Source: a virus
Length of the DNA stretch: 64,000 nt
Direction: 5' to 3' (one strand)
IMG/VR virus record: IMGVR_UViG_3300044716_001642
Location: 62,001 to 126,000 of that record
A model generated the notes under the pieces. The model was given only the letters and a program-made list of their open reading frames with translations, was not told the DNA's origin and made no database searches. Positions within the stretch are counted from its first letter, which is position 1. Every line of letters starts with the position of its first letter. Positions 1 to 64,000 of this stretch are shown here, one piece after another. Both the position numbers and the translations under genes were made by a program.

Positions 1-186
1 AATTACTTCACCATCTTTAAGCAAACGGTGCTTATAGTTCTGATTATAATAACTTTTCAACATAGCCCAAGCACCTTCCGCAAATGATTTTTGCATACAA
101 TCATAAGGATATAAAAGTGACCATCGATTATGTTCGGGCGTATCAGGATATTCCCAAAATCTTTCTATTTTGTAAAGGCTTTTCAT
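1..186 (-). CDS. hypothetical protein, 3' end cut by window edge
   Basis: The frame is open for 62 codons from an ATG at 186 to the left edge of the window and has no stop, so the gene continues outside. Its start overlaps the stop of the upstream gene in an ATGA overlap, which supports this start and co-transcription. The visible part is rich in Trp and Tyr and begins MKSLYKIERFWEYPD. I do not recognise a family. Confidence 0.7.
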   Translation of the reverse strand, partial: MKSLYKIERFWEYPDTPEHNRWSLLYPYDCMQKSFAEGAWAMLKSYYNQNYKHRLLKDGEVI

Positions 187-428
187 ACTTCTCCCTTTGC
201 TTTTTTCATTTTGTGAATGTTTTTATAATCTACAGTACCGATAGTATCTGAATGCTCAAACATTTGAACAACATAAGCATAAGCATCATAAAGACCTTCC
301 GAATATCTCCTGTAATACTCGTCTCTCATCATATCATTTTTTAGACCCTCATTTAATTTTTTATGGTGAAGAGCCATATAATAGATGTTGTTTAAGAGTT
401 TTTTGTTAGTCATGGTACATTTTTTCAT
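183..428 (-). CDS. hypothetical small protein (81 aa)
   Basis: A short Lys/Tyr-rich, probably helical protein of unknown function. Its ATG follows directly on the TAA of the preceding gene, and its own TGA overlaps the next start (ATGA). An internal Met at residue 6 (MTNKK) is an alternative start. No domain, signal peptide or membrane segment is visible. Confidence 0.65.
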   Translation of the reverse strand: MKKCTMTNKKLLNNIYYMALHHKKLNEGLKNDMMRDEYYRRYSEGLYDAYAYVVQMFEHSDTIGTVDYKNIHKMKKAKGEV

Positions 429-629
429 TTAAAGTTTGAATTGCTTATCATTTCCAAAATGTATTGAACAAAGCATATCCACGCATCCATGAATTTCTCT
501 CATTAAATTGGCATGAGGGTTGCTAAAAAGGCTTTCTGGGTAATCAAAACCAGTAGAAATAGAACGAACTGGTTCTAGTGTTTCAGAATCTTTTATTGTA
601 ATTTCAATAAAGTATCTTTTATCCTTCAT
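429..629 (-). CDS. hypothetical small protein (66 aa)
   Basis: A small protein beginning MKDKRYFIEITIKDSE, whose alternating hydrophobic residues suggest beta strands. It is first in a tightly packed run with the two genes downstream. The upstream 47 bases are A/T-rich with no clear Shine-Dalgarno sequence. Function unknown. Confidence 0.65.
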   Translation of the reverse strand: MKDKRYFIEITIKDSETLEPVRSISTGFDYPESLFSNPHANLMREIHGCVDMLCSIHFGNDKQFKL

Positions 630-676
630 ATAACCAGTATAGATTATTTGTAGGAAAAGTCAAGCTTCTTTAAGAT

Positions 677-1510
677 TTAATGTTGTCCGCCTTCCCATGT
701 GCTACCACACGGACCCCCGCTCTGATTAGCTTCAATCATGATATCTTCCCCTTCAGGAGTTATTAACGGAAGATAATGCTTGCTAATACGTTCTGTTGTT
801 TTTGGAACATAATGGCAAATAAATGATCTGCGAAATCTGTCTTTGGATCGATTTGGTCCGGAGCCATGAATTGAAGAGCCATTAAAGAATAATGTATCTC
901 CTGACTTCATAATACAGGGAACAGCTTTTTTTCCTTTTGGAGTTGGTACAAGATGCGTTGTAAATGACTCATTAGCATTAGCTTCTTTAGGACATATGAT
1001 CTCCTCTTCTGCTGTATCTGACACAAGGTACATTCCTCCGTTATCAGGATCAGCATCATCAATTGCTGTCCATGCTGCAACACACGTTTGCGGCTCAACT
1101 AAAAGATAGAAATTGTCTTGATGCATTGCTTGTCCCTTAGAACCAGGTGGTTTATAATAAAACATACTCTGTGCGGCAAGTACATCTTCTTGCATGAGGT
1201 CTTTCAAGCAAAAAAGAACACCCGAATGAACAAGATTCTTACGAGATACTGCGTTGAAACGGTGCGGTTGCATCACTCTTGGAAATTCTTTTAAAGGATC
1301 TCCGTTTGATTCTTCTTTGGACACAGGGTAAAAATAATCTTCAATAGTACCATTCTTTGCAATTTGATCAAAGGTATTTTTAATTTCCTCGACCTCCGCT
1401 TTGGAAAACAAGCCACGAGCAACAGCATATCCGTGTTGTTTAAATGATTCTCTCATTTCATCCAAATTAACAGATTCAGGAAGAATATAATTGTCGTTTG
1501 TTGTGCTCAT
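677..1510 (-). CDS. phytanoyl-CoA dioxygenase (PhyH) family 2OG-Fe(II) oxygenase
   Basis: This 277-residue protein matches the PhyH-type non-haem iron, 2-oxoglutarate-dependent oxygenases, which hydroxylate small molecules or conjugated substrates. The iron-binding facial triad is visible as His130-x-Asp132 (AMHQDNFYLL) and His215 (SSIHGSGPN), with Arg226-228 placed to bind 2-oxoglutarate. The FNGSSIHGSG stretch is characteristic. Length is normal for the family. The substrate cannot be told from sequence; related enzymes occur in other marine phages. A second, unrelated 2OG oxygenase lies at 17702-18337. The upstream leader is A/T-rich. Confidence 0.88.
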   Translation of the reverse strand: MSTTNDNYILPESVNLDEMRESFKQHGYAVARGLFSKAEVEEIKNTFDQIAKNGTIEDYFYPVSKEESNGDPLKEFPRVMQPHRFNAVSRKNLVHSGVLFCLKDLMQEDVLAAQSMFYYKPPGSKGQAMHQDNFYLLVEPQTCVAAWTAIDDADPDNGGMYLVSDTAEEEIICPKEANANESFTTHLVPTPKGKKAVPCIMKSGDTLFFNGSSIHGSGPNRSKDRFRRSFICHYVPKTTERISKHYLPLITPEGEDIMIEANQSGGPCGSTWEGGQH

Positions 1511-1534
1511 ATATATGATATTTATTTTAAATAA

Positions 1535-1867
1535 TTACACTAACTCCAGCCAATTTGTATCATCTGGCATTATTTCTACCTTCACTCCGGCTTCTTTGGA
1601 TTTTTCTATAATGTCATGTAAAACTCCGTGACCGTACATATTGGTTCCATAAGCATCTGTGTGACATTTATAAACAGAACCAGAATAGCCTTCAAACAAA
1701 TAGAAATTTTCTTCTTGTGTGGCTCTTGTGATGCCGCTATTCATCTTCCAAGAATCGCCATTCAAATAACCTCCATACCAACAAGCAAATACTTTATAAG
1801 TCAAAGGAAATTTTCCTCCCTCGATCTTAACAACTAGCCATTTATGAGGAATGTATTCGTTATTCAT
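1535..1867 (-). CDS. conserved phage hypothetical protein (110 aa)
   Basis: A soluble 110-residue protein rich in aromatic residues and glycine. Its central part (KVFACWYGGYLNGDSWKMNS, then FEGYSGSVYKCH) looks like a small beta-rich fold of a kind I associate with uncharacterised phage proteins, though I cannot name the family. Its start overlaps the 3' end of the upstream gene by 8 bases. Function unknown. Confidence 0.65.
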   Translation of the reverse strand: MNNEYIPHKWLVVKIEGGKFPLTYKVFACWYGGYLNGDSWKMNSGITRATQEENFYLFEGYSGSVYKCHTDAYGTNMYGHGVLHDIIEKSKEAGVKVEIMPDDTNWLELV

Positions 1868-2048
1868 TTAATGAAGATTCTTCTAATGCTTTTTTTGCAA
1901 CATTTTTATACCATTCGACGTTATTAAATGGTTCTTTATCAGAAGGAGCAAGGGCAATTTCATTCAATGCTTCTTGAAGAATAAAATATTGTTTGGTAAC
2001 TTCTACAATTTGTTTTTGCCAAATTGCTGCGTATGCTGCCTCAATCAT
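1860..2048 (-). CDS. hypothetical small protein (62 aa)
   Basis: A short, probably all-helical protein, MIEAAYAAIWQKQIVEV onward, with an acidic C-terminus. It overlaps the next gene by 8 bases, implying translational coupling. No recognisable domain. Confidence 0.6.
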   Translation of the reverse strand: MIEAAYAAIWQKQIVEVTKQYFILQEALNEIALAPSDKEPFNNVEWYKNVAKKALEESSLNE

Positions 2049-2051
2049 AGT

Positions 2052-2174
2052 TTATTTTTTACTAATAAGGGTTCTAGCTAATTCACAAAGATAGGCAAGT
2101 GGAGCAGTTAACAAAATAAAAGTTCCTAACCAAATCCAAAAGGAGGAAAATATAAATTGTAGTATTTGTAGCAT
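2052..2174 (-). CDS. tiny membrane protein (40 aa)
   Basis: A complete 41-codon frame fills the gap between its neighbours. It starts at the ATG complementary to 2172-2174 and ends at TAA. The product has one hydrophobic segment, roughly residues 5-32 (FIFSSFWIWLGTFILLTAPL), and a basic C-terminal end (RTLISKK). The tight fit between genes and the clean membrane profile support a real gene. Function unknown; small phage membrane proteins often act in lysis or host takeover. Confidence 0.6.
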   Translation of the reverse strand: MLQILQFIFSSFWIWLGTFILLTAPLAYLCELARTLISKK

Positions 2175-2179
2175 AATTT

Positions 2180-2545
2180 TTATTTTTTAATCATTTCTGC
2201 TGCTTTTTCTACCAGATAAACTTTTGGAGCGACTTTAATTTGAATCACATCTTTAACATCACGAAAAAGAACTACCAGTAAAGATATTGCAATAGGAATA
2301 GTAAAAACGAGAGTTATAATCATCAATGGATGTTCATCTTTAAAAGATTCAATGAGATATGTTTTGAATTTAATATAAAGACTAAAAATAATTAATAATA
2401 AAATTAAAATTCCTACGATATTAATCAATCCACTATAAAAATTCCAAATCAAAAATTCTTGAATAAACAAAGGAACTTCTGCATTTGCCCAATTTGTTAC
2501 ATTGCTTGCTTGTTCTATAATCCAGTTTTGTATATTTTGATTCAT
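2180..2545 (-). CDS. two-span membrane protein, holin-like candidate
   Basis: A 121-residue protein from the ATG at 2545 (MNQNIQNW). The frame extends upstream to 2569, but that would overlap the preceding gene. Two hydrophobic segments are visible, around residues 38-60 (LINIVGILILLLIIFSLYI) and 72-96 (LMIITLVFTIPIAISLLVVL), separated by a charged loop and followed by an amphipathic C-terminal tail (KVAPKVYLVEKAAEMIKK). Topology and size would suit a holin or small membrane effector. No lysin gene lies next to it, so that is only a guess. Confidence 0.6.
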   Translation of the reverse strand: MNQNIQNWIIEQASNVTNWANAEVPLFIQEFLIWNFYSGLINIVGILILLLIIFSLYIKFKTYLIESFKDEHPLMIITLVFTIPIAISLLVVLFRDVKDVIQIKVAPKVYLVEKAAEMIKK

Positions 2546-2549
2546 AATT

Positions 2550-2783
2550 TTAATTTTCAATAATATCAAACCAAGTCAATTCTACTTCTTCATTTGTTTC
2601 TTCAAGTATAACGCCAGTTGAAGAAGAAGCGACACTGATTTTTTTAACTGTATATATTTCTCCAGAAACTAGCTTCTTTGCATTCTCAATTCTGTTAGTA
2701 AACCAATGTATGGTAGATTCTCTAAATCTAATCTTGTCTCCAACTTTGGTATTTAAATATGTTGCGTATTTTTTAGGTATCAT
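2550..2783 (-). CDS. hypothetical small beta-rich protein (77 aa)
   Basis: A 77-residue protein, MIPKKYATYLNTKVGDKIRF onward, with the look of a small SH3-like barrel: a KVGDKIRF strand, then SGEIYTVKKISV and a closing LTWFDIIEN. It overlaps the upstream gene by 11 bases. No function can be assigned. Confidence 0.62.
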   Translation of the reverse strand: MIPKKYATYLNTKVGDKIRFRESTIHWFTNRIENAKKLVSGEIYTVKKISVASSSTGVILEETNEEVELTWFDIIEN

Positions 2784-3054
2784 TTTTTCTTAATTGTGCT
2801 ATCTCTTCTTTAAGTTTTCTGTTCTCAAGAATAAGATCTGTAATTACATCGTGTTGAGCTATAACAAAAGGATTTTTAGTATGTTTTTTAAGCACACCTC
2901 TTTTCACATAGAAATCCAAAGTTTCTTCTGTATACTCTTTAATCCAATGCCCTTGTTCTTTAAATTTTTTCATCTCTTGCAAATAGAATGTTTCGCTTCC
3001 CTCATCATAAACAAACAATTCTCCGTCATCAATTCTTTCGTAAAATATATTCAT
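2773..3054 (-). CDS. hypothetical protein with C-terminal coiled coil (93 aa)
   Basis: A soluble 93-residue protein. Residues 70-90 (ILENRKLKEEIAQLRK) show heptad-like spacing typical of a short dimerising coiled coil. It overlaps both flanking genes by a few bases. No known domain recognised. Confidence 0.62.
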   Translation of the reverse strand: MNIFYERIDDGELFVYDEGSETFYLQEMKKFKEQGHWIKEYTEETLDFYVKRGVLKKHTKNPFVIAQHDVITDLILENRKLKEEIAQLRKNDT

Positions 3055-3500
3055 TTAGAATAAAAAATAATTAAAATTAAAATAAAAACAATCGCAACAG
3101 ACAGCATAATTGAAGTATCGATTAAATGTCTCAGAAATTTATTAGTAGCTTTTTTAAATTCTTGTAGCTCTTTTTGTAGTTTTTCCATTCTTTCCTCTGC
3201 AATTGCTTTGTTTCCGTATATTTCAGCCGAAATATAATGTAGTTCAGACTGCAATGCATTTAGATCTTTGCTTGTGTCGTTTGCTAATAGTTCTATGTCT
3301 TTTTTAATACGCTGAATGTGTTCGCAATCAATTAGACTATTATTAATAATTTCTGAGTCAATTGTTAAACCGTTTGATCCTATAGGATTAGGAACTGCTG
3401 CATTATAATCGTATTTCATTGCGTTAAATGGGTATGATGTAAAATCATTTCCTACAGCTGCTCCAAAACCAAAATCTGATTTGTTATAATCTTGTTTCAT
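3051..3500 (-). CDS. coiled-coil protein with C-terminal membrane anchor (149 aa)
   Basis: The N-terminal third is Asn/Gly/Tyr-rich and probably disordered. Residues 58-118 are charged and helical, compatible with a coiled coil. Residues about 124-147 (IMLSVAIVFILILIIFYS) form one membrane segment at the very C-terminus, giving a tail-anchored layout. It overlaps neighbours at both ends (4 bases each). Unknown function; possibly organises something at the host inner membrane. Confidence 0.65.
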   Translation of the reverse strand: MKQDYNKSDFGFGAAVGNDFTSYPFNAMKYDYNAAVPNPIGSNGLTIDSEIINNSLIDCEHIQRIKKDIELLANDTSKDLNALQSELHYISAEIYGNKAIAEERMEKLQKELQEFKKATNKFLRHLIDTSIMLSVAIVFILILIIFYSK

Positions 3501-3859
3501 GTTAATTCTGGATTAGCGAATTTATTTCCAATTACCTTAACATCACGATAATCGTTTAAATGTGGCAACCAAAAAAAGCTAAGAGTTCCTTCATGCTTAA
3601 TAAATTTTGCCAAATATGCTCCTTCAACAAATTGAATTTCTGCTCTGTGTAAACCTTCTCTATCTTTTCTTTTTAATTCAATTATATCGCCTTCCCATAT
3701 TTCATTTCCAAAATCATCCTTTAATCCTGTATATTGGGAAGGGACTAGAATACTCCATTCTCTTTCATCAAACAATTCATCTACATAGCCGTTGTATTTG
3801 TATTGTTCTACAAATGCTTTTCCTTGCGGACTCCAGAAACGAAACTTTATGCTTCTCAT
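3497..3859 (-). CDS. YopX family protein
   Basis: A 120-residue protein starting at MRSIKFRFWSPQGKAF. The family signature is clear: an N-terminal IKFRFW strand, a central QYTGLKDDFGNEIWEGDII motif and a C-terminal VIGNKFANPEL. YopX proteins are common phage and prophage accessory proteins of unknown biochemical role. The frame continues upstream to 3898, but the ATG at 3859 makes an ATGA overlap with the upstream gene and matches the family N-terminus, so I chose it. Confidence 0.85.
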   Translation of the reverse strand: MRSIKFRFWSPQGKAFVEQYKYNGYVDELFDEREWSILVPSQYTGLKDDFGNEIWEGDIIELKRKDREGLHRAEIQFVEGAYLAKFIKHEGTLSFFWLPHLNDYRDVKVIGNKFANPELT

Positions 3860-4041
3860 CTTGTTTTTAAGATTTCTTTGACTTGCTCTGGAGTCCAACC
3901 TTTTTGAATTGCTTCTTTAATAAGATTGGCTTTAATTTCTTTCTCTTTCACCTCACTATATGTCAAAAAGCCTATAAAGATTATACCAAAAGCAACGAGA
4001 GTCATACAAGCTACATTAAACGGATCAATTTGTGTGTTCAT
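3856..4041 (-). CDS. small single-span membrane protein (61 aa)
   Basis: Residues about 8-28 (FNVACMTLVAFGIIFIGFL) form one membrane segment, followed by a charged helix ending in KEAIQKGWTPEQVKEILKT. That tail resembles the cytoplasmic tail seen in many short phage and bacterial membrane proteins of unknown function. It sits 1 base from the upstream gene and overlaps the YopX gene by 4 bases. Confidence 0.65.
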   Translation of the reverse strand: MNTQIDPFNVACMTLVAFGIIFIGFLTYSEVKEKEIKANLIKEAIQKGWTPEQVKEILKTR

Positions 4042-4042
4042 A

Positions 4043-4309
4043 TTATTTATTAATTAAATCTTCGTAATTTTTATTCAAGGTTTCTAGATAATGCGCAAAG
4101 TCGTCAATTTTCTGATCCTCATTGCTTACGTTATAGACATAATCAAAAAGAAAGTCTTTACCTTGCTCCGTAAGGTTTAAACCTTCAGATAATCTTTCAA
4201 AGTAGTCGTCTTGAACATCTCTGAGCTTTTCAAAGAAACTCTTAACTTCATAAATCGCGTCTTCTGGATGCTTGCCTTCCGGCGTGTATGGTTTTGTATA
4301 GTCACTCAT
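4043..4309 (-). CDS. hypothetical acidic helical protein (88 aa)
   Basis: A soluble acidic protein, MSDYTKPYTPEGKHPEDAIY onward, predicted mostly helical. It overlaps the upstream gene's stop by 4 bases, so it is probably translationally coupled. No family recognised. Confidence 0.62.
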   Translation of the reverse strand: MSDYTKPYTPEGKHPEDAIYEVKSFFEKLRDVQDDYFERLSEGLNLTEQGKDFLFDYVYNVSNEDQKIDDFAHYLETLNKNYEDLINK

Positions 4310-4605
4310 TTCTCTATTGTATAGGTTGTTTTTAATTTTACAAGCTCAAATTCTAAAAAATTTTCATTACCGTAATTCGGTGTACCGTTGAAAACACTGC
4401 GCCTCAAGAACGTTTCTAAATATCCTTTCGTTCTGGAAATTGTGCAATGTCTGAAGTCTACCAATGTTATAACTGTTACTGTTAGCTCCAACTCATCGGT
4501 TTCAAATTCGACCCATTTTTTTGTAGGTTTATGTCTAAGAGCATACATATGCTCATAAAATGTTTCATTTTTTCCTATCGACGTCATTGTAACAATATAT
4601 TGCAA
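4306..4605 (-). CDS. hypothetical protein (99 aa)
   Basis: A beta-rich 99-residue protein, MQYIVTMTSIGKNETFYEHM onward, with strands such as ELELTVTVITLV. It overlaps the downstream gene by 4 bases, while its start lies inside the end of a very short membrane ORF. Function unknown. Confidence 0.6.
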   Translation of the reverse strand: MQYIVTMTSIGKNETFYEHMYALRHKPTKKWVEFETDELELTVTVITLVDFRHCTISRTKGYLETFLRRSVFNGTPNYGNENFLEFELVKLKTTYTIEK

Positions 4606-4654
4606 AAGCAGCTGAGATTAATGTTATAATAAATGTAAAAATCGCCATTTCCAT
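4565..4654 (-). CDS. possible micro membrane protein (29 aa)
   Basis: A 29-codon frame fills the gap upstream of 4306-4605 and overlaps its start. The product has a hydrophobic stretch (MAIFTFIITLISAAFAIY) followed by a polar tail, NDVDRKK. It follows the phosphoesterase stop at 4656 with one base between. It resembles other tiny single-span proteins nearby, but its length makes chance occurrence possible. Confidence 0.4.
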   Translation of the reverse strand: MEMAIFTFIITLISAAFAIYCYNDVDRKK

Positions 4655-4655
4655 A

Positions 4656-5318
4656 TTATTCGTATTGTTTTAGAGTTATTTTTCCCTCTTCATCAATTTT
4701 GGCATAGGTGATTGGCAGTTCGCATTGGGAACCCAAATTTACACACTCTATTCCAGCAACATGGTATTGCTTAGGAACATGGGTGTGACCAAAACAAACC
4801 GCGTCGTATTTATGATTATAGCAATGTTGGGCAATTCGAACGGTTAAGTCGTGCGCCGCGCCGTGCCAAGTTTTAATCTTGGTTTTAAGCTTTCTTGTGA
4901 GTTTTTGTTTCTTGTCTAACTTTTGCAAAAGATAATATACGCCGGAAGCAAGTTCTGTTAAAAATGGTCTAGCGGTAATAAAGAAATCAAATTTGTCTCC
5001 GTGAGTGAAAAGAATTTTTTTTCTATTAATTTCCTGAACGTATTCATCCACAAATTCAAAGCCTAGAAGAGCCGAAATTGTTTCTAAATCTTTATCATGG
5101 TTTCCTTTAATAAAGATACATTTCTTGTCTTTTGAAATTTTCCTCAATGCAGAGAGGACTTTCCATTGCTTCTTGCAAAGTCTATGAATGTTATAACTAT
5201 CTAACAGGTCGCCGCAAATCACTAAAGTATCATATTGTTCATTTTCTAAAAGATGCAACGTTAAGCTGGCTTGGCATATTGGACTGCCTAAATGAATGTC
5301 AGATAGTGCTAAAATCAT
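4656..5318 (-). CDS. calcineurin-like metallophosphoesterase, LpxH-like
   Basis: A 220-residue phosphoesterase with the full set of metal-binding motifs: D7-x-H9 (SDIHLGS), GDLLD around 36-40, GNHD around 71-74, an ITHGD-like FTHGDKFD, and GHTH around 177-180. The layout resembles the UDP-2,3-diacylglucosamine hydrolase branch, which cleaves a nucleotide-sugar lipid intermediate, but specificity cannot be read from sequence. A second phosphoesterase of a different branch is at 13292-14011. It lies between two small membrane-protein genes. Confidence 0.85.
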   Translation of the reverse strand: MILALSDIHLGSPICQASLTLHLLENEQYDTLVICGDLLDSYNIHRLCKKQWKVLSALRKISKDKKCIFIKGNHDKDLETISALLGFEFVDEYVQEINRKKILFTHGDKFDFFITARPFLTELASGVYYLLQKLDKKQKLTRKLKTKIKTWHGAAHDLTVRIAQHCYNHKYDAVCFGHTHVPKQYHVAGIECVNLGSQCELPITYAKIDEEGKITLKQYE

Positions 5319-5319
5319 A

Positions 5320-5592
5320 TTATTGTTTTCCGTATTTGTTCCAAAGAATTAACATTGTAATTGCAGACAAAAGTCCACCCAATGCGCAAACAAAAACCCA
5401 AATGTTATTACTTCCGAATGTGGCATATACAATAGAAAACATATGACCCGAAACTACCAAACCTAAAGAGCCAACCGAAATATCTTTAGCAGATTTAATT
5501 TTTATGGTTTTAATTATTTGGGGTATAGTGCAAATCAAATAACAAAAAGTCATTAATAGTCCAGATGCTTGATATACTAATTCTTTAATCAT
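5320..5592 (-). CDS. PQ-loop / SemiSWEET-like membrane protein
   Basis: A 90-residue protein with three membrane segments (about residues 6-26, 37-57 and 64-84). The first is followed by the PQ-loop signature CTIPQIIKTIKIKSAKDIS, as in bacterial SemiSWEET sugar transporters, which work as dimers. Length and topology fit the half-SWEET class. The conserved Asn of the third helix and Trp of the second appear replaced (CALGG and HMFSIVYA), so transport function is uncertain. The start at 5592 gives an ATGA overlap with the upstream gene; an in-frame ATG at 5610 is an alternative. A sugar transporter is unusual phage cargo. Confidence 0.78.
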   Translation of the reverse strand: MIKELVYQASGLLMTFCYLICTIPQIIKTIKIKSAKDISVGSLGLVVSGHMFSIVYATFGSNNIWVFVCALGGLLSAITMLILWNKYGKQ

Positions 5593-5858
5593 ATATTCCA
5601 AGTTGTCCAAGATACCGTATCAAAACATTGGTCGCATGGCTCTGGATCGTGCTCGTAATCATCATATTGAAACAATTTCACAACATCTTCTAGAAGAATT
5701 GTTTGTTCATTGATTCCCTCTTTAATTTTTACAAAAAGATAATCTAGCATTTCTTTATACTCCTGTTCTGAAACTTCAGGAAATTGCTTATCGTTTACCG
5801 TAAAATTAAATGCAGTGCATCCAGTCGTTTCAACAAACTTATATTTAGTTTTTTCCAT
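5589..5858 (-). CDS. hypothetical protein with C-terminal Cys pair (89 aa)
   Basis: I take the start at MEKTKYKFVETTG, because the upstream ATG at 5891 lies deep inside the preceding small membrane-protein gene. The C-terminus ends PEPCDQCFDTVSWTTWNI, a CxxC tail I associate with small conserved phage proteins. A role is unknown; a thiol or metal function is possible. Confidence 0.6.
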   Translation of the reverse strand: MEKTKYKFVETTGCTAFNFTVNDKQFPEVSEQEYKEMLDYLFVKIKEGINEQTILLEDVVKLFQYDDYEHDPEPCDQCFDTVSWTTWNI

Positions 5859-6018
5859 GAGCTTCTTGTATTTCTTTTTCAACCATTTCATTTAATTCAT
5901 CCATGTCTAATTTGCTTTGCGCTTGTATATAATAACTAAAAACAAAAGCCGTCAACATTAGGGCAATAATAATTAAAAAAAATAAAATCTTTTCAAGAAT
6001 TGGCGTTATAGTCTTCAT
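5845..6018 (-). CDS. small single-span membrane protein (57 aa)
   Basis: A complete frame from the ATG at 6018 to a TAA at 5845-5847. Residues 10-31 (KILFFLIIIALMLTAFVFSY) form one membrane segment after a short basic N-terminus, and an acidic helix follows (DMDELNEMVEKEIQEA). It overlaps the genes on both sides slightly, as is usual here. Function unknown. Confidence 0.6.
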   Translation of the reverse strand: MKTITPILEKILFFLIIIALMLTAFVFSYYIQAQSKLDMDELNEMVEKEIQEAHGKN

Positions 6019-6358
6019 ATTCTTTTGCTCCTTCTGCTGCTTCTTTATATAGAGAGGGACCGATTACAACTAATGGATCCGCTTTGGCTAATTCATAAAC
6101 ATGAAGAGCAGTACCATAAAGTTTTTTGGCTATTTTTTCCAGTTTTTGATTTAATATTCCAACTGGCTCACAACAATAACAACTTCCTTGAAAGCCTTCT
6201 ATAAAATTTTCTTTTTGTTTTTGTACAAGAATTCTACCATATCTTTTAATGGCTTCGTTTGTATAATAATCTAACTTTTCTATGCATCCATCAGCAGATA
6301 AACCGCTTTCATAAAATGCAAACTCTTCAAGTTGTTCCAAGTTCTTCGCTGTCGTCAT
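5993..6358 (-). CDS. hypothetical protein (121 aa)
   Basis: A soluble, probably helical protein with a CYCCEP cysteine cluster near residue 60. It overlaps the upstream gene by 32 bases and the downstream membrane-protein gene by 26. No family recognised. Confidence 0.62.
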   Translation of the reverse strand: MTTAKNLEQLEEFAFYESGLSADGCIEKLDYYTNEAIKRYGRILVQKQKENFIEGFQGSCYCCEPVGILNQKLEKIAKKLYGTALHVYELAKADPLVVIGPSLYKEAAEGAKEYEDYNANS

Positions 6359-6839
6359 TTTTTTCTCCTTTTGCGTCTTTCTCTTTCCAATAAGCTTCGG
6401 TTGATTCGTCGCAAGCTTTGTATCCTAGCTTTCTTGCTTCTTCGTAACAGAGAGTCATATACCAGCCCCCTTTTGAGCAAAGGCGACCATATTCTCCAGA
6501 GACTTCACAAACTTGAGCGGAACGCCTTTCTGTTTCTGTAATTATGTCGTCTATAATATCCCATTCTATTCTTGATCCACCTTCCCCACTGTAATAAAAA
6601 CTGAGTGTTGCGAGTTTTGATTTTATTTGTGTAGCTACAACCTGAATTGGGCTACCATTCTTTGTACAAAGATCACAAAAGTACTGGAGTTTTTCCATGC
6701 ATTTATCAAGAAGATCATTCCAACCATCGCCATCTGTTTCAATTCCAAAAGCCATGCATGTCTGCATTGGATCCCCTCTATAATCTCTTAGAATTTTTGG
6801 ATACTTTTTAACAAATTCAAGCTCTGTCTCGTATTTCAT
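6327..6839 (-). CDS. conserved phage hypothetical protein (170 aa)
   Basis: I chose the start at MKYETELEFVKKYPK; the frame runs to 6887, but the extra 16 residues look like the untranslated leader. The core (GIETDGDGWNDLLDKCMEK, then SKLATLSFYYSGEGG and CSKGGWYMTLCYEEA) is a pattern I associate with an uncharacterised protein of many phages. Several cysteines in the C-terminal half could bind metal. Function unknown. It lies next to a divergent homing-endonuclease gene. Confidence 0.68.
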   Translation of the reverse strand: MKYETELEFVKKYPKILRDYRGDPMQTCMAFGIETDGDGWNDLLDKCMEKLQYFCDLCTKNGSPIQVVATQIKSKLATLSFYYSGEGGSRIEWDIIDDIITETERRSAQVCEVSGEYGRLCSKGGWYMTLCYEEARKLGYKACDESTEAYWKEKDAKGEKNDDSEELGTT

Positions 6840-6907
6840 ATAAACAATATTAATATATTTTTGAAAGAAGTCAATAGAAAAATACAATACAAAAGATAAA
6901 TAATTAT

Positions 6908-7888
6908 ATGACCGAATTAAATAATGCGGAACGCGAAGAGTTTATATGCCAAGCATATCTTAACAGAACCCATACTACGACACAACTTCAAAAAGAATTT
7001 AAAATATATCCAAATGAAATATACAAGGTATTAAAAAAGAATAATATAGAACTTAGAGGATCGAGCTTGCCAAAAGAAAAGGCGTTAAAAATTTGTGAAG
7101 AATATAAAAACGGAAAAAGCTTAAAGAAGGTGTGTGAGGAGCTGAGTGTAGCTGAATCTACAATATTAAAAATTATAAAAAAGTATAAAATAGAGACAAG
7201 AAAAGAAGCTGGACAATTTCCAAGAAAATATAATTTAGATGAAACAATATTAAAAAATATAGACACGTTCGAAAAGGCTCAGTTTTTGGGATTAATATAC
7301 TCGGATGGATCTCTATCTAAATACAGTAAAAATATATCAATTAGATTAAGAGAAGATGATAAAGATTACTTGGATGATTGGAGAATTAATTTTTTAAAAA
7401 CTAACAAACCATTGGGTTATACATATACTCCAAAAATGGTGGGACCAATTACAGGAAAAGTTTATAATAAAACCTTAGGAGCTAGCATTCTTGATATTTC
7501 ATCTATAAACATATATAAAGATGCATTAAAATTGGGATTGTGTCCAAATAAAACTAAAGCAAATCTACCAATGCCAAACATTCCAGAAGAACTAAAAATA
7601 GCATTTATTTTAGGATTATTTGAAGGGGATGGAACTATAACTTACAGCCCAAATAACAGAACCAGATATTTTTCCATAGCTTGTCAAGAAAATATGGGAT
7701 TAGATATTAAAAGGTATTTTGATTCTATTGGATTATTTTCTTCTTTTAAGAAACAAAAATATATATGTACAGTTACAATTGCACGTAAAAACGATCTCGA
7801 AAAACTTTATAATTTGCTCTATCAAGATGCATCAATATACATGAAAAGAAAGAAGTTAAAATTTGAGGAAGCCCTAAATGCTTTTTAA
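6908..7888 (+). CDS. LAGLIDADG homing endonuclease with N-terminal HTH region
   Basis: A 326-residue single-chain LAGLIDADG-family endonuclease. The two catalytic helices are seen at residues 124-134 (AQFLGLIYSDG) and 231-242 (IAFILGLFEGDG), each ending in the metal-binding Asp of the D/EG motif. Residues 1-100 hold two helix-turn-helix-like repeats, consistent with a DNA-recognition extension. It stands alone on the plus strand among minus-strand genes, with A-rich sequence before its ATG, so it is probably an inserted mobile gene. No intein or intron surrounds it. Confidence 0.88.
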   Translation: MTELNNAEREEFICQAYLNRTHTTTQLQKEFKIYPNEIYKVLKKNNIELRGSSLPKEKALKICEEYKNGKSLKKVCEELSVAESTILKIIKKYKIETRKEAGQFPRKYNLDETILKNIDTFEKAQFLGLIYSDGSLSKYSKNISIRLREDDKDYLDDWRINFLKTNKPLGYTYTPKMVGPITGKVYNKTLGASILDISSINIYKDALKLGLCPNKTKANLPMPNIPEELKIAFILGLFEGDGTITYSPNNRTRYFSIACQENMGLDIKRYFDSIGLFSSFKKQKYICTVTIARKNDLEKLYNLLYQDASIYMKRKKLKFEEALNAF

Positions 7889-7894
7889 CTCTTA

Positions 7895-8170
7895 CTATTC
7901 TTCCCAACACCAATTTTTATAATCCCAATGTCTGGAGTCGTAAATTCTAAAGCCGGCCTCAAACCCCAAAAAATTTAAATTTATACCCAAGCCGCCATGA
8001 TCTTTTGTAATTGGAGAAAAATCTAATTCAAATTGAAAAATGTTATCTCCTGAATAAAATGTTTCGAATTCTACATTTTTATATTTAGACAGCTGTTTAT
8101 AAAATGAAAAATACTTTTCAAATTCTTTTCTTGGTTTGCAAAAGTTCCTTATTGTAAAATTAAAATACAT
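7895..8170 (-). CDS. hypothetical protein (91 aa)
   Basis: A 91-residue protein, beta-rich in its second half (FEAGFRIYDSRHWDYKNWCW). It converges with the homing endonuclease gene, with only 6 bases between stops. The aromatic C-terminus is a pattern I have seen in phage proteins, but I cannot name a family. Confidence 0.6.
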   Translation of the reverse strand: MYFNFTIRNFCKPRKEFEKYFSFYKQLSKYKNVEFETFYSGDNIFQFELDFSPITKDHGGLGINLNFLGFEAGFRIYDSRHWDYKNWCWEE

Positions 8171-8244
8171 CCATCTATATTAGCTTTTTTTGTAAGAAAG
8201 TCAATAAAAATCTATGTGGTGAAGTAGGTTGTTGGATTTGGTTT

Positions 8245-8487
8245 TTAGAATGGAGGCCAGACCGTGCGCCATTCTATTGAGCCGCTCGGCGTTCTGTACC
8301 AATAACCACCAGCAGGAGAACTACCCCTCCATACTGCCCCTCCGTTAGCGAAGTAACCCCAATCGCCAGGGGAACCTGGAAATGGAGGGGGTGAGAGCAA
8401 AGGATCGTTCCCGACACCACTTCCAGAAATTGAAAGGAGAGCCCTGCCTTGAATTTTGGTATTTCCTTGTAGTTTAATGTTTGCCAT
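8245..8487 (-). CDS. small Gly/Pro/Trp-rich protein, possible virion decoration or fibre tip
   Basis: An 80-residue protein beginning MANIKLQGNTKIQGRALLSI, followed by a Pro/Gly-rich stretch and a Trp/Tyr-rich C-terminus. Its base composition is clearly higher in GC than the surrounding genes, as in the fibre-like gene at 10419-12470. The opening resembles the start of the product of 18384-18977, and both genes have an AGTGTA element and an ACAAACAACTA stretch upstream. I infer a late structural role. Confidence 0.55.
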   Translation of the reverse strand: MANIKLQGNTKIQGRALLSISGSGVGNDPLLSPPPFPGSPGDWGYFANGGAVWRGSSPAGGYWYRTPSGSIEWRTVWPPF

Positions 8488-8520
8488 AATATTTTAAAAA
8501 TTGTTTAGTTGTTTGTGTAC

Positions 8521-8533
8521 TTTATCTACACTA
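8521..8533 (-). promoter_or_regulatory. AGTGTA-type candidate phage promoter element
   Basis: On the minus strand this reads TAGTGTAGATAAA, about 34 bases upstream of the ATG at 8487. It belongs to a set of similar elements upstream of many genes in the window. Between it and the start lies ACAAACAACTAAAC, also present near the start at 18977. Confidence 0.4.
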
Positions 8534-8563
8534 TTACTTGTTTTTAGGAAGTTTTTTTTGAGA

Positions 8564-8956
8564 TTACTTTATAAATTCCGCAAAATAAACGTCTCTATCT
8601 TCTAGTCTAACCCTAACTGCTTCTTTTGCGATCTGTAGAGGGTTGTCTTTGAATGCGCGAACTCTATAACTGCCCCAAAAATCATATGTCCATAATTGAT
8701 TTTTTCCTTTTGGGTACATATATGCAACTATTGCATGACCCTTTGGTTTCTTGGTTTTTGCGTCAATCCAGTGATATACAACTACTTCAGACCAAACATC
8801 ATATTTTTGCAAGCCTTCTCGAAAGGCAATTGCTGTGGGAAGACAGGCATTTTTTTTCGTTTCCATCCAAGATTCTGAGTTTGTTGGAGTTGTAGAGCAA
8901 GACATTAAACAAGCTCCGATTAGTGCTAACAGTGTGTTTTTTATTTTCATATTCAT
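8564..8956 (-). CDS. lipoprotein with transglutaminase-like C-H-D residues
   Basis: A 130-residue protein with a signal peptide and lipobox (LMSC, lipidated Cys20), so it should be anchored in a host membrane. The mature part holds Cys38 at a helix start (NACLPTAIAFREGL), His74 (GHAIVAY) and Asp92 (WTYDFWGSY), the spacing of a transglutaminase- or papain-like catalytic triad. The substrate is unknown. Phage lipoproteins can block superinfection or aid lysis; either is inference. An alternative start lies two codons downstream. Confidence 0.7.
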   Translation of the reverse strand: MNMKIKNTLLALIGACLMSCSTTPTNSESWMETKKNACLPTAIAFREGLQKYDVWSEVVVYHWIDAKTKKPKGHAIVAYMYPKGKNQLWTYDFWGSYRVRAFKDNPLQIAKEAVRVRLEDRDVYFAEFIK

Positions 8957-8960
8957 AAAT

Positions 8961-9170
8961 TTATCTTGGCAGGTATATTGCTTTTATTGCGGCTGGATCT
9001 TCTTTCTGGCAAATTTGATAATCACCATAATACCATTCAGAAACTTGCTCGCGTACAATTGTTTCTACTGCTTCTTGAGGAGTATCGTAATCTCCTTCGT
9101 AGCCATCTACAAGCACAAGCGTTTCCGGATCTAGTTTTTGTAATACTTCAATTAGCTCTTTGACTTTCAT
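8961..9170 (-). CDS. conserved small hypothetical protein (69 aa)
   Basis: It begins MKVKELIEVLQKLDPETLV, a pattern common in small phage and bacterial proteins: an N-terminal helix, then a beta segment LVLVDGYEGDYDTPQEAV. It overlaps the stop of the RNA ligase gene by 23 bases. Molecular role unknown. Confidence 0.68.
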   Translation of the reverse strand: MKVKELIEVLQKLDPETLVLVDGYEGDYDTPQEAVETIVREQVSEWYYGDYQICQKEDPAAIKAIYLPR

Positions 9171-10245
9171 AATTTTGATTTATAAGTTTCGCCCACTGTT
9201 CTTTCGTTATTTCTTTATTATCTAAGACGCAAAATACAAGCGCCGAATTTTCCTTAAAGTTTTTTTTGATCATTAAAGCTTGTTCTTTTCTGGTTTCGAC
9301 CATTCTTATATCATGTACCACCTCTAGAATATGGTCAATGTATTTTCTTGCCTTTTCTCCTGCTTCGCAAATTTTTTCAATTTCACTTTTTAACTGAACC
9401 GCAATCTCATAGTCGAATTCAGTTTCAATTGTTTTATAGAATTCTTGATGCGCTGGCATTTCTTTATCGATATAAAGTTCAATTAAATTCTTAGTAGAGT
9501 TTAATTCTGATTTAACAGTGTGAACTAGTCGATACCAATCTGATTTCAGTTTTATTCTATTTTGCCCGTTGTTGTAGGAAATTACTACCCCCTCTTCGCC
9601 TTTCCATTTTTGAATATGTTCGTATATTTTTGATAAGTCTCTTGCGTCGTTAAAATTATATGTCTTAGGCGTTGGGACAGTCCCAATTTTTCTCCAGATT
9701 TCAGTCAACTCCGGAGATGGAACTACAGTCAAATCATCTTTGTTTATTGCGCCAAGAAGATAAAATTCAACTTCTTTTGGTCTAATAACTATAACATTGT
9801 TTGGCGTAACAATTTCAAACAAAATAGTGAGATGAGAATTTTGTTTTAAAAACTCTACTACATTTGGATATTTTTCAGGAAGTATTTCAAAATCTTTTGC
9901 ATTGGCTAGGGTTGTATAAGAAACGGTTCCTCTAGTTCTCATGGAAAATTGACCGTTCACATAGTCACAAATTACCAATGAGCCGTCTTTTTTTTCTTCA
10001 TACTTCCAGTCACTAAAATGTTCCGCATTTGGATAACAGTCTGGCTTTTCGCCATAATTAAAGAACTTTGGCCAGCCTGAAGATAGAACATTTGCCTGAT
10101 TGTCAGTAATGAGGGAACGATAAAATAAATTGCTACTATTCCATTTTGCATCCCTTTCTGGCGTTATCAAATAACAATCCAGACCACAAAATTTATTTGG
10201 AACAATATTAAAATACCCCTCTTCTATAGGAAGATTAACTTTCAT
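9148..10245 (-). CDS. RNA ligase, T4 Rnl1-like
   Basis: A 365-residue nucleotidyltransferase-superfamily ligase. Motif I is EEKKDGS, with Lys85 as the likely AMP-accepting residue. An FEIVTPNN motif near residue 152, EGVVIS (motif IV) and RIKLKSDWY (motif V) follow in order, then a helical C-terminal domain. Order, spacing and length resemble T4 Rnl1, which reseals cleaved tRNA anticodon loops with polynucleotide kinase. A second ligase at 16613-17626 and a kinase-like protein at 20194-20790 fit an RNA-repair role. Confidence 0.82.
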   Translation of the reverse strand: MKVNLPIEEGYFNIVPNKFCGLDCYLITPERDAKWNSSNLFYRSLITDNQANVLSSGWPKFFNYGEKPDCYPNAEHFSDWKYEEKKDGSLVICDYVNGQFSMRTRGTVSYTTLANAKDFEILPEKYPNVVEFLKQNSHLTILFEIVTPNNVIVIRPKEVEFYLLGAINKDDLTVVPSPELTEIWRKIGTVPTPKTYNFNDARDLSKIYEHIQKWKGEEGVVISYNNGQNRIKLKSDWYRLVHTVKSELNSTKNLIELYIDKEMPAHQEFYKTIETEFDYEIAVQLKSEIEKICEAGEKARKYIDHILEVVHDIRMVETRKEQALMIKKNFKENSALVFCVLDNKEITKEQWAKLINQNYESQRAN

Positions 10246-10418
10246 GTTGATTACAATATATTTTTTTTACAAAAAATCAAAACAAATATTAGAACCAATA
10301 TAAATAACGCTCATCTTGTATTTTTAAACTAATGCAGTTTTTTTTAAAATATTAAATAAATATAAATAATTCTAATCGTAACTGGATAAAGTTGCTCAGG
10401 TCTTGGGACGCGGAAGTT
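10246..10418. other. noncoding spacer between fibre-like gene and RNA ligase gene
   Basis: An AT-rich stretch of 173 bases with runs of T and A and two AATATAAATAA-like sequences. It should hold the 3' end of the fibre transcript and the ligase promoter. I see no strong hairpin terminator and no convincing short gene. Confidence 0.4.
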
Positions 10419-12470
10419 TTAGTTCGGAGTAAATGTCGCAGTAAGCGTTGACGAAGAAGTGTTGCTGTATCCATCTTCGCCATTCCATCCTGGGCACCAC
10501 GTTCCAAATCCTACGAGGGACCGTCCGTCTACAACGATGGTCACACTATTTGGATATCCACATGGAGAGCTTTCCAAATCCGATGAGGCTTCGTGACCGC
10601 CGCCAGATAATGCTATGTAATAAAACCCGTCCTGTTCGCCAAGTTGATAGGAGATACTGCCAGAAATATAATAATCAACGGTATATGGATCGCTGCCTTC
10701 ATAAGTATACGTCGCATAAGCCGGACCAGACGCACTGACTGAGCCAGAACATCCAGAGGTTGATCCAGAGCCATTAAACGATCCGGAACCCTCAGAAGTC
10801 TTGCCATCAGCCGCCTCGCTCTCTGCGAAAGTCCCGCTCAACGTCCATGTTCCGCCGTTCTTATAAGCTAGATATTCTGCTTCACTTATCTCGAAAACAT
10901 TTTTCCCAGAAGGTACTCCGTTACAAGATTCAATGCCACATTTATAACATTCATAGCAAGGGTAATCTCCCGTTCCGCTAGACGTCAGCACTATCTCCCC
11001 CTCTGGACATTGGAGACCCGTTTCCACGTCATAAGAAGGATATGAACTTGACCATCCATTTTCAGTATCACACTCACAACATGTCCAGCATGTAATTCCT
11101 AGTGAGCTGCCTTCCACGAACGTAACGTATGGTATATGATCACCCTCTGAGCACGGCAGGTTTTCTGGATAATATTCGGACCCACTAGGACAAGTGCAGT
11201 TTTTAGTCCCATAGACGTCTACATCATAATCGTCCTTGCATCCATTTGAATCCCTCCAGGTTCCAGGCTCGAAATTAGGGTTTCCCTGCGCGTCAAATGC
11301 GCAAATATTCTCTGGAGATAATAAACCTCCACTGCTGTCCACAAGTATCCAATCTGGCACGCCATTTGGATCTTTTGCGCATTTGTAGCAGTCTACACTT
11401 GTTTTATCGTGATTTGGAGGACAAGTTTTTGTGAATTTTGTTGAAATTTCGCAATCACCTTCACAAGACGAACTATCAAAAGGTTCTTCGGGATAACCAA
11501 AATCAGAGCATGTGCAGCACAATGGCAAGCAAGAGGTAGTGACGCTATCTACAAAATCAATATGGCAACTCACGCCATTTAAACCTACGATATTTTTACC
11601 TCCCCAAACGCTTACAACAGTAGTGGCTGACCCGGCTGCTGCGCAACTACCATTATACGTATAATCAATAGTAGTATTTTCTCCAATGGCGCCGCCGAAT
11701 GAACCTGTCAATGTCTGACCATTTGTTGTTACTTTTACAAAGTACGCGTCTCCATCGCAATTTCCGCTGTTTGAACCAATACTTACAGCGATTGCCGCTA
11801 CATGAGTAACTTGACCTGTTGAGCCGCCATATTCATTGTGGCAAGTAGCTGTATCAAGAGAACTGGCTGAAACCGAAACGCTACTTGGGTAGGTTGGGTC
11901 CTTTGGCTCCGATGGACCGGGGCTAGGACCAGGACCAGGACCAGGACCAGGACCCGTTGGTTGCTCTGTACCACCAGGGCCAGGGCCGGGGCCGCCGGGA
12001 CCGGGGAAGGGACCGGGACCTGTTTGTGTTGGTGGTTCTTCTGTTTCTGTTGGTGGTGGTTCTTCTGTTTCTGTTGGTGGTGGTTCTTCTGTGTCCGTTG
12101 GTGATGGCTCTTCTGTTTCTGTTGGTGATGGCTCTTCTGTTTCTGTTGGCGATGGTTCTTCTGTTTCTGTTGAGGTTTCCGTGCCTGACTCGGTTTCAGA
12201 CTCGGTTTCAGATTCGGTTTCAGATTCGGTTTCAGATTCGGTTTCAGTAGGGGTTTCGGTTGGAAGTATAATGGATATGCTATTTGTACATGGTCCTGTG
12301 ATTGATTTTATTACAATTTCTTCTGAATCGTCTGAAACGCCAAGGACGAAACCTGCCAAAAGTTCTGCTTTTGTGAATATAACTTCCGTTTCAGATGGAT
12401 ATATGGTCGCGGACAGCAAGTCTCCAGTGTCCTCGCCAATTCCGCTTTCAGATTTCAAATAAACATCCAT
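10419..12470 (-). CDS. large repeat-containing fibre or adhesin-like structural protein
   Basis: A 683-residue protein. The first ~70 residues form a small beta-rich domain. A Thr/Glu/Ser/Pro-rich stalk follows (repeats of SETE, then TEEPSPTE) and runs into a Gly/Pro-rich hinge (GPGPGPGPSPGPS). The C-terminal ~470 residues are Cys-, Gly- and Ser-rich, with many CxxC pairs and a terminal beta-rich SSSTLTATFTPN. There is no signal peptide. Such a stalk, hinge and head layout suits a virion fibre or surface adhesin. GC content is well above its neighbours, suggesting recent acquisition or selection on codons. Confidence 0.6.
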   Translation of the reverse strand: MDVYLKSESGIGEDTGDLLSATIYPSETEVIFTKAELLAGFVLGVSDDSEEIVIKSITGPCTNSISIILPTETPTETESETESETESETESETESGTETSTETEEPSPTETEEPSPTETEEPSPTDTEEPPPTETEEPPPTETEEPPTQTGPGPFPGPGGPGPGPGGTEQPTGPGPGPGPGPSPGPSEPKDPTYPSSVSVSASSLDTATCHNEYGGSTGQVTHVAAIAVSIGSNSGNCDGDAYFVKVTTNGQTLTGSFGGAIGENTTIDYTYNGSCAAAGSATTVVSVWGGKNIVGLNGVSCHIDFVDSVTTSCLPLCCTCSDFGYPEEPFDSSSCEGDCEISTKFTKTCPPNHDKTSVDCYKCAKDPNGVPDWILVDSSGGLLSPENICAFDAQGNPNFEPGTWRDSNGCKDDYDVDVYGTKNCTCPSGSEYYPENLPCSEGDHIPYVTFVEGSSLGITCWTCCECDTENGWSSSYPSYDVETGLQCPEGEIVLTSSGTGDYPCYECYKCGIESCNGVPSGKNVFEISEAEYLAYKNGGTWTLSGTFAESEAADGKTSEGSGSFNGSGSTSGCSGSVSASGPAYATYTYEGSDPYTVDYYISGSISYQLGEQDGFYYIALSGGGHEASSDLESSPCGYPNSVTIVVDGRSLVGFGTWCPGWNGEDGYSNTSSSTLTATFTPN
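12028..12172. repeat. 24-bp tandem repeats encoding TEEPSPTE-type units
   Basis: About six degenerate copies of a 24-base unit (for example GGTTCTTCTGTTTCTGTTGG plus four bases) lie within the fibre-like gene and encode eight-residue Thr/Glu/Pro units. They are exact enough for slippage to change the copy number. Confidence 0.75.
12187..12246. repeat. five tandem 12-bp repeats encoding SETE units
   Basis: Five consecutive copies of GA(C/T)TCGGTTTCA, read on the plus strand, encode repeated Ser-Glu-Thr-Glu in the minus-strand fibre-like protein. Three copies are identical at the DNA level. Confidence 0.8.
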
Positions 12471-12479
12471 ATGTTGAAG

Positions 12480-12487
12480 TTACACTT
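12480..12487 (-). promoter_or_regulatory. AAGTGTAA element close to the fibre-like gene start
   Basis: On the minus strand AAGTGTAA ends about 9 bases before the ATG at 12470. If this is a promoter core, the transcript would be almost leaderless. The rest of the divergent spacer (12471-12580) is homopolymer-rich A/T and presumably also holds the promoter for the plus-strand gene at 12581. Confidence 0.4.
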
Positions 12488-12580
12488 GTTTTTTATAAAT
12501 TAAAAAAAAACTTACTATAATGTATTTTTTTTTAAAAAAATAGATAATATATGAATATAATATAATTAAATAATAAAACT

Positions 12581-13267
12581 ATGGAAGAAAAAAAAGAAAT
12601 ATTCGAAAATGCCGATGAAACATTTAAATCGTTAGTTGATTTAAAAAGTAATTTTGAAAGACCCGTGCTGGGACCTTCTTTGATTAATATTTTTGAATCA
12701 GTGTCTAAGTTTAATGAAGAAAACAAAAACTTTATTACCAATCTTTATAAACCACACGAATCTGTTTACGAAGATGTTATTAGCTCATTTGAAAATCCCA
12801 ATTGCACTTGTAGAAAAAGATTTATAGATTTTATAGAAAATAATATAGAAATTTCTAAAAATGTATTTTTTTCATTGTTGGCTTTCTTAAGCAAGAAAGA
12901 TTGCGAAACTATTCTGGATAGATTGAAATCTTTTTACAAGCATTATAAAACATTAAGCGAAGAGCAAAATGCCAAAAAAACGGAAGAGAAAAATTCCGAC
13001 CTTGGTACTGCGGGCGGTAGTGAAGCGGGAACCGAGCAATTAGCATACAAAGTATCTCAAGAAAATGTGGAAGCGAAAAAGGGGGCGACTGCTCAGAATA
13101 ATAATTCTGTTGAAGCTTCCTCCTATATTGGAAGAAGTTTTATTATAGAAAAAACTCAAGAAGCATACGCTAGTTTTTTTGAAACTTTGCTAAAAGATAA
13201 AATTCAATATAATGGCATTTCAGTCATGCCGTACAATCTAAATCAGATGATGATAGTTTTTTATTGA
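12581..13267 (+). CDS. hypothetical protein (228 aa), lone plus-strand gene
   Basis: A 228-residue protein in three parts: a helical N-terminal region with a CTCRKRF cysteine pair (residues 1-135), a low-complexity Gly/Ala/Glu/Ser linker (about 136-180), and a C-terminal domain (about 183-228, SYIGRSFIIEKTQEAYASFF onward). It is transcribed divergently from the fibre-like gene and convergently with a phosphoesterase gene 24 bases downstream. There is no Shine-Dalgarno sequence before the ATG. Function unknown. Confidence 0.65.
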   Translation: MEEKKEIFENADETFKSLVDLKSNFERPVLGPSLINIFESVSKFNEENKNFITNLYKPHESVYEDVISSFENPNCTCRKRFIDFIENNIEISKNVFFSLLAFLSKKDCETILDRLKSFYKHYKTLSEEQNAKKTEEKNSDLGTAGGSEAGTEQLAYKVSQENVEAKKGATAQNNNSVEASSYIGRSFIIEKTQEAYASFFETLLKDKIQYNGISVMPYNLNQMMIVFY

Positions 13268-13291
13268 AATTAAATTCAATTTAAAATTGCA

Positions 13292-14011
13292 TCATAAAAT
13301 GATGTTACCCCAAATTTCGTTAATGTCCAACAATTTGTGTTTGCATCCATTGATTTCTTCAGTCCAAGAACTATGAAAGTGACCATATAGATGAAGGTAT
13401 GGTTTGCATAATTTAAAAATTTCATCCATTATTACTCTTTCGTTACTAAGATCTCCAATAAGATAAGCATCCTCCAATGCCCAACCATAAACCATTTCAT
13501 TAAACTGTTGCGGAAAACACCAAGAAGGAGCAGTGTGAGTTACAAGAATATCAACTTTTTTGCATTTATCTCTGTCTAATTTAACAGCCTCGTCTTCCCA
13601 GTATGAAACACCTTCTTTTCTGGCAGTTCTGTCAATAGAAACAGCGCCGCCAATAAATTGAATTTTTTTACCATTATATTCTGCAACAGTATAATCTTCA
13701 ATTAGTTCAAAATTACTTAAAGAAACTCTGTTAGCGCCTTGAAAGTAAGCTGGGTCATCATGATTTCCCCTGGCCGCCATAAAAACGATATTTCTTTCTT
13801 TAAACTCTTCATTTAGCCAATGATTATTTTTTTCTTGATTTTCTTTATTGGTAAAACCAATGCCCGAATCTCCAACGCTAATCAAATAGCAGTCGCTTAT
13901 TTTTTTAGCATCTACAATATCAAGAAGATACGACCATTCGCCATGATGATCTCCTAGAAATAACAGCGGCTTGTTTTTATTTAAAATTTTAGTATTACCA
14001 TTCATCTCCAT
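13292..14011 (-). CDS. calcineurin-like metallophosphoesterase
   Basis: A 239-residue phosphoesterase with LGDHHGE (first metal ligands), SVGDSGIGF, ARGNHDDPAY, VTHTAPSW and YGHFHSS in the expected order. Its architecture differs from the LpxH-like enzyme at 4656-5318. The substrate is not predictable; nucleotides and phosphoproteins are both possible. It overlaps the upstream gene by 17 bases. Confidence 0.82.
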   Translation of the reverse strand: MEMNGNTKILNKNKPLLFLGDHHGEWSYLLDIVDAKKISDCYLISVGDSGIGFTNKENQEKNNHWLNEEFKERNIVFMAARGNHDDPAYFQGANRVSLSNFELIEDYTVAEYNGKKIQFIGGAVSIDRTARKEGVSYWEDEAVKLDRDKCKKVDILVTHTAPSWCFPQQFNEMVYGWALEDAYLIGDLSNERVIMDEIFKLCKPYLHLYGHFHSSWTEEINGCKHKLLDINEIWGNIIL

Positions 14012-14279
14012 TATCTTCCTCTTGAAATTTTTTCTCTTCTTCTATTTTTTCTATCAATATATTTTTTAAACCAACAAGAGCTTCGCCGTAGGAGGCAAAT
14101 TCTTCTACAATATCTCCTAGAATATAGCCCCAATGTTGAACATTATACTTTGGAGGTTGACCATAACTCCATTTTATTTCGACATACCAATGACAACATT
14201 TGTCCTTGTGGTGGCGAGGCCCTATTAATAAATACCATTCGTCAGACAATTTTGTAATTTCTTCAATAATGCTTTCCAT
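13995..14279 (-). CDS. hypothetical protein (94 aa)
   Basis: A small protein with an aromatic beta core (HWYVEIKWSYGQ) and an acidic helical C-terminal tail (IEKIEEEKKFQEEDNGDEW). It is followed with overlap by the phosphoesterase gene and preceded by a 2-base gap. No family named. Confidence 0.62.
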   Translation of the reverse strand: MESIIEEITKLSDEWYLLIGPRHHKDKCCHWYVEIKWSYGQPPKYNVQHWGYILGDIVEEFASYGEALVGLKNILIEKIEEEKKFQEEDNGDEW

Positions 14280-14281
14280 AA

Positions 14282-14914
14282 TCAGTCCATTAAATATGGT
14301 TCTTCTACGATAACATAGTAAGTGCCTGCAATTTTTTCTATTTTCGTTTTTCTGCCTTTTGGTAAAGGTTTATTTTTAAATACCTTATCAACTGTCTCCC
14401 AAACTAAGTTGAAGTTTTTACTCTTCATGGCTTCGTCCATTCGATCTTGATACCTAGGCGGAATCATAAATTGTTTTTGTGGCTTCCAATAGCCTTTTTC
14501 ATCTAAAATTTTTGGAATAGGTACTTTAGAACTTTGAAATGGTCCGTCGCCAGAAACGTCACAAATTCTTCTGTATCCATCGTTTCTTTGATAGTGAAGA
14601 AACTGCTCAATAGTCTTTTTAATTTCCCATGCTACGGTGCCGTCTTTCATTTTTTCACAGCCAACGCCATAATAAGAATTACGATTCTCCATCAATTCTT
14701 TTTCTTTATGGAAAACGATAGTTCTCACCATGCTTTCCAATACCTCGCCATCTTGGTAAGTTAATTCTTTATCCCAAAACGCGGCATCCATAGCAAACTT
14801 AATCTGACCAGAGCGCAAACGAGAGTAGACTTCCAAAGCATTTGCTAGTGTTCCAAGATGCTGTTCGTCAAACTCTATAGATACTTTTTTAGATGGTTTG
14901 TTTTTCTTTTTCAT
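14282..14914 (-). CDS. hypothetical protein (210 aa)
   Basis: A soluble 210-residue protein with a basic N-terminus (MKKKNKPSKKVSIEF), a helical centre and a C-terminal Lys/Pro-rich region. It overlaps the upstream gene by 4 bases. The sequence has a phage-like look, but I recognise no domain. Confidence 0.62.
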   Translation of the reverse strand: MKKKNKPSKKVSIEFDEQHLGTLANALEVYSRLRSGQIKFAMDAAFWDKELTYQDGEVLESMVRTIVFHKEKELMENRNSYYGVGCEKMKDGTVAWEIKKTIEQFLHYQRNDGYRRICDVSGDGPFQSSKVPIPKILDEKGYWKPQKQFMIPPRYQDRMDEAMKSKNFNLVWETVDKVFKNKPLPKGRKTKIEKIAGTYYVIVEEPYLMD

Positions 14915-15177
14915 TTTTCGATTGGGCTAAAATAAATTTTAGGATCTCTTCTAATGTAGGATGAATTTGAATCAATGTCAATAGTAACATACCAAGATCT
15001 ATTGCCGACGGTTGCAATTTTCTTATCTAGGTGTTCAGATTTACTAAGAATATTCATGTATTCTTTATGGGCTTTATCTTTTAGCTCGCTTGCTTTTTCA
15101 TAAGCTTTTTTAGCTTTAAAAATTTGATTGAATGAAGTGAGCTTTTCTTTTTTGATTTCGGAGTTTTTAGTTTTCAT
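14911..15177 (-). CDS. hypothetical helical protein (88 aa)
   Basis: A basic, probably coiled-coil N-terminal part (KAKKAYEKASELKDKAHKEY) is followed by a short beta segment (WYVTIDIDSNSS). It overlaps the downstream gene by 4 bases. A GAAGG-like sequence lies 7-8 bases before the ATG, one of few Shine-Dalgarno-like cases here. Function unknown. Confidence 0.6.
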   Translation of the reverse strand: MKTKNSEIKKEKLTSFNQIFKAKKAYEKASELKDKAHKEYMNILSKSEHLDKKIATVGNRSWYVTIDIDSNSSYIRRDPKIYFSPIEK

Positions 15178-15238
15178 TTTTAACCTTCAAATTAAGAATA
15201 ATTTGTTTTTTATTAAATGTCAATATGTTTTAAAAAAA

Positions 15239-15835
15239 TCAAAAGGGGTTTTTGTTGTTTTCTATTATTATTTTTATAAAATTTAAAGTTTCTTCATGGG
15301 ACATGGTATTTTTTGCGTAATTTATATTTCTGCTTACAAATTGAATGTTTTCTTTTGTGTAAGGTCTGGAAGAGTCAATTCTATCAACTGACGCCATATT
15401 GTAAGAAATGTCCGGATTGGGGTTGGAGTTTGTTGGTAATTTTAATTTAATTTTGGTATAAGGGCAAATCCCATTCTGCTTATGCCACACTTCTTTCAGG
15501 TCTTCTATAACAAGGAAAGATTCCTTCCTGTTTGAATTATTATTTATCATTCTAAATAAATATTTGAACTCTCTATTTTCTTTAGAATGAAAATCTCCGC
15601 CTTTATTTAAAATTCCGCTTTCTAAAAGCTTATAGGCTCTAATTTTTGACAATTTATTTAATTCTGGAGTATTTCTTTTACATCCGCATCCCTTTATTCT
15701 ATTCCTTTTCAAATCTTGAAAATTGCATTCTTTTGTTTTTCCGCATTCACATTCGCATTTGACGATTTTATTAGAAATAATTTCTAATATTTTCATGCTA
15801 TTTATCTTTTGCCCAATAAAGCTTTTATTTTTCAT
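15239..15835 (-). CDS. HNH homing endonuclease, free-standing, next to tmRNA gene
   Basis: A 198-residue protein starting at MKNKSFIGQKINSMKILEI. Residues about 23-55 form a zinc-binding N-terminal module (CECECGKTKECNF, GCGCKRN) common in phage HNH endonucleases. The C-terminal half holds the HNH-like part: CPYTKIKL, then VDRIDSSRPYTKENIQFVSR and NYAKN. Such genes are mobile and cut intronless or HEG-free alleles. It lies about 60 bases downstream of the tmRNA 3' end on the same strand. The frame extends to 15871, but those 12 codons overlap the T/A-run spacer. Confidence 0.78.
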   Translation of the reverse strand: MKNKSFIGQKINSMKILEIISNKIVKCECECGKTKECNFQDLKRNRIKGCGCKRNTPELNKLSKIRAYKLLESGILNKGGDFHSKENREFKYLFRMINNNSNRKESFLVIEDLKEVWHKQNGICPYTKIKLKLPTNSNPNPDISYNMASVDRIDSSRPYTKENIQFVSRNINYAKNTMSHEETLNFIKIIIENNKNPF

Positions 15836-15870
15836 AATAAATATTATTGAGTAAACTCCGCACAACTCCA

Positions 15871-15894
15871 TTTTTTTTTTTTTTAAAAAAAAAA
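15871..15894 (-). terminator. T-run/A-run tract behind the tmRNA, possible terminator
   Basis: Transcribed leftward after the tmRNA acceptor end, the sequence is AAAA, ten T, then fourteen A. The T run just after the stable tmRNA acceptor and T-arm helices could act as an intrinsic terminator or processing site. No separate GC-rich hairpin is present. Confidence 0.35.
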
Positions 15895-15897
15895 TTT

Positions 15898-16311
15898 TGG
15901 AGGCGAGAGGGGTCGAACCTCTGTCTTTATAATATCATCTAAAAGATGCTACATGCTTTAATATATTCAATTTATAAGGTATCTTGGCATATTAACCAAC
16001 CTTGATATTTTATAGCTATATCATGCTCTGTATTAGTTTTTCTATGATCTCTAACAGTTCATCAAAACCTCTGCAATTCAAAACGGATTTAGAGGATTAC
16101 CGTTAGGCTTTTAAGCGGCGAGAGCGCAGGACTCTTCTTCAAAACCGGCGAGAAACTCGTCAGCATTGTTGAATATGTATTCAGCTTCGGCTAAAAGATC
16201 AGAAGTATTGTCTTCTGCATTTAGTTTTTTAATCGATTTTTAAAGAGGCCATCGATTAACCTCTACATGCACTTTTAGATTTCGATTACAAATCGAAACC
16301 AGTACGCCCCC
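15898..16311 (-). ncRNA. ssrA: transfer-messenger RNA (tmRNA), one-piece
   Basis: tmRNA rescues stalled ribosomes by acting as alanine tRNA and then as template for a degradation tag. On the minus strand the RNA starts GGGGGCGTACTGGTTTCGA, as in bacterial tmRNA. Its first seven bases pair with CGCCTCC at the 3' end (one G-U). A T arm AGAGG-TTCGACC-CCTCT precedes the acceptor strand. GTGCATG and a pseudoknot-like GAGG...GGCCTC with AATCGAT/ATCGATT match PK1, and AAGCATGTAG near the 3' end matches the E. coli RNA. The tag frame ends in ALAA. CCA is not encoded. Length 414 bases; the order is standard, not permuted. Confidence 0.93.
16111..16218 (-). other. ssrA: tmRNA tag reading frame (35 codons plus TAA)
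   Basis: The resume codon is probably GCA at 16216-16218, placed just after PK1 and preceded by ACTAAAT, as GCA follows ATAGTC in E. coli. The encoded peptide starts AEDNTSDLLAEAEYIF and ends FEEESCALAA before TAA. The ALAA end is the ClpXP/ClpAP degradation signal. At 35 residues it is much longer than the usual tag of roughly ten residues, and it is acidic with a Cys before ALAA. Confidence 0.82.
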
Positions 16312-16329
16312 ATAATTTCAAAGAACAAT

Positions 16330-16413
16330 TGCTAGAAAGCTTTTCATTGGCTACCGTGTTTTTAACACGCTGGACGAAATTTACTTTTCAACCCTGCCTA
16401 ATCGGGTCTAGCA
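16330..16413. other. tRNA-like nested hairpin element upstream of tmRNA
   Basis: TGCTAGA (16330-16336) and TCTAGCA (16407-16413) form a perfect 7-bp outer helix. On the plus strand the interior holds, in cloverleaf order, AGC/GCT with a 9-base loop, CGTG-TTTTTAA-CACG (an anticodon-arm-like hairpin whose loop would read UUU, Lys), GAAA/TTTC like a long variable arm, and CCC/GGG in the T-arm position. No TTC-type T loop is present and the D stem is short. It could be a decayed class II tRNA on the plus strand or a structured tmRNA leader on the minus strand. Confidence 0.4.
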
Positions 16414-16420
16414 TAAGAAT

Positions 16421-16430
16421 ATATACACTA
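16421..16430 (-). promoter_or_regulatory. ssrA: TAGTGTATAT element upstream of tmRNA
   Basis: This AGTGTA-type element overlaps the stop codon of the upstream gene and lies about 110 bases before the mature tmRNA 5' end. It may drive a precursor that is trimmed. Confidence 0.35.
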
Positions 16431-16613
16431 AAATAGAGACTCAAAGTCTTTAATTAATTTATTTGCATCATCCTCTAGCTCACTTAATCCAACGAGCAAC
16501 TCTTTTGCTCTACCTGAGTCCTCATAATAATGATCTAATGTTTTATCTTTCATTTCTTTTATTGAGCTAATTATTTCAGAAACTTCAATGATATGTGAAT
16601 ATGCATCTTTCAT
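16428..16613 (-). CDS. hypothetical helical protein (61 aa)
   Basis: A short acidic helical protein, MKDAYSHIIEVSEIISSIKE onward. Its start overlaps the last base of the RNA ligase gene, so it is the last cistron before the tmRNA region. Function unknown. Confidence 0.55.
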   Translation of the reverse strand: MKDAYSHIIEVSEIISSIKEMKDKTLDHYYEDSGRAKELLVGLSELEDDANKLIKDFESLF

Positions 16614-17626
16614 TAATCTTTGTAATTTCTATTAATTAATTTAAATCCAAGTGGGCGGCGAGAAGAGTATCCCTTTGGGTAGGATGAGGGTCTTACTACG
16701 ATTCCTTCTCCTTCTAGTCCGCTCTGGTATTTTTGTTTATCCGCTAGTTCTTGAAGTTTTTGCAGTGGGTCAACCCAAAGTTTTATGGTGGCATCAAGTC
16801 CCAACTTGCATATTAGGGGGACAACATCGCAATGCAAAGAATTTTCGCAAAAATCTTTCATCTCTTCGTATGTCATGTATTTTTTATTTTCGCTAATTTG
16901 AAATACAAAAATTTTAACATCTTCTAGTTTAAGCTGATTTTTCTGAATTCCATTGCCCACTAATTCGCCCTGTATAACGCCCGTCCAATTTGCTGGAATA
17001 CTAAGTTTCCTTGCGGCTTTCCAGAATGTATTATTTTCTGTTTCTTTTTTAGAAAGATTTCTGGTGCAAACTTGAGAAAGCGCGCCGTCTTCTACAATTA
17101 GCGTTATAGAGCTTCCGTCTAATTTTTGCGTGACCGTGATATGAGAATCGTGATTAAGAACCTTTTCGACTAGATTTGGATCATTCAATCCATTATCCTC
17201 ATCTGTTTTAGAAATAATACTTGTTGGAAAATCTCCAAGCGTTTCACCAGAAAGGTTCGCGGGAATTTCTTTGATGTATTTTGTAACCCCAAGTAATTCG
17301 GTTAAATTTTCACCAACTACAACTGTTTCTGTAAACTGTTCTGGAAATTCGCTAAGAGGTATTACCAAGCCAGAACTATATTCCCCGCGAAGTTTTATAT
17401 TCTTGATGCGAATTGGTTTGTCTGGATTTTTTTGATCAACCAGGAACTCGGACCAATTATAACGAGGGACAATAGTATCGATAGTAATAAAGGCTACCTT
17501 ATCGCCCTCTTTGTGAATCCCTTTTTTAACAATTGTTTGCCAGCCTAAAATTTCAGCAATTTCTAAAGACTCGGCGTTACTATGCTCTCTAATGTTTTTT
17601 ATGATTTCAATTGAAGCTAATTTCAT
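16613..17626 (-). CDS. RNA ligase, DRB0094 (Rnl5)-like
   Basis: A 337-residue ATP-dependent RNA ligase with an N-terminal OB-like domain (about 1-115: MKLASIEIIKNIREH, then GDKVAFITIDTIVP) fused to a nucleotidyltransferase domain. Motif I is TQKLDGSS, with Lys168 as AMP acceptor. VIQGELVGNGIQKN (about 217-230), EGEGIVVRP and GFKLINR supply motifs III-V. The N-terminal extra domain and order match DRB0094-type ligases, which prefer nicked duplexes with 3'-OH RNA. It is therefore distinct from the Rnl1-like ligase at 9148-10245. Confidence 0.85.
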   Translation of the reverse strand: MKLASIEIIKNIREHSNAESLEIAEILGWQTIVKKGIHKEGDKVAFITIDTIVPRYNWSEFLVDQKNPDKPIRIKNIKLRGEYSSGLVIPLSEFPEQFTETVVVGENLTELLGVTKYIKEIPANLSGETLGDFPTSIISKTDEDNGLNDPNLVEKVLNHDSHITVTQKLDGSSITLIVEDGALSQVCTRNLSKKETENNTFWKAARKLSIPANWTGVIQGELVGNGIQKNQLKLEDVKIFVFQISENKKYMTYEEMKDFCENSLHCDVVPLICKLGLDATIKLWVDPLQKLQELADKQKYQSGLEGEGIVVRPSSYPKGYSSRRPLGFKLINRNYKD

Positions 17627-17701
17627 AATACTTTCCGAAGTATCTGATAAATTTAATGCAATGTCAATTGTTTTCTTTTATTTAGTCTAGATTGTATTTA
17701 G

Positions 17702-18337
17702 TTAGATAAACTTTCCTTCTCTTATCCAGAAAATGCCAATATATTTAATTCCCTTTGTCACTGGAAGTCCTGCATGTAGACTATTGTACTCAACTTTATT
17801 ATTTTCATCAACATTTTTCCAAATAATTAATTTATTCTTTTTTGGAATTGCTCTATAAGGAATTTTTGGAAAATCAGTTTCCCCACCTTCAAAATCTTCA
17901 TTTAAATAAATTAGCGCCGAATGGGTTCTTTGACCCCCTCGCTTCATTACGTTTTCAAAATAATCCATATTAGCATGAAAGTAGTCATGATGGACTTTAT
18001 ATTGACCACCAATTTCATATTTTACAACATGCAATTGTTCAAAATTTTCTACCGGCACGTTTATAATTTTAGAAATCTTTTCTTTCAGTGCTGCGACAAG
18101 TTGATTTTTATTATCATACAGCCATGTGCCCTGCGCAACTCGGTATTCATTATCGGAATTTTCGCCAAGTGTTGTAGTTTTAACAAAATCTTTACTTGCT
18201 TCCTCTATAAGCTGACTCGCTTCGTCGTCCGAAATAAAACTTTCTATATTGTGGATAATAATTTTATCTAAAAGAGCCTGATTAATATCGAGGTTTTCTT
18301 TTCCGACTTCGGTGTCTTCTACAGTATTAGTTTTCAT
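17702..18337 (-). CDS. 2OG-Fe(II) oxygenase, prolyl-4-hydroxylase type
   Basis: A 211-residue protein whose C-terminal domain matches the P4H-like oxygenases. Iron ligands are His116-x-Asp118 (YKVHHDYF) and His188 (NSLHAGLPV), with Lys198 in GIKYIGIFW as likely 2-oxoglutarate ligand. EGGETDFP and KNKLIIWKN are typical strand motifs. Such enzymes hydroxylate protein or peptide side chains. It differs from the PhyH-type enzyme at 677-1510. The next gene downstream is a structural-looking protein. Confidence 0.85.
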   Translation of the reverse strand: MKTNTVEDTEVGKENLDINQALLDKIIIHNIESFISDDEASQLIEEASKDFVKTTTLGENSDNEYRVAQGTWLYDNKNQLVAALKEKISKIINVPVENFEQLHVVKYEIGGQYKVHHDYFHANMDYFENVMKRGGQRTHSALIYLNEDFEGGETDFPKIPYRAIPKKNKLIIWKNVDENNKVEYNSLHAGLPVTKGIKYIGIFWIREGKFI

Positions 18338-18383
18338 AATTGTAAATTTTATTATATTGAAATATGATCAGTCAAAAAGAATA

Positions 18384-18977
18384 TTAGCTTCTAACTGTGC
18401 TTTTTTCTGAAGTGAATCCATTAATCCAAACGGCTTGCCATGGATAGGGCGCGTTTCCAGTTCCAGTTGACAGAGTTCCATATCCTTCACTGTTATTATA
18501 TTCCCAATTTGATCCGTTCCACAGTACGGTTTCAGCTCCATATATGTAAGCTGGTCTTCCATTGATCAAAGATGTTGGATTTAACACTCTAAAAGAACTA
18601 CCGCCAGGACCAACTCCGTTGATATACCAACCGTCCATTTTTACGCCAGCTTCATTATCCGCAAGACTATTAAGTGGATCTGCGGGATCGTGGTCTGGTA
18701 AATTTGTAATCAGTTCCCAGCAATGAGTGGCGTATGGCAGGGATCCAACTGCGCATGTTATATTTTTATATACATAAAGAGCGCGAGAATTCATATTAGT
18801 TTCGAAATTTCTTCCGAGTGATACAACCGCATCATTGAGACTGTATTGAATTCCAGTAAATTCGCCCCTAAAATTGTAATTTACAACTGGTTCTGGCGCG
18901 CTATAGTTTAAAACCTTGAGTTTACCATCAACTTTAAGTTTTCCGTCCACTTTTAAAATAAAATTTTCTGTTGGCAT
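18384..18977 (-). CDS. probable virion structural or fibre-associated protein (197 aa)
   Basis: A beta-rich, Gly/Asn/Tyr/Trp-rich protein beginning MPTENFILKVDGKLKVDGKL, with a short internal VDGKLK repeat. The opening resembles that of 8245-8487, and the two share upstream sequence, suggesting related modules. No enzymatic motif, signal or membrane segment. Function inferred from composition only. Confidence 0.5.
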   Translation of the reverse strand: MPTENFILKVDGKLKVDGKLKVLNYSAPEPVVNYNFRGEFTGIQYSLNDAVVSLGRNFETNMNSRALYVYKNITCAVGSLPYATHCWELITNLPDHDPADPLNSLADNEAGVKMDGWYINGVGPGGSSFRVLNPTSLINGRPAYIYGAETVLWNGSNWEYNNSEGYGTLSTGTGNAPYPWQAVWINGFTSEKSTVRS

Positions 18978-18983
18978 GATTTA

Positions 18984-18993
18984 TTATACACTA
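18984..18993 (-). promoter_or_regulatory. TAGTGTATAA candidate promoter element
   Basis: On the minus strand TAGTGTATAA ends about 7 bases before the ATG at 18977 and is preceded by ACAAACAAC. It belongs to the recurrent AGTGTA set. Confidence 0.4.
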
Positions 18994-19014
18994 GTTGTTT
19001 GTTTTTGTTTTAAT

Positions 19015-19515
19015 TTAACTGTTTCTAGGTTTGCACCACGAATCAAAATATCCCTGCCCCCACCAAACTAATATTTCATCGTCTACTTCAATATCCTTTT
19101 CAGCTGTAAAAACGACTAAATTTAAGTTTGGGTATAGTTTGTACGATGCGTTTTTTAAAGAATCCGACTCAGCCGAATTATATATTGAACCATTTCCAAA
19201 TAAAATCATCCCCGAGTTGCCATGCGTTTGACAGTCTTTACATTCGCACCCTGCCCAGTAGGCATATTTTAAAATAGATGGATCATTGACATATTTTCTT
19301 TTCCAACTCATCGTAAGGCTGTGGCAATATTCTATTACTTCATTTTTTTTTATTTTTTTGTTTGCAAAAACTCCAAGCCCCTTTCCTGGGGACTCCCTTG
19401 CAATTAAGTGTTCGTTATTAAAACCTTCGCCCCTTATCTTAGCCCATTTTTTTTGGACTTCTTTTATATCAAGATCCTCACTAATTTTTTTATTAGTCTC
19501 TTTATTGTCATTCAT
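19015..19515 (-). CDS. SET-domain protein (putative lysine methyltransferase)
   Basis: A 166-residue protein with SET-domain order. SPGKGLGVFANKKIKKNEVI (42-61) is the N-terminal SET strand pair. GNGSIYNSAESDSLKNASY (108-126) sits where the NHxxxPN cofactor motif usually is, but in altered form. VVFTAEKDIEVDDEILVWW (134-152) matches the AxRDIxxGEEL segment, followed by GQGYFDSW. A Cys cluster (GCECKDC, 89-95) is inserted in the middle. SET enzymes transfer methyl groups to protein lysines with S-adenosylmethionine. Presence in a phage suggests modification of a host or virion protein, which is inference. Confidence 0.78.
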   Translation of the reverse strand: MNDNKETNKKISEDLDIKEVQKKWAKIRGEGFNNEHLIARESPGKGLGVFANKKIKKNEVIEYCHSLTMSWKRKYVNDPSILKYAYWAGCECKDCQTHGNSGMILFGNGSIYNSAESDSLKNASYKLYPNLNLVVFTAEKDIEVDDEILVWWGQGYFDSWCKPRNS

Positions 19516-19527
19516 ATTTTTATGAAA

Positions 19528-19917
19528 TTATTCCCAACAAAAAACTACATTATCAAAATTTTCAAGTTTTTTAACTAAATTATGATTTATTATTTTTTCC
19601 CATATTCTGTATTTGTTGGCTAGCCCAGCGCCCAATTGAGATATATAAAAAATATTATTTGGTGAATTTCTAATTTTTATTTCTAATTTTTCTAACTCTT
19701 CAAAAAATACAAGGGAGTATTCTTCTGGTTTATAAAACGATTCGTCGCGGTTATCTGGAAATTTTTTCGTAATAAAGCCAATGGCTCTTTTATGAAATCT
19801 TAATTTTGCCGCCCCGCCTGTTCCGCGTCTTTCCAGGTTATCTCCGAATACAAAATACGCGTTAGAATTATCATCTAAAAAGGATTCCGTTACCGTTAAT
19901 GAATTGTAAATAGCCAT
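19528..19917 (-). CDS. conserved hypothetical protein, possible nucleotide- or ADP-ribose-related fold
   Basis: A 129-residue protein with a strongly patterned sequence: YFVFGDNLERRGTGGAA, RAIGFITKKFPDN, ISQLGAGLANKYRIW, then VVFCW. I recognise it as a widespread but uncharacterised phage and bacterial type. The Gly-rich GDN..GTGGAA segment is suggestive of macro-like phosphate binding, but I cannot assign it. Next to the SET-domain gene. Confidence 0.68.
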   Translation of the reverse strand: MAIYNSLTVTESFLDDNSNAYFVFGDNLERRGTGGAAKLRFHKRAIGFITKKFPDNRDESFYKPEEYSLVFFEELEKLEIKIRNSPNNIFYISQLGAGLANKYRIWEKIINHNLVKKLENFDNVVFCWE

Positions 19918-19934
19918 TTTAAGAATATGATTAA

Positions 19935-20165
19935 TTATTCTTCGTCACTTTCATTAAAATTTTTTCCGCTTTTTTCTTGCCTCATTTTTTTTCTTTGCTT
20001 CTTTTGATCCTCGGAAAGAATGCCGAGCACTTCTTCACGCCAAGTTCTATTCGCTTCCTTGTTTGAGATTGGCGGCTCGCCTTTTTTTGATTTTTTCTTT
20101 AATGCTTGTCTGATCTCCGCCATCATTGGAGATGATTTTAAGGATGGCCATGTTGCAATATACAT
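19935..20165 (-). CDS. hypothetical basic protein (76 aa)
   Basis: A small Lys/Glu-rich, probably disordered or helical protein (ALKKKSKKGEPPISNKEAN), with tail KNFNESDEE. It lies between two longer genes with short spacers. Function unknown. Confidence 0.55.
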   Translation of the reverse strand: MYIATWPSLKSSPMMAEIRQALKKKSKKGEPPISNKEANRTWREEVLGILSEDQKKQRKKMRQEKSGKNFNESDEE

Positions 20166-20193
20166 ATTTTATTTTATTTTATTTTTTTCGTAT

Positions 20194-20790
20194 TTAAAAA
20201 CTATTTATGTGCTTTATGAATTCTGAAACTTTTTTAAAAGTATTGCAAGTTACCATTTCTTGCTTTTGCCATGTTGTTGCGCTTAGTTGAATTTGTCCGT
20301 CGTGGTTTTCAACATTATCAATCAAAAGGTCTGCTTCTTCTTTTTTGCTCGCCAATTTGAAATTAATAAACTGTTTTCTTGTATATTCAAAATCTAAGTC
20401 ATTAAATTCTTTTTTATTTTTTAAGTTTTCGTAAGTTTCCGCTGCGTCTCCTGGCAAGAACGCAATTGCTACTTTTTTGAACTCAAAATTTACGCTTGCT
20501 TCTAGTAGATTTATTAGATTTAACCTACTTGCTTCATTGAGAAATAGTCCATTTAGTAGTATATTTTTACGCTTCTTGTTTTTTGTGAAAATTTTTACGC
20601 ATCTATTCAGTGTTTCTTCCATCACCATTTGCTCAACTATTTTATTTTCAACAAGCGCGCTTTTAGAAAGCTTTAATCTAATTGAAGAGGATGAAACCAA
20701 TTCATAATCGTCATTTTCTTCAATAAATTTTTCACAAAAAATATCTTTTTCTGCGCAGGTCGGACCATAGCAATATGCCAGTATTTTCAT
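20194..20790 (-). CDS. P-loop kinase-like protein, PNK-related, degenerate Walker A
   Basis: A 198-residue protein with the layout of polynucleotide kinase-type P-loop proteins: an N-terminal strand leading to GPTCAEKDIF, a helical segment, then NILLNGLFLNEASRLNLINL like the second strand and lid of T4 Pnk. The Walker A position reads CAEKD instead of GxGKS/T, so phosphate binding may be lost or altered. Given two RNA ligases in the window, an RNA 5'-kinase ancestor is plausible. Confidence 0.55.
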   Translation of the reverse strand: MKILAYCYGPTCAEKDIFCEKFIEENDDYELVSSSSIRLKLSKSALVENKIVEQMVMEETLNRCVKIFTKNKKRKNILLNGLFLNEASRLNLINLLEASVNFEFKKVAIAFLPGDAAETYENLKNKKEFNDLDFEYTRKQFINFKLASKKEEADLLIDNVENHDGQIQLSATTWQKQEMVTCNTFKKVSEFIKHINSF

Positions 20791-20795
20791 CTATG

Positions 20796-21605
20796 TTAAC
20801 TAATTTTCTTTTTAATTCTTTGAATGAGTGAAAAGATAGTTTTATTTGGAATTTCCGAAATGGAGGTCCAGTTAGAAGCGTCTTCAATTCCTTCTTTTAC
20901 TAAAGTGTCTTTGATAGTATCAAACGATATATTAGCCTTTGACATTAAATCTTTCAATACATTAGATGGATGGCTCGCTGAGACTTGAGTTTCAGTTCCC
21001 GATTCGGTATGAATTACAGTTTGATTCTTAGAATCCCCAAGTTCATCGCTACCCAAAATATTAATTCTCAAAAAATTTCTAACAGATCTGACGAATGCTC
21101 TATTTTCAGCAATAGCCATTAAGAAATCTTTGGCAAAACTTTTAGTATTATCAAGATGCGCGTCGGCAAGTGATTCAAATTCTACCTCCTGACCACTTGT
21201 TTCAAAATTGGGCATCCAGGTGATTTTGCATGATACCGCAACGTGATTTTGAGTACAATTGAATACATTGTATTGGACTTTTGAATAACCCCTGATATTT
21301 GCCAAGTCTTTTATGCCGCCCAACAAAATTAAAAGTTGCGAATCCTCTAAATCCTGCACGTTTAAATTTTTATTTTCAGTTCCGGACGGAAATTTTGACA
21401 AGTTGGGAACAAGGTATTTTGTGTCAATCATCCTCCTCCAATTAACAAGACCATCTTCCGTAAATTCGTAAGATTTCCCATCTAGCAAGCCAAGCTCATC
21501 TCTTTTAAAAATGGGTTTATATTTTACGCTGTCGTTAATAACTTGCGATTCATCTAATGTCTTGATCATTTCTGAGTCTTCTTCGTTTTTTTTAATTTTT
21601 GGCAT
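20796..21605 (-). CDS. possible Rad52-like or DNA-annealing protein (269 aa)
   Basis: A 269-residue protein. The centre (GYSKVQYNVFNCTQNHVAVS, then DAHLDNTKSFAKDFLMAIAE and NRAFVRSVRNFLRINI) recalls the strand-helix core and AENRAFVRxVR helix of phage Rad52-like or other single-strand annealing proteins. The C-terminus (KDLMSKANISFDTIKDTL...IKKKIS) is a separate helical tail. It lies in the same strand and region as the replication genes. The assignment is tentative. Confidence 0.42.
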   Translation of the reverse strand: MPKIKKNEEDSEMIKTLDESQVINDSVKYKPIFKRDELGLLDGKSYEFTEDGLVNWRRMIDTKYLVPNLSKFPSGTENKNLNVQDLEDSQLLILLGGIKDLANIRGYSKVQYNVFNCTQNHVAVSCKITWMPNFETSGQEVEFESLADAHLDNTKSFAKDFLMAIAENRAFVRSVRNFLRINILGSDELGDSKNQTVIHTESGTETQVSASHPSNVLKDLMSKANISFDTIKDTLVKEGIEDASNWTSISEIPNKTIFSLIQRIKKKIS

Positions 21606-21609
21606 ATAT

Positions 21610-22854
21610 TTAAGGATTATATATGTAGCAATTTTCTAACTCTTTGCCCAGGCTTTCTTTATCATTTATTTCGGAAATTTTTTGCTCGATTGATGAGCAT
21701 GGTTTATTTTCCAGAAGGGCAATTTTTGTTAAAAATTTACTACCATTTGAAATAATAATACGAGAACTTTTCATTATTGTCAAGTCATTAATTCTGCCAA
21801 ATGAATCTTCCGATAAATTTTTTGACCATGATGTTTGGTCAAGCATATTTATATTTTTAATATCTAAAAACTTAAATTTTAAATCATTTATTTCTTGCTC
21901 TGAAAAATCATTCTTTATCAATGCGACTGCTATATTGAATCCATCTTTGATGCCTTTTTCAATAAATTTGATAGCTTCGTCTATTTTTGATAGATGTTTT
22001 TTTTCAATATGGAATATAAGTGACGATATATTTTGCTTTAAATTCTTCAATTGGTCAAGATCAAATGGCATTGACGTTATAACGCAGCACTTTCTAATTG
22101 AAAGATTCATTATTGCGGAATTTATATTTTCTTGCCTTACCTCGTTAGATTTTAAATAATCAAATCTTATATTAAGGGATGTTTCTTTTAAGTCTGTAAT
22201 TGCAAGCAACTGATCTGGAACAAATTCTATTGCTATTTTTGAATAATTTTTTCCAAAAAATAATGATTCAATTTTCAACTCGCTCGAAAGTTTTAGATCG
22301 GGCAGGGCGGAATTTATTTCTTTAATAATTTGCTCTGGCTTTATCCTGTTTATTACCATTTCAGGATCTTCATTTGAATATTTTGGTTTTTTCCCGTTTA
22401 GCGGTGCCATAATTGTAAATTGTTTTTCATTATTCCAATATGGACCGGCAACTTCAGGCTGGATAACTGAATACAAGCTCACGCACGGGATTCCAAAACT
22501 TGAGCAAAAATGCGTTGAAAAACTATCATTTGTAATAAGCAAACTTGCGTTTTTTAATATAAATGCTGTTTGGTGAATATTTGTTATTCCCTGAAGGTTT
22601 GAACAGTTTCCCAATTTTGGATCGTTTTGGCTCCCGATTTGAATAATTCCATATCCCGCCGCATTTACTTTTTCGAATACAAAGTCAATTACATCTTGAT
22701 AATATGAATAATTTTTAGAATTCGTGCCGCTGCTTGCGTGAATTACAATATATTTATCAAATGGCGTTGGATAATATGATGTATAAACATAGGGTTTGCC
22801 TAATTTTTTGGGACTTATTCCGCAATTTAAGCTGTATTTTTCTATTAAGTGCAT
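21610..22854 (-). CDS. glycosyltransferase family 9-like C-terminal domain plus extra domain
   Basis: A 414-residue protein. Residues 30-180 match the C-terminal half of GT9 (heptosyltransferase-type) enzymes: IVIHASSGTNSKNYSYYQDV, IIQIGSQNDPKLG, LQGITNIHQTAFILKNASL and ITNDSFSTHFCSSFGIPCVSL. The matching N-terminal half seems to be at the end of the preceding gene (22859-24871), so the domain is split over two polypeptides. Residues 200-414 are an unassigned second domain. Likely adds sugars to virion or host glycans. Confidence 0.7.
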   Translation of the reverse strand: MHLIEKYSLNCGISPKKLGKPYVYTSYYPTPFDKYIVIHASSGTNSKNYSYYQDVIDFVFEKVNAAGYGIIQIGSQNDPKLGNCSNLQGITNIHQTAFILKNASLLITNDSFSTHFCSSFGIPCVSLYSVIQPEVAGPYWNNEKQFTIMAPLNGKKPKYSNEDPEMVINRIKPEQIIKEINSALPDLKLSSELKIESLFFGKNYSKIAIEFVPDQLLAITDLKETSLNIRFDYLKSNEVRQENINSAIMNLSIRKCCVITSMPFDLDQLKNLKQNISSLIFHIEKKHLSKIDEAIKFIEKGIKDGFNIAVALIKNDFSEQEINDLKFKFLDIKNINMLDQTSWSKNLSEDSFGRINDLTIMKSSRIIISNGSKFLTKIALLENKPCSSIEQKISEINDKESLGKELENCYIYNP

Positions 22855-22858
22855 TTTA

Positions 22859-24871
22859 TTAAAGTAGTAATTTATTTATTCCATTATGGATATAGTTCAT
22901 TGATCTTTGAGTTGAAAGATGCGGTGTAAAACATATGTCAAACCATCCCTGATGTTCTCCGATTCCTTCCATTTTCATATGATCTTCCATTTCTTGAGAG
23001 TATGGAATCCAAGCAGTTATATTTTTATTTCCGTCGAATATTGATTTAAATTCTTGACTGGTTGATACGTAAATATCCCAATTTTCTTCTTCGTATACTT
23101 CTCTCAAACTTTCCAACACTGCGGTCGATAAAAAGCAATCTTCCATAAAGCCAGGCATAACGTAAAGTATTTTCTTCTTATCGTTTTTTAGGATTAAATC
23201 GTTTATTGACGATCGGTTATTTTTTTGATTTAATTCGTTCAAATCCTTATGAGCAACGTGTCTAAAATAATTTTCAACTTGTTGTCGAGGAGTATTTTTT
23301 GCCAATTCGCTCATCCAGTAAAGTAAGCCTTCATCGTCGTCTTGCACGACGCGATCTAGGATTATCTCGTAAAGTGATTTTACCCATTCTTTATCTTGCA
23401 GTTGTCCATTGATTTTGCCATTTGGATTTGGATTCGACGCAACCGATTGAATAAAATTGCTTTCATCTTCTTCGTTTACATATGGAGAAGAGTCAATGAA
23501 ATTTTCTATTTTTGCACCAATATTTTCAATAGAAAAATTTTGTAAAGCCCATTCTCTAGCACCCTTGCCCCATTTGTCTTTTTCTTTTTTAGACATTTTA
23601 AAAAAAACATCTAATTGCTCGGCTATAGAAACTGGAGAAGTGGATGCTTTTATAAACTCAGTACCGTGTTCAAGATATTTATTCCATTTTAATGGCAAAG
23701 AATACGCACCATCTTCACAACATTCTTGCCCGCAACTATAATCTGTGACAAGTGTTACCAATTCTGTTAATTTAGCCTCTTGAATTGGTATTTCTTGTCC
23801 GCCGCTTGTAAAAGCATGGACATAAACATCCATTAAATTATAAACTTCATTGAGTTGCGATTCTGTAACTCCCAGCCCAACTGAGGTACTATTTTGAGAA
23901 TTTTGCGTTTTGCAAAATGGGCATGTTTTGCCCTCTAGTGAGATAGGTTTCTCAATTTTTTGAAAATTTTTATCTAATTTAAAAATCCCTTTGTCATCAA
24001 CTTCGAATTTTTGATCTCGGTCATCAAATGATTTCACCTCGTATTCTTTACATTTAGAGCAAATATATGTAATCAATATTTCTTTTGGGTCTATTCCATG
24101 CTGGTGAGCTTGTGACCTAATGTCCCATCCCTCTGAAAGACTGGTATGGAGCAGGAGATATGTGTTTTTAATTTGAGGATTATTATTTTTCCAAATTTTG
24201 TAGCCCTCCATTAAGTTTGGGACAAGCTTTCTTAATTGGTTTCTAAATACAAATCCAATAATAGTGGAATCTTCTGGAATATTGTTTTTAATTCTAATTT
24301 GTTTTCTTTCGCTATCGCTTAACTTATAGAAATGCTTAGATTCAATGGGTCCATGTACCGTTTTTACATGATTATGTCCAATTCTTGCAAACTCTTTTTC
24401 AGCAAAATTGCTCCAAACCCAATAGTTTTTAATTTCAGAAGCTTTCTTCACTGCGGAAGGAAGCAGTGGTAGTGAATCCAGAGTAGTCCAAATGCAGCTT
24501 GTGATTTTATTGAACCAGTTCTTATCTATTGAGAAATCGACTCCCCAAAAATCTTGAGCGCCAATGTAAACGTCAGGTTTAATTTCTTTTATATAATCGT
24601 CTAGGGTTTGTGCGCCGTAGCCAATTGATCTTGCTATAGATGGATCTCTCGACGCTTCATTTATTTTTTTTTGATCCGAGGTAATCGCCCCATAACTTTT
24701 CCATGGGGTTTGTTCTAGCTCAGTTGAGCCCTGCTGCATGCCGCAACAAATATGGTGTATTTCATATTTATTCGTTTTGTAAAGATGAGACAATGTGGTT
24801 TTCATCACTCTTCCAAATCCCGTTTTGGCTAGTGAAAAATCTGAGTGGAAAACAATTCTTTTTTTTCTCAT
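22859..24871 (-). CDS. GT-B glycosyltransferase (GT4-like) with C-terminal GT9 N-domain
   Basis: A 670-residue protein. Residues 1-470 form a GT4-like glycosyltransferase: HSDFSLAKTGFGRVM, PDVYIGAQDFWG, NLMEGYKIWKNN, and the acceptor-sugar region HAFTSGGQEIPIQEAKLT with a long insertion carrying a zinc ribbon (CSKCKEY...CPFCKTQN, about 280-335). After a helical linker, residues 565-670 (KKILYVMPGFMEDCFLSTAV onward) match the N-terminal half of GT9 enzymes and end right before the split. The next ORF begins 4 bases after the stop in another frame. Confidence 0.78.
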   Translation of the reverse strand: MRKKRIVFHSDFSLAKTGFGRVMKTTLSHLYKTNKYEIHHICCGMQQGSTELEQTPWKSYGAITSDQKKINEASRDPSIARSIGYGAQTLDDYIKEIKPDVYIGAQDFWGVDFSIDKNWFNKITSCIWTTLDSLPLLPSAVKKASEIKNYWVWSNFAEKEFARIGHNHVKTVHGPIESKHFYKLSDSERKQIRIKNNIPEDSTIIGFVFRNQLRKLVPNLMEGYKIWKNNNPQIKNTYLLLHTSLSEGWDIRSQAHQHGIDPKEILITYICSKCKEYEVKSFDDRDQKFEVDDKGIFKLDKNFQKIEKPISLEGKTCPFCKTQNSQNSTSVGLGVTESQLNEVYNLMDVYVHAFTSGGQEIPIQEAKLTELVTLVTDYSCGQECCEDGAYSLPLKWNKYLEHGTEFIKASTSPVSIAEQLDVFFKMSKKEKDKWGKGAREWALQNFSIENIGAKIENFIDSSPYVNEEDESNFIQSVASNPNPNGKINGQLQDKEWVKSLYEIILDRVVQDDDEGLLYWMSELAKNTPRQQVENYFRHVAHKDLNELNQKNNRSSINDLILKNDKKKILYVMPGFMEDCFLSTAVLESLREVYEEENWDIYVSTSQEFKSIFDGNKNITAWIPYSQEMEDHMKMEGIGEHQGWFDICFTPHLSTQRSMNYIHNGINKLLL

Positions 24872-24879
24872 TTTTTATA

Positions 24880-25356
24880 TTAATCTAAACTCGAAGACGC
24901 GGCAACTTTAAATGATTCTTCTAAACTGAGTTTCAGCCACTCTCTTAATTTGATCGACTCGTCATTTGTAAAACCAACAGAAAAAATATTCTCTTTGTCT
25001 TTTGACTCTGATACTCTTAAACCAAATCCAGCCATTACGTTGTCTTTAATATATGGGGCAAATGAAATAGATACTCCAGAATCATTATTAAACTTGTGAA
25101 AGGTGGACCATTTTTCTTCTTTTTCTATTGCTCTAATAATTCCCGACACTTCGATATCGTTAAATTTTATATTCTTTTTTGCTTTTGGATTGTCTTTGTT
25201 ACCCTTGAATGATCCGATCCTTTTGGCGGCATCCCAACTAAATTGTTTTATAAATGACACGTAAATCCCACTGTCGGCAGGATTAAAAGATACTGAAACT
25301 GCGACACCTTTGTTGGAGGCATTGGGCTTGTAGAATTGAATATTATTAAGATTCAT
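24880..25356 (-). CDS. hypothetical protein, candidate ssDNA-binding or replication accessory
   Basis: A 158-residue beta-rich protein, MNLNNIQFYKPNASNKGVAV onward, with WSTFHKFNNDSGVSISFAPY and IFSVGFTNDESIKLREWLKL. The pattern (short beta sheet plus one C-terminal helix) recalls PC4- or whirly-like nucleic-acid-binding phage proteins. Its position just downstream of the polymerase C-part supports a replication role. The assignment is weak. Confidence 0.45.
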   Translation of the reverse strand: MNLNNIQFYKPNASNKGVAVSVSFNPADSGIYVSFIKQFSWDAAKRIGSFKGNKDNPKAKKNIKFNDIEVSGIIRAIEKEEKWSTFHKFNNDSGVSISFAPYIKDNVMAGFGLRVSESKDKENIFSVGFTNDESIKLREWLKLSLEESFKVAASSSLD

Positions 25357-25385
25357 AGTTTGTTTTTAAATCTTAATATTATAAT

Positions 25386-26666
25386 TTAGACCACTTCTTC
25401 TTCAATTAAATCTTGATCTTTTAGATCCCTTAGAGCCATATATATTTTAGCGCTTTGTATTCCTATTTTTTCAGCATAGCAAGCATTACCGTCTTTTTTA
25501 TTAGCCTTAACTACAAGCACATCGCCTTCTTCTGGAAGTTTTCCAGCATTGTTCTGTTTCACTTCTTCAAGTTTGTCTCTTTTTTCGCTACTGAAAACAA
25601 AACACTCTATCTTGCCGCCTTCATCAGAGAGTTCATACTTGACATACGGATTTCCATTTTTAGAAGTTCTTTTTATTACGTCTGTTACTATTCCAGCAAA
25701 AAACAAAGAACTTTTTTCTTTTGCATTGTTGCACTCTTCAATGCTTTGAATATTTTCGTTTTTTTGTTGAAAAATTTTACTAAGACTTTGGCTATATGGC
25801 ATTCCGAGAAGCTCTTTCTCGTAAAAGAAGTTTGCCAAATTTTCATTTCGACTATTAAGCAAGTAAATCGTTTTAAATCTTTCGTAATCTCTTTTGATTG
25901 TTGAGAATCTTGAATCTTTAATAATCAACTTTCCTTTATCGTCTTTAATTTCTGTATTCAGCGCTTTAACTGCTGTTAATACATCTTCGAACTTCTTTTG
26001 CTCAATGAGTTGTTTTACTAGGATTTTTTCCTTGTCTTTTAATATGTTCCATGTTTGAGCTTCCAGAACTAATCTGCTGCGAGTTTTAGTATTTAAACTT
26101 TCCAGCGCGCCAGCTTGAATTAGGGCAGAAAGAACGCCAATAGAAATTTTCGCCTGTTTTGCGGCAACAAATAAATCTATTTTAGAATTATAAGTGCCCC
26201 TAAAATTTATCATTTTTTCAATTACCTTTTTGCTGATTCCTTTAATAGCAGACAACCCATATCTAATGTTATTGCCTTCAATTTCGAAATCCTCTTGACT
26301 TTTTGCCAAGTCTGGCGGCAGTAATTTGATTCCGAAATGTTTCATTTCTTGGCTGATAGTGCTGATTTCGCTAAGACTATCTTGCTCGTTCTTAGCCATT
26401 CTAAGTAAAGCCAGGAAAAATTCTTTAGAGTGATTAAATTTAAAATAAATAGTCAAAGCCGCCATTGCTGAATAAGAAAAAGCATGGCTGTTTGACGTAA
26501 CCATGCCCTCAGCAAAAAAATTATGAAATCGATTTTTTACTTCAAAATCGATACTTTTTTTTATTCCTATACTTCTGGAACTCCTAATTCCAATAATTTT
26601 GACATTAGTATTTCCTTGAAGCTCCCGTCGTTTATCTCCGTCTCCCACAATTCTATTATTGTCCAT
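25386..26666 (-). CDS. dnaE: DNA polymerase III alpha, C-part, with N-terminal split intein (IntC)
   Basis: A 426-residue protein. Residues 1-59 are a C-terminal intein half (core about 21-59, ending FHNFFAEGMVTSN). Asn59 is the cyclising residue and Ser60 the +1 extein nucleophile. Residues 60-426 continue the bacterial polymerase III alpha chain: SHAFSYSAMAALTIYFKFNH matches E. coli KSHSAAYALVSYQTLWLK, then the finger and helix-hairpin-helix region (LPPDLAKSQEDF, IRYGLSAIKGISKKVIEKM) and an OB fold (SSLFFAGIVTDV to about 410). With the N-part (500 residues before its intein half) the spliced chain would be 867 residues. Its first 100 bases overlap the homing endonuclease gene. Confidence 0.9.
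   Translation of the reverse strand: MDNNRIVGDGDKRRELQGNTNVKIIGIRSSRSIGIKKSIDFEVKNRFHNFFAEGMVTSNSHAFSYSAMAALTIYFKFNHSKEFFLALLRMAKNEQDSLSEISTISQEMKHFGIKLLPPDLAKSQEDFEIEGNNIRYGLSAIKGISKKVIEKMINFRGTYNSKIDLFVAAKQAKISIGVLSALIQAGALESLNTKTRSRLVLEAQTWNILKDKEKILVKQLIEQKKFEDVLTAVKALNTEIKDDKGKLIIKDSRFSTIKRDYERFKTIYLLNSRNENLANFFYEKELLGMPYSQSLSKIFQQKNENIQSIEECNNAKEKSSLFFAGIVTDVIKRTSKNGNPYVKYELSDEGGKIECFVFSSEKRDKLEEVKQNNAGKLPEEGDVLVVKANKKDGNACYAEKIGIQSAKIYMALRDLKDQDLIEEEVV
26490..26666 (-). other. C-terminal split-intein half (IntC) coding region
   Basis: Encodes residues 1-59 of the polymerase C-part. The block F/G end HNFFAEGMVTSN closes the intein, with Asn at 26490-26492 and Ser as first extein residue at 26487-26489. 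The penultimate residue is Ser rather than the usual His. A 20-residue lead before the conserved part is longer than in most known IntC halves. Confidence 0.85.
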
Positions 26667-27505
26667 TTTAATTTTTTGAAAAAATTTCTTTTGCTTGTGT
26701 CCCTGCTCAGGTTTCTTTTTTGAATTGGATAGATTGCTCCATCTGGATAAAATCTAGGATCAACATGAAAAAATGTTCCCTGACATTCTATTCCTATTTT
26801 ACGTTTTTTGTCGCCAAAGTCAAGTGTAAAGTACTCAATTTGCTCCTGGAATTTAAAATCGTCTAATAAATTAATTTCTTTTAAAAACTCTTCAACTTTA
26901 AACTCTATTGAGGTTTTTCTATTGAAAACACCATTTTTCCATTTTTCAGCCTGTCTTATTTTTAATATTCTCTTTGTTTCTTCAGAGTGTTTTTGAGTAT
27001 GTCTTGCTTTGATTGGACTGTTCGCTCTTGCTTGCTTTAGTTTATTTACATGCTCCGCAGACAGCCTTCTACCTTTCATCTTCGGGTTCTCGTAAGATTT
27101 TCCGAGATTCCAGGGTTTTTTCCCGTGCATTGGGTTCTTGTTGCCAACTCTGTCTCTTGACAACTTTTCACATCCTTTTTTAAAATTTTCACAAGTAGAT
27201 TTATTCACTCCCCCTCTTGAATAAATGCTTAGAATTAAGCCTCCGCCTCTACATCTGAATCCCACGTTTGTATTTTTACTTGGGCATTTTGGCCACTTTA
27301 TATTTAAAAATTTTTCACAATATTCAATGATAGAAATATTATGAAATTTTTCGATATACTTGCAAAATTTATCCAAATAGTATGGACCATCTGATCTTTT
27401 GCTATATATAGAGATAATATCTTTATCTGTTTTATTGTCAATCAGGCAGATTTTAAAATCGCTCTTTGGTATGAGATAGTGTGAATCTAGTTTTAATAAG
27501 CTCAT
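26567..27505 (-). CDS. free-standing VSR-like (EDxHD) homing endonuclease between intein halves
   Basis: A 312-residue endonuclease lying exactly between the two intein halves. It starts 1 base after the N-part stop and ends inside the IntC region. Residues 120-195 carry NUMOD-type DNA-binding repeats (GNKNPMHGKKPWNLGKS, KGRRLSAEHVNKLKQAR, HSEETKRILKIRQAEKW). Residues 200-290 match the VSR-fold family with the EDxHD signature: Glu201/205, LDFGD (Asp229), IECQGTFFHVDPR (Glu240, His247, Asp249). An N-terminal Cys-containing region (KCPSKNT, GCEKL) may bind zinc. It would mobilise the intein by cutting intein-free dnaE. Confidence 0.88.
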   Translation of the reverse strand: MSLLKLDSHYLIPKSDFKICLIDNKTDKDIISIYSKRSDGPYYLDKFCKYIEKFHNISIIEYCEKFLNIKWPKCPSKNTNVGFRCRGGGLILSIYSRGGVNKSTCENFKKGCEKLSRDRVGNKNPMHGKKPWNLGKSYENPKMKGRRLSAEHVNKLKQARANSPIKARHTQKHSEETKRILKIRQAEKWKNGVFNRKTSIEFKVEEFLKEINLLDDFKFQEQIEYFTLDFGDKKRKIGIECQGTFFHVDPRFYPDGAIYPIQKRNLSRDTSKRNFFKKLKWTIIELWETEINDGSFKEILMSKLLELGVPEV

Positions 27506-27506
27506 T

Positions 27507-29294
27507 CTATTCTATACACAGGATTTTATGATTGTTTGATAAAATTTCTGAAATTTTTCTCATTTTTTTATCCTCACACATGAACTTATGATCCATTGAG
27601 CATGTAACTAGCCTTCCGTCTTCCATCTCAAATTCGAACATTTCCGCTTCTGAGAAAACAATGTCTGATATTTCAGCTTCTTCTACTTTATATGTATCGG
27701 GATTAAATGAAAGAATTTTATCTCCGATTTTCGCATCTATCATTGGGATATATTCACCATCTGTTTTCTGAACAATTGTTTCTGGAGAAAGACACTTGCA
27801 AAAAGAATAATTTGCGCTATCACTAAGAGCGTTCCAGTAAAAATCAGCAATTTCTTTAGAGATTCCAAGCTCTTTCGCCTTGTCGTAAATTTTACTCTCC
27901 CATTCTGGCATTTCATCCGACTTCTTTTTGCCAACTATTTTTCTTAAAACCTCTGCTTCTGAAAGGGTTAAACCAAAAACCTTATGCCCGATAGCCATTA
28001 AGCTTTCCTGATACAGCACTGCGCCACCTGTTTCCTTTAAAATTGCATCAATTTTCTCCCCATTCTCTGGAAAAACACCGGTTTGGGCATATGTCGCATA
28101 CTGGTCTACAAATGCCAGCGCCCCTGGTCTTGCAAGCGCCACAACCGCGCTAAGTTGGTCCAAGTTTTTTGGTTGGACCTTTTTACAAACTTTATAATTG
28201 GTATCTGCTTCAATTTGAAACAAGCCTTTTGGATTTTTCAGTTCCTGAAGGTGAGCGTAAATATTTTCATAACTTTCTAAATCAACACTTTTATAGTCAA
28301 CTCCAACCAATTTTGACACTTCATGAATAACAGATACGCTTTTCAAGCCAAGCAAATCCAGTTTGATATTGATCTTTGTGGCCCAGTCCATTGTAAAGGA
28401 TGAAACGGTTTCTTTGTCCGCTGTTAATTCGGTTGGGGTTGTTTTATTTAAATCCTCATAACTGACAACAATTCCAGAAGCGTGAACCCCTTTATTCCTA
28501 ATAAGGTCTTTTAGCTTTAAAGCAGTATCATAAATTAATTTATTTTCATCGCACCAATCTTTGAATTCCTCGCTTGTATCGTACATTTCCTCTGGCTCTG
28601 CCACCTTGCCATATTTAGATGTGAAAAGAGATGTTATCTTATTCATCTCGGTTTCTTCTTTTTCTCCGATAATTTTACCAGCATCTTTAATCAGAGCCTT
28701 TCCAGATAAAGTGGAAACTGTCAACATTTTAGAAGTTCTATTTGGATATTTTTCTTCTAAGTATTTTACCACTTCCTTGCGTCGATAGTAGCAAATGTCG
28801 CTATCAATATCGGCAATCATTTTCCCATCCAGATAAGTTATACCGTCAACAATTTGTTTTTTAGCCCTAACCTCGGATACAAATCTTTGAAAGAATAATC
28901 CATATTTAACTGGGTCAATTCCAGTAACACCAAGAAGATACAGCACAAGGCTTCCTGCCGCACTTCCTCTTCCAAGTCCAGTTGGAATATTGTTTTTGTT
29001 GCAAAAATTGAATACGTCCCATATAATCAATATATAGTCAACGAAATCTAATTTGCGTAGTGTTTCAACTTCAAATTTTACTCGACTCTTGTACTCTTCT
29101 ATATTTCCTCCTTGCGCCTTCCAAACGGGGAGCATTTTCTTGAATCCTTGATTACACAGCGTTTGCAAAATCTCGAGATTTGTCGCATCATTTTTAATCC
29201 CATACTCTTCCCTGTCTCTTGGATCAAGGGTTATTGAAGGACACCTTACGCCGTGGAGCGGCAGAGTAATTGTTTTGAATTTTTCTAAAAACAT
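27507..29294 (-). CDS. dnaE: DNA polymerase III alpha, N-part, with C-terminal split intein (IntN)
   Basis: A 595-residue protein holding the polymerase III alpha catalytic core without a PHP domain. GLGRGSAAGSLVLYLLGVTG (107-126) is the palm entry. Asp162 and Asp164 (ADIDSD) match E. coli Asp401/403, and Asp313 (KLDLLGL) matches Asp555, so the active site is intact. ARPGALAFVDQYATY and AVLYQESLMAIGHKVFGL follow as usual. The extein ends NYSFCK at residue 500. Residues 501-595 are the N-terminal intein half, starting CLSPETIVQKTDGEYIP and ending HKILCIE just before the stop. Confidence 0.92.
   Translation of the reverse strand: MFLEKFKTITLPLHGVRCPSITLDPRDREEYGIKNDATNLEILQTLCNQGFKKMLPVWKAQGGNIEEYKSRVKFEVETLRKLDFVDYILIIWDVFNFCNKNNIPTGLGRGSAAGSLVLYLLGVTGIDPVKYGLFFQRFVSEVRAKKQIVDGITYLDGKMIADIDSDICYYRRKEVVKYLEEKYPNRTSKMLTVSTLSGKALIKDAGKIIGEKEETEMNKITSLFTSKYGKVAEPEEMYDTSEEFKDWCDENKLIYDTALKLKDLIRNKGVHASGIVVSYEDLNKTTPTELTADKETVSSFTMDWATKINIKLDLLGLKSVSVIHEVSKLVGVDYKSVDLESYENIYAHLQELKNPKGLFQIEADTNYKVCKKVQPKNLDQLSAVVALARPGALAFVDQYATYAQTGVFPENGEKIDAILKETGGAVLYQESLMAIGHKVFGLTLSEAEVLRKIVGKKKSDEMPEWESKIYDKAKELGISKEIADFYWNALSDSANYSFCKCLSPETIVQKTDGEYIPMIDAKIGDKILSFNPDTYKVEEAEISDIVFSEAEMFEFEMEDGRLVTCSMDHKFMCEDKKMRKISEILSNNHKILCIE
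27510..27794 (-). other. N-terminal split-intein half (IntN) coding region
   Basis: Encodes 95 residues from Cys1 (27792-27794) to the N-part stop. Block A is CLSPETIVQKTDGE, followed by KIGDKILSF, a block-B-like LVTCSMDHKF (the TxxH position reads S-M-D-H), and a C-terminal HKILCI. The length is that of natural split-intein N halves. No endonuclease domain follows in frame; the endonuclease is encoded separately. Confidence 0.88.
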
Positions 29295-29297
29295 AAT

Positions 29298-29948
29298 TTA
29301 GATATCTACTTGAAACTTCAATTTATTCCAAACTTGGACATTTAGACCAAGATCGTAAAGTGCATCATGCAGCTTTGATTCATCATAAGCTATATTGAAA
29401 TTAGACGCAACCTTTGATAGTGAGTTTTTTGATCCTTTGATAATTTGATTTAATACCTTGTATTGATAAAACGCAAAGTCATTCCCCTTCTGGTATGGAA
29501 TATTATTGAAATAACCCTTAGCCATGGCAAAAGTATCAAATATCGGCTTCTTTGAAAGAATGTCTGGATATGGTCTTCCAAGTTTATTATACATGCATTT
29601 AATTAAATAAATATCAAAACCAAGAATATTGTGCCCAACAACACCATCGCAGCTGTTTAAATTTTCAGCCAATATTTTCAATGCATCTATCGGCTTCAGT
29701 CCATCTTTGTCCATTCTTTCTTGAGAATATGAATATGCCATCGCCTCGGCACCTTTTGAAAACTTAAAATCATCGCCCCAATTAATAAGAATATCCTTGC
29801 CGCCATCAACAGGCTCTCCACCAACGGTATTTATCAAAGCCATTTGCCATGGTAAATTGAATCTATAATTAAGACATAGATTCGCGGTTTCAAAGTCAAT
29901 AAAAAGAAGTTTAACCTTCTTGTTGAACCTAATAAGATTTTCTTCCAT
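29298..29948 (-). CDS. DEDD 3'-5' exonuclease (DnaQ-like proofreading subunit)
   Basis: A 216-residue exonuclease with Exo I Asp18-x-Glu20 (FIDFETA), Exo II around residue 105-111 (VVGHNILGFDIYL) and Exo III HDALYDLG near residue 195, a DEDDh type. It should proofread for the split polymerase. It lies 3 bases upstream of the polymerase N-part and 2 bases downstream of the PHP gene, so the replicase is encoded as adjacent separate domains. Confidence 0.85.
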   Translation of the reverse strand: MEENLIRFNKKVKLLFIDFETANLCLNYRFNLPWQMALINTVGGEPVDGGKDILINWGDDFKFSKGAEAMAYSYSQERMDKDGLKPIDALKILAENLNSCDGVVGHNILGFDIYLIKCMYNKLGRPYPDILSKKPIFDTFAMAKGYFNNIPYQKGNDFAFYQYKVLNQIIKGSKNSLSKVASNFNIAYDESKLHDALYDLGLNVQVWNKLKFQVDI

Positions 29949-29950
29949 TT

Positions 29951-30709
29951 TTATTCCTCAATTTTTTCAAGATAAGATTCCATGCAGAATTCGTCACTGC
30001 ACATGTGATCAAGATTTGGTTTTTGCAATGTGGATTTTTTACCAATGCATCTCATTGTCAGGTAAGCAAGAAAGTCGTCTTTCATTTCATAATAAATGGA
30101 TTGAGTTCTTAGTAACTCGCATTCCGAGTAATTTTTATCCATATGCTTGGAAAGCGCAGATTTATAAATTTTATCAAATGGGGTAGAATTATCTTCCCAA
30201 AAAAATGTTGGACAGCTCCAAAAATCAGGGGGGAGGCAGTTGTACATTTTCATATGATTATTAAAAAGAAAACTATCATAAAACGGAACACCAATGTCTA
30301 ATTGGTCATTCCATTCTTGCTTCAATGTTTTAAAATCCATCCTTGGTAAGTAATAAAAACCGCGAGATGCTGCTGTCGAGAATATTTTGCTCAAGGCTTC
30401 ATATCCGCCGGACTCTGTTAAGAAAATTATATATTTTGATTCAGTTTTTATAGACGATTCGCTTTTGTCGTCTATATCTGCACAAAACGTAAGCCTGAGT
30501 CCAAAATTTAATTTTACACCACACTCCTTGGAGTTATAGTAAGCCTCTAAAAAACTACTCATATTATCTTCAATAAGAAAGGAGTTTTCTAAATTATGAT
30601 CCTTTATCAATTTTAGGATTGACCTTGGGCCGGAACTGGCGTGATCTTTCTCTAAAGTGAGTATGCTCTTGTTTAGAGAATAGTGGGATTTGAACGCTGG
30701 AATAATCAT
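29951..30709 (-). CDS. stand-alone degenerate PHP domain of DNA polymerase III alpha
   Basis: A 252-residue protein matching the N-terminal PHP region of bacterial polymerase III alpha: FKSHYSLNKSILTLEK in place of HxHSEYSLLDG, LIEDNMSSFLEAYYNSKECG in place of TDHGNMFGAVEFYKxAKKAG, KLNFGLRLTFCADI and ESGGYEALSKIFSTAA. The metal-binding His/Asp residues are largely lost, so it is probably structural, not catalytic. I prefer the ATG at 30709, which begins right at the PHP fold; the frame extends to 30805 but would overlap the nuclease gene by 62 bases. PHP plus spliced chain comes to about 1119 residues, close to a normal DnaE. Confidence 0.75.
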   Translation of the reverse strand: MIIPAFKSHYSLNKSILTLEKDHASSGPRSILKLIKDHNLENSFLIEDNMSSFLEAYYNSKECGVKLNFGLRLTFCADIDDKSESSIKTESKYIIFLTESGGYEALSKIFSTAASRGFYYLPRMDFKTLKQEWNDQLDIGVPFYDSFLFNNHMKMYNCLPPDFWSCPTFFWEDNSTPFDKIYKSALSKHMDKNYSECELLRTQSIYYEMKDDFLAYLTMRCIGKKSTLQKPNLDHMCSDEFCMESYLEKIEE

Positions 30710-30743
30710 CGTATGGTGACAATATGTTTTTTTTAATACTGTT

Positions 30744-31766
30744 TCAAGGAAAGAATGAGTCGTTGGCTTTAAATGCTGGGCATCCAGCATAATAAGCTTC
30801 CTCAATGGTCCAGTTTTTATTTTTTTTGACTTTTTCTTCTGCGTCTTCTTTTTTGAGATGTGAAGATATTTCAGAATCTTTTCCCTCTTTTGTCGGGTCT
30901 TTAATTTTAAAGAATTTTAATTTGTCCCTATATGGACAAACCCATTTGCCTCTGCCGCAAAGCCAAGACTTCTCCTTATCTTTTGAAGCCATGTTTTCTT
31001 TGGCAGTCTCTTCATTTAGATTTTTAAGAACGTCTGTAATGTATTCCAAATAGTGTTCAAGTCCATCCAGTTCATTTTCTGAAAATTCATTGTGTTGATA
31101 CGGGTCCTCTGGAAAGCGCATAAAGAAGAAGCTGGCTTTATACTGGTCGTAATTTTTCCAAATTTTCCTAGCAACTAATGAATAAATCATTGCTTGAATA
31201 TTAGAGTCTTCATCTTCTCCTTTGAATTTTTTTGAAGAACTTTTGTAATCTAAAATTTTAAGAGTTTTGCCATTGTCCTCTTCTGAAAGTCTATCAATAA
31301 AACCTCTGAGCGCGTATTTTGGACTATCATTAACTATGTCAAATTCATATTCTGAATGGATTACTTTTTGATTACTGCTGTCAATAAATTCAAATTTTAG
31401 CGTAACCATTACCATTTCGCATACGCTTTCCCAGTTATTTTTAACTCCGTATTTGACTTTGATTGGTTTTACTTCTTCGGACTTGTTTAGCTTCTCGTAT
31501 GAGAATTGCCTTTCAAGAAATCTTTTAATTGTTGGAATTTTTTCTGGACTCCCTGCTAGCCATATTTTTTTAATATAGTGATTGTGCTTTGGCTTGGCAA
31601 TAAGCTCAAACAAATTATGAACAACTGTTCCTCTTGAAGCTCCGCTATTGCCACTTTGGGGGATTTTTAAATTATAAGACGCAAAATACTGCCATGAACA
31701 TGAAGTGAATGTCTTAATTTTTGATGCACTCAGGTAGAGTGGTTTTTCTTTTAGTTGTTCTTCCAT
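30744..31766 (-). CDS. RecB/Cas4-like PD-(D/E)XK nuclease with likely Fe-S cluster
   Basis: A 340-residue nuclease. LSASKIKTFTSCSWQYFASY opens it as in AddB/Cas4 nucleases, then RGTVVHNLFELIA. LRGFIDRLSEEDNGKTLKIL followed by DYKSS gives the D...DxK catalytic core, and NIQAMIYSLV the QxxxY motif. Cys23, CGRGKWVCPY (near 271-280) and GCPAF (near 330) supply the four cysteines of a Fe-S cluster. Likely end-processing in recombination or degradation of host DNA. It overlaps the primase gene by 16 bases. Confidence 0.78.
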   Translation of the reverse strand: MEEQLKEKPLYLSASKIKTFTSCSWQYFASYNLKIPQSGNSGASRGTVVHNLFELIAKPKHNHYIKKIWLAGSPEKIPTIKRFLERQFSYEKLNKSEEVKPIKVKYGVKNNWESVCEMVMVTLKFEFIDSSNQKVIHSEYEFDIVNDSPKYALRGFIDRLSEEDNGKTLKILDYKSSSKKFKGEDEDSNIQAMIYSLVARKIWKNYDQYKASFFFMRFPEDPYQHNEFSENELDGLEHYLEYITDVLKNLNEETAKENMASKDKEKSWLCGRGKWVCPYRDKLKFFKIKDPTKEGKDSEISSHLKKEDAEEKVKKNKNWTIEEAYYAGCPAFKANDSFFP

Positions 31767-32674
31767 TTTATTATTTGTTCTTCGGTCATTGATCCAAAAT
31801 CATTATATTCTGGAAGTTTAATCATTATCTGATCTTTTGAAAAAAAAGTCTCTAAGTTTTTTTTGAAATTTGTTGCAGCAATATTTCCAGCGCCTGTTTT
31901 TTTATTGTCAACAGTATCATTGTTGAATGCTATTATGATCTTAGCTGGATCCAGCTTCACTAGAGTATAGCAAATATGTTCTAATGAATTTAGCCCAAAA
32001 GAAATAATAAAGTTTTTAACTCCAGCCTGCCACAAGCTCAGCCCATCTCCTATACTTTCAACAATAATACATTCATTTTCTTTACTGATGTGCTCTTGGG
32101 TTAAAAACAATGGATAATTCCAGTCGCTCCTTTTGCCTATGAGTTTCCATTTTATATCATTATTTGAATATACCGATCTTCCTGCGAATCCTCTTATTTT
32201 TTTATCTTCGTCAAAAATAGGAAAAACATATCTGCCTGCCATTTTTCCAGTAGAGCACGATCCTCCCTCAAAAAGATCCAGCGTTTCGTTTTTTACGCCC
32301 CTGTCGTTCCAATATTTATAATTTTTAATAAGCTTCTTTAGCAGTTCTGGATCGAAAAATTTTATATAGTCCAAATTTATTTCCTCCTTATTTTCCGTTG
32401 AGTTTGTAAGTTCTATTCCGTTCTTTTTTATCCATTTTTTTGCAGCAACAAAACTAATTCCAAGAGTCTTCTCTATAAGTTGCTCAATATTTCCAAATTC
32501 GTTTCTTGCGAAATCAATCCATTTGCCATCTTTTTTATTAATTTTTAAAGAAGTTTCATTTCCAGAGTCTCTGTAAAGAGGTTTAGATCTCCATTCTCTA
32601 CCCCTATCATTTAGCTTGTATCCTAACTGCTCCAGTATTTGCTTTATGTCTTCTTGATTATAAGAGGTCGTCAT
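31751..32674 (-). CDS. dnaG: DNA primase, TOPRIM type
   Basis: A 307-residue primase from MTTSYNQEDIKQILEQLGYK. The N-terminal part resembles the DnaG zinc-domain fold but without cysteines. AGRYVFPIFDEDKKIRGFAG is the RNA-polymerase-like core. The TOPRIM module follows with CIIVESIGDGLSLWQAGV (catalytic Glu) and IIIAFNNDTVDNKKTGAGN (acidic pair). It follows the helicase gene with 17 bases of overlap, matching the T4-like helicase-primase pairing. The frame also allows a start at 32710. Confidence 0.82.
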   Translation of the reverse strand: MTTSYNQEDIKQILEQLGYKLNDRGREWRSKPLYRDSGNETSLKINKKDGKWIDFARNEFGNIEQLIEKTLGISFVAAKKWIKKNGIELTNSTENKEEINLDYIKFFDPELLKKLIKNYKYWNDRGVKNETLDLFEGGSCSTGKMAGRYVFPIFDEDKKIRGFAGRSVYSNNDIKWKLIGKRSDWNYPLFLTQEHISKENECIIVESIGDGLSLWQAGVKNFIISFGLNSLEHICYTLVKLDPAKIIIAFNNDTVDNKKTGAGNIAATNFKKNLETFFSKDQIMIKLPEYNDFGSMTEEQIIKWKNN

Positions 32675-34160
32675 TTTCGTTTTTGTCAACGGCTTTTCCA
32701 TTTTTATCAAAGATTTGATATTTTAATCCACCCTTCTTCACTAGGGCATCAAGGCTACCCTTTTCTTCGACATTGAAGTTTTTAACATCAAAAGATATAT
32801 AATTGCTAACAAACTTTTTTTCTCCATCTATATTTCTTTCAACCAAATCAACGTGACCCGCTGCTTCCTTACCCTGGAAGCGGCTCGCTGTTGTGACCAA
32901 TTTATGAGTTCCCCAGTCTTCACCGTCTTCAGCAATTTCTTCAATTGTTTTTCTGCGGAAAATGCCAACATAAGAGGCAAACCACTGTAGTCGATCTGAG
33001 AGCGCGATTGCCGAAGAATCGTCAGAGAAGCTGCCGGCTTTTTTATTTTGACTTTCTCCGCTCCTGTTCATTTGAGTAGAAGTGAGAACCACGCAATTCA
33101 ATTCTTCTCCAAGTTTTTTAAGTTTATCTGTTTTATCGCCAATTACTTGATACTCCTTCCAGGATTCTGAAACGCCTTCTCCAGTCATTTTCAAGTAATC
33201 GTAAGTGATAATTGCTTTTTCGCCCCTTCCGACTTTGGAATAATACCATCTCCTTGCAATAGAGAGTATTTCGCTAGTGTTTTTATTTCCAACTTTAAGA
33301 TGATGAAATTTAAAATTTTTAATTTTTACCCACGTCTCTCGTATTTTTTGAGTCATTTCTGGATTTTTTCTCCAGTTACCGGTATCGATATACCAAAACG
33401 GTATTCCTGAAATTGACGCGATAAGTCTTTTTTGAACATCTAGAGTTTCCATTTCCGTGTCAAGGTATAAACAGGAAACCTGACCGTTGTAAACATTATT
33501 GCAAATTTTATAATTCAAATCGCAAAGCATGGTAGTTTTTCCAGATTTTGGTCTTGCTACAAACGCATATAGATTTTTTGGTCTAAGTCCGCCGTAAAGC
33601 CTATTGAAATCAGTAAACGGGGTCAAGAATCCAGAATCATCAACTGGATTGTTTCCAATTTCCTCAATTTGGAACTGGGCGTCTTCAAAAATATTGACAG
33701 GCTCTTCGAAAAGATCATAAGCGCTAATTTTTTCATTATAAATAGCATCAGCGGCAGAAATAATTTGATCTGCGCTCATCTCTTCTTTTGCGGACATTTT
33801 GCTTTTAAGTTTTTCCGCTGTCTCAAAAATTTCCCTACGAATAGTTAGGGTTTTCAGTGTTTTTGCCGATTCAATAAAAGCCTTTTCAGAAAGGTTGATG
33901 AGGCTGAGACTTTGCAAGTATTCAAAGATATTTACAGTATTCTTGAATGTAATGCCTAAATTTTTAATTTTCTCACTTATTAGAACATTATCAACGTCTT
34001 CATTTTGACCGATTGAGGACTTTATAACAGAAAAAATAACAGAATGGACGTCGTGATAAAAATCTTTCTCACTTACGAAGATATCAATCTCAAAAAATTG
34101 CTTGGGATATTTTAAGCAGCCGGCTATAACGTGTTTTTCTACGGGTAGTGAATAAATCAT
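32658..34160 (-). CDS. dnaB: replicative DNA helicase, DnaB type
   Basis: A 500-residue helicase. The N-terminal ~110 residues form the DnaB N domain (PVEKHVIAGCLKYPKQFFEI). The motor domain has Walker A ARPKSGKTT (202-210), YLDTEMETLDVQKRLIASIS (H1a/Walker B region), AIITYDYLKM (Walker B) and NCVVLTSTQMNRS (H3), with a C-terminal arginine-finger-like region. It loads on ssDNA and unwinds the fork with the neighbouring primase. It is not itself interrupted by an intein. Confidence 0.9.
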   Translation of the reverse strand: MIYSLPVEKHVIAGCLKYPKQFFEIDIFVSEKDFYHDVHSVIFSVIKSSIGQNEDVDNVLISEKIKNLGITFKNTVNIFEYLQSLSLINLSEKAFIESAKTLKTLTIRREIFETAEKLKSKMSAKEEMSADQIISAADAIYNEKISAYDLFEEPVNIFEDAQFQIEEIGNNPVDDSGFLTPFTDFNRLYGGLRPKNLYAFVARPKSGKTTMLCDLNYKICNNVYNGQVSCLYLDTEMETLDVQKRLIASISGIPFWYIDTGNWRKNPEMTQKIRETWVKIKNFKFHHLKVGNKNTSEILSIARRWYYSKVGRGEKAIITYDYLKMTGEGVSESWKEYQVIGDKTDKLKKLGEELNCVVLTSTQMNRSGESQNKKAGSFSDDSSAIALSDRLQWFASYVGIFRRKTIEEIAEDGEDWGTHKLVTTASRFQGKEAAGHVDLVERNIDGEKKFVSNYISFDVKNFNVEEKGSLDALVKKGGLKYQIFDKNGKAVDKNENDDLL

Positions 34161-34198
34161 TGCTCATGCAGAGTATTGTTTTTTTATAAACGTGTCAA

Positions 34199-34486
34199 CT
34201 ACTCTTCCTCATCTTCGTCTGTGTCGTCATTTTCGTTTTGAATGCCATAAGCATTCCAGATATCGTGTTTGAATTTTTCTTTTCTAACTTCTCTTTCTGC
34301 GTCAAGCCAATCAAGTGCAAATCCTTTTACTTGAGACTCTTGACCAATTCCGTCAAAGCTTTCATATACTGAAGGTCTATTGTTTTCATCTAAAATAAAA
34401 ATAATATATCCGCCGCCACTCATCTCTTCCATTTGAGATAAAATAGATTCTGGAAGTTCAAACATGTGATTATATTTATCGTTCAT
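34199..34486 (-). CDS. hypothetical acidic protein (95 aa)
   Basis: A 95-residue protein with a short beta segment (GGGYIIFILDENNRPSVY) and an extremely acidic C-terminus (NENDDTDEDEEE). It lies between the nuclease and helicase genes and overlaps the former by 4 bases. Role unknown; the acidic tail could bind a DNA-interacting partner. Confidence 0.62.
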   Translation of the reverse strand: MNDKYNHMFELPESILSQMEEMSGGGYIIFILDENNRPSVYESFDGIGQESQVKGFALDWLDAEREVRKEKFKHDIWNAYGIQNENDDTDEDEEE

Positions 34487-34896
34487 AATGTAATATCGAA
34501 TTTTTTTTCTATTTCTTCTTTATTTAAACCGAGAGTCTCATAATCATAGATCTCCACTAGTTTAATATTATTAATTTCAAGCCATTTGATTTTTTGAAAA
34601 TCTCTTTTTATTGACTTTATGAAGCCTATTCTGGTTTTATGAAAAAACTTACTAAAAGATTCGTGCTGTTGTCCGGAAACTTCAACGGCAATCATTTTAG
34701 AAAAATTTATCAAATCTACTCGAAGTCTACTTCCTGGAATTATAAACTCTTCGCACACGGTATCTCCAAGCCAGAATTCTTTCAAAAATTGCTTTGCCCT
34801 GTACTGGGGAACGCTAGCCCTCTCTTTGTCCCATTCTATTCTGTATTTAGAGGGGGATATTTTTCTTTCTTTCCCTCTTATGTCTAATAGAATCAT
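34483..34896 (-). CDS. small VSR/DUF559-like PD-(D/E)XK nuclease
   Basis: A 137-residue protein with the compact endonuclease pattern RLRVDLINFSKMIAVEVSGQ followed by QHESF, then KSIKRDFQKIKWLEINNIKL. This D...ExG...QH and RD..K..WL layout is that of very-short-patch-like nucleases. Next to recA and the helicase, it may act in repair or junction processing. Unlike the endonuclease at 26567-27505 it has no NUMOD repeats. It overlaps the last base of recA. Confidence 0.68.
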   Translation of the reverse strand: MILLDIRGKERKISPSKYRIEWDKERASVPQYRAKQFLKEFWLGDTVCEEFIIPGSRLRVDLINFSKMIAVEVSGQQHESFSKFFHKTRIGFIKSIKRDFQKIKWLEINNIKLVEIYDYETLGLNKEEIEKKFDITL

Positions 34897-35978
34897 TAAC
34901 TTATACAGATTTCTTTGAATTTGTTAAAGAGATACTTTGTGGCTTCTTCGTTATTTGATAAAGCCAGTCTAAGATTGTCGATTCCCTGAATGGTCTCTGG
35001 AAACATAATATTATTTGATTTTAATTCCTCAATCAATGAAGGCTCAATTTTAATCCAGGCTCCTGCTTTTTTGGCAAATTCCCACATGATCATAAGATCA
35101 GCGATTTCGTATTCAATCCAAACAGAGTTGCCGCCATTTTGGCTATGCTTAATAGGGTATCTAATTTCTTTTCCATCTTTCTCGTTTGTGGACTTTTTAA
35201 ATGTAATTTTAGCCCAGTGTCCAATATTTTCTTCCTTGCCATTGATGGTTGCCGTAATGTAATCAGACTTGTACCTCGGCGAAAATTCAAAAATCCAATC
35301 GGAATAGTGAAGCAGCGCTGATCCGCCAGAAGCATTTGTCAATCGCGGGTCGGTTTTAGCATATTGATTTATTTTAACTTCGCTTCTAACTTGACTAATC
35401 ATTGCGCATATGTGTCCGCCAACAGAAAACGGTAATGCCATCTTTTTCAAAAAATGGGAAGAAATCGCCGCGCCTCCACTAACTTTTACAGCATCTTCAA
35501 AGGTTTTATCTTTGTCACCTTTGGGGATAAGGGCGTCCATGCTATCAATGACAAAAAAGTAAGCCGTTTCCTCCTCGTTATTTTGAACAAGTTTGTGAAT
35601 TAGGTTGGCGGCAGTTTCATAAATATTTGTCTTAAATATAAAGCAACTTCCATCTTCCCATTGTTCGGAATCCTCTACGAATTTAATACCAGACCTGTCA
35701 ACTACATTTTTAGAAAGTCTTCCTTCAGCTTTGATATATAGGGCTTTCCTACCCTTCGCGGCAGAAAGAAAACTTTTCATAATAGAAAGACTACAACTTG
35801 TCTTCCCTCCTCCAGACACGCCACTAAATCTCAAAATGGAAGGATGTAGTCCGCCACCAACCTCAATGTCAAAAATTAAACTCCCTGTGGAGATAAGGTA
35901 ATCTTTATCTTGAACGTAATTGTAATGTTCGTCTTTATTGCTTTTGAGATAGCTTGATAATAGTTCTTTTGATTTCAT
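34896..35978 (-). CDS. recA: RecA/UvsX-family recombinase
   Basis: A 360-residue recombinase. Walker A is GVSGGGKTS (53-61), Walker B AYFFVIDSMDAL near 140-150, and ICAMISQVRSEVK with NASGGSALLHYSDWIF matches the L1/L2 and motif 3 region. It polymerises on ssDNA and drives strand exchange for recombination-dependent replication. It is the first of the replication block in transcription order. A perfect palindrome AATACTGTATT (35985-35995) lies about 7 bases upstream of its ATG; the same sequence precedes nrdB. Confidence 0.88.
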   Translation of the reverse strand: MKSKELLSSYLKSNKDEHYNYVQDKDYLISTGSLIFDIEVGGGLHPSILRFSGVSGGGKTSCSLSIMKSFLSAAKGRKALYIKAEGRLSKNVVDRSGIKFVEDSEQWEDGSCFIFKTNIYETAANLIHKLVQNNEEETAYFFVIDSMDALIPKGDKDKTFEDAVKVSGGAAISSHFLKKMALPFSVGGHICAMISQVRSEVKINQYAKTDPRLTNASGGSALLHYSDWIFEFSPRYKSDYITATINGKEENIGHWAKITFKKSTNEKDGKEIRYPIKHSQNGGNSVWIEYEIADLMIMWEFAKKAGAWIKIEPSLIEELKSNNIMFPETIQGIDNLRLALSNNEEATKYLFNKFKEICIS

Positions 35979-35993
35979 ACTTGTAATACTGTA

Positions 35994-36395
35994 TTATTTT
36001 TTTTTAATAAAGTCCATGATTGTTTTTATTTTTTTAGGAATATGGACTTGATCTTCCCCTTGTTTTTCCTCTAAGATTTCAAAAATTTGAGGTTGATTTT
36101 TAAGTTCCAGCTTGAACTTATGATATTTATCATTCAGATATTTTCTGCCGTTTTCTGTTAGAAACCAAGCCAAAGATGGTATTGTAAAATCGGTTCTGGC
36201 GTGAAACCAGAAGGAGGGATCTTCGCACTTTTTAACAAGATCATTCATAATCTTCATTTCCTTGGCCCATGCTATGCTTCTATGTTGGGATTCTGGAACT
36301 TGAAGACAAGAAATTATAAATTCCGATTTGAAATTTTTTTCGGTGTATTCTTTTTTGTATTTAAATTTAGCCATGCCTAATGGTGGCATGATCAA
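35994..36395 (-). CDS. hypothetical protein (133 aa)
   Basis: A basic 133-residue protein of unknown function. It has a helical N-terminus (KFKYKKEYTEKNFKSEFIIS), a central TDFTIPSLAWFLTENGRKYL winged-helix-like stretch and a Lys-rich tail. An internal Met at residue 8 is an alternative start. It lies upstream of recA. Confidence 0.6.
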   Translation of the reverse strand: MIMPPLGMAKFKYKKEYTEKNFKSEFIISCLQVPESQHRSIAWAKEMKIMNDLVKKCEDPSFWFHARTDFTIPSLAWFLTENGRKYLNDKYHKFKLELKNQPQIFEILEEKQGEDQVHIPKKIKTIMDFIKKK

Positions 36396-36417
36396 TTATT
36401 TTTAAAAACGGGTCAAG

Positions 36418-36594
36418 CTATTTCTGCTCGTACAGGTCGCAACCTTCACAAACTTCTGGCTTGAGATCTACGATATTCCGCTTGTCACATTTATAAACGA
36501 GTTTTTTGATTTTTTTGCACGGGCATCCATCAAATATTTCTATTTGCTCGTCTGGTCTGTGCTTGCATGAATCAAATTTTTCTTGCCCACTCAT
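36418..36594 (-). CDS. small Cys-rich zinc-binding-like protein (58 aa)
   Basis: A complete 59-codon frame between its neighbours. The product has seven metal-ligand candidates: Cys10, His12, Cys24, Cys26, Cys36, Cys49 and Cys52 (DSCKHRP, DGCPCKK, EVCEGCDLYE). This suggests a zinc-ribbon fold. It precedes recA and follows the gmd gene in transcription order, with an AAGTGTAA element just upstream of its ATG. Confidence 0.68.
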   Translation of the reverse strand: MSGQEKFDSCKHRPDEQIEIFDGCPCKKIKKLVYKCDKRNIVDLKPEVCEGCDLYEQK

Positions 36595-36602
36595 ACTATA
36601 TA

Positions 36603-36610
36603 TTACACTT
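36603..36610 (-). promoter_or_regulatory. AAGTGTAA element
   Basis: On the minus strand AAAGTGTAATATATAG lies 9 bases before the ATG at 36594, inside the 3' end and stop of the gmd gene. Part of the recurrent AGTGTA set. Confidence 0.4.
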
Positions 36611-37731
36611 TAATTTTGTAATTTCAAATCATTTTCTACCATTCTTTTCACTAATTCAGAAAATGAGATTTTTGGAGTCCAATTTAATTCTTCTCTTGCT
36701 AAGGTTGAATCGCCTAGTAAAAGTTCTACTTCAGCGGGTCTATAGAATTTTTCATTGATTTGCATTAAAATTATATCTGGCTTATTACTTAATACATATT
36801 TCTCATTGATTCCTTCTCCGACCCATGAGCCATCAATCCCTGCAGATTTAAATGCTTTTTCAACAAATTCTCTTACGGTATGTGTTTCATTTGATGATAA
36901 GACGTACTCTTTGGGAGTCTTTTGATTTAACATGAGCCATATTCCTTCGACAAAGTCCATTGCGTGACTCCAGTCTCTCTTTGCGTCAATGTTTCCCAAT
37001 TCTAGCGGCGAAAAATAAGATCCTGATTTTATAGAATGTCTTATTCTGGCAACATTTGTTGTAATTTTTCTTGTTACAAACTCTACCCCGCGCCTTTGAC
37101 TTTCGTGGTTGAAAAGCCAACCTTGAATGGCATATAAATTATATGAGTCTCTGTATACTTTTACAAGTTGCCTTGCGGCAGCTTTGCTTGCCCCGTATGG
37201 GCTTCTTGGCTTAAGTGGATGATTTTCGTCTTGCGGAACATATGAAACGTTTCCAAACTCCTCGCTGGATCCAGCTTGATAGAATCTACAAGAGGGTTTG
37301 TGTAACCTAATTGCCTCCAATATATCCAAAACAGAAGTTGAATTAGTCTGCCACGTTTGTCTTGCAAAATCCCAACTACTTGCGACAAAGCTTTGAGCGG
37401 CTAAATTTATAAAATAATCTGGCTGAAGTTTTTCAACGATTCTTGAAATAGAATGCGAGTCAGTTAAATCAAAATTTAACAATACAAATCTAGGATTATT
37501 GATATGATTTATATTAATATGATTATAAACGCTCAATCTTCTAACTCCTCCTACTACAAACAAATCCGTATTTTCAAGAAGGTAGTCAACCATGTAGCTT
37601 CCGTCTTGACCCGTTACCCCGGTTACAATGCAGATTTTTTTACCCAAAAGAATTTTATACGCATCGTCTATATTTAGAATATTTGCATTGTCTATTTTTT
37701 TGCCCATATATGTTTCTTGTATATTGTTCAT
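36610..37731 (-). CDS. gmd: GDP-mannose 4,6-dehydratase
   Basis: A 373-residue short-chain dehydrogenase of the Gmd type. TGVTGQDGSYMVDYLL is the NADP-binding Gly-rich motif. YGASKAAARQLVKVYR holds the catalytic Tyr-xxx-Lys, and QAGSSEEFG with RRGVEFVTRKITTNVARIRH are Gmd signatures. It converts GDP-mannose to the 4-keto-6-deoxy sugar used for GDP-fucose and similar sugars. It heads a glycan cluster with four glycosyltransferases and an FkbM methyltransferase, so it probably supplies a deoxyhexose donor. Confidence 0.92.
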   Translation of the reverse strand: MNNIQETYMGKKIDNANILNIDDAYKILLGKKICIVTGVTGQDGSYMVDYLLENTDLFVVGGVRRLSVYNHININHINNPRFVLLNFDLTDSHSISRIVEKLQPDYFINLAAQSFVASSWDFARQTWQTNSTSVLDILEAIRLHKPSCRFYQAGSSEEFGNVSYVPQDENHPLKPRSPYGASKAAARQLVKVYRDSYNLYAIQGWLFNHESQRRGVEFVTRKITTNVARIRHSIKSGSYFSPLELGNIDAKRDWSHAMDFVEGIWLMLNQKTPKEYVLSSNETHTVREFVEKAFKSAGIDGSWVGEGINEKYVLSNKPDIILMQINEKFYRPAEVELLLGDSTLAREELNWTPKISFSELVKRMVENDLKLQN

Positions 37732-37732
37732 T

Positions 37733-38590
37733 TTAGAAAAGTTTATGTTTTATTATTTTATTGTAAATTGATGCATTTTTTATTATTTTTTCTTTTATTG
37801 CTAAAAAATTTTCACCGTGATTTTTTTCAAACATATGGATAAATGGAATATATTCTTCCATGAATCTGGCTTGTCTTACTTCTGTCATTTTTTTTGTTGG
37901 AATGCTGTCTTCTGAATTTAAATTAAAGGTCATTATTGGAAATTCCGAAAACTCAACTGGTTGAAATTTGTTCTTGGAAAAAGCGTAAGAAAAACATGGC
38001 TCATCTACAGCTCCATTTTGGTAAAATCTTAACATTCCAAAATTATCATAGTTTAGAAAACACTCTCTTGCGTCGTCAAAAATTCTTTTAAGATTATTTG
38101 TTTTTCTAAGAAAAAAAAGTCCGCCATGTGTTTCTTGCGGCTTTATATCAATTTTGGAACAAATTTCGCCCCAGTATCCCCAATGCCATGAGGGATTATT
38201 TTTTGAGCCAAGCATTATTAGATCTTGATTTTTATTGATTAAAAAATTCCAAGCTTCATCAGTGCTATAAGAGCATAATATATCTGTATCTAATACCATT
38301 GTGTAATCTGTGGTTAGATACTTGTATAGCTCTAATCTGGGCAATAGGCAGAATCTTTCAAAATTCGTTTTACAAAAATGAAATAATTCGTGATTTACAA
38401 TATCAAGAGTATAAACTTCGTTGAAAATATTGAGATTTTTTGCAAAATTATAATCCTCTGGTAGCGTAATGACATTGACGCTTCTTGAGTCTTCGCATGA
38501 GCTTAAGGTGTCAATTAGGTCAAGACAGTCTGAAATATAAGATTTGCCAAAACATAAAAAGAGATAAGACTCGCTTTTGCTTAATGCCAT
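37733..38590 (-). CDS. GT-A glycosyltransferase (GT8-like)
   Basis: A 285-residue glycosyltransferase. LPRLELYKYLTTDYTMVLDT holds the DxD motif (with the following Asp-Ile), which binds metal and nucleotide-sugar. THGGLFFLRKT and VDEPCFSYAF fit GT8-type enzymes. It overlaps the FkbM gene by 10 bases and lies 1 base from gmd, so they are co-transcribed. The acceptor is unknown. Confidence 0.72.
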   Translation of the reverse strand: MALSKSESYLFLCFGKSYISDCLDLIDTLSSCEDSRSVNVITLPEDYNFAKNLNIFNEVYTLDIVNHELFHFCKTNFERFCLLPRLELYKYLTTDYTMVLDTDILCSYSTDEAWNFLINKNQDLIMLGSKNNPSWHWGYWGEICSKIDIKPQETHGGLFFLRKTNNLKRIFDDARECFLNYDNFGMLRFYQNGAVDEPCFSYAFSKNKFQPVEFSEFPIMTFNLNSEDSIPTKKMTEVRQARFMEEYIPFIHMFEKNHGENFLAIKEKIIKNASIYNKIIKHKLF

Positions 38591-39171
38591 AAGTTATATT
38601 TAATATGATTTTTATTAAAATAGCTTATGATTTCGTTTTTCCTGTTGGAATAAGTAAGTTTATCTGCAAAAAAATGATCATGGAATTCTATCCAGATTTC
38701 TTTAATGGAGCTAATAGAGTTGTCATTTATCATTTTTTCTAAAACATCGAATTCTGCTCCCTCGATGTCCATTTTGCAAAAAATTTCGGCTTCCCCAAGT
38801 GATTTAACAAATTCTGAAAAATTAATGCTTTCAATTTCGTATTTAGATTTGAAATTTTGCCTAAGCGAATCGTTCCATGGATTCCAGTCCGATAGGGGAA
38901 TAATGCTTGAGCCCATTCCTGTTTCTCCCTCGTTTGGTGGCGTCTCGACGTTTATGATCGTTTTTCCATCCTTTGTTGAAACAGCCTGATTTAAGAACTG
39001 AATGTTAAAGATAGAATTTTTATAAACATCGGTACCATTAAACATTTTGAATGTTACTGGATTTGCTTCAAATGAATATATGTCCCATGAGTCGTCTATT
39101 TTTAATATATTTATGAATTGATTTAATCCTTGCCCGAAATGAGTGCCTAGATCTAAGAGTATTTTTTTCAT
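38581..39171 (-). CDS. FkbM-family methyltransferase
   Basis: A 196-residue methyltransferase. ILLDLGTHFGQG is the SAM-binding motif I. SFEANPVTFKMF, NQAVSTKDGKTIINVE and FCKMDIEGAEFDVLEKM are FkbM signatures. FkbM enzymes O-methylate sugars or other small molecules. Position inside the glycan cluster suggests capping of a sugar. Confidence 0.85.
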   Translation of the reverse strand: MKKILLDLGTHFGQGLNQFINILKIDDSWDIYSFEANPVTFKMFNGTDVYKNSIFNIQFLNQAVSTKDGKTIINVETPPNEGETGMGSSIIPLSDWNPWNDSLRQNFKSKYEIESINFSEFVKSLGEAEIFCKMDIEGAEFDVLEKMINDNSISSIKEIWIEFHDHFFADKLTYSNRKNEIISYFNKNHIKYNLWH

Positions 39172-39842
39172 ATTTTAAAATTATGTATTAATGTTGCCGA
39201 ATAGTCTGTTTTGACAAAGTTTCCGTTCACAACATGAACAGGAATATTTGAAACCTCTTCCCAGTGTCCGAACGACAGTCCGTTCTTTCTTGCTGCTAAG
39301 GTTGAAATTAAATCCATAAAATAATTTTGAGGAAACTTATCAAACATTTCTTGGAAAAACGAATAATCTTTATCTTTTAATGTTTTGAAATAATTCAAAC
39401 TAAATATAGTGCCGCCGCAACCAGTGTGTATTCTGTTCTCGTGAATATTTAAATAATCGTACAAAACGTGTTCATTATGTCCACATGGGTTTGCAGGTCC
39501 ACTAATATCATATTTTGGTTCGATTGTAATTTTTCTATTGGTCAAAACATCTGTTTCTAAAAATAACGTGTGAGAAAAGTTTTCATTTAAGCCAAAATTA
39601 AAAAGATAATCATAATATTGAGGTCCAAAAGAGCCAACTCCGCAAAGAGTTCGTTTGTGCCACAAATTAGGAGCATTGATAAACTCAATATTGGGAATAT
39701 GTGCCAAATGCTGCTTGGGGCAGTTTCCACCAGAATTCACTAACTGAATAGGAATATTAGGGTTCCATTTGCTGAAGTTTTCTAATGTGAACTTTGCTCT
39801 TGCAAAGTCGTTGCACATAAATAGGACTGCTTGAATATTCAT
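39168..39842 (-). CDS. GT-A-like glycosyltransferase
   Basis: A 224-residue protein from MNIQAVLFMCNDFARAKFTL. It has an N-terminal sugar-nucleotide-type fold, TLFLETDVLTNR as the DxD-like metal motif, and an acceptor region (GCGGTIFSLNYF, VVNGNF). The start at 39842 gives a 4-base overlap with the upstream gene; the frame reaches 39881. Specificity unknown. Confidence 0.68.
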   Translation of the reverse strand: MNIQAVLFMCNDFARAKFTLENFSKWNPNIPIQLVNSGGNCPKQHLAHIPNIEFINAPNLWHKRTLCGVGSFGPQYYDYLFNFGLNENFSHTLFLETDVLTNRKITIEPKYDISGPANPCGHNEHVLYDYLNIHENRIHTGCGGTIFSLNYFKTLKDKDYSFFQEMFDKFPQNYFMDLISTLAARKNGLSFGHWEEVSNIPVHVVNGNFVKTDYSATLIHNFKI

Positions 39843-40759
39843 AAATAATTTATATATTTTTTTACAATATTTTCCCAGCAAAATTGCTCTGCATACTCTC
39901 TGATTTTTTCACGACCAATATTTATGCAACTGTTTCGATTATTGCGTATTGATGAAGAAACAATTTCTGGATTATGTATTGAATCTTGGGGTATTATGGT
40001 AATAAACGGTAGGGAGTTGTCTAGATTCTGAGAGGCGGCTTCTGATACAACTAATCCTAGTCCGGCGCTTAATGCCTCAAGACAAACTAATGGTTGAAGT
40101 TCTAATTCTGATATCAAAACTAAATTACAGTAATCCGTTAATTTTTCATACACTTCAGCTCTTGTCCATAGTCCAAGATATTTACTATCTAATGGATTAA
40201 ATTCTGCAATGGTATTTTGACCAACGAAAAAAATTCCGCTATCTAATGATTGAAGAAGCGCTTGATTTTTTCTTTTGTCTATTTTTCCCAAGCAAATACT
40301 TGAATCTTGATTTTTTGGTTTTGCTTGAAAATTGAAGGCATTAAAATCTACACCATTGGGAAGCACTTTAATTTTTCGTGGCGAAATCCCTATTCTCAAG
40401 AGAAAATCTTGCTCCCATGTGGTCAGAATAAAAAACTCGCAATCGTATAAAAAGTTTCTTATAACTGACTCATGAAAATTTTTTGAGGATAAAAAGCTAC
40501 CATCATGGTTTGTTACAATTTTTCTACATTTTACATATGGCATTATGTCATAATGTGCGCCATAATGTAGATGCACCATGTCGGGATTTATTTCGTTAAT
40601 TTTTTCTAGAGTTAATTTAGAGTCTGGTTCATTAATAATTGAAACATCATAGCCAATTTTTTTCAAATTAGAATATTGATTCCATACTACTGTTTCTAGG
40701 GCGCCCCACCCAGACGGAGGGACGCTAATTTCACCTGGAGCTATAAAGCATATTTTCAT
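39839..40759 (-). CDS. GT4-family glycosyltransferase
   Basis: A 306-residue GT-B enzyme starting MKICFIAPGEISVPPSGWGA, typical of GT4 with its Gly-rich loop. DMVHLHYGAH, KIKVLPNGVDFNAF and LEALSAGLGLVVSEAA supply the acceptor and donor-binding motifs (the E-x7-E region lies around ISELELQPLVCLEALSA). It follows the upstream gene's stop with one base between. Confidence 0.85.
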   Translation of the reverse strand: MKICFIAPGEISVPPSGWGALETVVWNQYSNLKKIGYDVSIINEPDSKLTLEKINEINPDMVHLHYGAHYDIMPYVKCRKIVTNHDGSFLSSKNFHESVIRNFLYDCEFFILTTWEQDFLLRIGISPRKIKVLPNGVDFNAFNFQAKPKNQDSSICLGKIDKRKNQALLQSLDSGIFFVGQNTIAEFNPLDSKYLGLWTRAEVYEKLTDYCNLVLISELELQPLVCLEALSAGLGLVVSEAASQNLDNSLPFITIIPQDSIHNPEIVSSSIRNNRNSCINIGREKIREYAEQFCWENIVKKYINYL

Positions 40760-40760
40760 A

Positions 40761-41507
40761 TTACTTGTGAATAAAATAAACGTCTTCTCTGTGGGTTTCG
40801 TATTTTTTAAAATTACTAGTAAACGGTTCTCCAATTAGCATTTTTTTATCTGACAGCAAATCTCTAAAAACATATTGACCGGTCCACATGTCGGAATTAA
40901 AATCCGTATTACCGAGTTTAATTCTTGTTTCGCAAAATTTATTTAAAAATAATAAAATATTCTCATAATTTCCGCCAATAACCCCCATATTGATTAATTC
41001 AAGTGTTTTTTGAAAAATAGAAAACCAAACGTAATTTTCCCATTGTGCTTGTTGATGAATTTGCAAGTATGGAAACTCATTAAGCATAATGCTATCTTTG
41101 CACGCAAATAAGTCTACTTCTGGATTATCTTTAATAATTTTGCATGGATCTTTAACTACTATTACGTCGGAACCATCGGTTAAAAAAACACAATCAAATT
41201 TATTTTCTTCTAAATAATTTCTATAACAAAAAAATCTCCAGTCATTATTTGAGTAATCAGATTGTGTAACCTTGATAAATTTTATGTTATCTGTGGTATA
41301 TTTGTTTAAAAAATCTTCAGATAGATTGTCATGAAAAACTCTTCCTTCTAGATTTAATTTGTTAACAGAATTATACCAAGGCTCAATGTACCGGAAATCA
41401 TTTTGTAGAACCCTGCCATCATTGCCGCGACCGATAACGCATTTATCATTAGGATCATTGGGGTGTTTTTTAATTGAAAAGTAAGACGTTAAAATAACCG
41501 AATTCAT
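40761..41507 (-). CDS. GT-A-like glycosyltransferase
   Basis: A 248-residue protein with CVFLTDGSDVIVVKD as the DxD-like motif, an N-terminal beta-alpha fold (SVILTSYFSIKKH) and a C-terminal NMGVIGGNYENILLFLNKFC acceptor region. It is first in transcription order of the four linked glycosyltransferase genes. Confidence 0.68.
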   Translation of the reverse strand: MNSVILTSYFSIKKHPNDPNDKCVIGRGNDGRVLQNDFRYIEPWYNSVNKLNLEGRVFHDNLSEDFLNKYTTDNIKFIKVTQSDYSNNDWRFFCYRNYLEENKFDCVFLTDGSDVIVVKDPCKIIKDNPEVDLFACKDSIMLNEFPYLQIHQQAQWENYVWFSIFQKTLELINMGVIGGNYENILLFLNKFCETRIKLGNTDFNSDMWTGQYVFRDLLSDKKMLIGEPFTSNFKKYETHREDVYFIHK

Positions 41508-41527
41508 ATGAAAGGTTTAAATGCTGC

Positions 41528-41770
41528 TTAGCTGCTATACTCTTCAAAATTAACAAGTAATGGATTAGATTTTCTTGTGGATTTGGAAATTAATTTTTCT
41601 TTATACTCTGATTCCGACATTATGACGGTATATCCATCTTTTACTGAATTTTCAGAAAAGGTTTGGTCGTCCTTGTCGGCCTTTACTATAAAAGATTTTA
41701 ATTCAAGCTCTGAAGATGCACCTATATTACTTTCATCTACAGAAAAGCTGGAAATTTTTACCTTTATCAT
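41528..41770 (-). CDS. hypothetical protein (80 aa)
   Basis: A small Ser/Lys/Glu-rich protein, MIKVKISSFSVDESNIGASS onward, with no visible domain. A 20-base gap separates it from the downstream glycosyltransferase gene. Function unknown. Confidence 0.58.
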   Translation of the reverse strand: MIKVKISSFSVDESNIGASSELELKSFIVKADKDDQTFSENSVKDGYTVIMSESEYKEKLISKSTRKSNPLLVNFEEYSS

Positions 41771-41818
41771 AAGGTATTATATTGTCTATGAAATATAAAT
41801 CAAAATTTATTACATCTG

Positions 41819-42256
41819 CTATTTGTATGAGGTATTTTTTTCAAATAGATTTTGAATATCGCTAATTGCCATATCGTAAATGTATTGATAATCTTCAGTG
41901 CTTGGAAGTGAAAAATTAGAAATCGCGCTTAAGAAATTCATTTTTTCAGTTTTAAGTTGATTGTTTATTTCTAGCATTTCTTTTTTGGATTGTTTTTTAG
42001 TATGATTTAGCCAAGCTGAAAAAAATATTTTTGCTGTTGAGTTTTTATTCTGATTTAAAAGACTGTTGTCCGCCGTGTCTTCATCTTTATTTTTACATGT
42101 TTCATTAAAAACAAAAAATACCATGCTTGCCAATAATTCTTGAGTAAATCTGCTTTTTAGATTTTCAAGTAAAATTTCATTACTCTCTTCGAGACTTTTT
42201 CTCAATTCTTCTATTGAGAGGTCGCTGGTAATAAAATTTTTTTCATTTGATTCCAT
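41819..42256 (-). CDS. hypothetical helical protein (145 aa)
   Basis: I choose the start MESNEKNFITSDLSIEELRK because an AAGTGTAA element lies 10 bases upstream of this ATG; the frame continues 9 codons further. The protein is mostly helical and charged, with no recognised family. Confidence 0.58.
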   Translation of the reverse strand: MESNEKNFITSDLSIEELRKSLEESNEILLENLKSRFTQELLASMVFFVFNETCKNKDEDTADNSLLNQNKNSTAKIFFSAWLNHTKKQSKKEMLEINNQLKTEKMNFLSAISNFSLPSTEDYQYIYDMAISDIQNLFEKNTSYK

Positions 42257-42266
42257 GTTTTCTATA

Positions 42267-42275
42267 TTACACTTT
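42267..42275 (-). promoter_or_regulatory. AAAGTGTAA element
   Basis: On the minus strand AAAGTGTAATATAGAAAAC precedes the ATG at 42256. It is nearly identical over 13 bases to the element at 36603-36610 (AAAGTGTAATATA). Confidence 0.45.
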
Positions 42276-42295
42276 ATCCGCATTTGAGATTTTTT

Positions 42296-42721
42296 TTAAT
42301 TTCCAGAGCTACCATAACCAGAAGACCCTCTTTCTGTTTCGTCTAAAAGATTTTCAACAATAAAATTTACATTTTCATATTTTTTAAAAATTATTTGCGC
42401 AATTCTATCATTTTTTTGAATTTTAATTGGCTCATACATATCTGTATTTAAAATAATAACGCCTATGTCGCCTCTGTAAGATGAGTCAACAATTTTACCA
42501 AGACAATGCGCGCCTTTTTTAAAGGCCATTCCGCTTCTGTCTGAGATATGCCCATAATAGCCCGAAGGAATACTCATTGCGACACCGGTTTTAACAAGTT
42601 TTCTTTCCATTGGTTTTATCAAAATCTCTTCACATGAGTAAAGATCATATCCGGCATCATCAAGGGATGATTTTGATGGAGTTTTTGAATTCGCATTGAT
42701 GAGTTTAATATTTATATTCAT
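42296..42721 (-). CDS. dut: dUTP diphosphatase (dUTPase)
   Basis: A 141-residue trimeric-type dUTPase with all five motifs: DDAGYDLYS, SDRSGMAFKKG, GKIVDSSYRGDIGVII, KNDRIAQIIF and the C-terminal RGSSGYGSSGN. It hydrolyses dUTP to dUMP and so keeps uracil out of phage DNA while feeding thymidylate synthesis. It is encoded just downstream of the ribonucleotide reductase genes. Confidence 0.95.
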   Translation of the reverse strand: MNINIKLINANSKTPSKSSLDDAGYDLYSCEEILIKPMERKLVKTGVAMSIPSGYYGHISDRSGMAFKKGAHCLGKIVDSSYRGDIGVIILNTDMYEPIKIQKNDRIAQIIFKKYENVNFIVENLLDETERGSSGYGSSGN

Positions 42722-42736
42722 TTTAATTAAATTTAA

Positions 42737-44404
42737 TTATGACTCACAGCTTTTGCAGGCTAAAATTGAACGAGAAAGCTCTTGACTGGGCGAGCTAGAT
42801 CTTTGATAATAAAAAGTTTTAACGCCCATCTTCCAACCGTCAATAAGAAGAGTGCTGACATCTTTTGCTGGCGTACTTGGAGGAACCATAATATTTAATG
42901 ATTGCGATTGGTCTATATATTTTTGTCTAGCAGCTGCTTGAATAACAATTTCTTTTTGAGAAAGTTCGCCAAATGTTTTGAATACATCTTTTTCGTCCTG
43001 GGTTAAAAAATCCAAATGCTGAACGCTACCTCCTTTAACTAGGATGCTTTTCCAGGTTTCCTCATCATGTTTTCCCTTTTCTTTTAGAAGATTTTTAAGA
43101 TAAGGGTTTTTGTAGGTGAATGAACCCTTTGCGAGTTTATTAACAAAATAATTGCTATTCAATGGCTCAATTGATTGGCTGACTTGACCAAGAATGAATG
43201 ATGAAGATGTTGTTGGGGCAACGGCTAGTGTTGTTACATTTCTGCGACCATATCCCTTCAGCAACTCTGGTTCACCAAAAATTTTTGAAAGTTCTTCAGT
43301 TGCTTTATCTGATTTTTCTTTAATTGTTTTGAAAATAGAATTATTAAGAAATTTTGCTTCCATTGATTCAAATGCAATCATTTTAGATTGTAAATATGAA
43401 TGCCAACCAAGAACTCCAACTCCCAAAGCCCTTTGATTTTTTGCAAATTTATGAGGTGCCTCCATAAATTTTACGCCTTCTGTTTTTCTAATAAATTCTT
43501 CGTTTACAGCGTCTAAAAAGTAAACCATTGTTTCCACTGCATCAGTTTCTTTAATTTCGTCCCAGTGCAGAAGGTTAATGGAGGAAAGAACGCAAACAAA
43601 CGATTCGCCTGGTGAATTACTCAGGGCCACCTCACTACACAAATTTGAATTATTTATTTTTAATTCTTTATCTCTATAAACTTGTGGCGAATTATTATTC
43701 ATTGTGTCGGCAAACTGAATATATGGATAGCCTGTTTCAAATCTTTTTTTAATGATTAGTCCCCAAATTTTTCTTTTTAATTTATCACCATCTATCATTT
43801 CTTGCATCCATTTGTCCGTAATGGTAACGCCAATACTCATATTTTGAATAGCGTGACCAACAGAGCGAATTTGCAAAAATTCTTCAATATCAGGATGCTC
43901 GACGGGAAGATAAGCGGCAAATGATCCTCTTCGGGCAGAACCTTGAGAAACGACATCGGCGATAGTGCTAAAAAGCTCCATAAAATGTACAGGCCCACTA
44001 GACTCTCCGCCAACGGAGATTTTTGCGCCTCTTTCGCGCAGGTCGCCGAAATATCCGGAAGTACCACCTCCCATTTTTGACATAGTGCCTACTTCAGCAA
44101 CTTTACTCAAAATACTCTCCATCTTATCATCGCAATAAGAACCAAAGCAAGAAACTGGCAGTCCCCTTTTGTTTCCAAAATTTGTCCAAACCGGTGTTGA
44201 CAACGAGAAAAAGCCCCTCGAAATATAATTTTCAAACTTATCAGCGAACCCCTTAAGGTTTAAAATATTATCTGCGTTTTCTGCAATTTGTCTAACTCTC
44301 TGTTCTGGAGTTACTCCCTCTTCCAAATATCCGCTTTCTAAAAATTTTCTTGAATCTTTATTCAGCCAATAATACTTCTCTTGATTTTGCGTGTTATTAC
44401 TCAT
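42737..44404 (-). CDS. nrdA: ribonucleoside-diphosphate reductase, large (alpha) subunit
   Basis: A 555-residue class I alpha subunit without an N-terminal ATP-cone, so probably lacking overall activity control. RGFFSLSTPVWTNFG and SNLCSEVALSN hold the catalytic Asn/Cys/Glu triad region. NVTTLAVAPTTSSSFILGQV is a typical barrel motif, and the C-terminal CKSCES is the redox-active Cys pair. It reduces ribonucleotides to deoxyribonucleotides with NrdB, encoded upstream with a 46-base gap. Confidence 0.93.
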   Translation of the reverse strand: MSNNTQNQEKYYWLNKDSRKFLESGYLEEGVTPEQRVRQIAENADNILNLKGFADKFENYISRGFFSLSTPVWTNFGNKRGLPVSCFGSYCDDKMESILSKVAEVGTMSKMGGGTSGYFGDLRERGAKISVGGESSGPVHFMELFSTIADVVSQGSARRGSFAAYLPVEHPDIEEFLQIRSVGHAIQNMSIGVTITDKWMQEMIDGDKLKRKIWGLIIKKRFETGYPYIQFADTMNNNSPQVYRDKELKINNSNLCSEVALSNSPGESFVCVLSSINLLHWDEIKETDAVETMVYFLDAVNEEFIRKTEGVKFMEAPHKFAKNQRALGVGVLGWHSYLQSKMIAFESMEAKFLNNSIFKTIKEKSDKATEELSKIFGEPELLKGYGRRNVTTLAVAPTTSSSFILGQVSQSIEPLNSNYFVNKLAKGSFTYKNPYLKNLLKEKGKHDEETWKSILVKGGSVQHLDFLTQDEKDVFKTFGELSQKEIVIQAAARQKYIDQSQSLNIMVPPSTPAKDVSTLLIDGWKMGVKTFYYQRSSSPSQELSRSILACKSCES

Positions 44405-44450
44405 GAAATTTGTATACTATATCTTACCAGATTATTAAAGAATAGCAAGC

Positions 44451-45446
44451 TTAAAATAGATCGGACTCGTCGAACGATTGGGAGTTTTTGCTGTATTCCA
44501 CGGGTCGACCTGCAAAAAAATCTTGTTTTGAATTTGCCAAAAGCTGCTCATCAAACCAAACGGTTTTTTTTAACGCATCTTGATCAATGTCAAAGATTTT
44601 TTTAAATCCAATTTCTTTAAGAGCTTCGTTCATTCTATTCTTAATGAATTCCTTGAGAATTGGGGAGTTCAAATTCTCGTTTTTATAACCGTTTACAATC
44701 CATTCGATAATTTTACACTCGTGCTCAATCGCTTCTGTTGCTTCTGAAATTATTTTGTTTTCAAGTTGTTCATCGAACAATTCTGGATATTCCTCGCGGA
44801 TAACATTAACAATTTTCATCCCAACCTTAGCGTGAAGATCCTCTTCTCTTGATGTATATTCAACCTGCTTGTTTGTGTCTTTTAAGAGATTTTTAAATTT
44901 GCCAAAATAGCCTATTGTATAAAACTGCGAAAACAAGGCTATATTTTCTACAAATAATGTAAAAAGAATTAACGAGTAAACAAATTGCTTTTTATTATCT
45001 TCATGAAATTTGCGAAGATGTTTGCGAAGATAATTTACACGCCCCTTGATAATTGGTTCTTCTAAAATTCTATCAAATGAATCTTCAATTCCAAGAACCT
45101 CTAAAAGACGGGAATATGATTGCCCATGTATAACTTCAACCGAACTCATTACATAACCCAAATCATTCAAGGCTGGATGGGGCAAATTATCACCGAGTTT
45201 AGCCCAAAACTTTTTAACTGAAATTTCAAGTTGACCAATTGTAGAAAGCGAGCGGATAATAATCTCCCTCTCTTGTTCTGATAATTTTACTCTAAAATCC
45301 TGCAAATCGCTTTGAAAGTTAAACTCCGCATCTGTCCAAAATCCATTATGCATCGCAAGAATGAAGTCTTTTGTCCACGGATAGAAGTTTGGCTTAAGGG
45401 GGATAACTTCGTCAAAAATTTTTACATCGTTTTTTGTCATATTCAT
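44451..45446 (-). CDS. nrdB: ribonucleoside-diphosphate reductase, small (beta) subunit
   Basis: A 331-residue ferritin-like beta subunit with helix motifs for the di-iron centre: SVEVIHGQSYSRLLE, FVENIALFSQFYTIGYFGK, REEDLHAKVGMKIV and EHECKIIEWI. It generates the tyrosyl or related radical for the alpha subunit. A palindromic AATACAGTATT lies upstream at 45463-45473, as before recA. The 102-base upstream spacer probably holds its promoter. Confidence 0.92.
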   Translation of the reverse strand: MNMTKNDVKIFDEVIPLKPNFYPWTKDFILAMHNGFWTDAEFNFQSDLQDFRVKLSEQEREIIIRSLSTIGQLEISVKKFWAKLGDNLPHPALNDLGYVMSSVEVIHGQSYSRLLEVLGIEDSFDRILEEPIIKGRVNYLRKHLRKFHEDNKKQFVYSLILFTLFVENIALFSQFYTIGYFGKFKNLLKDTNKQVEYTSREEDLHAKVGMKIVNVIREEYPELFDEQLENKIISEATEAIEHECKIIEWIVNGYKNENLNSPILKEFIKNRMNEALKEIGFKKIFDIDQDALKKTVWFDEQLLANSKQDFFAGRPVEYSKNSQSFDESDLF

Positions 45447-45548
45447 TATTAGTGTATATGATAATACAGTATTTTTTCCGCTAGATCAAAGAAAAAATAT
45501 TAAACTAAAGCAAATAAAATTTAAGCAAAAAAACAGGTGTATAGAAAA

Positions 45549-45947
45549 CTAATCAGAGAGAGATATGCCAAATTTTTTTAATTTATTATTGGCTTTTTCT
45601 AGTTTTTCTGATTTGATTTCATTAGAGTGTTTTACACCATTGTCTTTTTGATAAGAGGAGTAAAAATTTTTGAGAACTGGATCGTTGCCAGCGCCACCTC
45701 GTTTTTCGCTCAATTCTTTGCTTTTGTTTATCAAGTCGCCTATTGTCCCCTTTTTGCTTCTTGTTTTTTCCGCAAAGTCTTTAGATGAAAAGGCGTCAAA
45801 TTGAGAATCAATTGCCATATTTGGGGTATAATATACTCTTGTATACTTTAATCCATTTTCGTCAGTATAAACATGATCATCATTCATTGACTGAATAACA
45901 TCAATAATGTCTCCGGTATTTGGATTTTCAAAAGTATATATTGGCAT
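45549..45947 (-). CDS. conserved phage protein, FmdB-like N-terminus without cysteines
   Basis: A 132-residue protein beginning MPIYTFENPNTGDIIDVIQS, like FmdB-type zinc ribbons, but with no cysteines, followed by DSQFDAFSSKDFAEKTRSKK and KSKELSEKRGG. The type occurs in other phages in my recollection, with unknown role. A 1-base gap to the upstream glycosyltransferase. Confidence 0.65.
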   Translation of the reverse strand: MPIYTFENPNTGDIIDVIQSMNDDHVYTDENGLKYTRVYYTPNMAIDSQFDAFSSKDFAEKTRSKKGTIGDLINKSKELSEKRGGAGNDPVLKNFYSSYQKDNGVKHSNEIKSEKLEKANNKLKKFGISLSD

Positions 45948-45948
45948 T

Positions 45949-47043
45949 TTAATTAGATAAAATTTCTAATAGTCTATTTGCAGTCTTTTCCCATGTGAAG
46001 ATTTTAGATAATTCTTCGCCAGCGTCATTATTTTTATTTTTTTCGAACCTTTTTTCGGCTTCTTCACATGCAGAAATAAATTCATCGTCATTCCAGTCGA
46101 AATAATTTCCTTGATTGAAATCCATTCCCTCTTTAAAGAATACTCCGTCGTAACATGGAATTTTTGCAGATGGGTTCACTAGAACTGAATTTTCTTTATT
46201 AGCCCAATCCTTATAAGAGTGAGCATTTAGTACTACAGCATGCTTGCCAAGGCAGAGACTTTGGAACTCTGGGAGCCCCCATCCCTCTCCTGCTGACATT
46301 CCTATAATTATGTCGTTGCTATTGAGGTAATCATTATATAAATAATTTGTTGGCATAAAATCCAAGAAATTAATATTAAAATAACTCTTTCCTTCCAAAA
46401 CACCATTTATGGCAGATGATTGTTGCTCTGGTGTTAAAAATGGATTTTTAATAGCACAATTCAACATATACCTTGGATTGTTGCCATATCTCTTAGCCCA
46501 AGCGGAAAGAACCTTGTGGTGCTGTTTTCTTTTTTCTAGTTTGCCTGCCAAGCCAAAAATAATTTTATCTTGCTTGTTTTTTATTTCTTTTTTAAAGAAG
46601 CTGGATGAATCAAAGCCAAGTGGGCAGTACTCAATGTTATTACAGCCAATTTGATTGAAAATATCTTTGGCATACGTCGAAGAAACGATTACCCTCTTTT
46701 GATTGTTGATAATATTCAACTCTGTTTGAGTTGGACTGTCAAGCTCGTAGAAGGTAAAAAGAAATTGATCTTTTGAATAAGAATTTAAAGAACCATTCAA
46801 GTGCCAAAGTTTAAGAACTGGATTATCTCTTTTGTGCTTCTTCTGCGAGTTTGAAGCACAAGATTTAAGCCAATCTAAAAATTCCGGAGTCAAGTTTCCC
46901 TCAAAAGAAGAAAGATCTGCCTTTTCTCCAATAAGAAAAATTGTTGGGTTTATTTTTTTATTATAAAGTTCTTTCAGAAGATTGACTGAACAATTTCCAA
47001 AAGATAAATTGTTTACCGGAATTTCTAGACTGATTTCTTGCAT
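45949..47043 (-). CDS. GT4-like glycosyltransferase
   Basis: A 364-residue GT-B protein. The N-terminal half has SVNLLKELYNKKINPTIFLI, the middle YCPLGFDSSSFF and IIFGLAGKLEKRKQHHKVLS, and the C-terminal half DIIIGMSAGEGWGLPEFQSL, the GT4 nucleotide-sugar motif. It lies away from the main glycan cluster and close to sigma and dNMP kinase genes. Confidence 0.8.
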   Translation of the reverse strand: MQEISLEIPVNNLSFGNCSVNLLKELYNKKINPTIFLIGEKADLSSFEGNLTPEFLDWLKSCASNSQKKHKRDNPVLKLWHLNGSLNSYSKDQFLFTFYELDSPTQTELNIINNQKRVIVSSTYAKDIFNQIGCNNIEYCPLGFDSSSFFKKEIKNKQDKIIFGLAGKLEKRKQHHKVLSAWAKRYGNNPRYMLNCAIKNPFLTPEQQSSAINGVLEGKSYFNINFLDFMPTNYLYNDYLNSNDIIIGMSAGEGWGLPEFQSLCLGKHAVVLNAHSYKDWANKENSVLVNPSAKIPCYDGVFFKEGMDFNQGNYFDWNDDEFISACEEAEKRFEKNKNNDAGEELSKIFTWEKTANRLLEILSN

Positions 47044-47046
47044 ATA

Positions 47047-47364
47047 TTAAAACGGAATATCGTCTGATTGCAATTCTTGAGTCTCTACATCAGAGTTTTT
47101 TGTATTTTTTCCCGATGGTTGGGCGGATGAAGCTGGAGCCTCAGACAGGTAGATTCGATAATCTGGAGAACTTTCGCCTGGCTTCTTGTAGTTGTTCTTA
47201 AAAACTACTACGTTAATTTTATTTTTATTTTCGTCAAGAACGTATCCGGACAAAAAATCTGCACCAGCCTTGGACTTCTTAAGCCAAAGAGCGCCCCTTT
47301 CGGAATCGCGTGAATTTTTTGATGCTTGGGTGTTTGTGTTGCTCGTTTGTGTATCTGTGTTCAT
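47047..47364 (-). CDS. small SSB-like protein with acidic DDIPF tip
   Basis: A 105-residue protein with three parts. A Gln/Asn/Ser-rich N-terminal segment is followed by a small beta core (GALWLKKSKAGADFLSGYVL, INVVVFKNN, PDYRIYLSE) like DUF736-type OB-related proteins. A disordered linker then ends exactly in SDDIPF, the acidic C-terminal tip of bacterial SSB that recruits replication partners. A role as ssDNA-binding or partner-recruiting protein is inferred. Confidence 0.62.
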   Translation of the reverse strand: MNTDTQTSNTNTQASKNSRDSERGALWLKKSKAGADFLSGYVLDENKNKINVVVFKNNYKKPGESSPDYRIYLSEAPASSAQPSGKNTKNSDVETQELQSDDIPF

Positions 47365-47400
47365 TTTTATATGTGTTAGAATTTTAATATATCTATTTTT

Positions 47401-48021
47401 TTAGTTTAAGTCAAATATTATTTTTCTATTCTTGCATTTTTGTTTTATTATTTTAATAAATTTATTATGCCAATTTATAACGGTTTGAACAGTCACATGC
47501 ATTTTTTCGGCGATTTGAGTATAGCTTTTATGATTTCCATCTTCTGAAAAATATTTTATTTGAATACATTGTTTGATTTTTTTATCAGAAAGACTAGAAA
47601 GTGTTTCTTTTACAATTTCAAGCACCTCGTTTGATTTTTCAACAGTTTTTTCTTCATTTTTAAATTCCTGGTCTTTTCCCTCTATCAAAGAGTTTAGAGT
47701 TTCGGTTTCAAATGGAATTAACTTGCCACTTTTATTTATGGCGTTCAAGCAAAAGTATCTTGTTTGATTCGCAAGCCAGGTTGAAAATTTACTTCCTCGG
47801 GAAGGATCATAGGTTTTTGCAGAATTGTAAATAATATAATCTTTGCTTGAAATAATGTCATCGGAAACGAAGCCAGACACGTTTGGCATATTTATATATT
47901 TTTTATAAACATCTACGCATATGCCGCTGTGTTTTTCAATTAGGGTTTTGATTGAATCATCATCCCCATTTTTTGCCATATTGATAATATTGATCTCTTC
48001 GAGTTGATTTGAATCTTGCAT
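47401..48021 (-). CDS. phage sigma-70-family sigma factor (gp55-like role)
   Basis: A 206-residue sigma factor. Region 2 spans about residues 40-100 (YIIYNSAKTYDPSRGSKFST, then WLANQTRYF), and region 4 spans about residues 140-195 (LSSLSDKKIKQCIQIKYFSE, SYTQIAEKMHVTVQTVINWH), a helix-turn-helix. It would direct host RNA polymerase to phage promoters; the AGTGTA elements in the window are natural candidates. It lies in the metabolism and transcription block, not in the tail module. Confidence 0.85.
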   Translation of the reverse strand: MQDSNQLEEINIINMAKNGDDDSIKTLIEKHSGICVDVYKKYINMPNVSGFVSDDIISSKDYIIYNSAKTYDPSRGSKFSTWLANQTRYFCLNAINKSGKLIPFETETLNSLIEGKDQEFKNEEKTVEKSNEVLEIVKETLSSLSDKKIKQCIQIKYFSEDGNHKSYTQIAEKMHVTVQTVINWHNKFIKIIKQKCKNRKIIFDLN

Positions 48022-48024
48022 ATT

Positions 48025-48708
48025 TTATACAATTTTGGAATAAATAAAATCTAAGCACTGCTTGCTTTGTAGATTCAATTCATTTTTGTTATCGTTGGTA
48101 TCCCAAGTAAGTTCAAAGTCTGCTATTCGAGAAATTCTTGGTAAATTTTCAAGTTCTGATTCGTGCGCCGCAGTGTTTAGCATGCCGTTCTCCATAATTC
48201 TTGAAATTGTAATTATGGCATTATTCTCATAAGATCTTATGAAGTCGGTTTCATCGAACTCGTATTCTTTAAACCTTAAATCAGAAATTATAGCTACATT
48301 TCCACCCTTTTTAAAAAAAAGGTCAATTTCGGGTTTTAGCTTATTAAGCCAATAGGTTCCATTAGAGGCGGACCTTTGAACTTGCCCGTAAGAAATTAAC
48401 ATTGGACGAATTTTTGATTTCAAGCTAGTCTCTTCACAGAATGCAGAAATACCTATTTTTGATAGGCAAAAATTATCAATGTCGTTTTTCAGCGCGAAAG
48501 CGAAAGAAAAAATCTTTGTGTTTATTTTATTTTCAACAAATGATGATTTCAGTATATTGGCAAGGGTGTCCTTTCCTGACCTGGCATATCCAGAAATTCC
48601 TATGACTATTTTTTTGTTTTCTATATTCAACATAGATTGATGATCTATGTAATCACGTTTTTTACCATATGTCAATACAATTACAGGCTTTGATTTATTA
48701 AGGGCCAT
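48025..48708 (-). CDS. deoxynucleoside monophosphate kinase
   Basis: A 227-residue P-loop kinase with Walker A GYARSGKDT (40-48) after a short N-terminal extension, then a lid-like CEETSLKSKIRPMLISYGQV and IISDLRFKEYE. It resembles T4 gp1-type dNMP kinases, which feed dNTP synthesis. It is the first gene of a long minus-strand block. A CAGTGTACG element lies about 10 bases before its ATG. Confidence 0.82.
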   Translation of the reverse strand: MALNKSKPVIVLTYGKKRDYIDHQSMLNIENKKIVIGISGYARSGKDTLANILKSSFVENKINTKIFSFAFALKNDIDNFCLSKIGISAFCEETSLKSKIRPMLISYGQVQRSASNGTYWLNKLKPEIDLFFKKGGNVAIISDLRFKEYEFDETDFIRSYENNAIITISRIMENGMLNTAAHESELENLPRISRIADFELTWDTNDNKNELNLQSKQCLDFIYSKIV

Positions 48709-48970
48709 ACTCGGGCGTACACTGTGTTTTTACGTTTCCAATTGGCACTTGAGATAAACTTGCATTCGTATTTTTGTTCTACCCAGTCAGAAAACTTAGC
48801 ATACTAAAAATCCGAGCTGCGCTTCGCTTGCTAGTTTACTTTTTAAAAATTAATTTTAAATGGTAGCCGTTAGGCACGGGGAATGACGTTATTCTACTTG
48901 ATTTTGGGGCCAGAGTCAAGATATTTTTTTAATAAATAGAAAATGGGCAGTATAATATTATACAACATAT
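48709..48970. promoter_or_regulatory. divergent control region, possible structured RNA and terminator
   Basis: A 262-base noncoding region between minus- and plus-strand genes, locally richer in GC. Minus-strand CAGTGTACG (about 48718-48724) faces the dNMP kinase. On the plus strand GTAG [GCC-GTTA-GGC] ... CTAC (about 48863-48897) can form nested hairpins, followed by a weak CTTGA...TCAAG stem (48897-48920) and seven T (48924-48930). TATAATATTATA near 48953-48964 is the likely core promoter of the plus gene at 48971. Confidence 0.45.
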
Positions 48971-49369
48971 ATGCAAGAATTTTATATTTCACAGTTGTTT
49001 TTATCTATATCAATAGGATGCGTTGTATTTTTAGTGCAGCAAACAGATTTTGTGTACGAATACTGCTCAATGCTTTTGAGAATTCTAAGATTAAAGAAGA
49101 TTTCAGCATTTTTAAAATTTGACCAATACGAAAATTCGAACAGCTTTGAAAACTACATAATGTTTATTGGCGCGGTTTGTGGTGTCAAAAAAAATATAGT
49201 AGGGTTTGCCTCGAGACTGGTTACTTGCTTTCTATGCTTAAATTGCTTCTTTTCATTTTTAGCTGGACTATTGATTACAAAAAACATAATGCTTATCATG
49301 CCGAGTTTTTTAATTTCTGTTGTGGTATTTTATATTCTTTTCTTGATTAAGAGGTCGGTTTTTAAATAA
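48971..49369 (+). CDS. membrane protein (132 aa)
   Basis: A 132-residue protein with about three or four hydrophobic segments (roughly residues 5-24, 55-75, 80-100 and 105-126), a Cys-rich core (CFLCLNCFFSFLAGLLITKN) and a basic C-terminus (IKRSVFK). It is the first of three plus-strand genes, with no Shine-Dalgarno sequence before the ATG. Function unknown. Confidence 0.65.
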   Translation: MQEFYISQLFLSISIGCVVFLVQQTDFVYEYCSMLLRILRLKKISAFLKFDQYENSNSFENYIMFIGAVCGVKKNIVGFASRLVTCFLCLNCFFSFLAGLLITKNIMLIMPSFLISVVVFYILFLIKRSVFK

Positions 49370-49370
49370 A

Positions 49371-49378
49371 AAGTGTAA
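49371..49378 (+). promoter_or_regulatory. AAGTGTAA element before 49412
   Basis: AAGTGTAA begins 2 bases after the membrane-protein stop and 33 bases before the ATG of the next gene. It is one of the few on the plus strand, and its orientation relative to the gene matches the minus-strand examples. Confidence 0.4.
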
Positions 49379-49411
49379 ATTATTGAAACAAATAAAGAAA
49401 AAAGTAAAATC

Positions 49412-50029
49412 ATGCCTCTTGTAAAACCAAAAAACAAAGAAAAAAAGAGTGAATTTGTATCTCGCTGTATTGGAGATACGCAAAGCAATAAAGATTTTCC
49501 TGATCAAAAACAAAGAATTGCTGTTTGTTATTCTCAATGGGATAAGGCTAAGAAGGACGCTTCCGCTTCTGTTGAGTTGAACGACGATGAGTTTTTGGTT
49601 TTCGCAGAGTCGGAGTGTCCAGAATGCGACGAGACGGTAACAGCAAATGAGGAAGAGCTTACATTGGAAAATTTATATATTCCAACCGCTGAAGAATATC
49701 TTAGTGCTGAAGAAATTGATCTCGAAAAATCCGAATTTACTGAACTCAATGTAGACGAATATTTTAATATTGAAGTCGCAAACGCCGCAGAATATCAAGG
49801 CAGAAAAGTCACACTAAATAAACCATTTAGAACCCCAGATGGTCCAAAAAAATCTGCTGTATATGTAAAAAATCAAAGTGGAAAAGTTATCATTGTAAGA
49901 TTCGGTGATAAAAATATGTCTATTAAGAAGAATATTCCAGCAAGAAGAAAAAGTTTTCGCGCCAGACATAAATGCGATCAGGCGAAAGATAAAACAACTC
50001 CAAGATATTGGGCCTGCAAAAGTTGGTAA
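49412..50029 (+). CDS. phage virion-associated-type protein (205 aa)
   Basis: The N-terminus (KPKNKEKKSEFVSRCIGDTQ, then DFPDQKQRIAVCYSQWDK) resembles segments in phage head-related polyproteins. An acidic middle follows. The C-terminus holds a conserved domain I know from many phage proteins: GRKVTLNKPFRTPDGPKKSA, IVRFGDKNMSIKKNIPARRK, then SFRARHKCDQAKDK..PRYWACKSW, with two Cys. The function of the domain is undefined. Alignment with head-assembly neighbours in other phages suggests a virion role. Confidence 0.7.
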   Translation: MPLVKPKNKEKKSEFVSRCIGDTQSNKDFPDQKQRIAVCYSQWDKAKKDASASVELNDDEFLVFAESECPECDETVTANEEELTLENLYIPTAEEYLSAEEIDLEKSEFTELNVDEYFNIEVANAAEYQGRKVTLNKPFRTPDGPKKSAVYVKNQSGKVIIVRFGDKNMSIKKNIPARRKSFRARHKCDQAKDKTTPRYWACKSW

Positions 50030-50049
50030 AATCAAAATATAATAAAATC

Positions 50050-50523
50050 ATGAATAAGAACTTCTCAAAAACAAAAGAAAATGGAATTGACACATTTGTA
50101 GTGTCTTTCAATAAAAAAGAAAATATTGTTAAGTCTTCAGAAGACGAAACTCCAGAACAAGAGCTGATGGATTTGAAAGAGGATTTATCTGAAATGGTGA
50201 TCGGATCACTTGTAGCGGTCAAGTCACTTTCTGAAAATATATTAAACAATCTCTCGAATGAATCTGTCATGGAAAACCTGTCAGAACCGTTTTTACAACA
50301 AATGGCTTCTCTGGCTGAGGGCTATGTTACAACTATTCATAATTATTGTATGTTTAGCCAAGAGCCGCCAGAAGAAATGGAAGAGGCTGAAGCTGCAAAA
50401 AGAAGGGGTTTATGGGACAACATCAGGGATAAAAAGAAAAGAATGGGTAAAAATTACAAGCCCGCAAAACCAGGCTCACCAGACAGACCTTCTCAAGATT
50501 CTTGGAAAAAAGCACAAGGATAA
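50050..50523 (+). CDS. phage structural-type protein with GLWDNI motif (157 aa)
   Basis: Start at MNKNFSKTKENGIDTFVVSF; the frame goes back to 50008, but that overlaps the preceding gene. A charged N-terminal half is followed by AAKRRGLWDNIRDKKKRMGK and PAKPGSPDRPSQDSWKKAQG, a C-terminal motif found in many T4-like and marine phage proteins near virion genes. The role is unknown. It converges with the tail-module genes, with 4 bases between stops. Confidence 0.68.
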   Translation: MNKNFSKTKENGIDTFVVSFNKKENIVKSSEDETPEQELMDLKEDLSEMVIGSLVAVKSLSENILNNLSNESVMENLSEPFLQQMASLAEGYVTTIHNYCMFSQEPPEEMEEAEAAKRRGLWDNIRDKKKRMGKNYKPAKPGSPDRPSQDSWKKAQG

Positions 50524-50527
50524 AAAA

Positions 50528-51043
50528 TTACATTTCAAATGTAGCCTTTCCAGCTTGCCCATTTATAACCACGTAAAGTAACGTAATGTCCCTCCATGCC
50601 GATTGTCTTATTTGCCAACTTGGAGACGAAACTGTACCACTATTCCAAATGTATCCAAGAACATGCGCGAAATTGGTTTGTTTGCCATCTCCATTAAAAC
50701 TTAATCTAGCAATATATTGTAAATCATCTTGATCATTTTTTATTTCTATTTTAGTAATTTCCCCGCTTCCTGGATCGACGGTTCCCCATAAAAATATATA
50801 TCCCTCTTGCGGCGTTTTCCATCCAGGATCATTCTGATTATCTGATACTTCAACTAATCCTGATACTGTAATTTTATCAAAATTATAACCGTCATACACA
50901 TCGCTTTTATATTCTACTCCAAATTTTTTCTCATCTGGAGACAAAAATATTTCCCATGGGTGCCTTAGTTCATTTTCCACAGACGCACTTCTTGCAAATC
51001 GATTTGTTATACTGGAACCGCCACTTGAAAATTTTAAAGACAT
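50528..51043 (-). CDS. tail-module protein (171 aa)
   Basis: A 171-residue beta-rich protein, MSLKFSSGGSSITNRFARSA onward. Strand-like segments (YNFDKITVSGLVEV, ITLLYVVINGQAGKATFEM) and abundant Gly/Asp/Trp fit a distal tail or fibre component. It is last in the right-to-left tail operon, 4 bases from the upstream gene. No specific family named. Confidence 0.55.
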   Translation of the reverse strand: MSLKFSSGGSSITNRFARSASVENELRHPWEIFLSPDEKKFGVEYKSDVYDGYNFDKITVSGLVEVSDNQNDPGWKTPQEGYIFLWGTVDPGSGEITKIEIKNDQDDLQYIARLSFNGDGKQTNFAHVLGYIWNSGTVSSPSWQIRQSAWRDITLLYVVINGQAGKATFEM

Positions 51044-51047
51044 AAAA

Positions 51048-52169
51048 TTAGTTTGTTAATATTTCTGAAAATAAAAAAGTTTCATCTATTCCGCTAATTG
51101 TATATTTTACACTATTATAATGAATTCCACTTTTATTATCATATAAAATATCGAATTTGGTTTTAAAAATATCAGAGCCAGAACATCCAGCTCCAGATAA
51201 ATAACCTGTTCCTACATATGCGGATTTAAGTAGATTGTAGGATATTAAAGATGGCGAATAATTACCATTATCATATCCGCTATTGATTATAAAACTTTCA
51301 GCGAAAGTATAATATGGGTCCCTCCAATTTATCTGTTCAAGCTTAAACTCAAACCTTGTTCCACTACACGCCTGTCTTTTTAGCGAATATGTCCAAAAAT
51401 TACCAGTTAACAAGTCGCCAGATGCAATTAAATCAAGATCAATATTGTATTCAGGAGAACTTTTCAAATCAATATAAATAGGCAACGATGCCGTGCCGAA
51501 ATTTGTCTGCAGCAATAAATCTCCACTAATTGGTAGAGCCTGCTTGTTTTCATCTATCTTGAAAGCTGAATTACCCCCGAAGCTTAGACTAATCTGACCA
51601 GAATTATTCGGTTTTATTTTTAATCCTGTCAAATTGGATGATAAAGAATAATCATCACCGTCTGGAAAATTAACATTAGAAGAAAAAATTTTAAAACTCT
51701 GATAAGAAGACGCAGAATTGTTTTTTAAGAAACCCGTTACATTAGATCCGGTAAGAAATTTATTATTAAAATGAAGAGAATAAGAAGGAACTTGATCACT
51801 CCAAATATCTGCAGAAAAATCTAGCGCCGCGCCAGTTGTTGAAAAAAATAAATTTTCAAAAGAAAAATTAGACGGAGACAAATTAGAGTTTAAAGAAATA
51901 GGTTTATTCCTTATATAATAACCAAAATTACCACTGCATAAATTTCCAGAAACATTAAAAATTTCATTTGGAGAGTATGAACTTACAAATCTATTTTTAC
52001 AATCAAATATTTTTCCACTATTGAAACTAAACAAATCAAATACGCCAAGCTCTCCCGATACGCCAATTCTTGACCTCCCAGAGGAATTAGAAATGCTAAT
52101 ATCCGAATCGAAAGAAAAGCAAGATTGCTCTGCAAAACTTTTAAACATTGATCCACTTGTTAAAAACAT
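51048..52169 (-). CDS. tail or fibre structural protein (373 aa)
   Basis: A Ser/Asn/Gly/Phe-rich beta protein with repeated SGN/SGD strand edges. MFLTSGSMFKSFAEQSCFSF opens it and DETFLFSEILTN ends it. Composition and position 2 bases from the hub-like gene suggest a tail-tip or fibre component. No catalytic motif. Confidence 0.55.
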   Translation of the reverse strand: MFLTSGSMFKSFAEQSCFSFDSDISISNSSGRSRIGVSGELGVFDLFSFNSGKIFDCKNRFVSSYSPNEIFNVSGNLCSGNFGYYIRNKPISLNSNLSPSNFSFENLFFSTTGAALDFSADIWSDQVPSYSLHFNNKFLTGSNVTGFLKNNSASSYQSFKIFSSNVNFPDGDDYSLSSNLTGLKIKPNNSGQISLSFGGNSAFKIDENKQALPISGDLLLQTNFGTASLPIYIDLKSSPEYNIDLDLIASGDLLTGNFWTYSLKRQACSGTRFEFKLEQINWRDPYYTFAESFIINSGYDNGNYSPSLISYNLLKSAYVGTGYLSGAGCSGSDIFKTKFDILYDNKSGIHYNSVKYTISGIDETFLFSEILTN

Positions 52170-52171
52170 AA

Positions 52172-54601
52172 TTATCTCGATTGCGTTGCAGGATTTGATG
52201 GATTTGAAGAATTCCTTATTGTCGAACTGTCTTGCGCAGGGAAAACTGCTGGACGAGTTGAATAAGAATAAGACGCAGAAAAACCAGAATCTGAAATTGA
52301 CATATCCAAACTTTCAAGACCAGAACCCACATTCAATGGAAGTGTATCAACAAATCCCGCGCAAGTATATGAAACTTTTTCAATATTATTATTTTGCAAA
52401 TAACCTTTTCTTGTCGCTAATTCTTGCGGCGTTGGTTTTTGCTTCGATAGGTTTTCAGCAGTTGTTCTATTTTCGATTATAAGTCTAGTTTCTATAATTT
52501 TATCAGACGGAGACGAGCTTCCATCCGAAGTAAATACTATACTCTCTTGACTTGTGGCATCTGCTATCATATTTACTGAAACGTCATATTGTACCACGCC
52601 CCTATGTTGAGCATAAGAAGACGAAAGAATTTTTACAGATTTTCCATTTATAGAAATATTCGCACCAACACACGGGGTCTTAGCAAGCAATCCAGAAACC
52701 GGTTTTTTTTGTTCAAATCCTGTTGGTTTTTTAGCCTCTTCTTGTTTTTTTGAAAGCTCCTCTTTCCCAGAAAGGCATTTTTTAGCATTTTGGTCTTCTA
52801 GTGAACACTTTGGAGGATCTGGATCTTGATTATTTTGTATATCAATATATGTAGTTTCCCTTGCATTCGATCCAGTTGTATAGTTTGCTGAAAATTTTAT
52901 TTTCGATGTAACTAGCTCGGTTCTTGGAATTATCAATATTGTATTATATTTTGACAAATCATCACTGTCCACCAGCTGACTTGAAATTAACCCCTTGCCA
53001 AATTTAGAATCAAGAAGTACTGGAATTTGCATCGGGAGTAATTTTTCTAAATTCTTATTATTATCCTCTTTTATTCCAAGTTCCTCTAATGCCTGCATAC
53101 TTGTAATTTCGGGACCTGGAGCGCCTCTAGAAAAAACAGGTCTTCCATTGAAATTTCCAGACGAATCATCTTTATTGTCCATATCCTCCATTATAGAACC
53201 CTCTGGCTCAAAAGAAATAGAAGTATTAACTATCATATTTTTACTACAAAAGACGGAACTCCCAGATCTTGTTGGAGGACATCTGTAAAAATTTCCTATT
53301 TTAGATGTAAATATATCCTGCTCCATATTTGTCCACCTATCCTCCAGTCCAGCGTCATAATTACCCATAACGGCAACATAGGAAGTATCCAAATTCTCAA
53401 TTGTTTGCCCAGAAAATTTTATCAAATCACTAACATCATCTTTCATTCCATAACTCGTCATAGACGCGGCAAGTTTATTAACAGCAAGATACTTTAAAGT
53501 TTTTCCAGAAAAACCAATCTGACTACCCCATGCAGTTATCCAAGAATAATTATATATTTTTCTTAATGATGGTGATACATAACCTAATACCGCACTAGTT
53601 ATAAATTGATTCCTAGTCCTACCACCACCATATATAGTAGTTTGATTTTCTACAAGAGACTTATCTATAAAATATTCAAGATTATATGGATTCAAATTAT
53701 ACGTTCCATAGTAGGTTGACCCAGTATCTGCTGATGCTGTCTTTGGAGAATAAGGTTTTGCAAAATAATTCGATGCAATTTGGTTATATTTACCCTCAGC
53801 GGACTTTGAATATTTTTTAGAAACAATTTTACTATTTGTAACACTTGGAATAGAAAAAACACTTTGTTTAGCATCAAAAAAAACTAGAGAATTACTTGAA
53901 TAATTCCAATAAAAAGAATAACCAAAATCTTGACACCAACTGTTCAAAACGGATCTTAGGGTGCCCTCGTACGTTTGTCTAATTTTATTATCACTTATTG
54001 GGCAGGTGCTAAAACCAGTCACCCCGGTAATACTTTTTAAATCATCAAACGTATAAGAACACGCCGGTAATTCGCAGTTTGTCTCTGGCGGCTCTTCAGA
54101 ACCAACAATAATAATATCACCAGTTTTACCATTAAAGCTCCTTACTTTTCTTTTAACTGTTCCATCAGTATATTTATTTTTAACAATTTTATATCCATCT
54201 CCATTATTGGCAATTGTATAAAATTCATCTTCTGGATCAAATTTTACATCCAAGTTGGTTGTAGAACTCGATCCAGATTTACCAAATATTCCAGGTCTAA
54301 AAACAGTGACATACAATTTATCTAAAATTACACTTTTATCTATTAAGGTTACTGTTAAAATATTACCTGAATTTGACTCTTCTATATCGTAAGAATAAAC
54401 ATAGCCGCTAAAATTAAAATCAGAAAAACTAATAGAAGCGTCGGCTTCTATCGACGGAGCAGTATATGTGCCCGTTTTGTTGACAATTTTATACGTAACT
54501 TTTGAAGGCTCTGAAGAATAAGATTTCTGAAAATCTATAGAATAAACAAGTCCATTAGAAGAAAATGAAGCAGTAATTTTTGGAATTTTTTCTATAGCCA
54601 T
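52172..54601 (-). CDS. large tail protein, hub- or baseplate-like (809 aa)
   Basis: An 809-residue protein starting MAIEKIPKITASFSSNGLVY. The N-terminal ~130 residues alternate strands as in tail-hub domains. The middle has aromatic segments (SWCQDFGYSFYWNYSSNSLV, SKIVSKKYSKSAEGKYNQIA) consistent with a gp27-like hub region. A Lys/Glu-rich linker near 600 leads to a last beta domain. No lysozyme or peptidase motif found. Position after the large tail proteins suggests the tail tip hub. Confidence 0.58.
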   Translation of the reverse strand: MAIEKIPKITASFSSNGLVYSIDFQKSYSSEPSKVTYKIVNKTGTYTAPSIEADASISFSDFNFSGYVYSYDIEESNSGNILTVTLIDKSVILDKLYVTVFRPGIFGKSGSSSTTNLDVKFDPEDEFYTIANNGDGYKIVKNKYTDGTVKRKVRSFNGKTGDIIIVGSEEPPETNCELPACSYTFDDLKSITGVTGFSTCPISDNKIRQTYEGTLRSVLNSWCQDFGYSFYWNYSSNSLVFFDAKQSVFSIPSVTNSKIVSKKYSKSAEGKYNQIASNYFAKPYSPKTASADTGSTYYGTYNLNPYNLEYFIDKSLVENQTTIYGGGRTRNQFITSAVLGYVSPSLRKIYNYSWITAWGSQIGFSGKTLKYLAVNKLAASMTSYGMKDDVSDLIKFSGQTIENLDTSYVAVMGNYDAGLEDRWTNMEQDIFTSKIGNFYRCPPTRSGSSVFCSKNMIVNTSISFEPEGSIMEDMDNKDDSSGNFNGRPVFSRGAPGPEITSMQALEELGIKEDNNKNLEKLLPMQIPVLLDSKFGKGLISSQLVDSDDLSKYNTILIIPRTELVTSKIKFSANYTTGSNARETTYIDIQNNQDPDPPKCSLEDQNAKKCLSGKEELSKKQEEAKKPTGFEQKKPVSGLLAKTPCVGANISINGKSVKILSSSYAQHRGVVQYDVSVNMIADATSQESIVFTSDGSSSPSDKIIETRLIIENRTTAENLSKQKPTPQELATRKGYLQNNNIEKVSYTCAGFVDTLPLNVGSGLESLDMSISDSGFSASYSYSTRPAVFPAQDSSTIRNSSNPSNPATQSR

Positions 54602-54641
54602 AGTATTATTTTAAAATTCAAATATTCAATATCAAATATAA

Positions 54642-56600
54642 TTATATATTCCAAAAATCACTTGAAGAAGAATAAGATAATTGATAATTTAAACTTTCTA
54701 CAACCGGCGATCCGGTTAATATTTCAAATTTTGAAACCTCAATATAGTCATAATCTATCAGCTGCCTGAGTCCATTCATATAAAGCTGGGAAGAGTTATT
54801 GCAAAAATTTCCGCTATTTAATTGAATTAAATTATTAACTCCAGTTATATAAACGCTGTTACTAGATATAAAATAATCATTCACCTTTGTCAATACAGAA
54901 GAAGCTGGAATATCAAATTTAAATCTTAGACCAGAAAGTGTACTATTATTATAGTCTTCACCACTAAGCAATTTTACCCCATTTACAAAGTATAAATCGG
55001 GTTTTATTTGTGTTCCAAATGAAGTATAAGGAACTCCGCTTCCCCAACCCGTTTGTAAAAAATTAATTGACGGAGTGTAGTTCAAAGAACTATGATCATA
55101 AATTAAATTATCAGTAATTTCATTATATTCATTTGATCTCACTATATTATTATCTAAAAATATATCCCCAGTTATATTGTACAAAGTTTTATACCCATCC
55201 TGATAAGAAGACCAACCACTTTCGAATAATAATTGACCATTATTAAAAAACATATTTTGACCAGATCCAGTATCCGACTGCGGTATCTTGTATTCAAAAA
55301 TCGCAGAATCATAACTTGGTTCTAAGTTAATATTTTTATAAAAAGATCCAGTATAAAAAAATGCTTCAAAATAATCACCAGAAGAACGATTATTAAAAGA
55401 ATAAACCCCATTAAAACCCAGCGACGAAATAAATCCAGAATCCACGTATAACGAGTCTGGATAATACCCGGTTGATAAAGAACAAACCGAAACATCAATA
55501 GGAACAAAAACCTCACCAGTCAATATGCCTATTAATTCTGTATTTGTATAGTTTGTTGTAATAACTGGATACAATCCGGTATATATTCCAGTTACTCCAG
55601 ATACATAAATATTTCCCGTCAGCGGTGATCTAGCATAAACCGGATTTACAAACCCGCAATCATCTCTAACATTTCCTATCAATTTGTTTTCAAATCCAGT
55701 TATTCCAGTTCCAACATAATAATTATAACCACTGTCAAAATATCCAAATGGTACATTCTGAATAGAATCAGTTTTTTCCGTTACGTATCCAGTAACAAAA
55801 GTTCCCAGAATAACCCCGCTACCACTTAATGTAGAAACATTTTCGCAAATATAATTAATACCACTTACGCCGCCAGAAACCATATTTGAATAAAATCCGC
55901 TATATAAACTTGAAAAATAATCCTGAGGAACATAACCAGTCAAACAATAAAAGTCATCAATATGTCCGCTAAAATTTCTACCATTCGACCAATTTAAATT
56001 ACTTCCAGAGGCTATATGAAAAAAATCCGAATGCTTATATGTACTTTGATCACAAGAAGTTGACGAAAAATCTAAATAAGACTCAATTGGATCAAAAATT
56101 CCCAACTTAAACTCTCCAAATGATTTATTAAAAAATACTAAATTTTTTGATGATATAACCTTATCATAATTTAAAAAAAACCTTCCCTCTACTGGATTCC
56201 AATATTCCATGTATAATTTATTGGCATCATTTATACCAACGGTTAATCCAGAGGAAGTTAAAAAATTATTGCCCGCAGCCGAACTCAAAAGCACCTCTTG
56301 ACCGCTTCTTTGTTTTTCATAACAAAAAAGAAAAGAAAAATTATCCTCTGGAACTTTTCCCAAAATTGAAACCGAATTTGATCCATTAAAAAAACCACTA
56401 CCATTATCTTTATAAAAATTACCTCTATTTCCGTTGATTATTCCACTGCTAATTTTTCCAGTAATCCAAGAAGGATTATTTAAATACGAATTTACAAAAG
56501 CCGAACCAGATACAAAATCATACGCAGCAAAAATAGATGAATGACTCATCTCTAAATTTTCCAAATAATACTTAAAACCAGAAGAATTTACTAAAGACAT
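54642..56600 (-). CDS. large fibre or lectin-like tail protein (652 aa)
   Basis: A 652-residue protein. The N-terminal ~230 residues look like a LamG/concanavalin-like module (SIFAAYDFVSGSAFVNSYLN, FSFLFCYEKQRSGQEVLLSS, NWSNGRNFSGHIDDFYCLTG), of the type used for glycan binding. The rest has repeated (V/I)TG strand edges (GVTGIYTGLYPVITTNYTN, GYVTEKTDSIQNVPFGYFDS) typical of phage tail fibres. Likely host-recognition or tail-surface component; receptor unknown. Confidence 0.62.
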   Translation of the reverse strand: MSLVNSSGFKYYLENLEMSHSSIFAAYDFVSGSAFVNSYLNNPSWITGKISSGIINGNRGNFYKDNGSGFFNGSNSVSILGKVPEDNFSFLFCYEKQRSGQEVLLSSAAGNNFLTSSGLTVGINDANKLYMEYWNPVEGRFFLNYDKVISSKNLVFFNKSFGEFKLGIFDPIESYLDFSSTSCDQSTYKHSDFFHIASGSNLNWSNGRNFSGHIDDFYCLTGYVPQDYFSSLYSGFYSNMVSGGVSGINYICENVSTLSGSGVILGTFVTGYVTEKTDSIQNVPFGYFDSGYNYYVGTGITGFENKLIGNVRDDCGFVNPVYARSPLTGNIYVSGVTGIYTGLYPVITTNYTNTELIGILTGEVFVPIDVSVCSLSTGYYPDSLYVDSGFISSLGFNGVYSFNNRSSGDYFEAFFYTGSFYKNINLEPSYDSAIFEYKIPQSDTGSGQNMFFNNGQLLFESGWSSYQDGYKTLYNITGDIFLDNNIVRSNEYNEITDNLIYDHSSLNYTPSINFLQTGWGSGVPYTSFGTQIKPDLYFVNGVKLLSGEDYNNSTLSGLRFKFDIPASSVLTKVNDYFISSNSVYITGVNNLIQLNSGNFCNNSSQLYMNGLRQLIDYDYIEVSKFEILTGSPVVESLNYQLSYSSSSDFWNI

Positions 56601-56601
56601 A

Positions 56602-58224
56602 TTAAGTTACGATTGTTCCGTCAAAAGAGTACAAGTAACTAATTGACATTTTTTTATATTTTTCATTCACAGTTTCGCTTTTTTGATCAACAATAAAATT
56701 GTTTAATTTTACGTATAAACTTCTTAACCTAGAAAGCTCAGCAAACACACAATCTTTTAATTGTTGAATTGTCTTATCTGGCTTTGCAGTTGCGCTAATT
56801 GATATTGAAACTGAAGCCCTTGAAGCACATCCAAAATCTTGAACATTATGAACAGCATTGCTGTATAAAGATGGCTGTATCGTATAAGTTTTTAATGAAG
56901 GAGTTACTTCAACCTGCTCGCTTATTGAAGTTAAAATATCAGAATAGGGCATATATTTATCACTCCAAGCAGCTGAATAAGTAATCTTACTATTGAATTC
57001 ATCATAGTTAATAGATTCAGTTCTCGGGGTTGAATTAAAACCTTTAGTATATCCTGCTCTTTTATATTCTTTTAAAGCTATGTCATACCCATCAAATCTG
57101 GTTTCATAATAATTTTTTACGGCAGTCCATCTAATTGAAGCATCCCCACGGTCGCATAAAATTTCTGCATCCAACTTAACATCAACTATATTTTTTATTA
57201 AATTTTCAGATAAATCAACTTTGTAAACACATTTCGCCTGACCTGGCGCAACTGGATTATCGTCATAGCTTAAAGAAAAAGCAATTTCTGAATTATCCCT
57301 GTTCTCTGTTATAGTTCTAGAAAAGGGAGTTGAATTAAGTTTATTTGAACCAGTTGATTTATTGGCATAATCAGCCGCATATTGAAAAAAATTTTCTGCA
57401 TTTATCTTCGCTCTCAGCAAAGCCATATCAGCCTCACCGATATTTTTTTTCCCAGCCGCCGAACCATCTATCACAACCTTTGTTATACCATCGTCTATAT
57501 TTTTTGAAATATCGGCTGCGTATCTTAAAATCCCGACGCCAGCATTATTAGAACTTAATAAATCCCCCCTATAAACTTCTTCAATTGTGTATTTCCCATT
57601 AAATCTATCCACCTGTTCCGAAAAAGATTCCAAAATAAAATCCGTGGCTGGTAAATTTTTAATTTTCAAAGAATCTATTTTTTTACCAATTCCAGTTTTA
57701 GTTGCAGCCCATTTTTTAACATTCGCAATGGCAGAAATACCAGAGGAATTAAATCCGGCTGCCGAAACAGAATGTCTCAAAGATACTATTCCATCCTCCG
57801 ACTCAGAATAATCCCAAGAATCTTGCGGCTCCAAAACTCCATAATTTCCACCGAAAGTCCCGCTATCATAGCAAGAGGCTTTAATATTAAAAGGTAAAAC
57901 CGCATAATATTTTGATTGATCAAATGATATAGAATCAATAGAGCAAATATCTGAAAGAAAAATCTGCGACGAATCTTCAGTAATCCTTATTGGCAGGTTG
58001 TCTTTTTTAAAATTTAATATCAGCTGATTTTTTTTATTTTCAAGATCGTAGAAAGAATTAGGACCAAGCTTCCCAGTAATTTGACCCTCTATAGAAAAAT
58101 TATATTTAGAACCCCAATTCGAGCCATATTCAATATATTCTTTATCAAAATACAAAAAAGGAGTGGGACATATTCCAGAGAATACATCATTTCCACCATA
58201 TAATATTTTAACATTTCCTTGCAT
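56602..58224 (-). CDS. large tail protein A (540 aa), paralogue of the next
   Basis: A beta-rich 540-residue protein. MQGNVKILYGGNDVFSGICP opens it, then EYGSNWGSKYNFSIEGQITG. A C-terminal part (TAKPDKTIQQLKDCVFAELS, IVDQKSETVNEKYKKMSISY) shares layout and strand pattern with the product of 58261-59904 (shared VxFSIxGxI near the start, and C-terminal MSI-Y or VNFNAKYKYS ends). An AAGTGTAA element lies 31 bases upstream of its ATG. Likely a tail-tube-terminal or distal-tail ring protein. Confidence 0.58.
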   Translation of the reverse strand: MQGNVKILYGGNDVFSGICPTPFLYFDKEYIEYGSNWGSKYNFSIEGQITGKLGPNSFYDLENKKNQLILNFKKDNLPIRITEDSSQIFLSDICSIDSISFDQSKYYAVLPFNIKASCYDSGTFGGNYGVLEPQDSWDYSESEDGIVSLRHSVSAAGFNSSGISAIANVKKWAATKTGIGKKIDSLKIKNLPATDFILESFSEQVDRFNGKYTIEEVYRGDLLSSNNAGVGILRYAADISKNIDDGITKVVIDGSAAGKKNIGEADMALLRAKINAENFFQYAADYANKSTGSNKLNSTPFSRTITENRDNSEIAFSLSYDDNPVAPGQAKCVYKVDLSENLIKNIVDVKLDAEILCDRGDASIRWTAVKNYYETRFDGYDIALKEYKRAGYTKGFNSTPRTESINYDEFNSKITYSAAWSDKYMPYSDILTSISEQVEVTPSLKTYTIQPSLYSNAVHNVQDFGCASRASVSISISATAKPDKTIQQLKDCVFAELSRLRSLYVKLNNFIVDQKSETVNEKYKKMSISYLYSFDGTIVT

Positions 58225-58254
58225 CCTTTTAAACCTCTTACTACCTGTATAAAA

Positions 58255-58262
58255 TTACACTT
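58255..58262 (-). promoter_or_regulatory. AAGTGTAA element within the tail module
   Basis: On the minus strand TTAAGTGTAATTTTATACAGG overlaps the stop of the upstream gene and precedes the ATG at 58224 by 31 bases. It would allow internal transcription of the distal tail genes. Confidence 0.42.
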
Positions 58263-59904
58263 AACTACTAGATGCAGCTTCAGAATATTTATACTTGGCA
58301 TTAAAATTAACATTTTGTTCAATTTCGTCAGACGAAAAAGAAAAAGACTCTAAATACATATCAGTTCCGGTGCCTTTATTATCATTTGCAATACCAGTGC
58401 AGCTTGCAAAATAAGCGTTTCCACTAAACGGAAGAGTAAGGCTAGATATCTCAAGGTTGCCTTTAACGTCTCTTTCCCCCTGCTTTGATTGATTAGCTAT
58501 TTGAGCAATTGCATAAGTTGTAACACCACCAGGTATTAAAAAATCATTATGTATTCTAACCGCCTTAGAATCATTTATTTCTATTATTTTTCTTCTAATT
58601 TCACTAGACATATCTAGCGTCAAGTCATCCGTAGTTGACCAACTATATGATACAATCCCGTCGTACGGCTGATACCCCAAATTTCTAGTTATTAATTTTA
58701 AGGTTGCGCCAGCAGGCTTAGGACTTGCTCCAGCATAAAACGCCGTTAATCTAGTCAAAATTCCAGTTTTTTCAGTGTTGTAACCAGCAATTGCTTTATT
58801 AAATTTAGCTTCTGAACCAATAACATCATTTCCACTAACCGACCCAGCTTCAACAGCTTCCCAAATTCCATCTTCTGATCTAGACAGGTCTAAAGTATAC
58901 TCAAAATTATAATCCCCCTTTCTTCTTTTATCATTTGTGAAAGAAACATTATACTCTATCTCTCCAGTAAATTTATTTCTTTTGACCCCTCTTTCCAATT
59001 CTTTATTTATGAGATTATTTTGTATTCCAAAAGAGGCTTTATAGACATTAAAAACCGCCAAACACCTAGAAAAAACACCAGCAATTTCAGATTGAAACCC
59101 AGTTTCAGCAGAGTCAAACAGCGTTGGACTCAAACACTCACCCTTAATTGAATTTGATTCAGTTACGTTGGTGATACCATCTTCGCCGAAAGTTAAATTT
59201 ATTGAGCGTTTTTTTGAGAAACAACTTGTTGAATTTACAAATGAAAAACTTCTTTTAAAACCACAAGCGCCATTTATTAAATCATAATTTTCAGAATAAT
59301 AATCTTTTCTTGTTGACTCTGGAGGTTTAGAATAAGTTATTTCAGATAATTTTTCAAGAAATGTTTTCGAGAAAAGAACAGAAGCTAAATTTTTCGCAAA
59401 AGAAATCTTATCTTCACCAGGAAAAAGAGTTGACAATCTAATATCAATAGAATGAGTTCCAGATACAGAATTGTCACTGGAAGAATAATCGCACGAATAA
59501 GATTCAGTAAATTCTTCTAAATACTCTGCTAAAGATTTAATGCTGGATATTATGTTTCCATCAAACTCATCTCCGCTGAAAGAAGCCAAATCTCCCTCTT
59601 GAACTATTTCTATTGAAACATTATATTCAGTTACTTTTACCCAATTTCCAGAGTCAAAAGAAACATCTGTAATCTTACCCATTCCGTAATTGACACTATT
59701 CACAATTATTTCCTGATAAGAACCAAGAGAGTCGGACAAACTTTTACAAGCTTGAAAGATATCTTTAACTCCAGAAGTATTTTTTAAATCAAGAATATAT
59801 CCATTGATTGAGAATGAAACTGTAGAACCATATTTAAAACCATTATTTCCCCAAAAATTATTTTTGTGGTCATAAGTCAGCAATTTTACATTTTGAAAAT
59901 CCAT
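58261..59904 (-). CDS. large tail protein B (547 aa), paralogue of the previous
   Basis: A 547-residue beta-rich protein. KYGSTVSFSINGYIL near residue 26 parallels the GSKYNFSIEGQI of its neighbour. FKRSFSFVNSTSCFSKKRSI, EIEYNVSFTNDKRRKGDYNF and MYLESFSFSSDEIEQNVNFN follow. Two related large beta proteins directly after the tape measure protein suggest a hetero-ring at the tail tip. No enzymatic motif seen. Confidence 0.58.
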   Translation of the reverse strand: MDFQNVKLLTYDHKNNFWGNNGFKYGSTVSFSINGYILDLKNTSGVKDIFQACKSLSDSLGSYQEIIVNSVNYGMGKITDVSFDSGNWVKVTEYNVSIEIVQEGDLASFSGDEFDGNIISSIKSLAEYLEEFTESYSCDYSSSDNSVSGTHSIDIRLSTLFPGEDKISFAKNLASVLFSKTFLEKLSEITYSKPPESTRKDYYSENYDLINGACGFKRSFSFVNSTSCFSKKRSINLTFGEDGITNVTESNSIKGECLSPTLFDSAETGFQSEIAGVFSRCLAVFNVYKASFGIQNNLINKELERGVKRNKFTGEIEYNVSFTNDKRRKGDYNFEYTLDLSRSEDGIWEAVEAGSVSGNDVIGSEAKFNKAIAGYNTEKTGILTRLTAFYAGASPKPAGATLKLITRNLGYQPYDGIVSYSWSTTDDLTLDMSSEIRRKIIEINDSKAVRIHNDFLIPGGVTTYAIAQIANQSKQGERDVKGNLEISSLTLPFSGNAYFASCTGIANDNKGTGTDMYLESFSFSSDEIEQNVNFNAKYKYSEAASSS

Positions 59905-59910
59905 AAAACG

Positions 59911-62900
59911 TTATACCATTTGTTTTGGAGGTTGCTTGTCACCAGTTGCCTGTTTTGCAATTGTAGTGACTCTCTCAATGAATTCTGCAGAGGATAAAAA
60001 TGCTGTTAAATCAGTTTTAATTTTATCAGCCACATTTGTTACCTCGGTTTTATTTTCACCAGCAGTTGAGTTTATTGAAAGGTTTACTGGAGCGCTTACG
60101 CTAACTGGTGCATTTCCACTGCCGGTTCCAGAAATAGCTCCAGGTTGCGCGCCAGCCGCCTTTTGTTCAAAATCAGTTGCTATTTTTTGCACAACCTGTA
60201 GAATATTAGAAATTAATTGAGCAGTATTTTCTGGTGTATTTTGCTGTGGAGCGGGCTGAGGTTTTCCATTTTTATTATCGTTTTGGGTAGGCGTAGGAGC
60301 AGAAGGTGGTATCGCCGAAGATGCAGGAAGAGTCTGTTTAGTATTGCTATTTAAATTATCAGAGGCAGCATTTGGAGCGGTAGTACTATCATCGGCTAAA
60401 GTATAAGTAGTCTGTAATTTTTTTAAAGCCATGTACTTCTTATTAAATTCGTCCTGCTGATCTTGAGATTCAAATCCAGTTCTAGGATCAAATGTTACAT
60501 TTCCTTCTTTATCAAATTTAGTATATTGATCCATGAAACTATTAATTTCATCATTTTTAAATTTTTGAAGTATCTTTGCTTTATTTGCTGAGTCACTGGC
60601 TTGAGATATTGCCCTAGATGCTGGCGTGGTAGTTGCGGGAGTAGGTTGAGTAGCATCAACAATCGGTTGAATAAGTGTAGCAGCTGGCTGAGTAGCTAAA
60701 GGAATACCAGATTTATTTTTTCCATCAACAGATTTTTCAAATTTTGTTCTCTGCTCTGGAGTAATTTGTTTTGTTATTTTTTGCTTTTCTCCCTCTATTA
60801 CCCCCCTTTCAGATTCTAACCTTTTAATTTCATTCTGAATATTTTCAGAACCCTTCTGAGCTTTTTCTCTTCTAGCTAATTCATTAGCGATTAATTTTTT
60901 TCTATCATATTCATTTCCAACATACTCTCTCTGTCTCTCGTCAAATGAACCAGTTTTTCCATATTTATTTTTATATTCAGATTGAGACACCATATACCCA
61001 CTTGCTTTTAAATTTTTATCTATATACTCATCTCTAGTTGCATTAGATGTCTCTGCATATATTTTATTTAAATCTTGTCCAGTTCCCACCGCCTCATCAA
61101 TCGCCGCAACCGCAGCGGGATTCGAATATTTACCACCAGGGAAAAAATTTTCAGGACTTGAATCCGCCCCCTGTTGTTTTAATTTTTCTATTTTGGCGTC
61201 AATATTGCTGCTTTGTCCAGCAAGAGATTCTTCTGTATCTAGCAGTTGTCCAATCTTTAAATTTTCTTCTTCGTTTTTAAATTTTTCAATTGCCGCCCCT
61301 ATAGAAGAACTAATTGAAGCCCCGATTGATGTAGTAAGACTATCAGATTGACCCAGTATACTTTCATTTATAGTTGATAAAAGATCAGTTTGTTTAGTGC
61401 TTTGAGTCAATTGCAATATTCCAAGACCTTTGTCTGGTGCCATTTTTTCATAAGCTGCCTTCATTTCAGCCAAGTTTTGTTTTTCTTGACCAGAAGCGCC
61501 TTTTTTAGGCGCGAAAGCCGCATTAGCATAACTTTCTAATTGTTTTTCTACAATATTGCCCTTTAAAGTTTCAGGAACGCCAAGCTCTTTGTTTACTCTT
61601 GACTTCGCGTACACTTCAGAAGCCCGAACTTTCCCCCTATCTTTTTCTGGAATAATTGAGTTGAACTGACTTATTGCCCTTTCCGCCTCCACATTCTTTT
61701 TTTGACCGAATGAAGGTTTAAATGTTTTATTTTTTACATCCTCTTCGTACCCGAATTCAGCCATCTTTTCATTCATTATTTTTTGATATTCATCCGCAAG
61801 TGTCTGAGTTGCAGCCGAAACCTTTTTATTATCCAGTGCCATAATTGGAGCACCAAATGCTTCATTAGTAGCCTTTGCATTTTGAATAATTTGATTAGAA
61901 ATGTCAGCATTTGGTTTTTCCCACTTACCAGGACTTGTTTGGAAAAAATATTCGCCATTTTTACTTTTACTAACATTGCTATTATTTTTAGAAGATTGAC
62001 CAGCTATGTTCATTGCCGATTGCGTTTCTCTGATTGTATTTACAACATCAACATTCCCAGTAAGTACATCTTGCGACGAAGCTCCCCCTAAAAAATTTTG
62101 AGCCTCAGTCAATTTAACTAAAGCCTCTTGATAAGCATTACTTTGAGCCAAAAGAGCCAATTGCTTTTCTTGATCTCTATTGCCCTTTTGCAAATTTTGA
62201 TCAAGTTTTGAAAATCCGCTTTTACTAGTATTATCTAGCTTGTCTATTTCTGTTAGAGTAATATTAGATTCCTGAACACCACCCTTCTTAAATTCTGCCG
62301 TGATAGATGAAAGAGCATCTTGGAATTTTGCGATATCTCCACTTTTATAAAAATCAGTTTGAGCAGCTTGCACATTCCCCTGTAATTGTAATTTTTTACT
62401 TTTAAAATCTTGCTCAGCCTGCGCAAGAGCGTCACCAGCAAGGCCAGAATCATTAAGCTGTAATGCCTGAATAACAGAAGAAAATTCTTCAGCAATATTT
62501 TTACCAGACTCAGCTAAAATATTAGTTCTTTCAATTTGTCCCTGATTTTTAATAGCCGTAATCTCGGCTGCCAACTTTTCAGACTTACCAGCCCTTCCAG
62601 CTCCAGCTTGATCAAAAAAACTCGACCTGAAGTCTCCGCGTTTTTGTTCAAATTCTGCTTTAAATTTTAAACTATCAATGAAGCTATCAATGGCGACCTG
62701 AGTTCTATTAGACGCATCCTCTAAACCAGATGATAAGTTTAATAATATTTGATTATTTTTATCAAGTAAATCTTTCCTGGCTCTTTCCGCTGCCGCTGCT
62801 CTTTTTTGATTTTCCTGCAAAGATTTTATTTGCTCGTCCAATCTTCCGCTTTTGATATCATCAATTAATTTAGCCAAAGTTTCTTTAAAATCCTTCGCTT

Positions 62901-64000
62901 CTCCAGCGAAGCCCTCATTATATGCTAATGCTTTAATTTGTGGAATAATTTCTTGCAAACTCTGCTTGCCTTCGGTAGAAATACTGCCCTGCCTCATCGC
63001 ATCCTCAATTGCGGTTATCATAGTTCTATTACTCGTCGCACCAGAGGAAACACTCACATCAATATATCTACCGATATTAGATAAATCCTCTTTATTCAAT
63101 CCAGAACCCGAAGCAATTTGAGCTGCTAAATCCTTGCCAATGCCCTGTATCGACTTTTTGTCTGTTTTACCTTCCGCAAATTGTCCAAGAGCAAAAGCAT
63201 CATTTTTTGCCTTTTGAACAGTACCGAGATCTTTTAAAATTTTAGTATATTCCTCCTGCCCCTTTCCTTGAGCCACAGCAGAAACCAAAGCGGCTCTTTG
63301 ACTATCGCTTAATTTTAACAATAGTTTAGAATACTCGTCCTGAACTTTAATCAATTGGGGCGCGGCACTTGGATCGGTGGAATTTGCTAATTCAGCATAC
63401 CTCTCCGAAAGATTCAAAATAGCCTGCCCAGTTTCACCAAATCTATTAAATTCACTAGATGCCGCTTCTGCAGCTTTTGATAGCTCTGGTAATTTAGAGT
63501 TATATGCTTTCATTCCTTGCGTGAATGCGACCGTTGCACCAACAGCAGCACCAATTGCAGTACCATAGACTGGAATAATAGACCCAAGCGAAGCAAAGCT
63601 AGCGATAGTGCCCAATCCAGAGGTAGCGGCAGATATACCTTTCGCAAGACCGCTTTCTTGTCCAGCAAACTGGGCACCAATGTCGCCCGCAGCCTGGGCA
63701 GCAAAACCTATAGATAAAGCATTATTTGATAGAAAATTTTTCGCTTTTCCACCGAAGCCCGTTTCTTTTTTCTTGGTAGAAAGATTTTGATTCGTAACCT
63801 CAGATTCTTTAATTTTTTCAGTTAATAATTCACGATTCTGCTTATTAATATCTAATATAGATTTAATTTCTTTTTTTATAGCTTCAGCCTGCTGATTTCT
63901 TATGTCTATTATTTTTTTATTATTTTCAGCAATTTTAGAATCCATCCCAGCGCTTAGTTGAGGATTTTTTAACTTAGCCTGCTCATATCCCTTATTTTCG
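59911..64000 (-). CDS. tail tape measure protein, 5' end cut by window edge
   Basis: An internal ATG lies at 63945, but the frame stays open through the right edge (ENKGYEQAKLKNPQLSAG precedes it), so the gene continues outside. The visible 1362 residues have a coiled-coil N-terminal part and hydrophobic segments near residues 100-165 of the visible part (SFASLGSIIPVYGTAIGAAV, then GATVAFTQG). Long Gln/Lys/Glu-rich helical stretches follow, then a Pro/Thr/Gln-rich linker before the C-terminus (PPSAPTPTQNDNKNGKPQPA). Such a profile is that of a tape measure protein, which sets tail length and can act as the DNA channel. Confidence 0.85.
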   Translation of the reverse strand, partial: ENKGYEQAKLKNPQLSAGMDSKIAENNKKIIDIRNQQAEAIKKEIKSILDINKQNRELLTEKIKESEVTNQNLSTKKKETGFGGKAKNFLSNNALSIGFAAQAAGDIGAQFAGQESGLAKGISAATSGLGTIASFASLGSIIPVYGTAIGAAVGATVAFTQGMKAYNSKLPELSKAAEAASSEFNRFGETGQAILNLSERYAELANSTDPSAAPQLIKVQDEYSKLLLKLSDSQRAALVSAVAQGKGQEEYTKILKDLGTVQKAKNDAFALGQFAEGKTDKKSIQGIGKDLAAQIASGSGLNKEDLSNIGRYIDVSVSSGATSNRTMITAIEDAMRQGSISTEGKQSLQEIIPQIKALAYNEGFAGEAKDFKETLAKLIDDIKSGRLDEQIKSLQENQKRAAAAERARKDLLDKNNQILLNLSSGLEDASNRTQVAIDSFIDSLKFKAEFEQKRGDFRSSFFDQAGAGRAGKSEKLAAEITAIKNQGQIERTNILAESGKNIAEEFSSVIQALQLNDSGLAGDALAQAEQDFKSKKLQLQGNVQAAQTDFYKSGDIAKFQDALSSITAEFKKGGVQESNITLTEIDKLDNTSKSGFSKLDQNLQKGNRDQEKQLALLAQSNAYQEALVKLTEAQNFLGGASSQDVLTGNVDVVNTIRETQSAMNIAGQSSKNNSNVSKSKNGEYFFQTSPGKWEKPNADISNQIIQNAKATNEAFGAPIMALDNKKVSAATQTLADEYQKIMNEKMAEFGYEEDVKNKTFKPSFGQKKNVEAERAISQFNSIIPEKDRGKVRASEVYAKSRVNKELGVPETLKGNIVEKQLESYANAAFAPKKGASGQEKQNLAEMKAAYEKMAPDKGLGILQLTQSTKQTDLLSTINESILGQSDSLTTSIGASISSSIGAAIEKFKNEEENLKIGQLLDTEESLAGQSSNIDAKIEKLKQQGADSSPENFFPGGKYSNPAAVAAIDEAVGTGQDLNKIYAETSNATRDEYIDKNLKASGYMVSQSEYKNKYGKTGSFDERQREYVGNEYDRKKLIANELARREKAQKGSENIQNEIKRLESERGVIEGEKQKITKQITPEQRTKFEKSVDGKNKSGIPLATQPAATLIQPIVDATQPTPATTTPASRAISQASDSANKAKILQKFKNDEINSFMDQYTKFDKEGNVTFDPRTGFESQDQQDEFNKKYMALKKLQTTYTLADDSTTAPNAASDNLNSNTKQTLPASSAIPPSAPTPTQNDNKNGKPQPAPQQNTPENTAQLISNILQVVQKIATDFEQKAAGAQPGAISGTGSGNAPVSVSAPVNLSINSTAGENKTEVTNVADKIKTDLTAFLSSAEFIERVTTIAKQATGDKQPPKQMV

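What the first reader, a model, noticed from the sequence alone, without database searches (positions are those of the whole stretch)
15898..16311. Phage-encoded one-piece tmRNA
A 414-base RNA gene has tmRNA acceptor pairing, T arm, PK1-like pseudoknot, GTGCATG and AAGCATGTAG conserved segments, and a tag frame ending ALAA. tmRNA in phage genomes is rare. It could keep ribosomes productive after host mRNA decay, or retag host proteins.
Basis: partly seen in the sequence, partly recalled or inferred. Interest (0 to 1): 0.8.

Follow-up and report, generated by a model that had tools for sequence, protein, structure and literature searches.

The report
Phage tmRNA with long conserved tag
This virus of bacteria carries its own complete copy of the bacterial RNA that frees stuck ribosomes, encoding an unusually long, acidic degradation tag shared by a whole uncultivated phage lineage; the gene type was known in phages, but this tag and its conservation are new detail.

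Summary
15898-16311 (minus strand) is a complete one-piece tmRNA gene: ARAGORN calls exactly these bases and Rfam RF00023 scores 116.7 bits (cut-off 47). Across 29 relatives the acceptor, T arm, helix 2, PK1 and a second pseudoknot covary strongly, and the G3:U70 alanine-identity pair is invariant. The record is a 134-kb virus contig with lytic genes, no SmpB and no integrase hit in the family scans. The tag was mis-started by ARAGORN: the conserved resume codon is GCA at 16218, giving a 35-residue acidic tag, AEDNTSDLLAEAEYIFNNADEFLAGFEEESCALAA. It is under protein-level selection (polymorphic sites 7/6/19 by codon position); its core motif recurs on 75 viral contig stretches but in none of 84,980 bacterial/archaeal species genomes. 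The gene lies beside an RNA ligase gene, conserved in relatives. Most likely it is a working ribosome-rescue RNA that borrows host SmpB, alanyl-tRNA synthetase and EF-Tu. Phage tmRNAs are already known (about 2% of phage genomes), so this is a new member of a known kind. Unexpected: relatives carry interchangeable tRNA-like domains with non-canonical T-loops, and some have 45-residue tags, beyond the published 8-35 range.

The parts
15898..16311 (-). tmRNA (ssrA-like) gene, one-piece; G1 at 16311, discriminator A73 at 15898, CCA not encoded
   Evidence: ARAGORN; RF00023 116.7 bits; covariation in 29 relatives
16305..16311 (-). acceptor stem 5' strand GGGGGCG; pairs 7/7 with 15899-15905, including G3:U70
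   Evidence: G3:U70 in 29/29 relatives; compensatory changes at positions 4-6
15899..15905 (-). acceptor stem 3' strand CGCCUCC
15906..15922 (-). T arm AGAGG-UUCGACC-CCUCU (canonical, class A elbow)
   Evidence: 5/5 pairs, 100% of cells paired in relatives, 4 of 5 pairs with double changes
16266..16280 (-). helix 2 5' strand AUCUAAAAGUGCAUG; 3' strand at 15937-15955
16231..16264 (-). pseudoknot PK1
   Evidence: both stems show compensatory changes, 10 of 12 pairs
16111..16218 (-). tag reading frame, resume codon GCA to stop UAA: AEDNTSDLLAEAEYIFNNADEFLAGFEEESCALAA
   Evidence: frame open and GCA conserved in 21/21 unique relatives; third-position bias
16068..16104 (-). pseudoknot PK2 just after the tag
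   Evidence: AACGG/CCGUU covaries at 5/5 pairs; CCUCU/AGAGG is conserved
15956..16067 (-). variable region expected to hold PK3/PK4; length varies most between relatives, not resolved
   Evidence: alignment A3
16613..17626 (-). RNA ligase (PF09414 with PHA02142 OB-fold, phrog_968), same strand, upstream of the tmRNA
   Evidence: used to find 54 related loci
9148..10245 (-). second RNA ligase, T4 Rnl1-like; the assignment to this ORF is inferred from the single PF09511 hit in the scanned set and from similarity to the 361-aa ORF of L008
15239..15871 (-). HNH / endonuclease VII-like homing-type endonuclease starting 27 nt after the tmRNA; no counterpart at this place in the syntenic relative L008

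Best explanation
It is a functional phage-encoded tmRNA. During lytic infection it would be charged with alanine by the host alanyl-tRNA synthetase, bind host SmpB and EF-Tu, enter ribosomes stalled on truncated mRNAs, and switch them to its own reading frame. It would add a tag of one charged Ala plus 35 encoded residues, ending in the ClpX-type signal LAA/ALAA, and release the ribosome at its stop codon. Shown: the RNA fold, the alanine-identity pair, the resume codon and tag frame, selection on the tag protein sequence, conservation beside RNA ligase and tRNA genes in a phage lineage, and absence of phage SmpB from the records searched. Inferred: expression, charging, use of host SmpB, proteolysis of tagged chains, and benefit to the phage.
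For: Exact ARAGORN and RF00023 hits. 49 pairs in 8 helices at 93.5% paired with strong covariation, G3:U70 in 29/29. GCA resume codon in 21/21 unique sequences; tag polymorphic sites 7/6/19 at codon positions 1/2/3 over 24 codons, binomial p = 0.002 for position 3. 41 of 49 unique tags end in LAA and 48 of 49 have no Lys/Arg. 19 of 33 related records carry a tmRNA over cut-off. Every complete tmRNA found near the RNA ligase in the RNA-ligase-derived loci lies downstream on the same strand. Virus context: RNR, Pol III alpha, DnaB, ThyX, rIIA/rIIB, no integrase seen in the scans. Trans-translation is known to matter for a phage: infection by lambda-immP22 is about 10,000-fold lower in E. coli ssrA or smpB mutants (PMC2862035).
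Against: No expression data, host unknown, and SmpB compatibility untested. CCA is not encoded here, so host CCA addition is needed. Some relatives have no tmRNA in their record, including one of 202,880 bp, so it is not essential in every member, although records may be incomplete. The tag's fate (degradation or another use) is not shown.
Confidence: 0.85

Rival explanations
1. Functional tmRNA whose main purpose is the tag, not the rescue: the long acidic tag re-routes nascent or host-derived chains (selective degradation, amino acid recycling, or binding to a phage factor).
For: The tag is about three times the usual length and conserved at protein level, especially DLLAEAEYIFNNA. The core motif is absent from 84,980 cellular species genomes by exact pattern. 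In heterologous complementation, tagging contributed to phage propagation (PMC2862035).
Against: No phage adaptor or protease partner was identified. Most tags still end LAA, the ordinary ClpX signal. Ribosome rescue alone sufficed for lambda-immP22 in a study quoted in PMC2862035. Conservation could partly reflect RNA-level constraint.
Confidence: 0.3
2. Decoy: the phage RNA binds and titrates host SmpB to shut down host trans-translation, as proposed for the TLD-only tmRNA of mycobacteriophage DS6A (PMC4131195, PMC11915505).
For: No phage SmpB, so phage and host tmRNA would share one SmpB pool. A TLD-only form inhibits tmRNA when expressed in E. coli (PMC11915505).
Against: This gene keeps the whole mRNA-like domain, tag frame, stop codon and covarying pseudoknots under selection, which a decoy would not need.
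Confidence: 0.06
3. Captured or decaying host ssrA, left over from integration at ssrA.
For: Many islands and phages integrate at ssrA (PMC11915505; K1 mycobacteriophages in PMC3203893). An HNH gene abuts the tmRNA.
Against: No integrase family was seen in the scans (lists cut at 25 families). Genes around it are phage genes with synteny in relatives. Dozens of unique family members share the unusual tag, with purifying selection and covariation. No close match in sequenced phages and no tag match in genome contigs.
Confidence: 0.03

Closest known systems
Bacterial one-piece tmRNA (ssrA), Rfam RF00023
   Same: Fold, G3:U70, UUCRA T-loop, PK1, GCA resume codon, ALAA tag end
   Different: Encoded by a phage, no linked SmpB, tag of 35 codons against a usual 10
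[quoted passage not shown]
   Same: Complete tmRNA in large phages; C1 mycobacteriophages also carry many tRNAs (e.g. PMC4472892)
   Different: No match to this tag in 50,697 sequenced phages; the tags of those phages were not retrieved here
Two-piece phage tmRNA of Methylophilales phage Melnitz and pelagiphages (PMC9004378)
   Same: tmRNA in an aquatic lytic phage; same proposed roles
   Different: Permuted two-piece gene, riboswitch-controlled; here one-piece, no riboswitch hit in the window
Huge-phage translation modules with tmRNA and SmpB (PMC7162821)
   Same: tmRNA among translation-related genes of large phages
   Different: SmpB absent in all 54 lineage records searched

Membership tests
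tmRNA (RF00023) | Covariance-model score above curated cut-off over the full model | tested here: met
   116.7 vs 47 bits, positions 1-374
tmRNA (RF00023) | tRNA-like acceptor stem and T arm with G3:U70 alanine identity | tested here: met
   7/7 and 5/5 pairs; G3:U70 29/29
tmRNA (RF00023) | PK1 upstream of the tag | tested here: met
   two-stem pseudoknot with compensatory changes
tmRNA (RF00023) | Open tag frame with Ala/Gly resume codon, stop, and hydrophobic C-terminus | tested here: met
   GCA at 16218, UAA at 16111-16113, ends ALAA; protein-level conservation
tmRNA (RF00023) | Alanylation, SmpB binding and tagging activity | not testable with these tools
   needs biochemistry or infection RNA/proteomics
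phage-encoded tmRNA | Located in a phage genome, not a host chromosome or prophage end | tested here: met
   IMG/VR virus record of 134,417 bp with RNR, Pol III alpha, DnaB, RIIA/RIIB; no integrase in the families listed (lists cut at 25 families)
phage tmRNA + SmpB module | Phage smpB gene | tested here: not met
   PF01668: 0 of 54 records including own, ten control bacteria positive
permuted (two-piece) tmRNA | 3' acceptor piece precedes 5' piece in the gene | tested here: not met
   standard order in window

The most novel reading that the evidence does not exclude
The lineage's tmRNA is a specialised phage version. Its 32-45 residue acidic tag is a selected effector peptide rather than a mere degron, and its tRNA-like domain exists in interchangeable elbow classes (canonical UUCRA; 8-nt UAUCGUAN with a shortened D region; GGCAG) swapped as a unit between otherwise 91-97% identical RNAs, perhaps to match different host SmpBs or to escape T-loop-recognising host factors. 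The window itself carries the canonical class.
Probability: 0.25. Interest if true: 0.75.

Novelty: new member of a known kind. Interest (0 to 1): 0.42.

Why it matters
Why phages keep tmRNA genes is unanswered. This lineage offers a natural series: many related tmRNAs with one conserved long tag, no phage SmpB, neighbours with and without the gene, and swapped tRNA-like domains. That lets the rescue role and the tag role be separated experimentally.

Tried and rejected
Prophage or ssrA-integration scar: rejected on context and conservation. Two-piece form: rejected on gene order. ARAGORN's tag start (EAEY) was rejected because the upstream frame to GCA is conserved at protein level. Phage SmpB: none in 54 records. 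Cultured relative: none by tmRNA DNA or tag (only a chance-level hit, E = 4); RNA ligase and Pol III alpha are under 40% identical to those of sequenced phages. Cellular source: the exact tag pattern has no match in 84,980 genomes; the class B 5' pattern used was too strict (it demanded NTTG) to exclude cellular class B elbows. Strict D-loop/T-loop coupling: L147 and L173 have a class B 5' end with a canonical T arm, so it is an association, not a rule. Tag-like C-termini on other phage proteins: none. Sigma-70-like promoter matches near the gene were at chance level. The Bxz1 record is not held, so phage tag lengths were not compared systematically. Relatives drawn by taxonomy are not available for a virus record.

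Full report
OBSERVATION. ARAGORN finds one tmRNA at 15898-16311 on the minus strand and Rfam RF00023 matches 15895-16311 over its full length at 116.7 bits, cut-off 47. The window is 62001-126000 of a 134,417-bp IMG/VR virus record with one tmRNA. Folding alone gives -104 kcal/mol, z = -3.1 against shuffles.

STRUCTURE. Relatives were fetched through the neighbouring RNA ligase (54 loci) and through the tag motif (75 stretches). On 29 aligned tmRNAs with canonical T arms I wrote the structure from the window sequence and counted pairs: 49 pairs, 93.5% of cells paired, 30 pairs with changes on both sides (14.6 in shuffles; 9-13 with slid partners). Acceptor and T arm are paired in 100% of cells; G3:U70, the alanine identity element (established knowledge), is invariant. 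Both stems of PK1 and the first stem of PK2 covary; the second stem of PK2 is conserved. The structure was derived from one of the rows, so percentage paired leans upward, but double changes do not follow from that.

TAG. ARAGORN starts the tag at EAEY. In 21 unique coding sequences from the RNA-ligase-derived (not tag-selected) set, the frame is open back to GCA, preceded by CUAAA(U/C). U at -5 and A at -4 match the positions known to set the frame in E. coli (my knowledge; PMC3968760 states that five upstream nucleotides appear to direct frame selection). The tag here is AEDNTSDLLAEAEYIFNNADEFLAGFEEESCALAA, 35 encoded residues. Over 24 codons, polymorphic sites fall 7/6/19 on codon positions 1/2/3 (binomial p = 0.002 for position 3, ignoring shared ancestry). 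Over 49 unique tags, lengths are 32-35 with two of 45; 41 end in LAA; 8-12 acidic residues and almost no basic ones (this wider set includes tag-selected loci, so conservation of EAEYIFNNA in it is partly by construction). Published tags have 8-35 residues, usually 10 (PMC3968760; PMC11915505), so the window's tag sits at the top of that range and those of L037/L038 exceed it.

CONTEXT. Upstream on the same strand is an RNA ligase (PF09414 plus PHA02142 OB-fold). In the RNA-ligase loci every complete tmRNA found lies downstream on the same strand, 0.04-3.9 kb away, often followed by tRNA genes; in a few whole records it lies further off. A T4 Rnl1-like ligase lies on the other side (9148-10245). 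Right after the tmRNA is an HNH endonuclease (15239-15871); in L008, syntenic on both sides, that gene is missing, which suggests a recent homing-type insertion. The record has eight further tRNAs called with standard anticodons, and RNR, Pol III alpha, DnaB, ThyX, UvdE, dUTPase and rIIA/rIIB. SmpB is absent from this record and from 53 other lineage records, some over 200 kb, while ten control bacteria ring. Of 33 related records, 19 have a tmRNA over cut-off; the 202,880-bp record does not, so the gene seems dispensable in some members.

HOST. Genes lack Shine-Dalgarno motifs (4 of 52 against 2.6 expected). This is compatible with a Bacteroidota host but is only a hint. No sequenced phage shares the tmRNA or tag, and the best RNA-ligase hits are under 40% identical.

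ELBOW CLASSES (beyond the finding). Among relatives three T-loop classes occur, associated with D-region classes: canonical UUCRA with UACUGG-like D (28 unique), 8-nt UAUCGUAN with AAAGGA-like D (15), and GGCAG with UAGAU-like D (4), with one mixed case. Pairs such as L018/L021 and L007/L111 are 95-97% identical in the middle but 38-61% in both tRNA-like ends, so the tRNA-like domain has been swapped as a unit although its strands lie 300 nt apart. Searching viral contigs with the class B T arm alone also brought 13 permuted phage tmRNAs with unrelated tags and a class-B-like D region (Rfam confirms the permuted form for several). A permuted tmRNA of cultured Synechococcus phage BUCT-ZZ01 has the canonical T-loop. 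T-loop/D-loop contacts are needed for SmpB binding (PMC3968760), so matching a host SmpB is a natural explanation; escape from T-loop-recognising factors is another. Neither was tested, and I could not test whether bacteria carry this T-loop. The window's own tmRNA is class A.

MECHANISM AND VERDICT. The best reading is an active phage tmRNA using host SmpB, AlaRS and EF-Tu to free ribosomes on cleaved mRNAs during infection and to mark the chains for proteolysis. Fold, charging signal, frame and selection are shown; activity and benefit are inferred. Phage tmRNAs are known in 402 of 18,146 genomes (PMC9004378) and in huge phages (PMC7162821), so the kind is not new; the lineage, its long selected tag and the elbow swapping are, as far as I could check, not described.

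Noticed in passing
L007, L015, L018, L019, L029, L035-L038, L103, L143 (class B); L025, L079, L091, L093 (class C); L147, L173 (mixed): Three elbow classes of the tmRNA tRNA-like domain (D-region and T-loop types) swapped between otherwise near-identical tmRNAs in one phage lineage.
   Followed up: partly
L172, L174, L179, L180, L184, L195, L203, L205, L206, L207, L208, L212: The non-canonical UAUCGUAN T-loop recurs in circularly permuted phage tmRNAs with unrelated tags.
   Followed up: partly
L037:4018-4488, L038:7587-8060: tmRNAs with 45-residue tags (L037: AENYISDLLAEAEYIFNNASEFLGDVVDSVVDFFNGAEQEYALAA), longer than the published 8-35 range.
   Followed up: partly
window 15239-15871: HNH endonuclease gene directly after the tmRNA, absent at that place in syntenic L008; possible recent homing insertion beside an RNA gene.
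   Followed up: partly
window 15871-15897: Long T run followed by a long A run (minus strand) between the tmRNA 3' end and the HNH start codon; may serve as terminator.
   Followed up: no
L005:2999-3073 (own record 61499-61573): tRNA-like gene with a four-base anticodon (gacg) called by ARAGORN; possible frameshift-suppressor tRNA or false positive.
   Followed up: no
own record outside the window (set L002-L006): One protein matches Tad3, a Thoeris anti-defence inhibitor family, E 1.7e-40.
   Followed up: no
L180:2524-2979: GOLLD giant ornate RNA (175.8 bits) near a tRNA cluster and permuted tmRNA in an unrelated phage contig.
   Followed up: no
window 10419-12470: Low-complexity Thr/Glu/Pro-repeat protein (TETESETESE..., PSPTETEE...), possibly a fibre or adhesin.
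   Followed up: no
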